This document shows, one piece after another, positions 1-64,000 of a stretch of 64,000 nucleotides of DNA (its first letter is position 1; every line of letters starts with the position of its first letter). The DNA is from Nannobrachium achirus (lineage: Eukaryota; Chordata; Actinopteri; Myctophiformes; Myctophidae), in assembly GCA_963921795.1 (NCBI GenBank), contig OY997659.1, positions 24,598,659-24,662,658 of the forward strand, written 5' to 3'. Below the pieces are notes generated by a model. The model was not told where the DNA came from, did not search any database, and worked only from the letters and a program-made list of their open reading frames with translations. The translations under genes were made by a program, and so were the position numbers.

Positions 1-341
1 TATCACAAGACCGATTCTTTTTTTCTGTCAGCAGTGGCGGAAAAGGCAAAGAAAAAAGAAATGAAAAAGAAATGCATCGATCAAACAAAAAAAAGGATCT
101 TACAGCGAAGCATCAAATGGGTTTGTTCATGCATTCATAATTACTCTGTCTGAATCTGATTGCATGCATTTTACTGCAGTTACAGACTTTATGTAAGACA
201 ACTGCAGCTCAAGACGCAGCTGACAATATTGGAAACCAATTTTGTTTTTTCATCAATCACTGTATCTCCCCCAGATATACATGCACACGCATAATGTGTG
301 TGCGTGTCTGTGTCTGTCTGTCTTTCTGTCTGTCTCTGTGT

Positions 342-362
342 GGGGGGGGGGGGGGGGGGGGG
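342..362. repeat. Poly-G tract (21 G)
   Basis: An uninterrupted run of 21 G follows a TCTG/TGTC-rich stretch (299-340). Similar runs occur at 26411-26423, 55732-55743 and 62060-62077. They can form G-quadruplexes in principle and are length-error prone in assemblies. Confidence 0.9.
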
Positions 363-1569
363 TAAGCAAACAGCAGTAGGTCCAGCTGCAAGGTCAACAC
401 CAGCCTAAGTACCTTTTCATTTCCCCAGCCACCCATGATGTTAGATCCAGCAGTTTGTCCAGCAAACTCACTAATGACTGCATGCAGCAACCCTGCTTTT
501 TAACTACTGTTTTCCCTATATGTGTGCCTGGGTGATTGCTGAGGATCTGCACCGCGTTTGATTAAAGTACATGGATAAAGGAGAGTTCTCAGAATAAATA
601 CATCTATAGCCTCTTCTCTACATAAGACTATTTGGGATAACAAAATCAATATTTTGCCTACAATTAAGCATTTCTATCATATAACACTTTCATCTTCACA
701 CATAGGTTTAATGATCATGTTAGGTACAGTAGGTAGGTACATTTTTAAGCAGAAATTTTGAAAATAAAATAAAATAAAAAGGTTGCCTATTTTTGGTTTT
801 TATCTTCCAAATCCAAACATTTTGGATGACGGAACTGTCAGTGTTTTTTTTATATGATTATCATTAAATGACAATTTTTAAACAACATACTTTCGCAAGG
901 GAATGTGGGCTGGAGACACAGTAGCTAAAATGAAAAATGTCAATGCGACGAAAATAGCCACATAACTATAAGTGTATATTAACACACACATTTTTTACTC
1001 GTGAAGAATGATAATATAATGAAAGTGATTATCACAATATTTTATATTATATATCTGGAAAGGAAGCTACTGAGTGTGTAACTCAAGAGTAAATAGAGAT
1101 ATCACAAGCACAGTCACACTTATAAACTATGCTACAACTAAATTACTTCCACGCGCTCAATATGCGATTTAAAGGAGCCTGGCAGTGGCAATATTCCTCT
1201 GATATGGTGTTACTGTTTAGTTTTAATAGGAACCCTCAGCTCAAATACGAGCTGACAAACACGGCAAGACAAACACAGTCTCTCTCCGGCAATGAAATAT
1301 ACACTATCAAATAGACCTGTACCTCTTTGAATCCACTGTGTGGGTGAAACTAAAGCGCAGAACAAACAGCGTTCCGATATGGCTTTGAGGGTGATAACAG
1401 CGTCTGACAGGGTGGAGAGAGCAGACTTTGGGCTCAGCGCGAAAACACAACCTGTGATTGACATGATTCCCTGGCCTTAGAGAAGTTTACCTTTTAATAA
1501 GAGCTCAGAGAGGCCCTCTCAACAACCGGGCTCAGCCTCTCACCGACAGCAAGCGACGGCTGGGGAGCA

Positions 1570-1572
<3 letters not shown>

Positions 1573-1627
<55 letters not shown>
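1573..1627. repeat. (TG)n microsatellite
   Basis: A pure TG dinucleotide run of about 55 bases, followed by imperfect TTTG/TGCG units to about 1645. Confidence 0.95.
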
Positions 1628-1630
<3 letters not shown>

Positions 1631-3186
1631 TTTGTGTGCGCGTGTGTCCAAGCATGCCTACTGTATGTATCTATGAGTCTGTCCACGTGCAGGTGTAGGT
1701 AGGCGCTGTAGTTGTGCGCGTATGTGTGCCAAGATTTCAATCAAGGATTGCAGCCATTCCCAAATATGTCTTCTCTTTTGGGCCGATCTGTTTGAAGAAA
1801 ATGAGTGGATTCAGGATCAAGAGCCTTTCTGGAGGAATCTAAGTCTGTTTGAGGATTATGACTTCTTCAGAGCTATACACTGGCCCTTGGAGGCCAGGCT
1901 TAACACATGCATTCCAGACAGTGATATAGAAATGATAAAATCCAGGCAAGACTCCTTGCTATGGGAACAAATCTTAACATACTGACAAACTGAAAACATT
2001 TAGTGTACAGTAGCTCTGTCGCCAACTTCGACATGTAGAAGACTATTCTAACATAAGTCTATTATAAAATAAAACAATTACGCAATAACAGAGGACACAA
2101 GGAAAGGCATCCTACATAAAAGCCATTTCTTCACCTCATCCTAAATCTGCAATAAATATTGCTCCCATTGATTCAATTTTAATACGCTCAAAACCCTCTT
2201 CAGCTACAAACGTTTGAGGCACTGCATCCTAATAATAGCACCTCTGCCCTCTTATTTCTTTGACTCTACCATTCTCTGCCTTCAATGCCTGTCAGAGCTC
2301 ATATCCCTGGACCTGAATAAGTGCTGCATAAACCACACCTCCGCTCATCTGCCTTATAAATTACAATTAGTACACCAACACCTCCCCTGCCAGCTCTGTT
2401 CAATTTCTCCATTCTCACAAAGATATTTCTGTGGCATTGACAACATGCCTGAACAAGCCTGAAATGAACCACTTTCCACAGCCTAAGAATTAAGAGTGTT
2501 CAACAACAAATATCCACACTCACATCCCCTCAGAGTGGAGTTCTCTAGTCACATTTGTAATTATTTAACCTGGTTACAGCATAACCTGGAAGCAAAACAC
2601 GTAAACACGAAAATTCCTAACACATTGAGATATTTCAAGATTAACAACCAAAGGTGTAATAAGAAATAAGATAAGTTACAGGTTATTCTCGGTTTATGGT
2701 ATATTTTTACTTTGTTTTAACAGTGCCAGTAATAACCGCCTTTAGGGACCTAAATTGCCTTTCTGAATGTGTATCAAATGCACTCTACATCAAGAGAGTT
2801 AAAGTGTGCAACATGTACAGTACTGCATGTCAACATAAAACTCTGGCTACAGTCTTTCAATACAGTAGGTCTGATGTCAGTAGCTTTGTCGCAACAAGCC
2901 ATGGGATATTTTGTTCCTTCATTAATAACGTGAAAATGCCAAGAATCAAAGCTGTCTCTAATATTCTAGAAATTTAGTTCAGTTCTCAACCTTTTCTGAG
3001 CACTGAACTCCTTCTGTTTCAAAGCTTCAACTGAAGTACCATGATTTTTATTTTTTCCCAATGGGAATAAATGTTTTAATTTCAGTTTAAAAAGGTACGA
3101 TATGCTACACGTGTACTGAACAATTACAACACTCAATATCACTTTAGACCCAGGCTCACACACATATTACAATTCTAAAACATTAC

Positions 3187-3280
3187 CTGGGGGTTTCATA
3201 GACGAATGGCAGCAGACGCTACTGTAGCTCATTGTCACAAACCAGGGGAAATACACAGAGACACGAGTCTCTGCAGCCAT
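3187..3280 (-). other. Weak candidate first coding exon
   Basis: On the minus strand an ATG at 3280 (context GGGATGG) opens 31 codons beginning MAAETRVSVYFPWF. They run directly into a consensus splice donor, CAG|GTAATG, at 3187/3186. The open frame continues upstream of the ATG for roughly another 35 codons without a stop. No acceptor gives the phase needed to join it to the exon at 4708-4864, so it would have to be an alternative first exon, or chance. I do not recognise the peptide. Confidence 0.2.
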
Positions 3281-4707
3281 CCCATCAGTATGAGCATCAG
3301 AAATTTGCCCGACTGAGAGCCTTGAGAAAGCGTATGGACTTATTTTGACCCCACAACAGAGTACCTCGTGTAACCATGACTCTTTGCTATTTCACACTTT
3401 TTAAACACATCCTTTGTCCTGTTACTTGCACCCCACCCACACGCAAAAAAAGGAAGCCTCAACAGAGGGAGATGATGATCCTGGGCAAGGGAGAGGGGAA
3501 GTAGCTTCTCCTACAGACAGTCGCACCAGGGGAGGGACTAACTATAGCCACATCAATGACTAACTCTCACAGCAAGGACACCTCCCCTTCACTTTGAAAA
3601 TAAAATAAATTAAACAACAAAGGGGGGACGCTGACATTCACTAGCCTTTCAGCTTGTTGCCCCAACTAACTGCTTATAGTACATCCAGAATACTTGGGCT
3701 CCGCACAGTAGCTACTGTTTAACCACCAGAAGTATAAATGTGCAATGTGTATTGCAGGTGCAAAGTTATACTACCTGTCCTGGCACGTAACGATACTAAC
3801 AATAACTTGTATACACATTCATAGATGAAGCATAGAAAGTTACCTCATCCGCTGACCTAATATGGTCATTCCAACACAGGAGACGACCCATCTCTGTGCT
3901 TCTTCATGCATTACACACACAATCAATAATGGAAAAATATACACTGCGAAAGGCCTTAGCCGTACTGCCTACAAGAGGCATTGATAAATGATTTTGTGCC
4001 AGTTATGACAGCAAGGTGCACACAGTGAAGAGAGTGGAAGGCCTTTTTAATAGTGCAAGGAGAGAATTAAATCAAACCCAGGAGAGCCTCCACTGGAAAG
4101 AAGGGATGTTGCATCTCTCTGCTCTAAATCACAGCTCGACTTTAGCCCAGCCTTTGCTTTGCCCATTTTTCTACATTATCAGAGAAAACCCGTCACTGCC
4201 GTCCATGGGAAAGTTTACAAATCATGATTTATCAGAGAAAGGGGCCCTAAACACCTGTGTGAGAAAATAGGTATGGCTTGCATATCTTATTTATAAGCCA
4301 AAAACCTTTTCTTAGCTGTCTTTGTATTAAAAATGTGTCCAAAACCATGTAACAAAGGATTTCATGTGTTATCACTTCAGTGCAACGTATTGTTATTATG
4401 ATTATGATGTGCTAAAAATATATATTTCGTTTTTAAATAAAATGTCCAAATGAAATATCAGAAATGGACTCCGTCTTCCTGGAAACTATGCAGTAAAATT
4501 ACCTGTACAGACAGTTCGCACATTCCATAAGTCAGCAATGTAAAACCCTATAGTGGGCAATACAGAATACAGGACCTTATTATCTCTGGTGGGGAAAACT
4601 GAAAAAGAGAAAAGGAAAAAAAAAAAAGGAAAAGAAAAAGGGAAAAAGGCGAAGGCTTAAAGGGAGTGAAAAGTTTCCAAAGGTCAAAAATTAATCAAAC
4701 TCATTAC

Positions 4708-4864
4708 CTGTGGAAGAGAGGGATTATTCCTGGTTGCTGCTAACTGGTCTAGCAGAGTTTTAACCTCTGTGTTCTTTTCTAAGGGATGAAGATTCCCAGC
4801 GGGACAGATGTCCATGGTTCCTCATTTAGAACAGGATAAGTGAATTATACTCGTCCTCCTGGGC
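4708..4864 (-). CDS. 5' exon with start codon of an unrecognised spliced gene
   Basis: On the minus strand an acceptor (GTGTCTCCAGCAG) precedes this exon and a consensus donor (CCACAG|GTAATG) ends it at 4708. The exon starts at 4864, or at 4867 if the first of two CAGs is used. An ATG at 4815 sits in excellent context (GGAACCATGG), with an in-frame TGA nine bases upstream, so 4864-4816 is 5' UTR. From the ATG there are exactly 36 codons to the donor (phase 0). The peptide starts MDICPAGNLHPLEKNTEVKT and ends NNPSLPQ. I do not recognise it. The rest of the gene must lie at lower coordinates or beyond the left edge; I found no convincing next exon. A 41-base exon with a strong acceptor lies just upstream (5096-5136). 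Confidence rests on splice and start signals alone. Confidence 0.45.
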
Positions 4865-5095
4865 CTGCTGGAGACACAAACAATACATTTCACAAAAAAA
4901 CGACAAAAATATTAAACACGATATTGTCTTCAAAGGAGACATCTAAATCTTATATTATACCAAGCATATTATACAGTAGTCATTATTTCTCGACTTTCAT
5001 GTCCAGAGAACCCTGAAAACAACCCCATTTCTGGTCAGTTTGTGCACTAGAAATCGTCAAAGCCATGCCAGCTAGGGAAAGAAAATCCTGCTTAC

Positions 5096-5136
5096 TGGCC
5101 AGCGAGGCCAGTAGCCGCCACTTTATCCAGTAAATA
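5096..5136 (-). other. Candidate 41-base 5' UTR exon
   Basis: On the minus strand a long polypyrimidine tract (complement of about 5139-5180, CTCTCTCC-type) ends in TTCTGCAG. A 41-base exon follows, then the donor GGCCA|GTAAGC (5096/5095). Joined to the exon at 4864 or 4867, all frames close before the ATG at 4815, which suits an untranslated exon. The strong acceptor and donor are seen directly; the link between the exons is inferred. Confidence 0.4.
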
Positions 5137-6322
5137 CTGCAGAAGAAAGGGGGAGAGAGTGAGAGAGAGGGAGAAGAGAATAAAAGGAAGCAGTGGTTTA
5201 TGCTCATGAACCCAGGGTGATGTGCACTCTAGTCTCACTCTTCTCTCAGCATTCTCTTTACACAACTTTCCAACGGAAAGGAGGTTCTTATCGAGGAACT
5301 GTACAGAATCTCCCAGACAGAGGCGAATGATGAGATTCGCTTGAAAAGGCACAGACCTTTTGAGTATTGGAAAAATATTAGACAATCATTACCGCAAATG
5401 TCTTTAGAAATAATTTAGCTGTCAATGGGGAACAACGGGTGGACTGTTAAATGTTCCTGAGTGGAGATTGATGCCGTCAGATAATAACAAAGCCGATGTA
5501 TATTAATGCTACATCCATATGTTCTCTGTGAAAGGATACAGTTCAACAACAAAGTAATTAAGATGGATCATGCAGACACATAACGCCACGCACACACGCC
5601 TGCACGCACTCACACAACCTGAGACAAGCAGAAAAGAACCTCATGCTCTACACAAAAGTGTACACTTTACCATGATTTAACACAATATTTATACATAAGG
5701 CATCAAGGCATAAAAAATTAAAAAGTATATTTCTGATAAAAATGTTTTAAATATAAGAGAATATTGGTCTGAAATGGAAAATACCATAAAGTACAATGAA
5801 ATGTCACCGAAACGTTAACTATATTCATAAAGAAATTATAGGACTGATAATTATTAATAAATGATTAACCGAATTGTAAAAAAAAAGAAAATAAATATTC
5901 ATTAGAGATTTGCTCTTCTGATTAAAAATACAAAACCATATGAATGTGTCTTAAACACAGAAAATGGTGCCTTTATTTGCTGGCCTTTTGCTGATGATAA
6001 TTTTAATGTATTTGGCACACATGAAAACATGTTATTTATTTTTTACAAACTAGTAGCCTAAAACTGAACATTATCTATCCCCCCTACAACACACAGGAAA
6101 TGATAACATAAAAAAAGACAACAGTAACCGCTCTGAGGGGAGTCCAGGCTGTAAATGTGCACAATATTCCACATGATTATATACATGTCAGTTCAGGGCG
6201 CACTTCGAGTGACGCGGTGTCAAATCTGTGTGACAGATTTAGGTGAACGCTGGTGAGCAGAATCCTGCGTGGGGAGAGCGGCTTAGGGATGACTTATGCC
6301 TGATCTATGGCCTGTCGTACAG
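5137..6322. other. Non-coding AT-rich DNA
   Basis: Purine-rich near 5140-5180 (the minus-strand polypyrimidine tract). Otherwise AT-rich with no recognisable gene or repeat. It could hold the promoter of the minus-strand gene, but I see no distinctive motif. Confidence 0.5.
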
Positions 6323-6428
6323 TGGTGTCGGCATGCCAAAAATAGCAGATCCACAAGTTCACAACGCCTCCCATCTGACGCATTGCATTGAGCTTGTAGA
6401 TCGGCGAATACAAGCTAACGCGACACCA
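6323..6428. repeat. Foldback repeat, palindrome family 1 (core CTACAAGCTCACAACGC)
   Basis: The outer ends TGGTGTCG (6323) and CGACACCA (6421-6428) are complementary. The inner arms AGCAGATCCACAAGTTCACAACGCC and the complementary strand of GCATTGCATTGAGCTTGTAGATC pair imperfectly. This is one of about eleven dispersed members in the window. Confidence 0.7.
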
Positions 6429-6583
6429 TGGAATGAAACTGGGCTACGAGCAGTCAGCTAGATGAGGCGGAAAGGAGCCTCGCTCACCGTGGGGCCGCTG
6501 CCAGACCCCACAGTCCCTGTGTACCTCAGCTGCCCACCAACACTGACAGTCAAGCCATTACACAGTATTAATTCAACTCTATG

Positions 6584-6634
6584 AGAGTACAAATGGGTCC
6601 ATTTGGTTATATGTTACACTCTCTGAGTTTCAAC
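6584..6634. repeat. Foldback repeat, palindrome family 2 (GAGAGTGTACAAATGG)
   Basis: ATGAGAGTACAAATGGGTCC is followed within 30 bases by ACACTCTCTGAGTT, an imperfect inverted copy. Cleaner members lie at 26749-26814 and 27474-27517. Confidence 0.55.
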
Positions 6635-6639
6635 AGGAC

Positions 6640-8124
6640 AAATCAACACTGAGCATTTGAAAATTGACGTGCAGCCTACCTGACACCATTGCCACCTTCT
6701 GACCATTATATGAATCTTTGTGTCAGCTTTCTGGGTCCACTCTGAGGTCAGATGACACGGCATTTGCTGAGAACACAGAAGCAAAGAAGATGTGCCCCAT
6801 AAATGCTTTCTGATAAGGAAAATATTTATATAAAGTGAACACCTATTTGACTTATTTAAAAAGTTCATGGTTTATTGGAGCGTGGTGGTTGCTGAGAATG
6901 GTTAGGAGACAAAAATGAGGAAGATTGGAACATGATCTGATTTTTGGAGGCATTCTTAAGGTAATGTCTCCCTCTTTTGGTTCATATTGTACACTGGAAG
7001 CAGAGCATGACAATAATTATACCCTTACATCAGAACAGAACCACTATAATAGGCCTGTTCAGATGATTGGGGACTCTGTCCTATGCTGTCCTCTGATAAT
7101 TGCTTCCCTAAAGTATTCAGCTATCCATGTGACTCATTCATTTATTTATCTCTTTTTTAATTAATTTCAATTCATTTCAATGCAAATCCATTTGAAGGCA
7201 TTTTGATTGTTGCCTAAAATTCATGGCAGTAGCCTAAAGCATTTTACTTCAACATGTGATAAGCAATCATATATACTTATGTTTGCCATTTGGTTAAGCT
7301 TTGTCAAACAAGACATGAGGTGTTATGATTATGAAAGGCTGACCGTCTAGTTCTGAAACCTGGGCGCTCCCTGACATCTAGTGGACAAAATACTTAACTG
7401 TTTGGAGTGTAGCAAAAGGAAAGAGCACATATTATAAAACTAGTAAGCCAATTATTATTGAATTGGGAACTTCTGCATTTGTCTACATTGTTTTGTGATT
7501 TTACACACTTTTTTTCTCCATTTCTAAACATCTCACCAACCACAATAGATTTTTTTATTTTACTGTACTGTATATGCATGTTTATCAACAAAGACATCAA
7601 TCAATCAATCAATCTATCCTCCCCAGAAACTGAAGGCGGAATGTACAGACAGACAGTCAATCAATCAAACTGAATTAATGTCTAATGCAGGAATGTCATA
7701 CAATCCAAGGCCATATTATGATCTGAGAGGGAAATGATTTAATTTAAAGGTTCTACACACCATGCATTTAAAAATAATTTATAAAACATTGTTTGTGTCC
7801 CAAAAACGTTGTTTTAAAAGGTTTGAGGCTAGATTACCACTCCTGAATACAGAGCCCCTGTAATTTCTGCCTGTGTCATACACTCATTTTGCAATAAATA
7901 TGGATTAAGCATGTTGTGAGATATCCTGATGGCCATAGGACATTCATACAGGTCTCATAAACCTATACTTTCACCAAAGCTATCATCAATGCATAAGTCA
8001 CAGATAAACATGAAATAAAATCTATTTAATGCAGCTTTAAGCATGATTCCATTCAACCACAGAGATGTACAGTAGAAGGGGCCTTCTGGTCAGAGGTGTT
8101 CTCCTTATCCAGGAGCTGTAGCAA
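6640..8124. other. Single-copy AT-rich DNA
   Basis: No supported gene. A short (CAAT)n tract is at 7598-7613. Open frames of 60-84 codons here lack any recognisable feature. Confidence 0.5.
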
Positions 8125-8565
8125 ATCAAATCAAACTTTATTTGTATAGCACATTTACAGTATCAAATAAAAAAACTTCAACAAATAATATGCACTGACA
8201 AAGAACAAAATATGCAGAGTTAATACTACATATACAACTAGAAACAATAGAGAACAGAGGATTTAAAAGCCCCAATCGAGAGCCTGGGGACCACAGCCGC
8301 AAAAGCCGGGTCACCCCTGCTCCTCTTGTTAGTTGCATGAACATCCAGCAGCATCTTGTCCGCAGACCTAAAGGCCCTGGCTGGGACATAGGGCTGGATT
8401 ATATCCAAAAGATAAAAGGTGCAAGCCATGAAGGGATTTAAAAACAAATAAAATAACCTTAAAATCAATTTTGAATTTAACAAGCCGACCAATCATCAAG
8501 GAAGATGATACACGAAAGAAGAAGAAGGAGCCAATGGAGGGGCAGCCACATACCATTAATACAAT
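8125..8565 (-). mobile_element. LINE 3'-end fragment (CR1/L2-like)
   Basis: The minus strand encodes degenerate peptide typical of the C-terminal region of fish CR1/L2-like reverse transcriptase ORFs: KFKIDFKVILFVFKSLHG, then IIQPYVPARAFRSADKMLL and GDPAFAAVVPRL. Downstream is a tail complementary to AAATCAAACTTTATTTGTATAG, the usual 3' end of such elements in fish. Frames are interrupted. A shorter piece of the same sequence (KFKIRLFYLF) recurs at 11345-11415 because the segmental duplication begins inside this fragment. Confidence 0.65.
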
Positions 8566-9247
8566 TAAACAAATTAAAATTCATGGTTAAGACATTAATG
8601 GGTGTAAATGATGTGGTAGTCCCATATTTACAATAAAACTAGAAAGATGGAATTGGAAATGGCAAGTGTGGTTGCAGTGACGCGAGTCACACTTGCAAGT
8701 CTTATCATTTAAATTTTCCCCATTCAAGTCAATGGGGAAAATGTATTCATTATATATTATACATTAATGGCCATATACAAGTGAAGCTTTTTGTAATGCT
8801 TCACACACTGTTGTCACTCTTCACATGACATCACAATATATAATATAAATGGTAAGACGGAACTCATGCAGTTACCAAATGTGACTAATGTCCGTGTCTC
8901 TGGTTCAAATCTGCTACCAAGCCAATCAAACTATATAGAGCTTGTTTTCGGGGAGGGCAATCTTTGTCACTGCAATTGCGACTCTTACAGGCTGGTATGG
9001 CAACTCTACAGTAAATTGGGAGAACAAATAGAAATATTGATTAAACAAAAAACAAAGAAACAAAAAACAGAAACAAATAAAAGAATAAAGAATAAGATGG
9101 GGCCTAATAAGACCAGGGCTCCCCTGCCTATCTAAGGTAATGGGGATTTTATTATTTAAAAAAAAGCTATTAAAAAAGGTAATATTAAAAAGATATTTGG
9201 CATTGATCGGTCTAGTGATTAATGAGATTAGCTGCGTCTATAAAAGA

Positions 9248-9279
<32 letters not shown>

Positions 9280-9280
9280 G
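9248..9280. repeat. (TCTG)n microsatellite
   Basis: About eight GTCT units lie in segmental copy A. The equivalent place in copy B (about 12330) has only two to three, so the tract expanded or contracted after duplication. Confidence 0.9.
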
Positions 9281-9430
9281 CCTGTTCGAAGCTAATTTCA
9301 AACCACTGGAACGATCAGTGCCAAATGTGCACAATGCCAGTAGGCCAAAGAAATACGACCAGACATGGCTTTTCACACAATGTTATATATTTTTGAAATA
9401 TTTAATTTTAATGTTATAATGGAAGTCAAA

Positions 9431-9545
9431 AGTGTGCCTCCATCTCCTCACCTCGGAAATGTAAGTGCCCCTACAAAGCCAAAGTTGGCCAAAACCCAAA
9501 CCCTCTCAACCACTGTTGATACTGAACTTGAACTCTGAAATATGC
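9431..9545 (-). pseudogene. Decayed third RRM downstream of G3BP-like copy A
   Basis: The plus strand here (GCCTCCATCTCCTCACCTCG, then GTAAGTGCCCCTACAAAGCC and TTGATACTGAACTTGA) matches, base for base with gaps, the DNA of the second RRM of the adjacent ORF (GCCTTCATCTCCTCCACATT, GTAAGTACCCC, TTGATACTGAGCTTCA). About 40 bases corresponding to the QNILS-encoding part are missing. It lies 3' of the stop codon and is not translatable. A matching relic follows copy B. Confidence 0.75.
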
Positions 9546-9598
9546 CTCAACCAGATGGTTTGAGGTTTACCATGGTATCCTTGTGTGCTTGTGACCAT

Positions 9599-10963
9599 TT
9601 ACCCTGTTGATTGTTGTCTAGGGTTCATGCCATTTATTCTTCTCTTCTCCCCGTTGAGGGACACCTCACTGGGGGCTTTATGTCCAGGTCTCTGTGCCGT
9701 TGACTTCACCGCTCCACTTGTAGCCTTGTACGGGCGTGGTGGACGCGCCTTCATCTCCTCCACATTGAGGCGCACCTCACCACGGAACTGTAAGTACCCC
9801 TTGCTAAGTATGTTCTGTACAGGTGCCGGATCATTAAATGATACAAACGCAAAGTTAGGGAGCTTCCCACCTTTCTTGATACTGAGCTTCAGGACTGTAC
9901 CATATTGCTCAAAGAACTCCTTGAGCTCAGCCTCATCCACATTGTGAGGGATGCTTCCGACAAACAGTTGGTGAGCTTTATGTACGGGCGGAGGTCCCCC
10001 GGGTCTCTGTGTGGTTGACTTCACCTCCCCGCTGGCAGTCTTTGCGGTCTTGTCCGAGCGTGGCGGGCGCGCCTTCATCTCCTCCACGTTGAGAGTCCAG
10101 TCACCACGAACCTTTATGGGCTTGTTGCAGAGGATGTTCTGTACAGGTGCAGAGTCATTGAATGCAACAAAGCCAAAGTTAAGGCCCTTTCCGCCACTCT
10201 TGATACTTAGGTTCAGAACTGTCCCGTAGTTCTCAAAGACCACGTTGAGCTCCGCCTCGTCCACATAGCGAGGGATGTTTCCGACAAACAGTTGGTGGGC
10301 GTCGGGGTACCTGACCTCCTGCACTGGCCTGGGACCCTTGTGTGCGGGCGGAGGGCCTCCAGTTCTCTGTGCTGCCGACTTCGCCCCGCTGGAAGGCACT
10401 GAAGGCAGGCTCTTACCGGTCATTGTTGCCCCCGACACTGGGGATGGGACATCAGTGTCTTTTTTCATCTCTATGACAGCAAGCTCCACCTCCTTCTGAG
10501 CATCTACCTCAGGGTCAAGGCTGGCAGACATTGCGGTCTGATCCTCTTCCTCATCGCATTGATCTCGCTCTGACCAGGGTCTCTGGTTGTAGATGTCAAT
10601 AGACTCATCCTGGGCCATCTCTGGAGAAGCAACCCTCTCTTCCATCTGTTCTACCTCTGCCTCAGATGTTTCTGGGTTGTTTTCCTCCGGAGCGGAGAGG
10701 CAGGCATCAGCAGAAGCTGTGGTGAGGTCTGTGATAGGAGCGATGGGACTCCTCTCTGTGGTCTCCTCAACTGGCTCAGGCTCCAGAAGAAGGATGTCCA
10801 CTTTCATCTCCTCCTGCCTTACAGGCTCCGTCTCGGATTCACAAATAGCCACAGCTGCCTCAGCCTCAGACTTTTTAGGAGATTCCAAGTCCGAATCTCT
10901 AAACACCTCATCTTGTCCAATCAGCTGGGCAGTAGTCTTCTCAGTCATCAGCAGCATCATCAT
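9599..10963 (-). CDS. G3BP-like protein with two RRMs and no NTF2 domain (copy A)
   Basis: An uninterrupted ORF of 454 codons from the first in-frame ATG (10963). The frame is open upstream, and the start matching G3BP is probably MTEK at 10948. The product begins MTEKTTAQLIGQ, then jumps to DEVFRDSD, so the whole NTF2-like domain found in copy B is absent. Next comes a long acidic, Glu-rich low-complexity stretch, then two RRMs in tandem (RNP2 LFVGNI and LFVGSI; RNP1 NFGFVAF and NFAFVSF), each ending in a LNVEEMKARPPR block. G3BP proteins normally have NTF2, an acidic region, one RRM and an RGG tail; here the tail is short (ending NPRQQSTG) without RGG. No introns interrupt it, so a retrocopy origin is inferred. 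Likely role: RNA binding without G3BP-type dimerisation. Alternatively it is a recent pseudogene that still reads through. Confidence 0.75.
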   Translation of the reverse strand: MMMLLMTEKTTAQLIGQDEVFRDSDLESPKKSEAEAAVAICESETEPVRQEEMKVDILLLEPEPVEETTERSPIAPITDLTTASADACLSAPEENNPETSEAEVEQMEERVASPEMAQDESIDIYNQRPWSERDQCDEEEDQTAMSASLDPEVDAQKEVELAVIEMKKDTDVPSPVSGATMTGKSLPSVPSSGAKSAAQRTGGPPPAHKGPRPVQEVRYPDAHQLFVGNIPRYVDEAELNVVFENYGTVLNLSIKSGGKGLNFGFVAFNDSAPVQNILCNKPIKVRGDWTLNVEEMKARPPRSDKTAKTASGEVKSTTQRPGGPPPVHKAHQLFVGSIPHNVDEAELKEFFEQYGTVLKLSIKKGGKLPNFAFVSFNDPAPVQNILSKGYLQFRGEVRLNVEEMKARPPRPYKATSGAVKSTAQRPGHKAPSEVSLNGEKRRINGMNPRQQSTG

Positions 10964-11239
10964 CAGTATAAAAATCAAGAAATTACCTTTCAGCGAATTC
11001 TTTGTATTGCCTAAACTAATCCAAAACAATTCCTTATGGTCTCTGCTCCTCTTATCATGACATATCTGTCAATTATGAATTGAGAGATGAGTGGCCGTGA
11101 TATACCTTTTAAAGACCAAATCTATCAACACCACAATGTCACCTTGTTACGTCACACGTTTGCAAACCTAAGCTACAACGAGCTGAACCAGAAAGACCAA
11201 TTAAAACACAAAGACCATTAAAACAACTAGAAAGGTGCA

Positions 11240-11285
11240 ATTCTGGGAAACTGCACGAGATCTACAAGCTCACAGCGCTCACTAG
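11240..11285. repeat. Half-copy of palindrome family 1
   Basis: GAGATCTACAAGCTCACAGC carries the family core without the opposing arm. It lies at the junction of the two segmental duplicates. Confidence 0.5.
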
Positions 11286-12581
11286 TTAAAGCATAATGGT
11301 AGTGGTTCAAATCTAATGTGACACAAATGCGTTCCAGGTCTAAATGGGTTAAAAACAAATAAAATAACCTTATTTTAAATTTAACAAGGAGCCAATGGAG
11401 GGGCAGCCACAAACCATTAACACAATTAAACAAATAAAACAATTAAACATAAAAAACAGATTTAAAATTCATTGTTGAGACATTAATGGGTGTAAATGAT
11501 GTGGTAGCCCCATATTTACAATAAAACTAGAAAGATGCAATTGGAAATTGCAAGTGTGGTTGCAGTGACGCGAGTCACACTTGCAAATCTTAGCATTTGA
11601 ATTTTCCCCATTCAAGTCAATGGGGAAAATGTATTCACTATTACATTAATGGCCATATAAAAGTGAAGCTTTTTGTCATGCTTCACACACTGTTGTCACT
11701 CTTCACATGTCATCACAATATAAATGGCAAGACGGAATTCAGTTACCAGTGGATTCCTCACGACTCGTGTCAGTGCAACCACACTTGCAATCTCCCAGAA
11801 TTTCACCTTTTACACTCACATTTGGGCATTGAATAATAATAATAAATGTGACTAATGTGTTCTTCTTAATGTGTCTCTGGTTCAAATCTGCTTCCAAGCC
11901 AATCAAACTAAGCTATGGGAAAATTAAACAGAACAGGAACTGGGACTAGTCTAGTGACTAAAATTATGAATAGAGCCTGTTTTCTTACAGGAACATGGGA
12001 GAACAAATTGAAATATTATTTAAAACAAAGATAAAAGAAACAAAAAACAACAAAAAACAAGAAACAAAAAATAGAAACAAATACAAAACTAAAACATAAG
12101 ATGGGGCCTAATAAGACCAGGGCTCCCCTGCTGATCTAGGGTAATGGGGATTTTATTATTTAATAAAAAAAGCTAATAAAAAAAGTTATAATTAAAAAAA
12201 CATTTGGCACTGATCGGTCCATTGGTTAATGAGATTAGCTGCGGACACACGAACACAAACAGATGCTTTTCTAGACAGCTCGCCCTTAGGAGCCAGTGTA
12301 AAGATACATTTTCCATCTATAAAAGGATCTGTCTGTCTGCTTGCCTGTTCGGCGCTAATCTTTCAAACCAATGGACCCATCCGGGCCAAATGTCTTGTGC
12401 ACACCGCCAAAGAAATACGACCAGAGATGGCTTTTCACAAAGTGTTATATATTTTTGAAATATTACATTTTAATTTTATAATGGAAGTCAATGGGGATCG
12501 GATTGGGCTGAAACCTTGCCTGAATTTGGAGTCAAATGTCATAGATACATCATAGAAGACTGGCATCACAGGCTGGGCAGA

Positions 12582-12722
12582 TGAGTGTGCCTCCATCTCC
12601 TCCATGTGGAGGAAAACCTCACCTCGGAAATGTAAATGCCCCTACAAAGCCAAAGTTGTCCAAAACCCAAAACTTCTCAACCACTGTTGATACTAAACTT
12701 GAACTCTGAAATTTGCCTCAAC
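12582..12722 (-). pseudogene. Decayed third RRM downstream of G3BP-like copy B
   Basis: GCCTCCATCTCCTCCATGTG, GAAATGTAAATGCCCC, TACAAAGCCAAAGTT and TTGATACTAAACTTGAACTC line up in order with the DNA of the second RRM at about 12925-13090. A gap of roughly 40 bases follows GCCCC, the same gap as in the copy A relic, so the decay predates the segmental duplication. It is outside the ORF. Confidence 0.75.
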
Positions 12723-12771
12723 CAGATCGTGGTTTGAGGTTTACCATGGTTCCTAGTATGCTTGTGACCAT

Positions 12772-14514
12772 TTACCCGGTTGATTGTTGTCTAGGGTTCA
12801 TGCCATTTATTCTCATGTCTCTCTTCTCCCCGTTGAGGGACACCTCACTGGGGGCTTTATGTCCAGGTCTCTGTGCCGTTGACTTCACCGCTCCACCTGT
12901 AGCCTTGTACGGGCGTGGTGGACGCGCCTTCATCTCCTCCACATTGAGGCGCACCTCACCACGGAACTGTAAGTACCCCTTGCTGAGGATGTTCTGTACA
13001 GGTGCCGAATCATTAAATGATACAAACGCAAAGTTAGGGAGCTTCCCACCTTTCTTGATACTGAGCTTCAGGACTGTACCATATTGCTCAAAGAACTCCT
13101 TGAGCTCAGCCTCGTCCACATTGTGAGGGATGCTTCCGACAAACAGTTGGTGAGCTTTATGTACGGGCGGAGGTCCTCCGGGTCTCTGTGCGGTTGACTT
13201 CACCTCCCCGCTGGCAGTCGCTGCGGCCTTGTCCGAGCGTGGCGGGCGCGCCTTCATCTCCTCCACGTTGAGAGTCCAGTCACCACGAACCTTTATGGGC
13301 TTGTTGCAGAGGATGTTCTGTACAGGTGCAGAGTCATTGAATGCAACAAAGCCAAAGTTACGGCCCTTTCCACCACTCTTGATACTCAGGTTCAGAACTG
13401 TCCCGTAGTTCTCAAAGACCACGTTGAGCTCCGCCTCGTCCACATAACGAGGGATGTTTCCGACAAACAGTTGGTGGGCGTCGGGGTACCTGACCTCCTG
13501 CACTGGCCTGGGACCCTTGTGTGCGGGCGGAGGGCCTCCAGTTCTCTGTGCTGCCGACTTCGCCCCGCTGGAAGGCAGGCTCTTACCGGTCATTGTTACC
13601 CCCGACACTGGGGATGGGACATCAGTGTCTTTTTTCATATCTATGACAGCAAGCTCCGCCTCCTTCTGAGCATCTACCTCAGGGTCAAGGCTGGCAGACA
13701 TCGCGGCCTGATCCTCTTCCTCGTCACATTGATCTTGCTCTGACCAGGGTCTCTGGTTGTAGATGTCAATAGACTCATCCTGGGCCATCTCTGGAGAAGC
13801 AACCCTCTCTTCCATCTGTTCTACTTCTGCCTCAGATGTTTCTGGGTTGTTTTCCTCCAGGACAGAGAGGCTGGCATCAGCAGAAGCTGTGGAAGCTGGG
13901 TCATCAAAGGCTGTGGTGACGTCTGTGATAGGAGTGATGGGACTTATCTCTGTGGTCTCCTCAGCTGGCTCAGGCTCCAGAAGGATGTCTGCTTTCATCT
14001 CCTCCTGCTTTACAGGCTCCATCTCAGGTTCACAAATAGCCACAGCTGCCTCGGCTTCAGACTTTTTAAGAGATTCCGAGTCCGAATCTCTAAACACCTC
14101 ATCTTGGTAACGGAAAACATCATTGTGAACATACCACCTGAATGCTACATTACTAGGAGCCAGGACAAAGGTTTGCACAAACTTCCTCATGGGCTGCTTG
14201 TTGTTGGAGAGCTCACCAATCACCTGCACCATCACATTATTGTTGGGTGTTGCGTGGATGTCCATATGTCTGATCTTTGTGGTGCAGTCACAGAAACCCA
14301 GGGATGTTACCTTCTTATGGATGTTAGACTGACCATAGACGGCATCCACTGGTTTGCCATTGCTGTCCAGGCCCCCATGGACATAGGAAGAGTTTGTGCC
14401 ATAAAACCTGTGCAGGTTTTGAGGCTCCTTGTGGAGGTATGTGTAGTACTGACGGACAAACTCTTGTCCAATCAGCTGGGCAGTAGTCTTCTCAGTCATC
14501 ATCAGCATCATCAT
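12772..14514 (-). CDS. G3BP-like protein: NTF2-like domain, acidic region, two tandem RRMs (copy B)
   Basis: An uninterrupted ORF of 580 codons from the first ATG (14514). A cluster of ATGs follows, and the start matching G3BP is probably MMTEK at about 14502. Residues about 10-137 are an NTF2-like domain with G3BP signatures EFVRQYY, HRFYGTNSSYVHGG, KIRHMDIHA and VHNDVFRYQDEVF. Then come an acidic Glu-rich segment (about 140-300), a PRP-rich linker, RRM1 (about 347-422; LFVGNI, NFGFVAF) and RRM2 (about 454-529; LFVGSI, NFAFVSF). G3BPs nucleate stress granules: NTF2 dimerises and binds FxFG-type partners, and RRM/RGG bind RNA. This protein has a duplicated RRM and no RGG tail. Parent genes have many introns, whereas this one has none, so it is inferred to be a retrogene. 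Expression is unproven, but the intact length argues against an old pseudogene. Confidence 0.8.
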   Translation of the reverse strand: MMMLMMTEKTTAQLIGQEFVRQYYTYLHKEPQNLHRFYGTNSSYVHGGLDSNGKPVDAVYGQSNIHKKVTSLGFCDCTTKIRHMDIHATPNNNVMVQVIGELSNNKQPMRKFVQTFVLAPSNVAFRWYVHNDVFRYQDEVFRDSDSESLKKSEAEAAVAICEPEMEPVKQEEMKADILLEPEPAEETTEISPITPITDVTTAFDDPASTASADASLSVLEENNPETSEAEVEQMEERVASPEMAQDESIDIYNQRPWSEQDQCDEEEDQAAMSASLDPEVDAQKEAELAVIDMKKDTDVPSPVSGVTMTGKSLPSSGAKSAAQRTGGPPPAHKGPRPVQEVRYPDAHQLFVGNIPRYVDEAELNVVFENYGTVLNLSIKSGGKGRNFGFVAFNDSAPVQNILCNKPIKVRGDWTLNVEEMKARPPRSDKAAATASGEVKSTAQRPGGPPPVHKAHQLFVGSIPHNVDEAELKEFFEQYGTVLKLSIKKGGKLPNFAFVSFNDSAPVQNILSKGYLQFRGEVRLNVEEMKARPPRPYKATGGAVKSTAQRPGHKAPSEVSLNGEKRDMRINGMNPRQQSTG

Positions 14515-14790
14515 CAGTATAAAAATCAAGAAATTACTTTTCAGCGATTCTTTAGATTGCCTAAACTGATGCCTTTCCTGATGTTCTCTGCTCCTCGTGA
14601 CCTATCCGTCAACTATAAATTGAGAGATGTGTGGCTGTGATGTGCTTTTTAAAGACCAAATCTATCAACACCACAATGTCACCTTATTACATCATCACAA
14701 GTTTGCAAACCTAAAGCTGATCCACAAAGACCAATTAAAACACAAAGACCAATTAAAACAACTAGAAAGGTGCAATTCTGGGAAACTGCA

Positions 14791-15618
14791 AGTGTGGTTG
14801 CACTGACGCAAGTCGAGAGAAATCCACTGGGAACGTCTTACCATTTATATTATGTATTAATGTGATGTCATGTGAAGCATGACAACATTGACAACAGTGT
14901 GTGAAGCACGACCAAATCTTCACTTTCGCGTGGGTGCAAAGTTTACAAAAGGCAGGCTCACTTTTGCTGGCAAAGAATTCTCGGACCGAGAACAGTGAAC
15001 CTATATCATCCAACCTAATAAGGACGCAGATTGAAACCAGCAAAGCTCTAATCTGGCTTTGTCTGGGACTGGAAGCTTGGCCTACATCTTGGCACAAAGC
15101 GCTCAAAGTTTGCTGTACGCCCATGGTCACATTGACCAAGCTTCGCAGGATGGATAAATAGCACAGATCATTTCACACTAGACATTTAAGCACATCTTTT
15201 AGTTTTTTTTCCTTCTTCTTTTAATTCTTCACATAAAGCACAGAGCACAGAAATAACCTCCGTCGTTACTGTCGTTCGGGGGATCGATCGCACTGCAGAT
15301 AAATATTCTGTGACTACTTGAAAAGGACCACTTGACCTATTTTCCTATAATTGGTCGGTCCTCACTAATCGCCATTATAATATTTTTATCTACTCACTCG
15401 TGTGTCAGGAGTTATACATTCGTCTCTAAAAGTGGAGTATGCATCGGCCCTAATCTGTCAAAGGCAAAAGCCACGAAAAGAAAATGGCGTCATGATTGAA
15501 ACTGATGTCTTGTCCGTGGCTGGTGGTTTACTGAACAGACAACAGATGTTAGAACGTCAGTCATCTCCAGGGCAGGATTAACCCTTCATGGTGCCCTGTG
15601 CTTGGACCTAGTTTGGTA
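14791..15618. other. Non-coding spacer
   Basis: The first 60 bases repeat the TGCAAGTGTGGTTGCA motif seen at about 8670 and 11550 beside the duplicated genes. The rest has no recognisable gene or repeat. Confidence 0.5.
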
Positions 15619-15788
15619 CTAACCAGTTCCTTTCGTAGAGGTCTAGTATAGAGACCAGGACTACTGCATGTTTTTGTGAGGGTACCTACCCTAGACACAG
15701 AGGAGAGAACATGCCCCCTACGTCCACAGCGGGAATCGAACCCAGGACCTTATAGCTGTGAGGCGACAGCTGCGCCACCGTGCCCCCG
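15619..15788 (-). mobile_element. tRNA-derived SINE, partial
   Basis: Reading the minus strand, GGGGGCACGGTGGCGCAG starts the element and GGGTTCGATTCCCGC is a pol III B-box-like motif. The body (CATGTTCT.., CCTCACAAAAACATGCAGTA) matches copies at 35506-36003 and 52125-52424. This copy is 3'-truncated near AACCAGTTCCTTT. Confidence 0.75.
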
Positions 15789-15959
15789 CCTCTGTCAACC
15801 CCTGCCTACTGGACTGAATCGTTATAGAGATTTCGGTGCTTAATTTCTGTGCCACTTAAATTGACTTAATGGCTGAGCTGTCAATTTGTCCCCTGGTGCA
15901 ATGTGACTTTCCTGTCTCTACACTGTATAGCGATTAAGAAAGAAAGAAAAGGCCCCAAA

Positions 15960-16895
15960 ATATATTAAAAATAAAAAAGGGTTTTCAGGCTGGTTTCTTG
16001 TCAGCTATTTTGTATGGCTGTGAGGCTTGCCTAAAAAATAATTAACTAACTTCTGTCGAAACTCTCTACATGACTGGAGTGAAATACCTACTTAGGGTGA
16101 GGGTTACTACACATAATCTAACCTTCCTATTAGAAGCAGACCTTCATCGACAACTTTAGTTAGAAAAAAGCAAGCCAGATTCTTCACCAAGATACAGCAG
16201 CCTCTTGGCATGCTTGATGACCTTTTGTGGTTATGTTCTTCAATTAAAAAAAGAAGAGAACCAAGTCATGTATTCTCATTTAATAGAGATACTGGAGACA
16301 CAAGATCATATTGGGTGTGACCTGAGGGAGATGACTGATAAGCTACAATCCAAAGAGAGAACAAGATATAAGACCTACCGAGCCATCAACCCAGATGTAT
16401 GCATCCATCCACAGTGCAACAGTATTTTACAGTGAGGACTATTGGTGAACCCGATGGTCCTCTCATAGGCTGTGAGTGTTTGCACCAACTGCACACAAGA
16501 CTGAGCTACACTTCCTAACCGCCTGTCCACTGTACCAAGACATCAGACACACAGATCATAGCCACCCAAGGAGAGTTTGAAAACATAACCAATGATTTAA
16601 AAAAAGACAGTACAACAATGTACAAACACAGCAGCAAGATTCTTGAGCTGCTGTGATAGGAGAAGGATATCAAATGGAAGTATGGAACACAACCACCTTA
16701 AAGACTACATCATTGTGTAGTCTATTTCCCTGCATAAGCTGCATTAACTGCATGCAACCTTGATACATGAAAACTGTTTCACTCCTTTCACTTGAATATA
16801 TTTTGTATTGATTTATTGTATTGTGTAGGGTACACTTCTGCTTTGGCAAAGTAAACTATGTTTTCTCACGCCAATAAAGCCCAATGAATTGAAGT
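15960..16895 (+). mobile_element. Degenerate LINE 3' end
   Basis: Plus-strand fragments resemble a non-LTR reverse transcriptase C-terminus: SAILYGCEACLK (about 16000), and CCTAACCGCCTGTCCACTGT read as a FLTACPLYQ-type cysteine/histidine tail (about 16520). The end is CCAATAAAGCCCAATGAATT (about 16870), a typical fish LINE 3' terminus, followed by a GTGCGTGC microsatellite. All frames are broken. Confidence 0.55.
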
Positions 16896-16898
16896 GTA

Positions 16899-16943
16899 AA
16901 TGCGTGTGTGCGTGTGTGTGTGCGTGCGTGCGTGCGTGCGTGT
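16899..16943. repeat. (GTGC/GT)n microsatellite
   Basis: Mixed GT and GTGC units directly follow the LINE 3' end, as is common after LINE tails. Confidence 0.9.
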
Positions 16944-17021
16944 GATGGGGAGGTCACAACCAAAATGGATATAATCCATAGGTCTTTATTAGCCGCAAAT
17001 TGCAACACTATATTCTTTTAA

Positions 17022-17975
17022 ATCTAGGGATGCAATAGGCCTACACTCTCCCGTAGCGATTTTTGCTATCTGATTGTATTAAACAACGTCAGTGTTTGTT
17101 TCATACAAATCCACCGCAGACATGTTAATATGAGTTACTTTCTGTCAAGAAATCCGAGCAGACATGTTTTTTTCCCCCCAGTGTTGAACTTTGGAAGCGC
17201 TTGTCTTCAATAACGCATGCCTCCTGAATTATGTGACATGATGTAGAACCAGGGAATACATGAAAGGTCGACCTAAAACAAAGTCGACCCAAACTCGTTT
17301 CCCAACGGGTCTGTGGCCTTAAACTAGAAGCAGAATAGACCGAAATCTAATCTTTGCTTCTGGGGGTCCCTGGAACAAAATATTTTGCGATAGGGGTCCA
17401 TCTGTGGAACAAAATATTTTGAGATGGGGGTCCGCGGCCAAAAACACATTTTGGGTGTCCTTAACCACTGATAGGCACACATTCTAAAAACGTCTTCTAA
17501 ATCCTAACAGTTTTCCTGAAAAAACCTATGTTGCTATCATTGTTTCTCAAACTTTGTCATGTCAAGGACCCCCAGAATGATATGTATTTGGCCACGGACC
17601 CCCATCGCAAAATATTTTGTTCCAGGGATCCCCGGAAGCAAAGATTAGATTTTTGTCTATTCTGCATCTAGCTTAAGGCCACAGACCCATTGGGAAACAA
17701 GTTTGGGTCGACCTTGTTTTAGGTCGGCTTTTCCTGTTACCAAACCAGGTGGTACACAGGACCGTTGAGTGATTTCCCACGAGCGCACCCAAACTCCAAT
17801 AGAAAAAATAATCACCTGAACTGAATTTCTTGACAGAAAGTAGCTCATAACATGTATACGGTGGATTGTTATGAAACAAACACTTTGCAGATAGAAAGCT
17901 TTACATAGAGCCGCAATATTGGTGAGTTGTTTAATACAATCAGATAGCAAAAAAACCTTTATGCATTGAATCCGA
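17022..17975. mobile_element. Long inverted-repeat element (composite palindrome)
   Basis: Outer arms: 17070-17160 (CTATCTGATTGTATTAAACA, TTACTTTCTGTCAAGAAAT) are reverse-complementary to about 17815-17960. Inner arms: 17262-17460 (AGTCGACCCAAACTCGTTTC, TGGAACAAAATATTTTGCGA) are reverse-complementary to about 17530-17740. There is no coding capacity. The inner part recurs at 17986-19560. Confidence 0.8.
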
Positions 17976-18196
17976 ATACTATACATGAAAGGTCGACCTA
18001 AAAAAGTCGACCCAAACTCGTTTCCCAACGGGTCTGTGGCCTTAAGCTAGATGCAGAATAGACCAAAATCAAATCTTTGCTTCTGGGGGTCCCTGGAACA
18101 AAATATTTTGCGATAGGGGTCCATCCATGGAACAAATTATTTTGAGATGGGGGTCCGCGGCCAAAAGCAAATTTTGGGGGTCCTTAACCACTGATA

Positions 18197-19290
18197 TAAC
18201 CTGACTGCTCCAGATGATGGCAGCAGGTGCGTATGCCTGGCTGCATATACCGCTCTGCTTACCATCATCTGGGATTGCTCGGGCAGACCCGATGTAAGGG
18301 GCGGGCCATTTTTTCAAATTCTTTAGCAGGTGATTGGATGGGGCCGTCTCTCTATCACAGTCTGGGAGTGCCAACTCCAACCACTCATATTGGCCTGTCT
18401 GCATGACGTCCAAGAGGGCGATAGCAAGAGGGTGCAAAAGACCTGTACTTCCCGTTTCTGTGTGACGTAGGTAGATACCTTTTTAGGAGGCGGAAGCATG
18501 TTTGGAGTCTATTCAGTTACAATGGGAGAGCTAACGTGAACACAGAGCAAATAGGGGCTTTTAAGCCGTGACATCATTTTGTAGGCAGAGGAGAATCTGC
18601 CCCCAGAGCATTTTCTGTCCCTCGCTATTTTCAACAGATCCGAGACAAAAATAACGACTAAAGTATAATTCTAACACTTTCCTTTCAACAACAAAGAGAA
18701 GAAAAATGTGTAAATAGTAAAAATAGTAAAAAGATTCACGGAAACTGGGGGCAGAAATTCTCCTCTGCCTACAAAATGATGTCATACTTAACAGCCCCAA
18801 ATATTGGACCAGATCATCACAAGCCACATAATATTAACAAAATTGTCAAACTAAAGTGGCTTTTTTCAGCGACACAACAAATGAGAAAATCAACTTTATT
18901 ATTGCTCTTTAGCTGTCCCAGCAACACACTCTCGCGGGATCTATAGCACCAGTAAACAGGACGTGCGCGAGATTTGCCGTCAGAGCCGGCGCCCACTTAG
19001 GAGTCTATTTGTAGGCTTTGTGTACCATGTCGCACTCTAGTGGATCCAATGAGGATGAGCTATCTTCATTAATTAAATATCTTTGATGACGTTACACCCA
19101 GAATCCGCCTCCTGGGTTTCCACGTGGTCTGCAATCAGACTATTGGCTCAGAGCCGCTCAGAGCCCGCCCGTAGCTGCCGCTGATTTGTCCGGCCAGGGA
19201 CTTTGCGAGTGTTATCAACTCTCCCGAGAGATCTCAGATGGTAAAGTAGGGCGGTACGCACTACTGCCACCATCTGGCGCAGTCAGGTTA
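18197..19290. mobile_element. Nested DNA transposon with 30-bp terminal inverted repeats and 9-bp target duplication
   Basis: The left end TAACCTGACTGCTCCAGATG and the complement of the right end TAACCTGACTGCGCCAGATG agree over about 30 bases with three differences. The flanks are the direct repeat CCACTGATA (18188-18196 and 19291-19299). The other copy of the host element has a single CCACTGATA at this place, which fixes the insertion. A 9-bp duplication is typical of Mutator-like elements, but the superfamily is inferred. No transposase is present. Confidence 0.85.
18554..18798. mobile_element. Foldback element nested inside the nested transposon
   Basis: GGGGCTTTTAAGCC, then ACATCATTTTGTAGGCAGAG and GAGAATCTGCCCCCAG on the left are the reverse complement of the right end (CTGGGGGCAGAAATTCTCCT, CTGCCTACAAAATGATGTCA, CAGCCCC). 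It is flanked by AAATA on both sides (18549-18553, 18799-18803). The related sequence at 34.8 kb lacks it. Confidence 0.8.
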
Positions 19291-19637
19291 CCACTGATAA
19301 GCACATTCTAAAAATGTCTTCTAAATCCTAAAAGTCTTCCTGAAAAAACTTATGTTGCTATCATTGTTTCTCAAACTTTTTCATGTCAAGGACCCCCAAT
19401 AATGATATGTATTTGGCCACGGACCCCCATCGCAAAATACTTTGTTCCAGGGACCCCCAGAAGCAAAGATTAGATTTTTGTCAATTCTGCATCAAGCTTA
19501 AGGCCACAGACCCGTTGGGAAACGAGTTTGGGTCGACTTTGTTTTAGGTCGGCTTTTCCTGTTACCTTGAATCCCTATGGGAGGTGCTGCAAAGATTCAT
19601 CAGATTAAATAAAATCTAGTGTTGCAATTTGCGGCTA

Positions 19638-20670
19638 TTAATTGCGACCGTAGGTCGCAGTTACTTGCACTCCTATACTATCCAAACCTCCACTGGCTGT
19701 CAGTCCCTCCGCCAGGAGAGCTGGGGCCGGTACCTATTTGTCCGCCTCGGCGGCGCGGAGACCCCACCCCTCATTTCTCACATGGCCCTCTTCTAGCGCC
19801 ACCATGAGGCAGATTCTTGCAAAACACATTTTTGGACACTGCTCCTACAATTTTTGCCCTAAAATCACGCAAATCAGTACACAGTATGTCTACACTCATG
19901 TCATCAACTTGGATCTGTCCCATATAGCGCCACCTTCAGGCCTATTTTTTAAAACACATTTTTGGACACTGCTCCTACAATCTTTGCCCTAAAATCACAC
20001 AAATCGCTACACAGTATGTCTACACTCATCTCATCAACATGGATCTGTCCCATTTAGCGCCACCTTCAGGCCGATTTTTTAAAACACATTTTTGGACACT
20101 GCTCCTACAATTTTTGCCCTAAAATCACACAAATCGCTACACAGTATGTCTACACTCATCTCATCAACATGGATCTGCCCCATATAGCGCCACCTTCAGG
20201 CCGAATTTATTAAACACATTTTTGGACACTGCTCCTACAGATTTTGCCCTAAAATCACACAAATCGGTACACAGTATGTCTACACTCATGTCATCAACAT
20301 GGACCTGTCCCATATAGCGCCACCATCAGGCCGATTTTTTCAAACACATTTTTGGACACTGCCCTTACAGATTTTGCCCTAAAATCACACAAATCGGTAC
20401 ACAGTATGTCTACACTCATCTCATCAACATGGACCTGCCCAATTTAGCGCCACCTTCAGGCTGATTTTTTAAAACACATTTTTGGACACCTACAGATTTT
20501 GCCCTAAAATCACGCAAATCGCACAGTATCTCTACAGTCATGTAATCAAAACGCATCTGTCCCATCTAGCGCCACCATCAGGACGATTTTGGTACAACTA
20601 ATTTTTGGCCTATTTGTAGAGATAACGGTCGCTTATCTCCCGATTAGGGAGTCTTACTGGTTTATAGGTA
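19638..20670. mobile_element. Non-autonomous element with six 130-bp tandem units (Helentron/HINE-like?)
   Basis: It starts with the hairpin GCGACC-GTA-GGTCGC. Six units of period 130 follow (the CACATTTTTGGACACTGCTC landmark recurs at 19825, 19955, 20085, 20215, 20345, 20475). It ends with GGTCGCTTATCTCCCGATTA then GGGAGTCTTACTGGT, where CTCCC-GATTA-GGGAG forms a terminal hairpin. Copies lie at 30610-31577 and 62884-63922. Central tandem repeats, subterminal inverted repeats and a 3' hairpin fit a Helentron-derived non-autonomous element; that class is inferred. The period is not a multiple of three, so open frames across it are not genes. Confidence 0.75.
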
Positions 20671-21405
20671 TTTATAGCGTAGCGTTTATAGTAGCCTAAA
20701 CACAAAATCAAGGAGTGCAGGCAGGCCTACCAGTGTTGTGGTCGTGAAGCTTGGCTTGAATTAGCCCTAGAATCAGATCACACTAATCACAGACAGTCTA
20801 GGCCTAGGGCTAGGCTTGAATGTGCTTCTTCAACTCGAACTTACAAAGAGTTGTCCCAGGCCAGGCAGAATTTGCATGTAGGCCTAACTCTTACTACCTT
20901 TACCAACAAATTCATAATACTGGGAATACTTACACGGAGCACGACGTAAAGGCTTTATCCTTCTTTCTCTGAATCTCTGCCACTCAGTAGATAGCTGAAT
21001 GCGCATTACGCGATATCCACTCAACACTGCTCATTGCTCATCGCTTTTATCAAGTCAAGGACACTTCCGAAACCAACCCGGGGAGCTCGGGAGGAAGAGA
21101 ACCTGGGGAAAGCACAAAGCAGCCGCTGCAGGTAGCTGACAACCATGTCCAGAGTGTCATGCGTAGGCCTACACTACACTTTGCAGCCTGATATTGGAGA
21201 GTGAGGAGACGCGGTGGAACCAAGACTGAAGGTTTGTCACTCAACAATAATTCATGCAGTGAAATGTATGACGTGTTGTTAATAATACTGTATGTGAAAG
21301 CCCATTGTGCTGGACAGCTCTTGATTGCTGGCTGCTTATTCTTTGTGCTGGAATTACAGGCCAGGGACCTGCAGAGGAGGGCACCAGCCTCTGTCTGTCA
21401 CCCTC
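20671..21405. other. Non-coding, unclassified
   Basis: No supported gene. Some low-complexity TAGGCCTA-rich sequence is present near 20790-20890. No splice-supported exon recognised. Confidence 0.4.
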
Positions 21406-21409
21406 ACAT

Positions 21410-22264
21410 AGTTAGGGAAATCTGGGAACTGAATCTAAATCACTAGCTTTCTTCGCAAATGTGTTCATAAAGTGTCTACTATCACCTCTGAACGTTGTCA
21501 GACCCAACTCCCTTGACATACTTTGTGGGAGCCAATCAAAGTTGGGGTATCGGGATACCCAGGGCCTGGGATTAAAGGTGGAAAAATTAAAAATGGCCAC
21601 TATGAATGTATGAGGTGTGTAATTAGGGTATTGTTGGGCTGCTGAATCCATTCCAACCTTTAGTTATCACATCAGTAAAAATGACTCATTGGCCATAGAA
21701 AAGGCCTAATTGGCTAAGGCTTAGCCAATCATGTCATTCGAGTTCACCTGTGTCCTGTTAGTCCATATGTTTTAAACCCTGTGTTTGAGTGTTCCTTGTC
21801 AGATTGCATCATGTTATCCTGTGTGTCATGATGTGTGCTTACCCACCTGATCTTGAATAGTTCTCATGAATTCAAACCCTACTCCAACCTTTTTTTTTAT
21901 TGCCAATATTATATGTCTCCTGGGCACACAAAAGTAGGTGTGGCCTATTTTATGGCCAAGGATTCATTTTAACTGAAAACGAATGGTTGGAATAGATTCA
22001 GCAGCCCAAAAATACCCAAATTACACACCTCATACGTTCATATTGTCCAATTTATCCATTTTTTATTTCCCCCCCTTTAATCCCAAGCCCTCGGGATACC
22101 CAATAACTTTGATTGGCTCCCACAAAGTATTTCAAGGGAATTGGGTTTGACAAAGTTCAGAGGTGATAGTAGACACCTTTATGAACACATTTGTGAAGAA
22201 AGCTAGTGATTAAGATTTAGTTCCCAGATTGGTCTAGCAATAGGCTAACTTTCCCTAACAGTGT
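21410..22264. mobile_element. 850-bp palindromic (foldback) element
   Basis: The left arm begins GTTAGGGAAA, then TCTGGGAACTGAATCT, CACTAGCTTTCTTCGCAAAT, ATAAAGTGTCTACTATCACC. The right arm is its reverse complement ending CTAGTGATTAAGATTTAGTT, CCCAGATT, TTTCCCTAAC. The arms are about 250 bases with many small differences and a roughly 300-base unpaired centre (21670-21970). There is no coding capacity. Confidence 0.85.
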
Positions 22265-22845
22265 TGTCCTGCATGGGTGTGTGTAGTAGTAAGGAAATTA
22301 CATGATTACCAAAGTAGATTGATTGATTGAATACTTTATTGAGCTTTGCATAGGAAAAGTACACAGCAGTACAGTTCGCAAGTATTCCTAGGTACAAGGT
22401 CAACTAAAAGGATAAAGACCACAAGAAAGCTGTTTGTTTGCATTGTACTCAATTCATACGACATTAAATGACAGACAAATAAAACACAGTACTATGCAAA
22501 AAATATCATATGAAAGGGTAAAGGGTTCATTGTCCTGGGAGCGTGATCAGCAGATTACATGGCAATTCTCCTATTAGATCTTTAGATACCTTTATTGCAG
22601 GAACTCTGGGCCTAATAGGCTCTGACTATGCACAGCAGCCACATAGGAAAGAAATTGGGCATCTTCCTTCACAGGGCTTAGTTATACTAATTGTCTCCAC
22701 CAGCCGAAGGCAGGGGGAGAGTATGTTTTCGCCCCTTTCCGTGCGTCCGTCCGTCCGTGCGTGCGTCCGTGCGTCCGTCCTCCGAGTTTGTTACCAGCTA
22801 ATCTCCGGCGCCGTTGGCCCGGACGCTGCCAAAATGAGCACACAC

Positions 22846-23560
22846 ACTCCCTGGATGCCAATTCAGAACCTCTGCCCCACATTTTTCAAATGGCCCTGTT
22901 CTAGCGCCACCATGAGGCCGATGTTTGCAAAACACATTTCTGTACACTACTCCTACAGATTTTGTCCAAAAATCACGCAAATCGGTAGACAGCATCTCTA
23001 CAGTCATGTGATTGACACGGATCTCTCTGATTGTCCATATTCCATCCTGATTGGCTGATATTGGCTTTCAAAGTTTGTAAGATTGGTCCATTTTGGACAA
23101 AATGCCTCATATCACAAATGCAGAGTGCAATTAACATGAAATCGCGCACACAGGTTCCCACTAGGCCGAGGAAGAAATGCCACTTCAAATTTTTGAAATC
23201 AGCCTCATGGTGGTGCTATAACAGGCCGATTCGTGGTTTTACCTATAACTCCACCGATCCATTTCAAACTTTGTAAGCACACTCCCTGGATGCCAATTCA
23301 GAACCTCTGCCCCACATTTCTCACATGGGCCTGTTCTAGCGCCACCAGGAGGCCAATTTGTGCAAAACTACCTTTTGGCCAGTACTCCTACAGATTTTGT
23401 CCAAAAATCACACAAATCGGTAGACAGTATCTCTACAATCATGTGATCGACATGGATCTGTCTGATTGTCCATATTCCATCCTGATTGGCTGAGATTGGC
23501 TTTCAAAGTTTGTAAGATTGGTCCATTTTGGACAAAATGCCTCAAATCACAAACAGCACA
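22846..23560. repeat. Direct duplication of a ~300-base repeat module
   Basis: CTCCCTGGATGCCAATTCAG starts near-identical blocks at 22846 and 23281. Each contains TCTAGCGCCACCA, CCAAAAATCACACAAATCGG and TCTGATTGTCCATATTCCAT. It is distantly related to the 130-bp units (shared CTAGCGCCACC..AGGCC and AAATCGGTA.ACAGTAT). Confidence 0.75.
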
Positions 23561-23763
23561 TTGGGAGAAATTAGGGGTTCAGCGTCTTGCTGATTTATTT
23601 CCTCCTGATTTGCCTCTCTGAAAAAAGCCACTTTAGTACAAAAATGTTTGGAAGATTTTGTGGATTGTGACCATGGGTCTAAAGAATCGTTCAGAAGCGG
23701 TGTTCACATTCAAGCTCCCATTGGGAGCCTGTGTCTAAAAAAAAATCGAACCTCTGTTCGAAG

Positions 23764-24055
<292 letters not shown>

Positions 24056-24069
24056 AAAATGATTTAAAC

Positions 24070-24150
24070 TAGTGAAAACAGCCGATCTACAAGCACACAA
24101 CGCCTCGCACTGCGAGGCGTTGTGTGCTTGTAGATCGGCTGTTTTCACTA
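24070..24150. repeat. Perfect 81-base inverted repeat, palindrome family 1
   Basis: Two 40-base arms, TAGTGAAAACAGCCGATCTA.. and its exact complement, flank a single central C at 24110. It is the best member of the family. It would form a hairpin in either strand. Confidence 0.97.
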
Positions 24151-24444
24151 CTTTTGTGCAACGGCCTTGTCTGATGAAGCAGGGCTTTGCTTTGCGAAAG
24201 AACATACAAATTTGAAACTTGGAGATACGAGGTTTACACCCGACAGCGACAATATGTATTTTGTCATTTCCAATATATTAGGGGTCTTTAATCTCCTAAT
24301 CTATGGGCCCCCCTCAGAGCAGTACAGGGCCCTTTTGATCTGAAAACCCATGCAGAATAAGATCTAATTTCGCCCCTGGGTGGAAACCTCATTATGTCAA
24401 AACTGTTCCAGTACTTTTCAGGATTCAAATTCAAAAGTAGCAAA

Positions 24445-24495
24445 AGCAGCAGATCTAAAAGCTCAAAACGAGTGGCTTCGTGCTGCGTTTCCAAC
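24445..24495. repeat. Half-copy of palindrome family 1
   Basis: AGCAGCAGATCTAAAAGCTC followed by AAAACGAGTGG resembles the left arm of the family, without a matching right arm. Confidence 0.45.
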
Positions 24496-24536
24496 TGACA
24501 GATCTGAAGTAGGGCTTTACAAAAAAACTTAAATTG

Positions 24537-25189
24537 TTAACTCTTTGAGTGCCAATCCCGAACTAGTTCGGCTTTATTAGCGTATCGTAGAGTGCCGATC
24601 CCGAACAAGTTCGGCTTTTAAAAAAAAAAAAAAAAAATGTTTTTTTTTTTTTTTTTTTTTAATTTTTTGAATTTTTTTTTTTTTTTTTTGGACCCCATCA
24701 AATCTGGTGAACATGATTTCAATCGCGATTTTGCATGTTCCACCCCCATACAACCCCATCTAACATACAGGGCAGCCATTTTTGTTTACATTACATGTAA
24801 AACATAATGGCGATTATCTCAAGAATGCCTGAACGGATTTCCAATCGGATTTTTTTTTTTGAAAGCTGTGAACAAACTGCACAAATCCACTCCAATGCAA
24901 TCCAGGATTGCATTGGATTTTTTAGAGCTCATTCTTCTCTGTTTTTTTCCCATGCATGAGGTGTGCAAGGTTTAATCATGGCTAAGTTGACGAAAATAAG
25001 GCTTCTAAAATGCTTGGTAGCCAATAGCTAACTTCAAGCTAACTTCATCCTCTTCCTGTACATGCACAAAGGAAAGTGTTCAGGCAAGTCATGGCTCCAG
25101 GGCTTGGGCATGCATTACCAGCATATCTCTATTATTCTCTGGTCACTGGGCGCCCTCTAGTGGTGATAGGCTGGCACTCAATGAGTTAA
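24537..25189. mobile_element. piggyBac-like non-autonomous element 1
   Basis: Both ends carry TTAA followed by an inverted repeat: TTAACTCTTTGAGTGCCA on the left, and TTAACTCATTGAGTGCCA as the complement of the right end. TTAA ends with (C)CCTTTGAGTGCCA-like terminal repeats are characteristic of piggyBac-type elements. The inside holds the palindrome CCGAACTAGTTCGG and an A/T homopolymer stretch (24617-24690). There is no transposase. A sister copy is at 41641-42317. TTTACAAAAAAACTTAAAT flanks the element on both sides (24517-24535, 25198-25216). Confidence 0.75.
24617..24690. repeat. A/T homopolymer stretch
   Basis: A run of about 17 A followed by two long T runs inside the piggyBac-like element. 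Foldback-prone and likely variable in length. Confidence 0.9.
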
Positions 25190-26690
25190 GTAGTTGTTTA
25201 CAAAAAAACTTAAATACGAAGAAGGCATCTCAAATATGGAGATAGGAGTTTTCTGCCCGACAGCAGTGATATTATGTTCCTATTTGAAAGCAGCCAAGAA
25301 TCTCCACAGGGGACAACAGGCTATTATAAAAACCAAAACCTGTATTATACATAAACATTATTAAATAGTTATTTTTGTTAACAATATACAGTAGTACTGG
25401 CTCTGCAGGAGTGTTGGTCCCCTCCTCCTCTTAAAGCTTTCTTATTCCATTCTGTCTTTTCACAACAGGAATAAAAAAGAAAAGAAAAACACTATTTAAG
25501 TGTCTTAAAGGGATGCACTGATATTTTGAATATTTTACTACTGTTTTCATACATGACACATTAAAGTGTGCAACACATTTCTTCATAATCAATTATCAAA
25601 ACCATCCCCTATCACTAAGGTGCTTGTTGATACCTTGGTACAAAGGAAAATGCTCTTTGTTGGAGTGCCAATGTAAAAAAAAAAAAAAAAAAAACATTTT
25701 ATCCAAAGTACCTTGGTGGGAAATAAATAGACCAAAATTCAAGATGTCAAGGCATCCATTTGTTTCCGTAACACCAGCCAATCCCTTTAAAAAGGTATCA
25801 ATTTCTACTACTAGCTGGTCAAAAGTTAACTTTCGTTAACAGATTCAGGAAAACAGGAAGTATTGCATTGTGTAGCCTACATCCAGTCTCAGAAGAAATG
25901 GTTAATTACCTGAGTTGTGCCTAATGTTAACATACTGCACGTCAGCAACCATAAATTGCTCTGTGCAGTTTGTTGCAGTGAAATGTTGCACGGTTGCTGA
26001 CTGTGAAAATGCTGTCACTCAAGGACCCCTGGGGGTCCCCCAGTTGGCCCTTTGAGAGGACAAAGTTACACACTTTGTCCTCCCAGTGATTCTAACTCCT
26101 AAAAGTCTACAGTTGGGGACATTGGCCACCCTGGTCAAAAGACAGACAGTAAGGGACACCACAGACAGACAGGAGGGACATTGACCACCCCAGTCAACAG
26201 ACAGACAGACCAGTCACACTTCTGTTGACCGAGTGTCTGCCATTCTTGAACCCAGGTTCATTAAAGCAATGCTGGTCTTCTAACCTCACCCATCGCAAAA
26301 TAACAACTCTGCTATCTATGTTCTGTATGTAAGCCACAATATAACAATATATGAACTCCACTGTACTGAAAATGTGTGTCGGCTATATAGATTCTCTGGC
26401 TATAAATGATGGGGGGGGGGGGGATCAGCTGGCATTGAATCGTAAGCTACATAGAAGCTACAGGTAGGGAGCAGGTGCATGATGGAACAAACATGGCTGT
26501 GGATATGATTCTCCAGTGACCAGAGGTCATATTCAGTCCACCCACAGCTCTGTTTGTAGAACTATTCACCGCTTTATCGCAAATCGAGCCGAGACACTTT
26601 ATCAGTGGTTCTCAAAGTGGGGTCCAGGGGTGCTCCGGGTTCCTTGGGGGTGGGAGGGCGGTTCCAAATGGACCCTTACAGGTCTGTAAC
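25190..26690. other. Non-coding DNA with short hairpins
   Basis: Contains an A run (25677-25694), a perfect hairpin GAGGACAAAGT-TACAC-ACTTTGTCCTC (26056-26082), diverged CAGA-rich repeats (26130-26215) and a G13 run (26411-26423). No supported gene. Confidence 0.5.
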
Positions 26691-26691
26691 T

Positions 26692-26814
26692 CAGAGAGTG
26701 TACAAAACGGAACCAAATGGATCCTCACAGGTCTGTAACTCACCGAGTGTACAAATGGAACCAAATGGATCCGTAAGCGGGTCCATTTGGTTCCATTTGT
26801 ACACTCTCTGAGTT
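26692..26814. repeat. Foldback repeat, palindrome family 2 (complex)
   Basis: Two direct copies of GTGTACAAA(A/T)GGAACCAAATGGATCC-type sequence (from 26692 and 26738) are followed by an inverted copy TCCATTTGGTTCCATTTGTA ending at 26814. The inner pair 26749-26814 is a near-perfect palindrome. Confidence 0.75.
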
Positions 26815-27043
26815 ATGGGTTTTGAAATGAAAACGTTTGAGAACCACTGCACCACAGAACCAACCTATCAGCAGGAGAGCAACACGCAGTCGAGTGCGTT
26901 TCAAAACACACTGTACAGTAGACCTGGAGCAGCTGGCAGAAAGTATTTCCCACTCCAGCTGCTAACGTTGCTCCAGCAACAAGGAAGAAAAGATCTTTCT
27001 CAGAAGAACCCAAACGGTGTGTGTGTGTCCACTACTCTGTTCC

Positions 27044-27222
27044 TCAGATCTGGGTGTGTGTTTTGGGAGGGGGCTCCAGTTTCCGCGACAGCGCGGTGAG
27101 GATGAGGGTGAACTTGTTGAAGCGATCGGACTGGTTCACGGTGGCTCCACGACTCCCCCAGAGCAGCCGCAGCTGAAAGTCTGTCTTGAACACTTCCAGG
27201 AGGTCTTCATCACACTGGAAGC
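27044..27222 (-). CDS. Downstream (probably last) exon of an unrecognised gene
   Basis: The minus-strand acceptor TGTGTGTAG|GCTTCC (exon from 27222) opens a frame that joins in phase to the exon at 27756-27959: CAA G + GC TTC gives Q-G-F. The peptide runs GFQCDEDLLEVFKTDFQLRL, LWGSRGATVNQSDRFNKF, TLILTALSRKLEPPP, then KTHTQI and a stop at 27044. No good splice donor precedes the stop, so this may be the C-terminal exon. It looks like helical, HEAT/ARM-type sequence, but I do not recognise the family. Upstream exons would lie at higher coordinates across a repeat-rich intron. Codon use and amino-acid composition look like real coding sequence. Confidence 0.6.
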
Positions 27223-27395
27223 CTACACACAGATTTGAAGAAATTAATAGTCTTTTCAAGGTTATTACCCAAAGCTGCACTCATTCTGTGAGTCATTACA
27301 GTATATAGTCGCTGTCAGGGAGAAACCTTGCATCTCCATATTTAACTTTTGGCAGATCAATGCCGTACCTCGTCATAATACAGTATAACATGAGC

Positions 27396-27460
27396 AGCGA
27401 AAACAGCAGATCTACAAGCTCACAACGCATCTCATCGTAACATGTTGTGAGCTTGTTGTG
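27396..27460. repeat. Palindrome family 1 member
   Basis: AGCAGATCTACAAGCTCACA on the left faces TGTTGTGAGCTTGTTGTGAG on the right. The arms are imperfect. Confidence 0.65.
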
Positions 27461-27473
27461 AGTCACTAACTAT

Positions 27474-27517
27474 GAGAGTGTACAAATGGACCCGTAAGGG
27501 TCTATTTGTACACTCTC
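27474..27517. repeat. Palindrome family 2, clean member
   Basis: GAGAGTGTACAAATGGACCC, then GTAA, then GGGTCTATTTGTACACTCTC: 20-base arms with one mismatch. Confidence 0.9.
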
Positions 27518-27755
27518 AGAGTTACAGACCTTTTATGGTCATTCAGTGCTATCTCTTTATGTGTTTCAGGTAATATTATTGCCCACAAATTTTGTATGTC
27601 CGTTAACCCTGCAAGGCCGTTAACAAAAGCCAGCATGGCAATGACCCCTGGTTATGGACATACTAAGGTTTCCACGCGACAGCGACAGTATATATGTATA
27701 GATCAGATAGGATAACATACAGTAGTAGTAAACCATAAAGGCTAAACTTGGGTAC

Positions 27756-27959
27756 CTTGTAAAGCCGTCTGTGTGCTGGCTGTGTAGCTGTGTGCGTTGT
27801 GTGCAACGCTGCGTGCAGACTGCAGGTGGCGCAGCATGATGTCACAGCCCTGCTCGCTGGTCTCCCACAGCTCCGCCCCCTCCGGAGTGATTGACGGCCG
27901 TTCCATCAGGGTGAGGAGGGGCAGCAGCAGAGGCACGCACACCACAGGGGGGAGGGACG
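27756..27959 (-). CDS. Internal exon of an unrecognised gene
   Basis: On the minus strand an acceptor (TCATTCTCAG) precedes a 204-base exon ending in the donor ACAAG|GTACCC (27756/27755). It holds 67 full codons plus 2 + 1 split bases: SLPPVVCVPLLLPLLTLMER, PSITPEGAELWETSEQGCDI, MLRHLQSARSVAHNAH, ..TALQ. The end phase (one base) fits the start phase of the exon at 27222 exactly. The hydrophobic leucine-rich start and helical remainder suggest an armadillo/HEAT-like fold, which is only an inference. I do not recognise the gene. The matching phases are the main evidence that both exons are real. Confidence 0.6.
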
Positions 27960-28014
27960 CTGAGAATGACAGGAATGTTTGTTTAGTACAAATCAGAATG
28001 AGTTGCCTTGTTTA

Positions 28015-28150
28015 ACCTTTATCCAGTGGTGTAAAGTAACTAAGTAGATTTACTCAAGTACTGTACTTAAGAACAATGTTGAGGTATTTGTACTTTACTT
28101 AAGTATTTCCAATTCCCAATACTTTTACTTCTACTCCACTACATCTCGGA
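28015..28150. mobile_element. Fish MITE fragment (CCAGTGGTGTAAAGTAACTA type)
   Basis: TCCAGTGGTGTAAAGTAACT, TACTTTACTTAAGTATTTCC and TACTTTTACTTCTACTCCAC form the characteristic end of a short element widespread in teleost genomes. Only one end is present; it stops before the element at 28194. Confidence 0.7.
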
Positions 28151-28193
28151 TCCAAATATTGTACATTTATATGAAAATCACACCCGTGTGAAG

Positions 28194-29004
<811 letters not shown>

Positions 29005-29126
29005 AAAAGAATGTATTTTTTTTCTTGGGCCTATTGTAGTGCTAGTGGAAGGACCATGGTGTCACTAGGGACCAAGCACAGCTAATTCCAGTAGTTTTCA
29101 AATGCCGGTATGTTGTTTGGAATCTA

Positions 29127-29884
29127 AGGCTGGATTTAGACTGCAGTCAAATCCAGCCTGAATCTGATTTAGTTCTCAAATCGTTCTTTTGGCCCGACTG
29201 TTCACACTGCATTTGCAAGTGACAGATCTGATCTGTGTGTTCAGACTGATTTTAACAACTTCAACCCAAAGTGCCCTGCGTCGACATAATCTGCTTTGGT
29301 TACCGTGGTAACCACATGACTTTTCTCTTTTTATGTGTTTTTCAAGTTTTACATTTTCCTCTGACATTGCAGTTAGGACCTTCTGAACCCATTTTCTGCC
29401 ATGCCGTGCCCGTGAGATATGTCTTCATATATTGCCTTACTTGTTCCTGTAGGCTACATTTCTCATGTACTGAAGCATCCTGCCATGCAATGTGCTAGGA
29501 GACGTTGAATTTCTCCGTCTGTCCACTGAATGCTGCTCGCCATTTCTTCTGTAGTGTAAAACTTATGCTAAACTATTCTTTTATTTTCATTACACCCTCA
29601 AAATGCATGACATCAGTGGGGCTCGGGTCAAGCTGCAAGTTACGTTTTCGACAGTTTCATATGTGACTTGGCTCGTTAGATCAGGTTACTGCGTTCAGAC
29701 TGTGACACAACTTTAGAAATCAGATTTGAAACCACCTCTGGATGTGGTTTGTAAAAATCGGATTTCATGTGACCTGCATGTGACTTGTCTGCATTAGACT
29801 AATTTAAGCAAATCAGATTCCAATCTTGATGTGACACAGATCTGATTCAGGCTGGATTTGGCTGGCAGTGTAAATCAGGCCTAA
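29127..29884. mobile_element. DNA transposon remnant with ~40-bp terminal inverted repeats
   Basis: The left end GGCTGGATTTAGACTGCAGT, CAAATCCAGCCTGAATCTGA and the complement of the right end (GGCCTGATTTACACTGCCAG, CCAAATCCAGCCTGAATCAG) match over about 40 bases. No coding capacity seen. Superfamily uncertain (hAT-like by appearance). Confidence 0.7.
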
Positions 29885-29889
29885 GACCA

Positions 29890-30609
29890 GGACCAATGGC
29901 CTCCCTAAAAATAGGGTTGGAAAATATATATTGCAGTCTATAGTATAATAAAACCCTGGTTAAGAAAGAAAATGTTATTAATTTGATCAGCATTATCAAT
30001 GGGTAAATAACTTATTTTAAATGCAAAAAAATACAAAATAGCTGGCTATAGTATTAGAATTAAGGTTACATTGGCTGCAAGTCTCCCTTTGAGCACTAGA
30101 TGTCACTGTTGGCCTTATTATGGTGACTAAAAGGGTGTACCTTCAGGCAGACCAACCAATGTGCTCTGCAGTCAGTCTTCACACTGACAGTATGATGGAT
30201 AATATCAGCAACCTGCTACAGTGGATATAGACTATATTTTATTGTGTTAAGAATCATCATGGATGATAGGCAGCTGAGAAAAGTTTTGCATGCTCTGCAT
30301 GTGCACAAATAACAAAGCGGCATTGTGAAGTCCATTTTTTGTAGTGATGAATGACAAGCATAACAAAATGACTGATTGTGATTACTGCAATGATGGATTG
30401 CAGAGTAAGAGGGAAAATACTGTCAACACAACAGGGAAAATACCGTCAACACCATACAGAGGCTATTAACTCTGACTGTTGGAAATGTGGAATAGGCTGT
30501 GGTATACTACAGCATACATCATTGTAGGTTAATTGCCCTGTAGTTGTGCAACTAATTGTTGTACAGATTAAGGAAATGCATACTAGTAAGACGCCTCAGG
30601 GAGGGACAT
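29890..30609. other. Single-copy non-coding DNA
   Basis: No gene recognised. It contains a small direct duplication, GGAAAATACYGTCAACAC (about 30412 and 30435). Confidence 0.5.
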
Positions 30610-31577
30610 GCGACCTCACCCTAAAGGGTGAGGTCGCGCCAATTCTTGGCCATTCTGTCCAGTGATGTATATCGGACCAGTTGCACCAGACCCCTGCATG
30701 ATAGTCAACATGTGATATCAGAACATGCCCATATATGGGCATTACCAGATATGGGCATTCCCAGATATGCGCTTACTATTAATGACATCGNNNNNNNNNN
30801 NNNNNNNNNNNNNNNNNNNNNNNNNNNNNNNNNNNNNNNNNNNNNNNNNNNNNNNNNNNNNNNNNNNNNNNNNNNNNNNNNNNNNNNNNNNNNNNNNNNN
30901 NNNNNNNNNNNNNNNNNNNNNNNNNNNNNNNNNNNNNNNNNNNNNNNNNNNNNNNNNNNNNNNNNNNNNNNNNNNNNNNNNNNNNNNNNNAAAACTGACC
31001 AAATGACCACCCCAACGGGGCTGCTCACGGGGAATTCCCGGGGACCACCCACTCCTGGTGCTCCAGAACGGATGCAAAAGTGGTGGCGCCCCCAGTGGAG
31101 GACCCCCTACAGTGCAGCTCACATAAAATGCCGTAACTCCGGCTAGGAGCGACCGGGACAGCCGGGGCCGGTACCTATTCGTCGCCTTGCGCGCGGAGAC
31201 CCCACCCCTCATTTCTCACATGGCCCTCTTCTAGCGCCACCATGAGGCCGATTCTTGCAAAACACATTTTTGGACACTGCTCCTACAATTTTTGCCCTAA
31301 AATCACGCAAATCGGTACACAGTATGTCTACACTCATCCCATCAACATGAATCTCTCCATATAGCACCACCTCCAGGCCGATTTTAAAAACACATTTTTG
31401 GACACTGCTCCTACAGATTTTGCCCTAAAATCACGAAAATCACTACACAGTATGTCTACACTCATGTCATCAACATGGATCAGGAAGATTTTGGCAAAAC
31501 ACATTTTTGCCCTATTTGTGGAGATAAGTGACCTTATGGTCGCTTATCTCCCGATTAGGGAGCCTTACTGGTGTTAA
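30610..31577. mobile_element. 130-bp-unit element, copy 2, with assembly gap
   Basis: It opens with a 13-bp perfect hairpin GCGACCTCACCCT-AA-AGGGTGAGGTCGC (30610-30637), and after the N gap continues with sequence near-identical to 63300-63560 (CCCAACGGGGCTGCTCACGG; GATGCAAAAGTGGTGGCGCC). Two 130-bp-type units follow, then the terminal ATCTCCCGATTAGGGAG and CTTACTGGT. Whether the 5' hairpin belongs to the same element is inferred. Confidence 0.6.
30791..30990. other. Assembly gap (200 N)
   Basis: Exactly 200 N, probably a nominal gap size. It falls inside the repeat element, where direct tandem repeats are expected. Confidence 0.99.
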
Positions 31578-34012
<2,435 letters not shown>

Positions 34013-34019
34013 TGTTTAG

Positions 34020-34630
34020 TTTGTGACACTAAAAGAGCTAAAGTGAGTCTGCAATGCGCTGGGTGTCGGGAGACATGGACTGTGTATAGCTGGCATGCAA
34101 AGCAGCTCAATGCCTTCCATATGAGATGCCTCGGGAGGCTGCTCAACATCAAATGGCCGGACAAGGTTCCAGACACTGAGGTCCTCCACAGGGCTGAGAT
34201 GGAGAACATCTAAGCCATGCTCAAGCACTCCCAGAGATGGACTGGCCTTGTCTGCCCCATGCCAGATGAACGCCTACCAAAAAGGCTGCTGTACCGCGAT
34301 CTACACCATGGCAAGCGCTCACACAGCGACCAGCGGAAGCGTTATAAGGATACCCTGAAGGCCAGACTCAAAAGTTGTGGCCTGGATCCAGAGAGACCTG
34401 GGAGGCCGATGCCCAACACCGCTCAAACTGGCGTTCTGCAGTCAAGCATGGTGTAGCAGAGTCTGAAGAGCGCCTCATCCATGAAGACGAACAAAAGCGA
34501 CAGCTCCGCAATACCAGTGCCAGTTCCTCCCTCTCACCCAGCCGGCCCCCAACTATAACATGCTCTCAATGCAACTGGACACATGCAATCGGACTCATCA
34601 GCCATCTTCGCACCTACAAGACATTGTGAA
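34020..34630 (+). pseudogene. Non-LTR retrotransposon RT C-terminal fragment
   Basis: Plus-strand peptide in shifted frames reads: RLLNIKWPDKVPDTEVLHRA, MLKHSQRWTGLVCPMPDERL, PKRLLYRDLHHGKRSHSDQR, KRYKDTLKARLKSCGLD, then RSNWRSAVKHGVAESEE. This is the typical C-terminal region of a fish LINE reverse-transcriptase ORF. Stops at about 34112 and 34211 and a frameshift near 34390 break it. Only the 3' coding end is present. Confidence 0.75.
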
Positions 34631-34744
34631 GTCACTTGGTAATCTTCGCAAGCGAAGGACGAACATGAGGAGCACCTCTGAATGTATCCATGAAATGATG
34701 ATGTATCCGTGAGCAAGTTTCATTGAAACCAAGAGGGAAATAGC

Positions 34745-35135
34745 AATAGACAGCAATTCCGGTTTACTTCCTGTATTTGTGTGACGTAGGCGGATATCTT
34801 TTTAGGAGACGGAAGTAGGTTTGGAGTCTATTCATTTCCAATGGGAGAGCTAACATGAACACAGCTTCTGAACTACTATTTCGCTCCATGGTCACTGAAC
34901 TAAATATTGGACCCGATCGTTACAAGCCACATAATATTCCCAAAATGTTCATACTAAAATGGCTTTTTCAGAGACACAAATTTGGAGAAAACATTATTAT
35001 CACCCTTTCTCTGTCCCAGAAACACACTCTTGCGGGATCTAGACCCAGTAAACAGGACTTTCGCGATATTTGCCGTCAGAAGCCGGCACCCACTTAGGAA
35101 GCTATTTGTAGGCCATGTCGCACTCTAGTGGCTCC
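34745..35135. repeat. Repeat module shared with the 18.4-19.05 kb transposon
   Basis: TTGGAGTCTATTCA, TTCCAATGGGAGAGCTAACA, TGCCGTCAGAAGCCGGC, CATGTCGCACTCTAGTGG and other strings match 18447-19050. This copy lacks the 18554-18798 insertion and shows the uninterrupted state. Confidence 0.8.
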
Positions 35136-35505
35136 AATCTGGTTGCACTTGGTATATTCTGATTGAAATGAATAGGTGGGGAGGGGTATCTCTCCTCTAT
35201 TTTTCTTTTTTTCTGTGCCTGGGACACACCCTAGGCTAAAGGGGATTTACTATTGGATGGGGGGGATATAGTATTCAGCTTTTTGGTCTTCAGACAACTT
35301 GTTGCATTTTATACTGTTTATTAAACTTGCTGACAAGAAATTGTTGCTCTGCAGTAATTTATATCGGACGATAAACAGAAATATCGGAGCCTAACTTGCC
35401 CTCTTTGTCTCAAATCTGCCATACAACAGAACAGGTAAAAGGAGAAACCACACCAAGGTGCTACATTTAAGGTTATTAATAATCACAAGACATAAAAGAA
35501 TATAT

Positions 35506-36003
35506 ATATATTTTTTTATAATTTTTATCCCACGATTTTGCAACCCATTTGTCACCCAGTGCCAATTGCCTATGTAATCCTGGGATCTGCTCTCCCTCTG
35601 CCGCACCTGGGGAGACAACGGACTGACCTCATGCTTCCTTCAATGCATGAGGAGTCCAAGTTGTTTCTTTTCACCTGACGGGGGGATTTCCCCGGGATGG
35701 ACGTAGCGCATGGAAGGAACACGTTATTCCAACCAGTTCCTTTCCCCTCCATCAAGCGCCCCGGCTGGCCAGGGGGAGGCATTATTGAGACCAGGATTAC
35801 TGCATGTTTTTGTGAGGGTATCAACCCTAGGAGACACGGGGAGAACATGCAAACTCCACACAGAAAGGCCCTATCGCCAACCCCACCTAGGGTGTGGGCG
35901 CTGATGACGCGGAGGGAGATACACGCCCCCAGCACCCACAGCGTCCCCCGGCGGGAATTGAACCCAGGACCTTCTAGCTGTGAGGCGAAGCGCTAACCAC
36001 TAA
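35506..36003 (-). mobile_element. tRNA-derived SINE, near full length
   Basis: Read on the minus strand: TTAGCGCTTCGCCTCACAGC, GGTCCTGGGTTCAATTCC (B-box-like), a body with CTGTGTGGAGTTTGCATGTT, and a 3' domain with GGCAATTGGCACTGG ending in an AT-rich tail. AAAAGAATATAT flanks both ends (35494-35505 and 36004-36015), consistent with a 12-bp target duplication. The 5' end is a few bases shorter than the copy at 52125. Confidence 0.8.
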
Positions 36004-36322
36004 AAAAGAATATATTTTGATAGTATTTAATTTCTGTAATGCGACACATTTCCCAGTGAAACGGGGGCTGGGCACATCTCAGCAAATCCCAGCGGTGGGG
36101 TTCAATTGCACCAAGGCTTCCAATTTTGTATCCGTGTATGAGGATTGATTTGGGGCATTGGGGACTACTGTACCATGAACTGCTGGAAAGTCAAGTCTAC
36201 AAAGTAAAAAATAAAATCAAACAAGGGAGTGCTAAATCAATTTGATTTTACTACATTGTCTATTTCTCATTTCAAAGGTTTCCAGAAACATATAGTGTAC
36301 TGTTTAACTTTAAAAAGAGAGA

Positions 36323-36484
36323 GTTTGAAAAGAGAGAAGTCCGCACAAACAGCTTAATTCTCCGTAATGTTTTACTGTGTGCAATTCAGCAGACAGACAA
36401 GATTTAGACCACAGTTTGTCTTCCTTAGGGGAAGAAACTACGAATCATTAAGCTGTTTGTGCAGACTCTTTCTTTTCTTTGAAA
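36323..36484. mobile_element. Small MITE with ~35-bp inverted repeats
   Basis: TTTGAAAAGAGAGAAGTCCG, CACAAACAGCTTAAT on the left is the complement of ATTAAGCTGTTTGTG.. TTTCTTTTCTTTGAAAA on the right. Length about 160 bases, no coding. Confidence 0.75.
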
Positions 36485-39400
36485 ATGTTTAGTACCTGCT
36501 GATTATGCATTATGTTTTTATTTAACAGGGAATACACCCCCCCCCCCAATCTAAAGTGTTTTTGGGTACTTAGAAAAACGCTACATTTGAGATATTATTA
36601 ACATTGGACATTGATATAGAAATAGGCCTACATAAAAACTGAGAGTGTAATTTATCAGCTTGTCATCAAACTATATTCGCTAACAATGCATTGTGAGCTG
36701 GTAGATGAGCTATTTTAGCTATTTTGGAATATTAATAAAAAGGTCACCTACAATGACATGAGGAACGCCATACACATAATGACATAATACACAGTCAACC
36801 AGGTTGGAAAGTGGTTAAAAAGAAACCTTGCAAGATGGAGTAATTACCCCGTCAATGTCTTCCCAGACATCTGCTGCTCCTGTGTCTCCCGTCAGAATGA
36901 GTCTGCTGGGGTCGACTAATGTGCTACCAGCTCTCCCATACCCCATTGAACAACGTGCAATCCTGTTTGTGTAAGACTTCCCAGTCTCCTCCTCAAAGGT
37001 AGGCTGACGACTTATAGACTTATTGACTTTGTGGAGAATATCATAGAAGAACTATTTCAAGTTCTGCATTTATTTTGTTTCTTGTTTGGGATTGTGATTT
37101 GTTACTGCCTATGAACCCCATTTATAGCAGCCATTTTTTAACACATTGACTGCTAGGATTCAGAGCGTTTTTTTCACCAACCTTTGAAAAGAATCATAGA
37201 ATATTCTGCATCGGCCCTGTGTTGTCAAAAGACGCGCATGGGTGTCCTAGAATCAGGAAATAATTGTGACCGATCAGTGGCAATCAGTTTGTGAGATACA
37301 GTCTAATTTCATCATCCCATAGGAATGTGGTGTTTTTCCTACAACCTTGGAAAAGCCTATTTTCTTTCTTTTGGTCATGTGATATACGTATCACGTGGTG
37401 TCCAAAGAAACCCGGAAACAAATGGTGACCCATTAGGCTAGCGAACAGCACCATCCAGCTTACAAAAAGAAACTCATGTTTGGCAGTCGCTAAAGGCAAT
37501 AGGCTATTGGTAATTGTGGGTGTGTTTCTTTTAGGATTTTCTGTGCCAGCATGAAAGTCAACTGTCCATGCTGCATGGCACATTATGAAACACAATTTTA
37601 TGTTATTTCTTCAAAATGGCTGTTTTGATAAGGGTCAGTTGTATGACAGGAAAACCCTTTGACCACGCATGCCCTAAGCAACTTTAATATTTGTATTAAT
37701 TGGCAGAATTGTTCATCAAACAGGATGAAATTGCCATTGAAAGTCACCTCTGCCTGCCCCATAGTGATTATTTTGAGGAAGAGCTGAAATTAGAAAGGAG
37801 GCGAGTCATGCCTATAATTTATGCTCTTTCATACAACAGTGTCTCACAATAAAAATAGCATATACAAGCTCACAATGTATCGCATTGTGTCTGTGACATG
37901 TTGTGAGCTTGTATTTCAGCTATTTTCGGCGTAACGGTGCAAATATGACTAAGTATAAGATAGGCTTTGTTTGGTATAATTCAGTCTGGTGATTTAAGGT
38001 AGGCTATCTGTGAAGAAGATCCTCTCTGGCAGTGAGGGAGGAAAACAACCAATTCTCTCTCATCTCCCTCAAAGTCACAAGCATTTCATGCGGTCCCTCC
38101 CTGGGACGCTCAATGCCAAGTCAACACTTCCTGGCAACATCACATACATATAATATACATATTAAAATATGTTTTGATGAGAGTGGCTATCATTAGCAAC
38201 CTAAATATTGATTTGGCACATCACTGAATACATCTCCTGCTGAAGAGGAGGCAAGATGGGTTGTAGGCCTACAGTATATGTATATGGGCCTGGCTAGACC
38301 TAGGGCTTATTTATAAGACAGTGTTGCTTGACAAAAGTCACTAAATCATTTGCCAGCCATATGGAGGTTTTCTTTTTCAGTTGTCTTGTAGCTTATTCTG
38401 CAGCACATGACAGTGTCTTGAACATGTATGTATGTAAGCCCCAAAATAAATGGTAGAAAACATACAGTAGGCTAAGAGCTAACCTATTTGTTTAAGCATT
38501 GCTACTGTATGCTACAGTTAATTTAAGGTGCAGTTAAATTAAGGTGCTTTTCACATCTAATGTTGACTTAAGGGTCCAGAGCAAGAAAGTAATTGTTTTT
38601 GTATTATCCTTTTAACCTTAATGTCTGCAACCAGTTGCAAGAAATTGCAGCAGTCTGGACTGACCAGTTGCAGACCGGTGCCATTTGGGGATAATAATGG
38701 TTGCAAGGAGTTGCAGTTGCTACTAGTTGTGTTGCGAATCATTGGTGTGGACTGGGCTTAACAGTGCATGAATATCGCCCTTTTGTCCGCTATTCTTTAG
38801 TTGTTTTACCAGGCTTAAGTTTGCGTGAGAAACGTATTGAAGGTGTTCATTTCAATACTTACCGGAGGTGAAGAGTAGCGTGTGTATGCATCTACTGTAA
38901 GTTGGCGTGAATTTGGAGGTCTTATGCCCATTCAGAGTATGGGAAGGCATTGCAGATTCCAGAGAAAGTGTCAGAAAAAAATCACTACTAGCGCATGCAG
39001 CTGTGTGACTGTGTCGGTGGCTTGTGTGTATGAGCATAGGAGGTGTGTGTATTTGCATACTTAATATGTGTGCATTTGTTGTCTACAGTATATGAGCATA
39101 CATGGGAGAGAAAGTCCCATTACATATTCGTCTTCCGTATGTCTCCCATTTCCCCCTGGGGAATAATAATATTAGATTGAGTCACACTTGACCTCCCTTG
39201 CAGAGGATTTAAGTAGATCATAAATACAGCACTAATGTGGTCAAATCATTGATATGTTACATGTATGTTGCCTGCTGAATGTAACATTGATTATTCTGTC
39301 AAAAGGGCTGAAATTGCATGTCTCGTTAAGAATCATTTTGATTTGGCGGTGGGGTGGGCTGGGAGGTGGGGTTCATGAACTATGCTTCCGTTCATTATGA

Positions 39401-41640
39401 ATATTTCTTATCCAGGGTCATTATCAAGTATAGAGGCGATGGAGCAAGTGATTGAAATTCTGTGTTCTGAAGGTATTCATATGGTGCTTTTATGAGGTGA
39501 GGTCCTACGCTCTCTTTGAATGATTTCCTGATGTGGAGACGGCCATTGTAGGTGGATGATGTAATTAGCACAGATACATTAAACATGAGCCAGGAGTCAG
39601 GCACTGGAGTAAAATGGAACAGATGGTAAGAATATTCAGCTGTGCCTGACTGAATAATCTTCTCTTCTGGCGATACTGGATTCTCAAAACACGCGGTCCA
39701 ACAACTTAGAACTGCTGGTTTTGTATAGTTTCGATTCATGTTTACTTGTGAAATTTTCTTCAGACACATCTGTAACCTGGCAAACTTTGAAAATGCAAAT
39801 GCTGTTTTATTCTTGCTTGTCTATTGATGGTGTCAACCAACAAAAACGACAGATTCTCAAACTAAAAAATCTCTCTCACTTTGCTTGCTTATAAGACATT
39901 TGTTGCTGTGAAAGACAATCATTTACTCAGTTCATCTAAGTATTTCATAACTACTGTGTAAATTCACATAACAGCCAGGTATGACTTACTTTACAAATGA
40001 TCATCAGTCACTCATACTGTAGTCCCTCCATACACAGAAGCTCCATGTTGTCCTTGTGACCAAATCTTTTGTTGTGACGGCCTGTCTCCCTTGTGTGAAG
40101 CCGTGACAACAGGTTAGCATGTCATGTTGAGATACTGGGCTTTTGTTCCTGAGGATAGGAGTTGCCCTTTAGAACTACAGTACCTGTCATGTTAAAAGAT
40201 GGATGAACATTTGGCGCTATGGTTCGAAGAACATGCAGGACATAAGACACAAATAATGTACACTGTAAAATATAACTCTGAGAGTATACAAATGGAACTG
40301 CAAGGATCCCATGGTTCTGTGATAGTAATTAGTAGTGTGATATATATACCGGTATATATATTTTTTTTGTAATTTCAGCTTGTTAACTTTGGAATACTAC
40401 TGTGTGTGTACAAATAAATGTTTGTATTTAAGCTAAGAGATTGACAGAGAAGTTAAAAAAAGGGACCCACTTGAGGGCCTTTTTCATTCTACTGCAGACT
40501 ACTCTTAAGAATCATTAATGATCTAAAATCAGTGTCCTCATTGCCTTGTGTTTTTGTGTCTGCATTGTTTGAGTCAAAGATTTTTAAGAATTCCGTAAAC
40601 ATAAAATTCAACTCTTTATCTCGCAGATGTAAAACCATTTAATTTAAGCGACAATGTGTACTACTACTACTTTAGTCTCTTCTTCTTTTTTTTTGTCTCT
40701 TCTTTTTTAACTAATGGCCTGACCAGGCATGACCTGGGCGTGAACCTGTATGTATGGAGACGATAGTTCTAGCTGACATAAATAATCAAAAATAAAGCCT
40801 GAGTGTTATCTCTCCATAAGTCATGGACACAACACACAGGAAAGCAGTTGGGGTGAGAGCAGATATTGATAACTCTCTAAAGATCAATGAATATCATTTC
40901 TACTGTATGAACAACTTAGCTTGAAAAGCTCTTCACTTTTTGGTAGCTCAGTTTAGCTGGTTAGACTCTTGGCTCACACAATTTTCAAATGCTTCCACCT
41001 AGCAAAAATGCACATGCTTGCAAAAACACACACGCTCTGCCGCTCTGCCTTGCAATCGCATAAATATGTCCTACTGGAAATCAAATGAGTCGCTTGCTAC
41101 ACTTTAGTAGCTGATCAATCATAGTTCAATATTAGGATATATTTATTAGTACGATGTAGTGCTTCCTACAATATAGTGATCACTATTCCATGTCATTTTG
41201 TTTTTAGGAAGCTTTTTTGTACAATTTCATATGCGGGCCTTGAAGTTGAATAAGCCAAACAACCAATCCAAATGTGGAATATGTTTGTAAAAACCTTTTT
41301 ATTTTTTTGTGCAGCATTATTTGTTAAAGACAGAATGATTTGCCCAGCCTGACAAGTAGCCCATAATTGAATGTAGCCTTCATTTGCCATGCAGTGAAGG
41401 ATGTCAGACTCGCCCACGTTCGAGGCCATTGCCCATGGTCAGCCCACTCTCCGATCTTGCGCCAATTAAGATGGTTAGTTTTGACATGCCATTAGGCTAC
41501 TTTCAATATAACTCTAAAAATGAAAAATACAGAATTGAGAGTTAGCTGAAAGAAGGGTATAATTTAACCCTAGTGCTTATGACTGTAGATCACTATCAAT
41601 GTTGTGGGGGGAAAAGATTTGTTTAAAAAGAAAAAAACTG
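36485..41640. other. Mostly single-copy non-coding DNA
   Basis: No exon is supported on either strand. It holds one palindrome family 1 member (37851-37926), a weak family 2 member (40275-40318) and a perfect TATATATACC/GGTATATATA palindrome (40341-40360). Confidence 0.5.
37851..37926. repeat. Palindrome family 1 member
   Basis: AAAAATAGCATATACAAGCT, CACAA on the left faces TTGTGAGCTTGTATTTCAGC, TATTTT on the right. About 25-base arms with small differences. Confidence 0.8.
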
Positions 41641-42317
41641 TTAACCCTTCCAGTGCCAGCCCCTAGATGGCGCCATAGAATGCCAGGCTTTCTCCCATAG
41701 GCGAGCGCTTTAGCATCCGGGGACTCACGTTGCAGTGACGCGCGTGCTCACGTTCGTGCACGTCATGGAAAGGTCCCGGATGATAATGGCTAAAGATTAG
41801 CTATTCGCATTTTGTCATTTTAAAGATCATTTTTCGGCGATTTCGCCGTAAATAAACCTCGCGCCGCTTCCCTAAAAACACAATCCAGAGATATGGCCTT
41901 TTAAAGATGTGGTGTTTCATTGGATTCGGCGGCGATTCGCGGCGGCGTTCACGGGTAACGGCCGGCCGGGGGCGCCCGGATTTGGAACACCCTGCTTGAA
42001 AATTTAGGCACAGGCTTCAGAAGGCCTCGGATCATTTTATTCATTTCATTAAAAAAGCCGAACTAATTCGGGATCGGCACACTGGACTACGTTCCGGAAG
42101 CGGCGCTGAACATTCGGTGAACATTGGGGGGCTCAAAAATGTATTTTAAACCATTTTTAATGGAATATATCGTCGGACCATGCTAAATGGCAGTGTAGGA
42201 CGAGCCAGGACCACCCACGACTCTACAAGCAGCTCAGGGTAAGTGAATTAATAAAAAAAAATTGTATTGGATTGAAATAAAGCCGAACTAGTTCGGGATC
42301 GGCACTCAACAAGTTAA
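41641..42317. mobile_element. piggyBac-like non-autonomous element 2
   Basis: The ends TTAACCCTTCCAGTGCCA and (complement of the right end) TTAACTTGTTGAGTGCC lie in TTAA sites, as in the copy at 24537. It contains the same CGAACTA(G/A)TTCGGGATCGGCA motif twice (42060, 42285) and an unusually CpG-rich interior (41830-41985). No transposase. Confidence 0.7.
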
Positions 42318-44290
42318 TATAAAATTGCTCTATTTAGACCCCTTAAGACTGAGACAAACATTTAGACAGTGTTTGTTAATAGAGTCTGTAACATATGTGT
42401 CAGTCATTCATTTCACGTGGACAAAGACAAACAAGACCGTTTTGCACCATGTGATGCCGCTTGCTTCTTTTCATTCTGAAACGTCTGTTTTTCCACCAAT
42501 CTCACCAAATAAAGACGATCTACAAACTCACAACATGCCTTAACGTAGCACGCTGTGAGCTTGAAGATCTGGTATTTTGGACAACAAATTCATTTTCTTA
42601 TCTCCTTCTCCTTTACTCATGGTTCTGTTGTGTTAAATCCAAAACCACAGAAGTGAATCATTTTGAAATGATGTGACCCCATGGAAGACAGAAATATGGT
42701 TAACGGTGAGATTTTCCATTCCATTCTGCAGCATTTGTTTCAATAAGCTCTCTGTGGTTGAATGTTCGGGGGAGGTTTGACTCCTGCTGTGAAGGCAACA
42801 GGAGGCTATGACTGTGCTTTACCCTATTTCTCCATTGCATCAAAAATGCATGCAGGTGAAGTGCATTAAGGCTCTCACGTAGAGTGCTCACACACGTCAG
42901 ACACACACAGCCTATAAGGTGATGTGTCGCAAGTTGCTAAAATGTTGTAATACCTGCTATGCTATGCTCTTCATGCACCCAGCATTATAACAGAATAAAT
43001 TCATTTTATTTTCAGAAAATAACATTTCCCTAATAATGCCTGATTTATACTTTGCTGTGTTCTGTGTCACACACAAAAAGATTGTTTCTGCAGTTTTACT
43101 CATTGATCTGTTATTTTGGTGCACGGCCATGGCATGCGACTAATTATAACTCACTCGTAAGAAGAGATAAATGATCAGGTGTACCAGTTTGGCACATTTC
43201 AAACTGTGTATGATGTAGAGTACATTTAAAGTTCTATCACCTTCTGACTACTTTGGGGCCATGCAAGTCTTAGGCTGGAATACACACCCCATCCATTGTG
43301 CAATACTCATGTTAATCTTATGTACTCGTTTTAGCCTTCACTGTGACCACAGCTCTCGTACTTTATGTTCCATTGCATATGCTGCTTATATTGGCGGCGC
43401 GGCACAAACAAAGCGAAGTGAAGCCAATCCGTGAAGCCAAATGCACAGAGCTTCAATGAGGTGCAGGACAAATGTTTGCGGTTTTTCAGTTCTTGGAAAC
43501 CCCAATCGGCACACCCCCATTTCATACGCACACACTGAGTTTGAGGCCATTCGGTCGGGCGGCAACCGAGTTATGCCTGGGACACACAGACAAACAGATG
43601 TACACACAAAAACACATGCACACGCGCTTGCATGTGTTTTTAACTAGTGCATGTGTTTTTAACTAGTGTGAATGCACACATTATTTACTACTCTAATTGC
43701 AAATTAGTGAACTGAACATTTCTTGGCAGAGTTTGAACACCTTATTACCAGCCAGGGGAACTCTACACCCTTTACAAGCAAAGAGATGAAGGAAAACACA
43801 GCCTCAAACAGAACTGTTGAATATTTACACAATTGTATAAACTGAATATGTATCCCATCATAAACATGGATATGGAAATGACAATGACAAACCCAAACGA
43901 AAAGCCATAGTAGAGTGAATAGGCCACTCAGGATGTGGAGTTGAAATTTCGGTGGATTTCAGTGGGTGTGCAATATTCCAGTTCTTGAAAAAAAATAAAA
44001 GCATATAAGTCACTATACCTTCAAATGGAAATCATCGATACTACCTACTTGTGCATTGTATTTAGCATTTTTAAGAAGAAAAACTTTTCCTTTCCATATA
44101 GCTACACTGGTCTATCGATAAATGTGTGTAATCTCTGGGTTCATGTCAAGGTGCAGCTTTGTCAATATACAATATCCATGTATTTGGCAGATAATCACTT
44201 TGTTTGCTTATTTATATCCATAATGCACTGCACTATCCACACCTTTCACACAGATTTAATTTATTTGCTAAATAGTTACTATATCGATTT
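42318..44290. other. Non-coding DNA
   Basis: Palindrome member at 42507-42575. A possible old repeat at 43390-43670 ends in a direct duplication of GCATGTGTTTTTAACTAGT. No gene supported. Confidence 0.4.
42507..42575. repeat. Palindrome family 1 member
   Basis: GACGATCTACAAACTCACAA faces GCTGTGAGCTTGAAGATCTG; imperfect arms around a 20-base centre. Confidence 0.7.
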
Positions 44291-44416
44291 TAAATCATTA
44301 AATCGAATCGTATCGTATCGCTATGAATGAACCAATATCGTCCATGTATCGTATCGTCAACCATGTATCGTGATATGTATCGAATCGCTATTAAAATGTA
44401 TCGTTACACCCCTAGC
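44291..44416. mobile_element. hAT-like MITE end
   Basis: Repeated ATCGTATCG / TGTATCG motifs end in GTATCGTTACACCCCTAG, whose complement CTAGGGGTGTAACGATAC is a typical hAT-type terminus in fish. Only one end is recognisable. Confidence 0.55.
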
Positions 44417-44518
44417 TTTTAGGCTTTGAAGTTGCACATGGCAGATATGACACAAAACCGAAATACACGAAGAAATTACTGACATATTTGACAACTTACT
44501 ACTTAAAAAATAACATTG

Positions 44519-44571
44519 ATAGTGGAAATATGCGACGCGTTGTGAGCTTGTAGATCTGCTATTTCCACTAT
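44519..44571. repeat. Palindrome family 1 member with one arm deleted
   Basis: Outer arms ATAGTGGAAATA and TATTTCCACTAT are perfect. Inside is only the right half of the core (GCGTTGTGAGCTTGTAGATC), so most of the left arm was lost. Confidence 0.75.
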
Positions 44572-44584
44572 TTCTGACATTTTT

Positions 44585-44679
44585 CAACATTCACGATTAT
44601 GACGATTATGACAAAATAATTGCGATAATGTCAAATAATCACGATTAGACGATTATGTAATAATTGTGACAGCCCTACC
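44585..44679. mobile_element. hAT-like MITE end (ATAATCGTCTAATCGTGATT type)
   Basis: GACGATTATGAC repeats lead to AATAATTGTGACAGCCCTA, whose complement TAGGGCTGTCACAATTATT is a common fish hAT terminus. The other end is not identified. Confidence 0.5.
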
Positions 44680-45133
44680 CTAAGGCCTGTAGAACAGAAG
44701 CCTCTGCATTAAGAGGACATAATCTCATTTGATAGCAGTTTGCAGTTGCTAGGTAACAACTATGGGGAAACCCTCATCATTAAGAATTTTAAATGCATCA
44801 TTAATTACGCATTTTCAGACAAATGATCGGTATAATCTGATTACTATCATTCACCTTAAACTAGCTCACAATATGTTTACATTGATTCCTTTGTGTAACA
44901 TGGATGTGTTTCAAAAGGAAAGTAGTCACGCACAGACACTGCTTATATGGTAGTCTGAGTCACCCAAGTAACCACTGGATTTTTGTTTCTAGGCTGTACA
45001 TGGGCTTGTTAGGGTTACTACTGTAACGCATGCCAAATCAAAAGCCTATCTCCAACAAACAAGCCCACAAGCACACAGACACACAATGCACACATGCCCA
45101 CGCATGCACTTGCGCACACACGCACACTCACGG

Positions 45134-45136
<3 letters not shown>

Positions 45137-45178
<42 letters not shown>
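45137..45178. repeat. (CA)n microsatellite
   Basis: About 40 bases of CA, preceded by degenerate CACG/CACA units from about 45060. Confidence 0.95.
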
Positions 45179-45183
<5 letters not shown>

Positions 45184-45619
45184 ACGCAATCTGTCTCTCA
45201 TATTGTAGCTACAGACTTATCACTCAGTGTTGCTGTGGATGCAGCAGAGAATCCACCACCCTCGTCTGAACAGGCTTATTTTTAGCATTCATGGATTATG
45301 TGAGAGCAGTGCACTTGTTTTATTTCAGTCCTACTGGCTCTGCTTGAAGCACCACAATTCCACTATTCAATGCCCTCCATATATGCAGAGATTTTCCTTA
45401 CTGTACATCCAATACAAGAAAAAGTGATGATTTGTAGGGGGTCCTTGCAATGAAGAGAAACGTTCAGTCAGTTTGCCCAGGTAGTGCATCCCTGTTTTTT
45501 GCTTATTCTACAATCTCACTTCAGTGGCTTGAGTAATGGGGTAGTTTGTCATGACTGAAAATTAAGTTCCTTTTTTTTTCTCCGCAAAATGGCATGCATT
45601 AAAATAACATTAACTCCAT

Positions 45620-45755
<136 letters not shown>

Positions 45756-46360
45756 TGCGTGTGCGCGCTTGCGTTACTGAATTAACGGTGAAACAGGAGA
45801 TGCAGTTCGTTACACATCACACAGCATGACAGCAAAGAGAACAAACAAGGTATTAGATTAGACGGCAGAGCATTCTTCAGTGACAAATGACTGTACAGAG
45901 GAGGGCAGCCCTGTCAAATATCTTTTGAACACCGTGGTAATGGTAAACAAATTATAAATCATTGTCCACTGATGTTCACCCACTCTACCAGGCAATGCAC
46001 AGCTGGGTAAAGATAGATCCTGATAGGTTTTCTTCTCTCGGAGAATAGGTTTTTAGCCAAGGAGGCTGACAGCTGCACATAGTCCTAAGACAAACATTAG
46101 GTGGAGGGGAATAGATAAAGAGGGCATCAGGTAAACAGGCAGAATTCCACTGAGAGTGGGCTGGGTGTGAGGTCTCAGCGGCTCCTTTTCCCTTCTCTGT
46201 TGGTGACCAAATCACGGATGGATTCTGAGTCGGGTGCTGTAGACGCGTCTCCTGCAAGCTCCGCAGGGTCCAATTAATATTCTACTTTTAAATCTGCCAA
46301 ATCTATATTTTGAAACAACAAAACAACATCTCTTAACTTTATTAATTGTTTTGGACACAA

Positions 46361-47199
46361 ATGAGTCACAGTGATGGAACTGTAGTGACCAGAAGCAAGG
46401 CGCAAGCTGCTGCAAAGTCACAAAGTTTGGCTAATGCTAACGTGCATCCTACAAAAGCTAAATCTCCGAGCCCAAACAAGATGGGAGAGCCAGGCGGCAC
46501 ACTCATGCCAGAAATGCTAACTAAAGCACTGGAATCGCTCAAGGAGTCTGTTTTCGCCAATAGAGTTGGCGAACAAAGATCTACATGCTGAAATTAAGTC
46601 TGTAAAACACGAGCTGGGTGCCTCTATTGACGGCCTACAGACCACGCTGAGCGCGCATGATAGCCGCCTCACGGAGCTGGAGAAATCAGCTACTTTCAAT
46701 GGAGACAATGTTGCGGACCTTCAGGCTACGGTGGATTGGCTTAAGGAAGATATACTAAGGCGAGAAGCCAGATGCGACGACGAAGAGAGCCGCAATCGTA
46801 GAAATAGCCTCCTTTTGGCTGGAGTCAGTGAGGGCTTGGAATTGAACCAGCCAACACAGTTCGTTTCAGAACTTCTGAAAGAAGTGTTCGGTGTTCCAAC
46901 TCTCTGAGGCACCCCTGCTAGACCGAGCCCACAGATCTCTACGGCCCAAACCAAACCCGGGCAACCCCCCTCGTATATTTATTATGAGGGTACACTACAC
47001 CCGAGACCGAGACGAGATTCTACGCAAGGCTAGCCAAGGAGGCCCCCTTACATACAACGGAAACGAGCTGTCCCTCTGGCCGGACTACACCAACGCCGTG
47101 AGGAAGAAGAGATCGGCTTTCAAAGAAGTACGCAAAAAGGTAAAGGCGATCAGCGGAGCCGAGGCCAAGCTCTACTTCCCCATAGGCAATAGGAGCTAA
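46361..47199 (+). pseudogene. L1 ORF1p-like remnant (two frameshifts)
   Basis: Frame 1 from ATG 46361 (MSHSDGTVVTRSKAQAAAKS) shifts near 46560 to a coiled-coil frame (ELANKDLHAEIKSVKHELGA, LTELEKSATFNGDNVADLQA), then the RRM-like part (NRRNSLLLAGVSEGLE). It shifts again near 46895 to the C-terminal domain (PRIFIMRVHYTRDRDEILRK, LWPDYTNAVRKKRSAFKEVR). The order coiled coil, RRM, CTD is that of L1 ORF1 RNA-binding proteins, which trimerise and coat L1 RNA. The product cannot be made intact. Confidence 0.8.
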
Positions 47200-47229
47200 C
47201 GATGCTAATGCTATGTTTACACACGGGCC

Positions 47230-47556
47230 CCTAGCCCTATTCACGGCCCGCCCACTCAGCAACTTCCTGGTGCTGAAGTCACCTTTTGAAGGGGAAACCC
47301 CTGCCCATAGAGTTAACACAGAAATCGCAAATTTAATGCAATTTCTGAATAATAAAGTATAAAATACGGCTAGCATGATCAAGAACACAAGATAGTAAAA
47401 GGTACAAAGCATTATAATTTACTTTACCGTTCAGAATAATGATTTGTTGGCTTTAAGTCCAATGATTTCTATGTTAGTTTCCTCTTCAAAACTGACGTCA
47501 GCACCAGGAAGTTGCTGAGAAATTTGCTGAGTGGGCGGGCCGTGAATAGGGCTAAT
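47230..47556. mobile_element. Foldback element inserted in the L1
   Basis: TAGCCCTATTCACGGCCCGC, CCACTCAGCAACTTCCTGGT on the left is the complement of ACCAGGAAGTTGCTGAG.. TGGGCGGGCCGTGAATAGGG, CTA on the right. Pairing continues inward (GTCACCTTTTGAAGGGGAAA; TAACACAGAAATCGCAAATT), giving arms of roughly 110 bases. The right arm has a 10-base internal duplication (TTGCTGAGAAATTTGCTGAG). TA flanks both ends. Confidence 0.85.
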
Positions 47557-48309
47557 TACGCGAGGTGGCTGCGATTACATCTAAATTATTTCCATTTCCT
47601 CCTCCGGCTATACATGCGTATGTATCCGGTGACGGGACTGATACTGTTTCCGGCTCCTGCCGCTCACGTGGCTTTGGCCCGGCCGCGCGCACCCACCTTT
47701 GTGCTCGGGGCCATTGGGAAAACCGCGGCCCGACCTGACGTTTGCCAACGGGTCTGAGCTGGCGGGTGACGCTGGGTGAGTTCGCTCTCCTGGCGTTGCC
47801 TGCTGCCTGCCTTGTCTCGCTTTATAAGCTGGAATATTTAGGCCTAACCTATAGTTAGGCCCAAATCAGAAATTAGCTAGCCTCGGAAACCCAGACTTCT
47901 TTTGGTGATCGGAAGAAAAAGAAGTCTGGGCAAACCCCCCTATAACTGTGCTGGCTCATGATATTTTAATTGTATAAATAAATGTAGCCGTTCAGATATC
48001 TTATTTTACATCAGCATTGTTCATGTGAACTGGTTTGTTTAGGCTTATCCATTATAATGATAAAATCACTATGATTTATCAGTCGTTTTCCACCGCAGAT
48101 CACTTCCTCATTTACTCAAAGTAGACAGCAGGGGGAGTCATGTCCCTCCTCATTTACTCAAAGCAGACAGCAGCAGGAGTCATGTACCCCTCTGCATCAT
48201 TTTGAGACGTCGGAGGACGCGGCGAGATCCGCCGGCCAACAAATAATGTCCACGTTCCCTCAGAGTGGAAATTAGCCAACAAAATCAAATATGTTGATAC
48301 ATACTGTAC
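47557..48309. other. Unclassified sequence between L1 ORF1 and ORF2
   Basis: GC-rich at 47580-47770. A hairpin CCCAGACTTCTTTT..AAAAAGAAGTCTGGG (47890-47930) and a 42-base tandem duplication (CCTCATTTACTCAAAG at about 48107 and 48149) are present. It does not look like L1 coding sequence, so it may be further insertion debris. Confidence 0.45.
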
Positions 48310-48740
48310 ATGTACTGTAAGCCCCTCCCATACATTAAAATGTGTACCCGGCCTGAATGGGTTAAGGGAATCCATAACCCGGTAAAGCGCAGTAAGGTCT
48401 TTGCTCACCTAAAATCTCTGAGCTCAGACATAATGTTTTTACAAGAGACCCATTTAGGCTCTAGTGACCATGCAAAGCTAAAGAAAGCCTGGATAGGTCA
48501 AATGTTCTGCTCTAAGAATGAAAGTAGGACACAAGGTATGGCTATTTTAATCCGAAGGGGCGTTCCATTTGTCCCACAACAGACTATAGCTGACTCTAAG
48601 GGGAGATATGTGGTAGTGACAGGCACTCTTTATGGTACTTGTGTGGCCCTAGCTAATATATGGTCACAACTGGGATGACCCAGCCTTTTTCACTAAATTC
48701 ATAGCAACAGTTCCTGACCTAATAGCGCCATCCCTGAAAT
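48310..48740 (+). pseudogene. L1 ORF2 endonuclease remnant
   Basis: WVKGIHNPVKRSKVFAHLKS, LSSDIMFLQETHLGSSDH and the start of the next strand match the N-terminal AP-type endonuclease of L1 ORF2p (the Glu of QETHL is a catalytic-site residue). A frame change then gives NWDDPAFFTKFIATVPDLI. The rest of the endonuclease and the linker to the reverse transcriptase are missing, about 300 codons compared with intact relatives. Confidence 0.8.
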
Positions 48741-49937
48741 GAGAAAGGCAACAGGGGAGAAGACCACTAACCCTATAGAATTAAATGAGCAGTTTAAACA
48801 ATTTTATACAACCCTCTATACATCAGAACCACCTGCTGACCCACTAAGTGTCCAAACGTTCTTAGATGGCTTAACTATACCAGAGATTTCCCCAGAGGAC
48901 CAAAAGCAGATAGATAAGGAGATATCGGCAAGCGAAGTTCTAAAAGCAATCAAATCAATGCAGAGCGTTAATGGCTTTTTGATCGAAATTTACAAGGAAT
49001 TTGCTGATAAACTGGCTCAGATCCTCAGCCAATTATACATGGAAATATTTGAACAGTGTCAATTACCTCAAACTATGACGCAGGCCATCATATCAGTATT
49101 GCTTAAAATAGACAAAGACCCCTTATCATGCGGTTCGTACCGCCTAATAAGCTTGTTAAATTGTGATTACAAAATCCTCACTAAAATACTAGCCACCCGT
49201 ATTGAATCAGTGAATCCATCTAATTTTTCATGACCAAACAGGCTTTATTCCATGCCGTCAGTCATTTTACAACATGCGTTGCTTGTTTAACATCCTATAC
49301 ACCCCATTCTGAAAAACAGCCAAAGGTCACAGAGGTCACAGAGGTTGTGATCTCGCTGGACGGCGCCAAAGCATTTGACCGTGTTGAATGGCAGTATCTA
49401 TTTACGGTCCTGGAGAGATTTGGGTTCGGTCCGTTGTTACTAACCTGGATCATAATATTATGTAAATTGCCTATGGCTGCTGTACGGACGAATAACAACA
49501 TTTCTGGTTACTTTCCACTTCATAGGTCCTGCAGGCAGGGTTGTGGTCTCTCCCCATTCCTGTTCGATTTAGCAATCGAACCCCTCGCTATAGCTATCCG
49601 GACAGATGATGACATTAGGGGTATCTCTAGAGGGGGTAGAATAGAATTCATAAGTTATCGCTATATGCGGACGACCTACTTCTGTATACTGTATATCCAG
49701 CCCGGCACAGTCGATACCAAAAGTATTACTTACTTTAGAGAACTTTGGTCACCTGTCGGGTTACAAGCTTTTAAGCTAAACTATTCAAAAAGTGTACTTT
49801 TCCCAATTACCCACACAGACGAAATTTACTCCAATTTCCCATTCAAACTTGAACTCAAAGCATTCACATATTTGGGAGTGAGAGTCGCCAATACAATGGA
49901 GGAACTATATAAATATAATTTTAAAACGCTGACTTAA
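48739..49937 (+). pseudogene. L1 ORF2 reverse transcriptase remnant
   Basis: Segment 1 (48739-49230): EQFKQFYTTLYTSEP, then SGNG-like and SYRLISLLNCDYKILTKILA. Segment 2 (49230-49937, new frame): VVISLDGAKAFDRVEWQYLF, CRQGCGLSPFLFDLAIEPLA, AFKLNYSKSVLF. The catalytic YADD is intact at nucleotide level (TATGCGGACGAC, 49664-49675) but lies in a third frame because of a local shift. Confidence 0.85.
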
Positions 49938-50725
49938 CGAACAACACAAGACTTCAAGAGATAGTCTACACTACCACATTAGCTGGTCGCATTAATATAG
50001 TTAAAATGACGGTTTTACCCAGATTTCTCTATCTCTTCCAAATGATCCCTATATTCGTATCAAAAGCAACGTTTAAACAATTAGACAGATTCATTTCATC
50101 CTTTATTTGGAACAACAAGAACCCCAGAATGAAAAAAAAATGTTTTAGAAGTCCCTAGAGATGCGGGGGGCCTAGGACTACCCAACTTCCTCTGGTATTA
50201 CTGGGCGGCAAATATTGCTAAGTTTCCATATTGGAGGCACACATATGAATATGAACAGGGTCCAGACTGGGTTCACATGGAGTTACTATCCAACCCCCTG
50301 CCAATGCTTACCTCTTCATTACCATTCGGCCAAATCACACAGCCCACAAACCGGTGGTTAAATCCTCACTCAAAATATGGCTACAGTTCCGGAAACATTT
50401 TGATTTAAGACAACCTAGTAGATTTCTCCCTGTGTTTAACAATCCTCTCCTCCCCCCATCTGTGATGGATAATGCATTTCAGTGTTGGCATAGGAATGGA
50501 TTGGTGTTCTTTTGAAACGCTTAGAGCAGATCATGATATACCCAAGACCCATCGCTTTAGGTTCTTTCAGATTTCGCAGCTTCTCCCAGACAGTGTTTAC
50601 TTCATATCCCTACAAGCCACCCAAGAATCACTTAGATGTTATTCTGGAATTTAGCCCCTCTGACAAAAAACAAGTGTCTATGATCTATTCTTACATAAAA
50701 CCTGAAACCGGTAACTTGGGATACG

Positions 50726-51313
50726 GTGAAGATCTCCGGGGAGAGGGATCTGGGTGAAGAGCTTTCGGAGGAGATGTGGCAGAGCAGTTTACTACGTATT
50801 CACTCGTCCTGCATGTGCATACGCCATGGTTTGAATCAATTTAAAATACTGCACAGACTCCACTATTCAGGGAAAAAGCTGGCCAGACTATTCAACATTC
50901 CGGACCCTGGCTGCCCGAGATGTAGCCAGACCCCATCCTCATTAGGCCACCTGTTTTGGACATGCCCCTCCCTTGAGAACTATTGGCGACAAATATTTGA
51001 TGTGCTCTCACGTATATGTGGAACAGAAATAATTCCTTCTTTACACACAGCCATTTTTGGCATAATTCCCCCTGATTGCTCAGTCACACCTCCTCAAGCT
51101 AATGCGGTGGCATTTGCCTCCTTGCTGGCTCGCAGACTAATTCTTCTTAATTGGAAATCAAAGAATGTGCCCTCTTTTTCACAATGGTTGAAGGAGGTCC
51201 TCTCCTTCATACCTTTAGAGAAACTCAGATATAAAACATGTGGAGCCAGCAAGAACTCTGTCCTAGCCTGGACCCCTTTTATTGTCTTTGTTGGGGAACC
51301 TCCCTTTAATTAA
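50726..51313 (+). pseudogene. L1 ORF2 C-terminal region remnant
   Basis: An open stretch includes MWQSSLLRIHSSCMCIRHGL, NQFKILHRLHYSG and a cysteine/histidine motif CPRCSQ..LGHLFWTCPSL typical of the L1 ORF2 C-terminus. The reading frame ends naturally with TAA at 51311-51313. The section between 49937 and 50726 is degraded. Confidence 0.8.
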
Positions 51314-51748
51314 CCTATCAGATTGTACTGTATTTACTTATTCTATCTATTTGAAGCCAATGACGAGAGATGTCTCTGTCCAAGGGTGTAATATTTTGTC
51401 CTACTGCTTGTGTTTGTCGTCATGTTTTGTTTTTGTTTGACTATTGTCTTAATTCTGTTTTTTTTTTAACGTTTTTTGGAGCCTAGGGTGGGTGGGGCGG
51501 GTGGGAGGAAGGGAATGTACTTTTTTGCACATGTATTACTAAATATTTTATTGTCATATTTTTATTCTGGTGTTTATTTCTTCAAGTCAGTTTCATTTTG
51601 TTCTAAAACAACGTAACACTATTAGTGTTATGTTATTTGTTATAGTTTATAAGCTTGTATATTCATAAGGTCAGTGTTTCTCCCACAACAATAAAATGTA
51701 TATTGGCATAAGAAAAAAAGAAGAAGAGTCATCTGTTAGGCTTTGAGT

Positions 51749-51788
51749 GTGGGTGTGGGTGTGGGTGTGTGTGTGTGTGTGTGCACAC

Positions 51789-51819
<31 letters not shown>

Positions 51820-51826
51820 CGTGCAG
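51749..51826. repeat. (GT)n microsatellite, interrupted
   Basis: GTGTGG units, then GT runs broken by GCACAC and GCGTGCGT, shortly after the L1 end. Confidence 0.9.
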
Positions 51827-52124
51827 ATGATGACTACAAATGTGATCACTGAACTGTTTGAGTGTGTACAGTTCTATTCACGGAAGAAAGGGATGGTAAA
51901 GGCTTACTTGACCTGCATAATGATGACATGCTATAGAAAATATTCAAGCAACACTGAGACAGAGATAACTCGACAATGACATGTACTGTACACAATACAA
52001 AATATCCAATGCAATTTGTTGTGCATAGAGTTGTTCTGATACCGATACCAGTATCAGAAATGCCTCTGATGCAGCCTAAATGTTGAATCTGTTATCAGTG
52101 AGTATGCAAGTCTATGCACAGATA

Positions 52125-52424
52125 CGGGGGGCACGGTGGTGCAGTCGGTAGCACTATCGCCTCACAGCTAGAAGGTCCTGGATTCGATTCCTGCCGGGGG
52201 ATGCTGTGGGAGCTGGGGGGCGTCTTCTCTCCTCCACGGGGTCTTTCTGTGTGGAGTTTGCATGTTCTTCCCATGTCTCCTATGGTTGATACCCTCACAA
52301 AAACATGCAGTAATCCTGGTCTTTATAATGCCTTTATTATAAAGGATTACAGTTTAGGCAATTGGCACTGGTTGAAGAATGGTTTACAAAATCGTGGGAT
52401 AAGAATATTTGGAAAATAAATAAA
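52125..52424 (+). mobile_element. tRNA-derived SINE with target-site duplication
   Basis: It starts GGGGGGCACGGTGGTGCAGT, has a tRNA-like head (TAGCACTATCGCCTCACAGC; B-box-like GGATTCGATTCC), a body and a 3' domain (GGCAATTGGCACTGG), and an AAAATAAATAAA tail. TATGCACAGATA occurs directly before (52113-52124) and after (52425-52436), a 12-bp target duplication. An internal deletion relative to the copy at 35506 removes part of the body. Confidence 0.85.
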
Positions 52425-52435
52425 TATGCACAGAT

Positions 52436-52564
<129 letters not shown>

Positions 52565-55108
52565 ACGCACAGTATCTCCGCATCGACCAATACGCGAGAT
52601 CAAGTATTGAAATCAATACTTTAAAGGATAAAATTACAGTATATCGTAAAATCTCTAGTTACTTAATTCACATATTGACAGCACTTGTACCAGACCCCAT
52701 GGCTACTACTTCCACGCTGGATTATAAAGCCTTTTTGCATTGTCAGGAAACAGAGGAGCTAAGGGATTTTAGTCAAAGTGTGAGTGTTAAATAAGCTGTG
52801 ACAGAATCTGACAAGAGGCAGAAATACCCCTTCCCCCTCCGGTATTCTCTTTTACACTCTCCCAACCATTTTAATCTGCCCTTAATACCATCCCTTGCAG
52901 ACTCAACTTTGATCACTGTCATTTTGCAAACTTACAGGGTTGGAAGGATTGAGACGTATACATTATTCATCACACACTCCAATTTTGCTCCCTTCTTCTG
53001 TCTGTAATGCTCTTCTCTCATCTTGCTGTCAGTTTTGTCTTTTGTTCAATTGCTCTTGGTCTGTAGAATGGCACTGATCTTTTTGTAAATCGGTCTACAA
53101 AGCCTGAGACATTTTAACACACAATTATGAAGGTACAGTATGTTTTCTTTGTGTTCATTATTATTTTTGTTTGTTGTAACAGTTTGTACTAATACCAATA
53201 ACTACCCTTTTGAGGGCATTCAGTCTAAGTATAGTGTCAGCAGGCATGTAATACAACAAACAATAATACTACTGCCCATATATTTGTTTCATTGTACCAG
53301 AGGTAATATGAACCTCTGACCAACACAGGGAGTGCCTTGAGCAAGAACAAACACTTAAATGCCAGCTCCCCTGACCCAAGCCGCACCTCAGAAAATCACA
53401 TAAAGCATGCATGAGTCATGGAGTCTAAAGCTATAGCCGTTGCGTGAAATGAATGAGAAAATTGCAGTAGTGCAAGCCTTTTACAGTAGATTTTCTTTTA
53501 AGCAAATGGATTTCAGACTTATCTCCACCACTTTAAAGAGATCACCATATTAAACCACTTGACATTTCCCAAGTGATTTATGGGTAGGCCTTTATAAAAT
53601 GCTCAGGAAAGAGTTAACACAAATCATTCCATATTGAGGTCAAAGGTAAACTGTGCATTGACTGACAGCACAACACATTTATATGCTGAAGCTGGGTTTA
53701 TGTCGACCCAGGATTGAGTAGTAATACCTGTTTTACTTTTCAGCACACTGAGAAACACTGACATGCTTGAAATGGCAGACCAAGAGACAACTAGGGAATC
53801 ATTACAATTATAACATTTGTCTTATTTTAAAATGTTAAATGCTACAAACGGCCATTATACAGTAACAGATTCCTTGTTATGAAGTGCCATTCTTCATATT
53901 TTATACCCATGCATCATTACTTGGTGGCAGAGAGATGATATGGAGCGCTTCTCTTTTGCTACTGTACAGTAGATGTCAGGAATAGAACAATCTGTCCAAA
54001 AAACACTTGTTTGGGACAGTAAGCTACTGCAATGGCTTTATATTTAGCATTCATCAAATGTCTGTTTACCTGTCACTTTGCAAAGGACAGTGGGAGAGTT
54101 GTGCAAACAGCCACTCATCTTAAGTCAACATGCACTGTACCACTGCCACTTTAGCAGTTATGGAAACCAAGTGGAATTATAATTATGAATTGCTGTCTGG
54201 AAAAATGTATGTTTTCAAGTAATATATGGCGGTGGCAGGATTCATTAGAACCATTTGAACTTGTGGAGGGATAGGAAAATGCGGTCCCTTCAGAGCAGAA
54301 CAGCAAACAAAACATTTGATTCATTTGTCCTGTAATCATTGAACAATGCCAGCTGGTCCCTTGCCACAGGCTGCTTCCGTGTCAGATATTCAATCTGAAG
54401 AAGTTTGACAATGTACATCCCTCAGATGTTTTATTTCCTTATTTATTTCCACCAAAATACTAATGAGTCTTCAAAATCTAAGTAACAAATGCCCTCTCCT
54501 TGCTTCTCATTTCCAGCACAGCAGTCCTCCCACATCCACTCCGTGTAGTCTTGAGTCAATTAGCGCAGTATTGTGAAATGCTATTTCTGTTCCGATACAT
54601 TTACGGGGCTCCTCGAAAGGCACCACTCTTCTCAGAGGAGAAAAGCAAAATGCCGTCTGGAGCAAAGATCGCTTTGGCAATAAAGGTAGATTTTCTCTGG
54701 GGAAGAGAAATGAAGTTAAGCTACACTAAAAGGATTTAAGCCTTACTTGTACTTTGTCGTACGATGGTTTATAGTAAATTAAGCATTACACACAAGTCTT
54801 CATAACTTGAATGGATAATGCCATCATCACACAGGTTTTTTATGACACTGACTAAGAGTGCACTGTGAGGTTTGAATACCTCCCGTATAGTTGTGGAAGG
54901 GATGATCAAAATAGTGGAGTAGGAGACGGCAGAAGAAAGGAACCTCTCAGCGCCACTTTCACCAACAATGTGTGCATAATTTTAATTGAAAATCACACAA
55001 CTGTTATATCACTAGCCTGTGTGCCATCTCAATCAGAAGAAATATGTCGTAAACGATTAATTAACCTTGTATTGGCAGTGTGACTGACAGCTGTGAAAAA
55101 ACAGCTCC

Positions 55109-55109
<1 letters not shown>

Positions 55110-55153
<44 letters not shown>
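55110..55153. repeat. (CA)n microsatellite
   Basis: 44 bases of pure CA. Confidence 0.95.
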
Positions 55154-55155
<2 letters not shown>

Positions 55156-55420
55156 ACAGTGTATAAAAAGTGAACAAAATGTTCAGAAATGTGTGTTTTG
55201 TAGATTATGTCTGCTTTTGTAAGGAACATGCATTTGTGGGATGAGCACCATCCATAGCTGAGTACTGTATGTGGGTTGTGCCCATGGAAAATGTGTAAAA
55301 TCTCTGCTAACTTATCCCACAAATGTATGTTCTAAATCTAAAGTCTAATAAAGTGGATTTCTAGCGGTATAAAATGTATTGACAATGTATTTTATTTTAT
55401 ATACAAGTATACATACCGGT

Positions 55421-55421
<1 letters not shown>

Positions 55422-55493
<72 letters not shown>
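55422..55493. repeat. (CA)36 microsatellite
   Basis: 72 bases of pure CA, about 270 bases from the preceding CA array. Confidence 0.97.
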
Positions 55494-55499
<6 letters not shown>

Positions 55500-56122
55500 C
55501 ACAACTGTTGAAGAGTATCTGCACGTGCCTTGTACATACATACGGGCATTGTGATACTGGATTTCATGGGTTTTCATCTGAAAATAATTATTAAGGAATG
55601 GAATGTAGGTGATTGTAATCACTCAAAATTGTTAATTGAAGTATTTTATTTCAGTGATTAGAATATGTTGAGCCCTAGACAATAAATGGAGTTAAACCAT
55701 GGTTGGAAATCACCTCAATTCCTCATAGTTTGGGGGGGGGGGGCTTTATGTTGGTCATTTCGTCATTTTGCGAGTGCCCTACGTATATTATTAGGCTTAT
55801 TCATTCCATTTTATTCATAAGAGTTGTGGGGGCATGCATTACATTTAGTAAAAGTAGCAAGATGTTAAATATTTCTCTTAGATTTTTTATTCCTGAAGAG
55901 GACGAGTATCATACAATGTCTTTGATGCCTTTAAGGAGAAACCAGATTTCATGGCATGGATTGGGGAAACAGAACGAATAGGGGGCTGTGATAGACCCTG
56001 TGGCTATATAAAGATTATAGTCATAACATTATTGCTTTCATTACATTGGAGGGAGAATATGGACTCTTAACCACATGAACCCTAGCGACCCTGTGTTGGG
56101 CATGTTATAATACGCTAACATT

Positions 56123-56181
56123 CTGCGAAAATAGATTGTAGATCACATGGGACAGATCTACAAGATCAGGTATTTTCGCAG
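56123..56181. repeat. Palindrome family 1 member, divergent
   Basis: Perfect outer arms CTGCGAAAATA and TATTTTCGCAG enclose GATTGTAGATC..CAGATCTACAAGATC, a shortened core. Confidence 0.75.
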
Positions 56182-57270
56182 TTTGTAGCATAAAAGGGTT
56201 TAAGTGGTTAAGACAAATGTGGCGACTACTTGTTAATATTATAGCCCCATCTCTAAATCTAGAAGTAAACTGTAACACTTAAGTTGAAATTTCAATGAAC
56301 ACATTAAAATGCAAGTATGAATTATCCTTTTTGTAGCATATAGTGACTACAGTATGTACTGTAAGCCTACTGTAGGTCAAGTTGATTTTCATGTGTAAAG
56401 AGTGGTGTGCAGCTGTAGTAACTAGTAAAGTATTTATGAAATACCTACAGTATGAATGCTAAGGATTGTTTTGTGCTTATAAGGCCCAGGTATTGATGTT
56501 TTCAACTTAAGTGCTACTTTAAGTGAGTGAAAGCTGCTTAATATTGTGCCCATTTCCAATATGCCACATGAATAATGCCAATATAAAATGCATCATCCAG
56601 CAGCATTATGCTCAATCAACTAATAAATTCATAAAATCTCACATGGTAAAATATTCTGTACATGAAATACCAAAAAAATACAGCTGTGAATAAACATGGA
56701 AATGGTAACAAGGTAATATAGTTAAGGCTAAACATCTTTGTCTAATTACCTTTGTCTAGCTAATTCAATAAGAGTAGCATGCAATCAACGTAACATTGCC
56801 ACAATTTTACATTAAACAACAAAAGCAATCAACTCAAAACAAATGTATGTGCCCTTCGCCACCACAAATTAGAACCATGTAATGTAGGTTTTCATTGTTG
56901 TAAACCATATGGCTTTGTGCAACTGTTCACTGTCAGTAAAATTCACTATCGAAATAATCTTTGTAAAATAATATATCAATAAACGTCATGCCAGAAATTA
57001 GTGAAACTCTGTTCTACATGCGCTAGGTGTTTTCTTACATGCCAGATTGTGCTAGTTGTACATCATCCTGAAAAAAATCCAGAGGTCTCTCATCATAGCA
57101 TGTACGCTTACATCCAGGAACGTGTGTGCTGTATTCCATCACCCTACTTTATATAAGGTGTATGTGCACATTATTCATATTCTACATTTCTTTTGATAAA
57201 AGAATATTGTCCATTAATAAATCGGGAATTGTACATGGGGTTAGGGGTGAGTTTAAATATTTAGCCTGTT

Positions 57271-57869
57271 TTACGTGAAGCGATCTGAATTCATCTTTCT
57301 GAGTTTAGGGGGCAGGTGTCCGTCCATTCTGCCCCCTCCTCCCCCTGCCAGTCGCTGCAGCTTGGGAGGTAAGTCTGCCACTGACTTGCTCATGGGCTCC
57401 GTGCAGATCTTGGAGCCCAGCTTGCCGGCCTGCTTGTCGTCAGAGACCCCGGGCACCGAGCTGATGCGTTGCAGCTTCATGGGCAGGTCTCCGAAGCTGT
57501 ATGTCATCTCCGAGGTGGTGGAGCTCATCCGCAGCAGCTTCTTGGGCAGGCCATCGCGGCCCTGCATCTTCTGCAGCTTGGTGGGGAGCTTGGTGGCACT
57601 TTCATTGTCCTCCAAGGTCTCCAGGCAGTCCAGGGAGCTGTTCTTCTCCCCGCTGTTGCACAGGGACGGAGCCATGAGGGGCGAGGAGAGGAGCAGCGCC
57701 TCCTCCTGTTCTTTAACACTGTGCGGCGTCGTATTCACCTCGAAAGTGGCATGGAACTGTGAGTAGTCCACCTTGAAGAAGCCCTCCTCTAAGGAGATGA
57801 CGGGGTAGAAGCGGTGACCCCACAGAACCTCGTCCTCGGTGTAAGACGTCCTCGCTTGGCAAGTCATCC
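57271..57869 (-). CDS. kcnj3: kcnj3 (GIRK1/Kir3.1) last coding exon
   Basis: On the minus strand an acceptor TTTTCGACAG precedes GG-ATG-ACT-TGC; the exon starts at 57869 with two bases completing a split Gly codon, and 198 codons follow to the stop at 57271. The peptide [44 protein letters not shown] is the end of the Kir cytoplasmic beta-sheet domain. The long tail with repeated P(M/P)KLQR-type motifs and the terminus [14 protein letters not shown] are diagnostic of GIRK1. GIRK1 is a subunit of G-protein-gated inward rectifier K+ channels, working with GIRK2 or GIRK4 and binding G-beta-gamma through its cytoplasmic domain. Earlier exons (pore and membrane segments) are not in the window, so the upstream intron exceeds 6 kb. 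Teleosts may have two paralogues; I cannot say which this is. Confidence 0.95.
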
Positions 57870-58569
57870 CTGTCGAAAACACACAAACAATGCACAGAAT
57901 AAATCACACTTGGCTGGATGAATAGTTTGCTAGTTATTACTACAAATTAACTTTCAATGTTGAATTCTTTGTGGCAAATGACATTGCCATTGTCTTGTCA
58001 GTGCACAAAATGTAAGAATACTTCATGTTTTGTTTTGGAGATTAAACATTTGACTATCATATTAAACAGACAGGCCTGATTCAATTACATCCCTGGCCTG
58101 GTGCCCTTAGCTTCAACATTGGGGTGTTCTTACATTGTTTTTGTGCCATTTTCAGATCACTAAACGAACACTGCAAACAAAACTGCATCAATAAATTAGT
58201 ACTTATTAGCGAGGCATCTGCTTACATAAAATGTTTAATTGATTTTCAGAGAGCAAAAATTACAATTATGAGGAAGTTCCAGTCATTTTGAAGAAGCAAA
58301 TGTGCTGCTTAATCATTTGCCGTGTATACAATTAATTACTTGAACTACACACTGCATTAAAATAGTTGAATGGAGGCATTCAGCTAATGCAGTTTGTATC
58401 CTGAAATTATTTCATTTCCTTGACTTTGTGCAGTGCACATTTGTTTAAAGTGTCATATTTATCCATACAGAACTGTTCAGAACTGACTGATAATAATTAC
58501 TCAACGGACTGAATCAAGCAGCCGTAAAGACACCTAATGTCTGTGTAATTTGATGAACATACTATACAG

Positions 58570-59010
58570 CATACAGTGGCAACTGGCGGCCCGGGGGCCA
58601 CATGCGGCCCCCACCATCACTTAATGCGGCCCTCAGGTCAATATCGGTCTATATCTCGTAGCTTAATGACTAGTATTACAATTTTATTTTATTTTATGTC
58701 CAATGTATTTGTATTTAAGTTCATCAAGTTAACATACATAACGTAAGAATAAATGTATTTAAAAAATAATAATACTTTTCAGGATTCCAATTAAAAAATA
58801 GCAAAAAATAATTCACGATTCCACTTAAACCATAATAAAAAATAAATAAATACATATTTTTGCTACTTTTTTTGTGACAAACTACTAACTAGAATGACAA
58901 AGTAGGGCAATAATTTTAAAAAGAAATGTACGGAGATAAGAGGTTTGGGCCCTCTGGAGTGAATGTGGGAATATAGTGGGCCTCTCCGTCATCAAAGTTG
59001 CCCACCCCTG
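58570..59010. mobile_element. hAT-like non-autonomous element with 8-bp target duplication
   Basis: The right end GTTGCCCACCCCTG (complement CAGGGGTGGGCAAC) and the left end with GTGGCAACTGGCGGCCCGGG are the well-known fish hAT terminus followed by GGGGGCCACATGCGGCCC. CTATACAG lies immediately outside both ends (58562-58569, 59011-59018). No transposase. Confidence 0.85.
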
Positions 59011-60424
59011 CTATACAGTATGTGATTTTGACTGTTGGATCCCTGTCAATATTCTGGGGCAAAGGCTCTGTTTATAAAATGCCAAAAACATTGCAAATAA
59101 AATGCATCTTTTTATCTTCTTTAAATATACAGCACCGTACACATCCAAACTCCAGCTGCTTAGCAATTCTGTCCACACCTTGACCTTGGTTAGTCACAGC
59201 AGATAAAAGATTATGATAGTTAAATTAGGAGGCAAACCGCAGGAGTGCTGACTGCAGATACAGTAGGGGCTGTAGGAGATTAAGCTCACACTAATATTTC
59301 CTTGGAAAGTAAATGCTTTCTTAAACAACAAAGGTAGATTTAATCCAAAGCACCAACGTTTACACATGACGCCTCTGTTCTCAGGAATTTCTCAGCCGTT
59401 TCTAAGCTGAGACGAGTTTGAAAATCCTTGCTGAAAGCGCTTAATTGCATCCTTTCAAGACTACTAAATAAAAGCACGAAACCTAATTAAGATTATCTAT
59501 TTACTATCTTCCAGTCATTTTTCCAGTTGTGAAAGCATGTTTGTGCATGTGTGCGATTGTCCTACATTATGGTGTATTTGGCATAAATATTAAGGGACAT
59601 GGAATAGCACTGCATGCTTAACACTCCCCTCACATCCTCATAAACAAATTAATACAATTAGTGAAATTGTGAGATTAGAATTAATGAGCAGCAACATTAA
59701 TTTGTTTCACACTAAGTTATGGACTGATTATCAGGGATAATCCACTTTCTACTTGTCATTATTATTCATATCTTCGTATATTCATCTAAAGAAACTTGCA
59801 TTTAGAACAAAGCCCTTTTAAACACAATACATGTTTTACAGGCTTTCAGAAAGTGAATAGTGAATTTTACACCTCATAATTGTCTGCAACAATATACTTG
59901 AATTATACCTTAGTTATATCAACCAAGCACAGTAAACAACAAACTCCTTTTAGCCCAGAGTAAGGGCTGATAAAAAACTGGGGAAACTCATGTTGAGGCT
60001 TGCTGAAGTCCATTAGGACCTGTGTGGTTGCAGGATATTAATATCACATGTTTTAATTACTGCCTATTGCTCTGGCAGCAACAAATGATTCATAAATAAA
60101 ACTACATTTATATTTTGTCTTAAAAAGAACTGACTTTCAAGCTGAATTCTGTTATTTTCAGCGAGTAACACCATCATACGATTAGGCTTTAGTTCTCACT
60201 CACTCCTATACAAAGACTACCACACATTGTGTGGATGTTTGTCTTTATGGATACTAGAGGCATCTGTGTTTCCGCCCAATTCCCAAGGTCATGAAATAAT
60301 TCACCAATAACAGCTCTGTACACAATCACAGATGTGCAAGAGGGTGAACATCAAATGTGGTTGGGGTATAAAGTATTACTTCCGCATGATCACCTCAGAA
60401 TCCTACAGTAAGTGCTTTAGGTAT

Positions 60425-60915
60425 TAGGGCATTAACGACTTGTGATTTTTGCAATTCGACTCGACTCGGTAAAAAGTTGAGTTGAAGTCGACTTTATCGT
60501 TTGATGACGTCATCACATCACACACGACCCCCCCAATTATTTTAGGGGGTCCCCAGATGATTAACTTTAGGTGCAACATTGTTTTCTCACTCAACTGTAA
60601 ACAAACCAACATAAAGTTTAAGTGTATAGACTATAGAGGATATCTGCACATTTCTTAAGTGACAATTTAAGGACTTTTTAATACCTCTATAATGACAAAT
60701 TTAACATTGTCCAAATTGTCAAATATATAGAGGCAGAAATTGTGAAAATAGCCGATTTACATGCTCACAACGCCTCGCATCACGAGGCATTGTGAGCATG
60801 TAGATATGCTATTTTCACAATAGAAAGTGTTTTTGTTTTTTTTAAACTCTTTCTTTCTCTGGTGGGAGTCGACTTGTGAAAAAGTCGACTTGTCGACTTT
60901 TTCGTTAATGCCCTA
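60425..60915. mobile_element. hAT-like non-autonomous element with 8-bp target duplication
   Basis: TAGGGCATTAACGA (60425-60438) and TCGTTAATGCCCTA (60902-60915) are perfect 14-base inverted termini. TTAGGTAT is duplicated outside them (60417-60424, 60916-60923), as expected for hAT transposition. Inner sequence has AGTCGACTT palindromic motifs, and a palindrome family 1 member sits inside. Confidence 0.92.
60739..60821. repeat. Palindrome family 1 member, near-perfect, inside a hAT-like element
   Basis: 39-base arms (ATTGTGAAAATAGCCGATTT.. and ..CTATTTTCACAAT) with four mismatches and a 5-base centre (CATCA). The core reads TTTACATGCTCACAACGCC. Confidence 0.92.
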
Positions 60916-62059
60916 TTAGGTATATGGAACAGTGTTGCAGCGAGTAAGGCCAGAGGAGCTAATGGGGAACTTGAAGCCGAAAAGAATGAATGTGTGTGAA
61001 TAGAAATCAAGTTGCACTGGCAGTTTGTAACATCGCTCGTAGCCAAAACCTCATCATAATTTGTTTATCAACATGATTGACATCTTATAGTGAGTGTCAA
61101 GAAGTGAAACCACTTTTTGGTCTTTTAATGACATTGTTACCGCCACTAATCAGTAGACTTTGTTGCTGTATTATTAAATGTGTGTTGTGTGCCACAATAG
61201 TAAAAGGCTGAGCAGAGACACAGAATGCATAGACAGTTAATATCACTTATTTTGATATTGCCCTGGGAGCTCTAATAAACACTCTGTAATGCTATCAAAA
61301 TCAAATTCTAATATGTACCCAAAGGCCCCCTCCCTGTGAAAAAATACAAGATAGCAATATTCCCCTGTTCCATTGCATTAATGACATGAAACGTATTTCT
61401 TACTCTCTATGCTTGAAATATACGCACACATATCGATCAGACGATCATAATACATTGGGAAACATATAAATGAAGGAAAATAAATTATTTTTAAAAGGAA
61501 AGTATTTTTGTCTTATTAGTGAAGTGTTATGCTGATATAAAAATTAAATCATACATGCCTGAAACTCAGTGTTTCTATGGAAACCCACAGTGTACCATAT
61601 CAGTGTATGCAGGTACCACATGACAATCACAGTCCCTTCATTTTAAGGCTAATTTATTAAGCTTTGGTGCAAAAGTGTCGCGCGACATGGCTCGATTATT
61701 ATTGTCTAAGCATAAAGCATAAATTTGCATATACTGTACATGTATTAAGTTTTAGAGCTCAGATAAAATATACTATTACTATTACATACTATTCCCAATG
61801 TTGTTGTTTTTTCAACAATCACTCAATACAAGATCATCCATCCAGCCTTCTAGGCTGGTGAAGTGCTTTAGATTGTCTAAATCATGACCTTTTACAACAC
61901 ATGAGCCCTGTTCAAAGTGCCATTGTTCTGTTGGAATAATATATTTTGGTGACTTTTCATCAGGAAAGGCCTGAGCTCATATTATATACGTCATCTTTAA
62001 TAAAGCTGAGAGTGATCTCTCCCCGACTCGAGCTTGTCACTCATATATCGTGTGTGTGT

Positions 62060-62077
62060 GGGGGGGGGGGGGGGGGG
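62060..62077. repeat. Poly-G tract (18 G)
   Basis: An uninterrupted G18 run after a short TG tract. Confidence 0.9.
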
Positions 62078-62540
62078 ATTATATATTATTATTATTTTGA
62101 GATCTTGGGGTATTCATCTCTCATTCCAATAATGCATTAAAGCCTTCTAAAATACTGTGATTTTGTTGATCAAAAGCTAAACTCACATACGCCTGTGTGT
62201 CATCATGTGTCATTCAAATAGAAGATCTCAGACTTGGCACTGCACCTGCACATTTTGTGTGAGTGACTGAGCGAGTGAGAGAAAGGGCAGCACACCTTTA
62301 AAGAGCTTGTCGTTGTCATCTGGCATTAGCTAATTCACTAGTACTGATATAAGAAACATTTTACAAAAAAGAATGAAGGCAATAACTTGGCTAGAGGATA
62401 TGTCATCTCCTGTTGATGTAGCAGATGAGTCAATTCCTGCTACTGTCTGATCTACAAGCTCAGGATGGTGGAGAAAAACTAGCAAGCCTGCACTCCCTGC
62501 GATATTAAAGCCCTATTGATACTTTGTTGACAGTGTCACG

Positions 62541-62604
62541 CACCGAAAGCTCACAATGCAATGCATCGCGCGCTGTGAGCCTTCGCTATGTGTTATTTTT
62601 GGTG
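62541..62604. repeat. Palindrome family 1 member, divergent
   Basis: CACCGAAAGCTCACAATGCA faces GCGCTGTGAGCCTTCG and then GGTG. A separate half-motif, TGATCTACAAGCTCA, lies about 90 bases before (62448-62462), suggesting the element was split. Confidence 0.6.
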
Positions 62605-62883
62605 TGTGAAACCACTGTACAACGGTGCACAGAAAATACCTTGGCTTACATTCCCACTTAAAAAACACTTAAAATTGTGCCTCTCCGGCTAATGTCCTGA
62701 CTCCTGGACTAGTCCCTGTGATTTTGACCCACAAGGTGGCAGCCTCGAGGAAGAAACCCAAAATACAAAGGGAATACATAATTGCTCATAACAACCACAC
62801 CATGGGGTCTAATGAAATACTGTCAACCTCCTAGACACATGAAAACTAGAAAAAGTACAAAACTATGGCACCACCTCTTTAAT

Positions 62884-63922
62884 TGCGACCGTCAGGTCGC
62901 ACTTACTACCAAAACCTCCTCCGTCACACGTCACACGTCACACGTCACACTTTTTCCCTGCTCATATCTCCGCAACCGTTGACCCGATCCATGCCAGATT
63001 TTGCACACACACTCCTTGCCTGCCTAACTACAACCTCCAAGGACCCCCGGAGCCCCAGGGACCCCCAGGTCCCTGGGGGACCCCCAGATGTAAAAAATGA
63101 CCAAATGTGGTCACACGTCACATGTCACACTTTTTCCCTGCTCATATCTCCGCAACCGTTGACCCGATCCATGCCAGATTTTGCACACACACTCCTTGCC
63201 TGCCAAACTACAACCTCCAAGGACCCCCGGAGCCCCAGGGACCCCCAGGTCCCTGGGGGACCCCCAGATGTAAAAAATGACCCAATGTGCAAAAATGACC
63301 AAATGACCACCCCAACGGGGCTGCTCACGGGGAATTCCCGGGGACCACCGACTCCTGGTGCTCCAGAACGGATGCAAAAGTGGTGGCGCCCCCAGTGGAG
63401 GACCCCCTGCCACTGCAGCACACATAAAATGCCGTAACTCGGGCTAGGAGCGACCGGGAGAGCCGGGGCCGGTACCTATTTGTCCGCCTCGGCGGCGCGG
63501 AGACCCCACCCCTCATTTCTCACATGGCCCTCTTCTAGCGCCACCATGAGGCCGATTCTTGCAAAACACATTTTTCGACACTGCTCCTACAATTTTTGCC
63601 CTAAAATCACTGACATCGCTACACAGTATGTCTACACTCATGTCATCAACATGGATCTGTCCCATATAGCGCCACCTTCAGGCCGATTTTTTAAAACCCA
63701 TTTTTGGACACTGCTCCTACAATTTTTGCCCTAAAATCACACAAATCGGTACACAGTATGTCTACACTCATCTCATCAATATGGATGTCCCATATAGCGC
63801 CACCATCAGGCCGATTTTTTTAAACCACATTTTTGGACACTGCTCCTACACATTTTGCCCTAAAATCACGCTGCGACCTGATCGGGAGATAAGCATCTCC
63901 CGATTAGGGAGTCTTACTGGTG
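62884..63922. mobile_element. 130-bp-unit element, copy 3 (most complete 5' part)
   Basis: It starts with the hairpin GCGACC-GTCA-GGTCGC, then a 180-bp tandem pair (TTTTTCCCTGCTCATATCTC at 62951 and 63131) containing TCCGCAACCGTTGACCCGAT. A unique block matching 30991-31260 follows, then about three 130-bp units (landmarks 63567, 63697, 63826), then GGGAGATAAGCATCTCCC and the terminal CTCCCGATTAGGGAG, CTTACTGGT. No protein-coding capacity: the 130-base period shifts frame each unit. Confidence 0.75.
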
Positions 63923-64000
63923 ATAAAACATTGACAAATGTACCTGAACGTGCTGCTCCGTAAAGCTTTAAACCGAATTAAGTATGAATGTTACTGTTAC

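Follow-up and report, generated by a model that had tools for sequence, protein, structure and literature searches.

A 64,000-nucleotide stretch of the Nannobrachium achirus genome (the window) contains two tandem ORFs, copies A and B, which by their sequences are intronless derivatives of g3bp1, with the parent gene on contig C17 of the same genome. Both are members of a family that spans at least 17 intronless loci and contains 39 G3BP-type RRMs; purifying selection acts on these RRMs, with omega = 1 strongly rejected in both clades of the family. The favoured explanation, that A and B are selectively maintained members of this family acting as modifiers of G3BP granules, is an even call.

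Organization and origin of the tandem copies

The ORF list gives minus-strand frames at 9599-11029 (copy A) and 12772-14529 (copy B), both starting with TTG; the first in-frame ATG codons place them at 9599-10963 and 12772-14514, with 454 and 580 codons, respectively, before the stop, in agreement with the two minus-strand ORFs described in the sequence-only reading of this DNA. The features of the locus are:

8522..11255, no strand assigned, tandem duplication unit with copy A, as bounded by the outermost matching blocks
9599..10963, minus strand, copy A, intronless ORF of 454 codons plus stop that encodes an acidic linker and two RRMs but has lost NTF2 through an in-frame gap
9749..9976, minus strand, RRM2 of copy A
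10073..10306, minus strand, RRM1 of copy A
10911..10915, minus strand, junction left in copy A by the in-frame NTF2 gap of 360 bp, where the flanking matches overlap by 5 bp
11107..11145, minus strand, promoter-like block of copy A
11383..14790, no strand assigned, tandem duplication unit with copy B, as bounded by the outermost matching blocks
12772..14514, minus strand, copy B, intronless G3BP1-derived ORF of 580 codons plus stop with NTF2, an acidic linker, and two RRMs, without RGG
12928..13155, minus strand, RRM2 of copy B
13252..13485, minus strand, RRM1 of copy B
13486..14106, minus strand, copy B linker, acidic and under low constraint (A-B omega 1.02)
14107..14472, minus strand, NTF2 domain of copy B (Pfam PF02136, 1.4e-28; alignment to the species' own g3bp1)
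14647..14685, minus strand, promoter-like block of copy B, ending in TTTAAAA and identical to that of copy A at 39/39 bases

A Pfam scan recovers the NTF2 domain and two RRM_1 stretches in copy B, and two RRM_1 stretches with NTF2 absent in copy A. Both copies contain the acidic region and the two RRM units, each ending LNVEEMKARPPR, that had been noted previously, and the RRMs are 71-74% identical to the RRM of the species' own g3bp1. The earlier description of a G3BP-like pair is sound in general but missed the absence of the NTF2 fold from copy A, which results from the in-frame gap; this loss could also signal early decay. The ORF pair is not a chance occurrence, since the domain matches are of very high significance and 15 other RRM loci carry homologous intronless ORFs. 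The predicted folds rest on sequence profiles because AlphaFold modelling of copy B from an alignment of just the two copies gave a mean pLDDT of 30.7 and was discarded. Neither an Rfam scan at gathering scores nor a tRNA scan of the whole window gave a match.

The g3bp1 gene on contig C17 is multi-exon, with introns that cut both NTF2 and the RRM, the latter being interrupted by two. The copy B NTF2 and the RRMs of both copies are uninterrupted at these places, which upholds the proposed retrocopy origin, and the exon pieces of the parent match the NTF2, linker (QRPGGPPAVHRGPRP; VPSPEVTQDEAATFYEQTPW), and RRM of the copies. The NTF2 dS to the parent is ∼0.86, and a poly(A) tract and target-site duplication have therefore likely eroded. 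At the zebrafish rate of 4.13e-9 silent substitutions per site per year (PMC3091775), this dS would correspond very roughly to 100 million years, the rate being one measured in other fish, and related fish would then be expected to carry the family as well. Loss of the RGG tail is also confirmed: neither copy contains an RGG triplet or has an RG beyond its last RRM, whereas the parental tail has one RGG and four RG within 64 residues; because it has a single RGG, the contrast is one of the whole tail and not of many RGG repeats.

The A-side blocks match the B-side blocks in direct orientation, as expected from the whole-locus tandem duplication proposed earlier. Coding identity between A and B is 96.7% versus 86.0% in the flanks, and 5/5 coding indels are divisible by three versus 7/22 in the flanks. 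A falsely duplicated haplotype would also give a tandem copy, and a single assembly was examined, but the 14% flank divergence, the 360-bp gap, the 22 flank indels, and the location of deep relatives on other contigs make such an artefact highly improbable. The flank divergence exceeds the silent divergence between the coding regions (dS 0.048); this may reflect gene conversion between the copies and makes the A-B rates harder to interpret.

An intronless family and constraint on its RRMs

Loci of the family carry from one to five RRMs each, with two to five at 13 of them. The second RRM was previously attributed to a gain in this retrocopy; the RRM is indeed duplicated, but this is not specific to the pair, and since the family of A and B numbers 17 or more RRM loci, the retroposition predates the locus and the RRM duplication probably does too. 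A tree of the 39 RRM units plus g3bp1, from which a 25-residue L009 piece, the g3bp1 and g3bp2 exon pieces, and loci L031, L034, and L035 were left out, contains two clades, both from g3bp1, although the backbone of the clade holding A and B is weakly supported. Locus L023 is partly N; one of its RRMs was entered in the tree and it is outside the flank and tail counts. The RNP2 pattern is present in 40/40 units and strict RNP1 in 37/40 (g3bp1 included).

Outside the RRMs the family is varied. Pfam scans of 15 RRM loci (all except L023), comprising 16 ORFs with A and B counted separately, give an NTF2 match above the cut-off for copy B and L011 only, and some members have alternative N-termini that are coiled-coil-like or correspond to eIF4G MIF4G-MA3 or choline-phosphate cytidylyltransferase. 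No RGG tail is present at any of the 16/17 RRM loci checked, and L032 and L034 match no Pfam family. Decayed relatives are present (L031 and L035), a match at C18:46.554 contains stops, and there are further weak genome matches at C16:53.92, C3:63.90, and C9:33.18. Viral capture was considered as well, but of the 59 pattern matches obtained when viral contigs were searched with the RRM alignment, not one was confirmed as a relative.

A codon model of the 39 RRM units plus g3bp1 gives an omega of 0.33 (lnL -4588.3 versus -4707.4 at omega 1, with kappa fixed at 2), with values of 0.29 for clade I (lnL -2496.9 versus -2565.8 at omega 1) and 0.40 for clade II (lnL -2211.1 versus -2243.4). The L009-L010 pair has an omega of 0.25 (p 4e-23), and three further pairs are indistinguishable from 1: L021-L022 at 0.62 (p 0.07), L011-L012 at 0.60 (p 0.07), and L011-L013 at 0.65 (p 0.14). 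For the retained function suggested by the sequence-only reading, the A-B comparison gives a mixed picture: omega is 0.33 in the RRM half (p 0.04, from a split made post hoc), but the whole shared ORF is at 0.62 (p 0.14), indistinguishable from 1, and the linker is at 1.02. The stronger evidence for constraint comes from the other family members, together with the A-B indel and flank contrasts.

These A-B rates would also suit processed-gene relics that are open by chance, and two relatives have already decayed; moreover, in a neutral simulation copy B at a distance of 0.025 remains free of stops with a probability of 0.25. That A and B are such decaying retro-duplicates is nonetheless quite improbable, given the in-frame coding indels, coding regions much more similar than their flanks, the clade omegas, and a promoter-like block with every base shared between the copies.

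Upstream regions and possible germline expression

Blocks resembling the A/B promoter-like block are also present upstream of L009, L010, and L014. In a flank comparison of 18 loci aligned on ATG starts, with L023 excluded, 13/34 non-sister upstream hits lie within 260 nt of the start codon at each of the two loci compared, and the same comparison downstream gives 0/8 hits at matching places; these counts exclude sister hits (A-B, L021-L022, and L011-L012-L013) and treat A and B separately against the other loci.

The upstream regions raise the possibility of a germline family, in which a shared TATA-like box, TTTAAAA or TATATAG, and TGACG (CRE-like) half-sites would drive testis or oocyte expression and the proteins would serve germ-cell RNA storage rather than stress or antiviral responses. 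In 10/18 regions, a TATA-like box (variants picked post hoc) is preceded at a distance of 16-41 nt by a TGACG/CGTCA half-site, against a background of 0.38 half-sites per 300 nt (14 loci plus the window), and retrogenes are frequently testis-expressed. However, the half-sites are short and sister loci are non-independent, L015 and L025 (2/18 regions) have none in the 300 nt upstream, and others, including copy B, have none just before the box. A germline role is thus conceivable, though the balance leans against it.

Proposed roles and comparison with known G3BP systems

G3BP1 and G3BP2 are core stress-granule nucleators and are often hit by viruses. The granule-modifier reading of A and B envisages that an ancient g3bp1 mRNA was reverse-transcribed and inserted, that the retrocopy acquired a compact TATA-like promoter and shed its RGG tail, and that it then may have spread and changed through in-frame duplication of RRM-linker modules and exchange of N-termini. 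By analogy with human G3BP1, the copy B NTF2 is inferred to dimerize, with itself or with G3BP1/2, and to bind FGDF-type partners such as USP10, Caprin, or viral mimics, while its two RRMs would hold RNA. RGG-less G3BP is reported neither to form granules nor to bind 40S subunits (PMC6594655), and the RGG-less copies are expected by analogy to have lost both activities. Copy B would then neither recruit 40S subunits nor nucleate granules, and so would be a modifier of G3BP granules, as a competitor or an RNA-selective adaptor. Without NTF2, copy A could no longer enter the NTF2 dimer and would act as a soluble RNA-binding protein with two RRMs.

In the alignment to the species' own g3bp1, the copy B pocket retains F15 and F33 and has W in place of F124; F15 and F33 are kept in 5/5 NTF2 sequences. 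The F124 change was dropped as a pocket-breaking substitution, since F124W G3BP is reported to bind nsP3, USP10, and ICP8 still, and F33W is not (PMC4450067). The same source describes the FGDF pocket as a target of viruses, and NTF2 members could thus be antiviral decoys that sequester viral FGDF-type proteins while RRM arrays bind viral RNA, which would explain the expansion, loose linkers, and domain swapping. The kept pocket core, a linker omega near 1, and varied N-termini fit this role, but the NTF2 cut-off is reached by just two of the ORFs scanned and no positive selection is demonstrated, and we regard it as unlikely.

A broader and rather doubtful reading is that one retroposed g3bp1 founded a toolkit of granule modifiers with their own promoter, multiplying RRMs, and swapped N-termini, diversifying plausibly in virus conflict or germ cells. 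Its swapped effectors, held equally tentatively, would be NTF2, a coiled coil, an eIF4G core with an eIF4E-binding-like motif, a lipid-synthesis enzyme, and a membrane anchor; if true, the family would be a diversifying repertoire of proteins targeting granules or translation. Three vertebrate G3BP paralogs are described (PMC10871250), and the at least 17 additional RRM-bearing derivatives, with no RGG tail at those checked, are natural experiments on the essential parts of G3BP. They include G3BP RRMs that are naturally fused to eIF4G or a metabolic enzyme and provide an example of a retrogene founding a modular family rather than ending as a pseudogene.

Among known systems, the closest is the species' own g3bp1, to which NTF2, the acidic linker, and the RRM are homologous throughout, including F15 and F33. 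The copies differ in being intronless, in having two RRMs rather than one, in lacking the RGG tail, and in the F124 change, and copy A also lacks NTF2; judged by domain content, A and B are G3BP1-derived paralogues and not canonical G3BP (NTF2-acidic-RRM-RGG), as the RGG C-terminal tail is absent. The zebrafish retrogene and chimeric retrogene sets (PMC3091775) similarly include intronless copies, many of them constrained and some chimeric, and the main text of that paper, when searched by term, has no mention of G3BP, Ras GTPase, RNA recognition, or eIF4G; here, one parent has given rise to a family spread over multiple loci, with RRMs arrayed in frame and fusions to several partners. The seven-gene Arabidopsis G3BP-like family (PMC7838295) is likewise a lineage-specific multigene G3BP family, but from a plant, and its summary does not mention RRM arrays. 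Tandem-RRM proteins such as hnRNP A1, found among PDB sequence hits, share two consecutive RRMs with A and B, but this resemblance is that of RRMs in general, and the A/B RRMs derive from G3BP1.

Tandem copies and their parent gene

Two minus-strand ORFs of 454 and 580 codons with two RRMs apiece had been claimed from sequence alone, and both are present:

9599-10963, minus strand: copy A ORF, 454 codons plus stop, two RRM_1 stretches (Pfam)
12772-14514, minus strand: copy B ORF, 580 codons plus stop, NTF2 and two RRM_1 stretches (Pfam)

The NTF2 domain of copy B is a strong Pfam match (1.4e-28) and is absent from copy A in the same scan; in a PDB sequence comparison copy B is matched best by G3BP2 and G3BP1. 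The same genome contains a g3bp2-like gene on contig C3 and a multi-exon g3bp1-like gene on contig C17, the latter beginning MVMEKPSAQLVGREFVRQYYT and also matched by linker pieces (QRPGGPPAVHRGPRP; VPSPEVTQDEAATFYEQTPW). Introns interrupt the NTF2 of the C17 gene once or more and its RRM twice, and are missing from the NTF2 of copy B and the RRMs of both copies, bearing out the proposal of a G3BP retrocopy.

Tandem duplication of the locus also holds, as blocks within 8522-11255 match blocks within 11383-14790 in direct orientation. In a global alignment the copies are 96.7% identical over 1353 aligned coding bases and 86.0% identical over 1332 aligned flanking bases, the latter figure pulled down by a bin (8850-8999) of just 61% identity that may be misaligned. 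All five coding indels (3, 6, 9, 24, and 360 bases) are multiples of three, as are 7 of the 22 in the flanks. The 360-base indel removes the NTF2 of copy A, and its flanking matches share a 5-base overlap, such that the loss would fit a microhomology deletion. Elsewhere, the window contains a piece of an inward rectifier potassium channel C-terminal domain (57271-57882, minus strand; PF17655, 2.3e-18), two adjoining ORFs with reverse-transcriptase fragments (48739-49937, plus strand; PF00078, the first below cut-off), and, at 19794-20590 and 63536-63869, two tandem arrays built from similar 130-bp units (TAGCGCCACC...).

An intronless family with chimeric members

Whole-genome protein searches with copy B and two related loci, L009 and L020, gave at least 54, 33, and 42 matches, respectively, and were concordant on RRM loci; the L020 search brought in five more places, matched through the coil or linker. 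At least 17 loci hold at least 39 RRM units, lower bounds because candidates were scored in part, and 13 of the 17 have two or more.

RRM units per locus
Five: L009
Three: L010, L014, L015, L019, L020, L025
Two: copy A, copy B, L011, L016, L017, L018
One: L021, L022, L023, L024

Sixteen of the 17 each consist of one open frame between 454 and 1223 codons long, the partly unreadable (N) L023 standing outside this count; all 16 ORFs have a Pfam RRM_1 match, and only copy B and L011 have NTF2 over the cut-off. Two further ORFs are NTF2-only: L012 (C18, 47.32 Mb; 179 codons, with a basic C-terminal end, KRKRRRNQL) and L013 (C20, 28.02 Mb; 180 codons). L031 has a frame-broken RRM, L034 has an RRM piece by eye and no match in the Pfam scan, and L035 has a short coil only. 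Several members have unusual architectures:

L021:1463-5293 (C20, 39.30 Mb), plus strand: intronless chimera, NTF2-start remnant, eIF4G-like core, and RRM
L022:4631-8290 (C20, 39.16 Mb), minus strand: second copy of this chimera, same architecture
L024:3841-5436 (C20, 53.97 Mb), minus strand: intronless chimera, choline-phosphate cytidylyltransferase part and one G3BP-type RRM
L015:3891-5867 (C8, 55.45 Mb), plus strand: hydrophobic N-terminal segment, partial NTF2 (E 0.0087, below Pfam cut-off), and three RRMs
L032:123-7427 (C14, 30.59 Mb), minus strand: open frame of 2435 codons, no Pfam match

L021 and L022 run from the NTF2 start remnant (TGQNFVPQHFTLYQETHYLHRF in L021) through the eIF4G-like core and acidic repeats to one terminal G3BP-type RRM. 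Their eIF4G-like parts match MIF4G (1.9e-49 and 1.4e-48) and MA3 (2e-28 and 1e-28) in Pfam, L021 scores 818 bits against eIF4G1, and a YDRDFLLSLQF stretch in both resembles the eIF4E-binding motif. The L024 enzyme part scores 398 bits against the A form of choline-phosphate cytidylyltransferase, and the C-terminus of L024 is hydrophobic. The coil loci (L016-L020 and L025) start with a charged coiled-coil-like segment, repeated in some (by eye), and in L032 a coil-like start of the clade II type leads into a long acidic repeat that is degenerate.

In a codon tree with g3bp1 as outgroup, the 39 RRM units fall into two clades, both at 99% ultrafast bootstrap: clade I (the window copies, L009, L010, L011, L014, L015, L021, and L022) and clade II (L016-L020 and L023-L025). 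Units group within loci, with L009 RRM2 pairing with RRM4 (96) and RRM3 with RRM5 (98), L014 RRM2 with RRM3 (98), and all three units together in L015 (85) and in L025 (96); judged from the tree, RRM arrays expanded inside individual loci. The window RRM1 and the L021/L022 RRM are sisters (95), and the window RRM2 clusters with an L011 RRM (90). Two RRMs were therefore probably present before the window locus arose, although support along the clade I backbone is mostly just 23-47. A second RRM and a locus duplication are thus both seen as had been proposed, but the former was probably not gained at this locus.

The C17 g3bp1 tail is glycine and arginine rich (64 residues, 4 RG, and 1 RGG). The ORF scan found no RGG triplet in copy A or copy B, confirming the tail's reported absence, and none lies downstream of the last RRM in any of the 16 family ORFs, where RG numbers 0 to 3. 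Six RGG triplets elsewhere (two each in L009 and L011, one each in L010 and L025) sit in RRM loops or linkers. By eye, the clade II post-RRM stretches VSRGPPTHLQKPSFDARQ (L025) and VPRDTPTYVQKPSFGSRQ (L023) resemble the parental GPRGPPTRGGMAQKPSFGSGRG; in this clade, therefore, the tail apparently degraded and was copied along with the RRM instead of being cut off.

Constraint and a promoter-like block

Across all RRM units dN/dS (omega) is 0.33 under a model with no rate variation and 0.29 when such variation is allowed. With only omega fixed, a value of 1 is rejected in both clades, at likelihood ratios of 137.8 for clade I (omega 0.29) and 64.6 for clade II (0.40). For L009-L010 omega is 0.25 (dS 1.03, p 4e-23), and neutral simulation at their distances gave means of 13.5 and 20.3 stops, with none of 2000 runs stop-free. 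Omega is 0.41 for L012-L013 (p 0.001), 0.60 for L011-L012 (p 0.07), 0.65 for L011-L013 (p 0.14), and 0.62 for L021-L022 (p 0.07). Evidence of constraint is weaker for the window copies alone than for the family: the retained function suggested by the sequence-only reading is favored by the RRM half (omega 0.33, p 0.04, a split chosen after the domains were seen) but not by the overall value of 0.62 (p 0.14) or the linker (1.02).

When flanks were compared from the ATG starts of 18 loci, 13 of 34 upstream matches between non-sister loci lay within 260 nt of both starts, and none of eight downstream matches lay at corresponding distances from the stop. In clade I, both window copies, L009, L010, and L014 share a block with a terminal TTTAAAA or TTCAAAA 127-150 nt 5' of the ATG. 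All six coil loci have a TATATA box 83-112 nt 5' of the ATG, with TGACG/CGTCA half-sites 16-36 nt upstream of it in five; no promoter-like block was seen in the upstream regions compared at L015 or L024. The block is identical between copies A and B (39/39 bases) within flanks of 86% identity. This identity and the upstream likeness suggest either that a founding g3bp1 retroposition would have been followed by DNA-level spread of loci carrying their promoter, or that selection acts on the promoter.

Predicted function relative to G3BP

None of the open-access papers listed describes G3BP derivatives that are intronless or carry several RRMs, and family members may already bear names such as G3BP-like in public fish gene catalogues. 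With g3bp1 counted, all 40 units have the RNP2 pattern and 37 of them strict RNP1. NTF2 residues F15 and F33 are retained in all five sequences; at position 124, g3bp1 has F and copy B has W, whereas L011 and L013 show Y and L012 shows M, the last three calls being uncertain with alignment gaps close by. In human G3BP1, one study reports that F33W abolishes binding to nsP3, USP10, and ICP8 and that F124W still binds all three (PMC4450067). Another study places dimerization and Caprin/USP10 binding in NTF2 and describes G3BP without RGG as failing to assemble stress granules or bind 40S (PMC6594655). From these pocket mutants and domain roles we infer that copy B is a putative granule modifier and copy A a putative RNA binder uncoupled from the NTF2 dimer.
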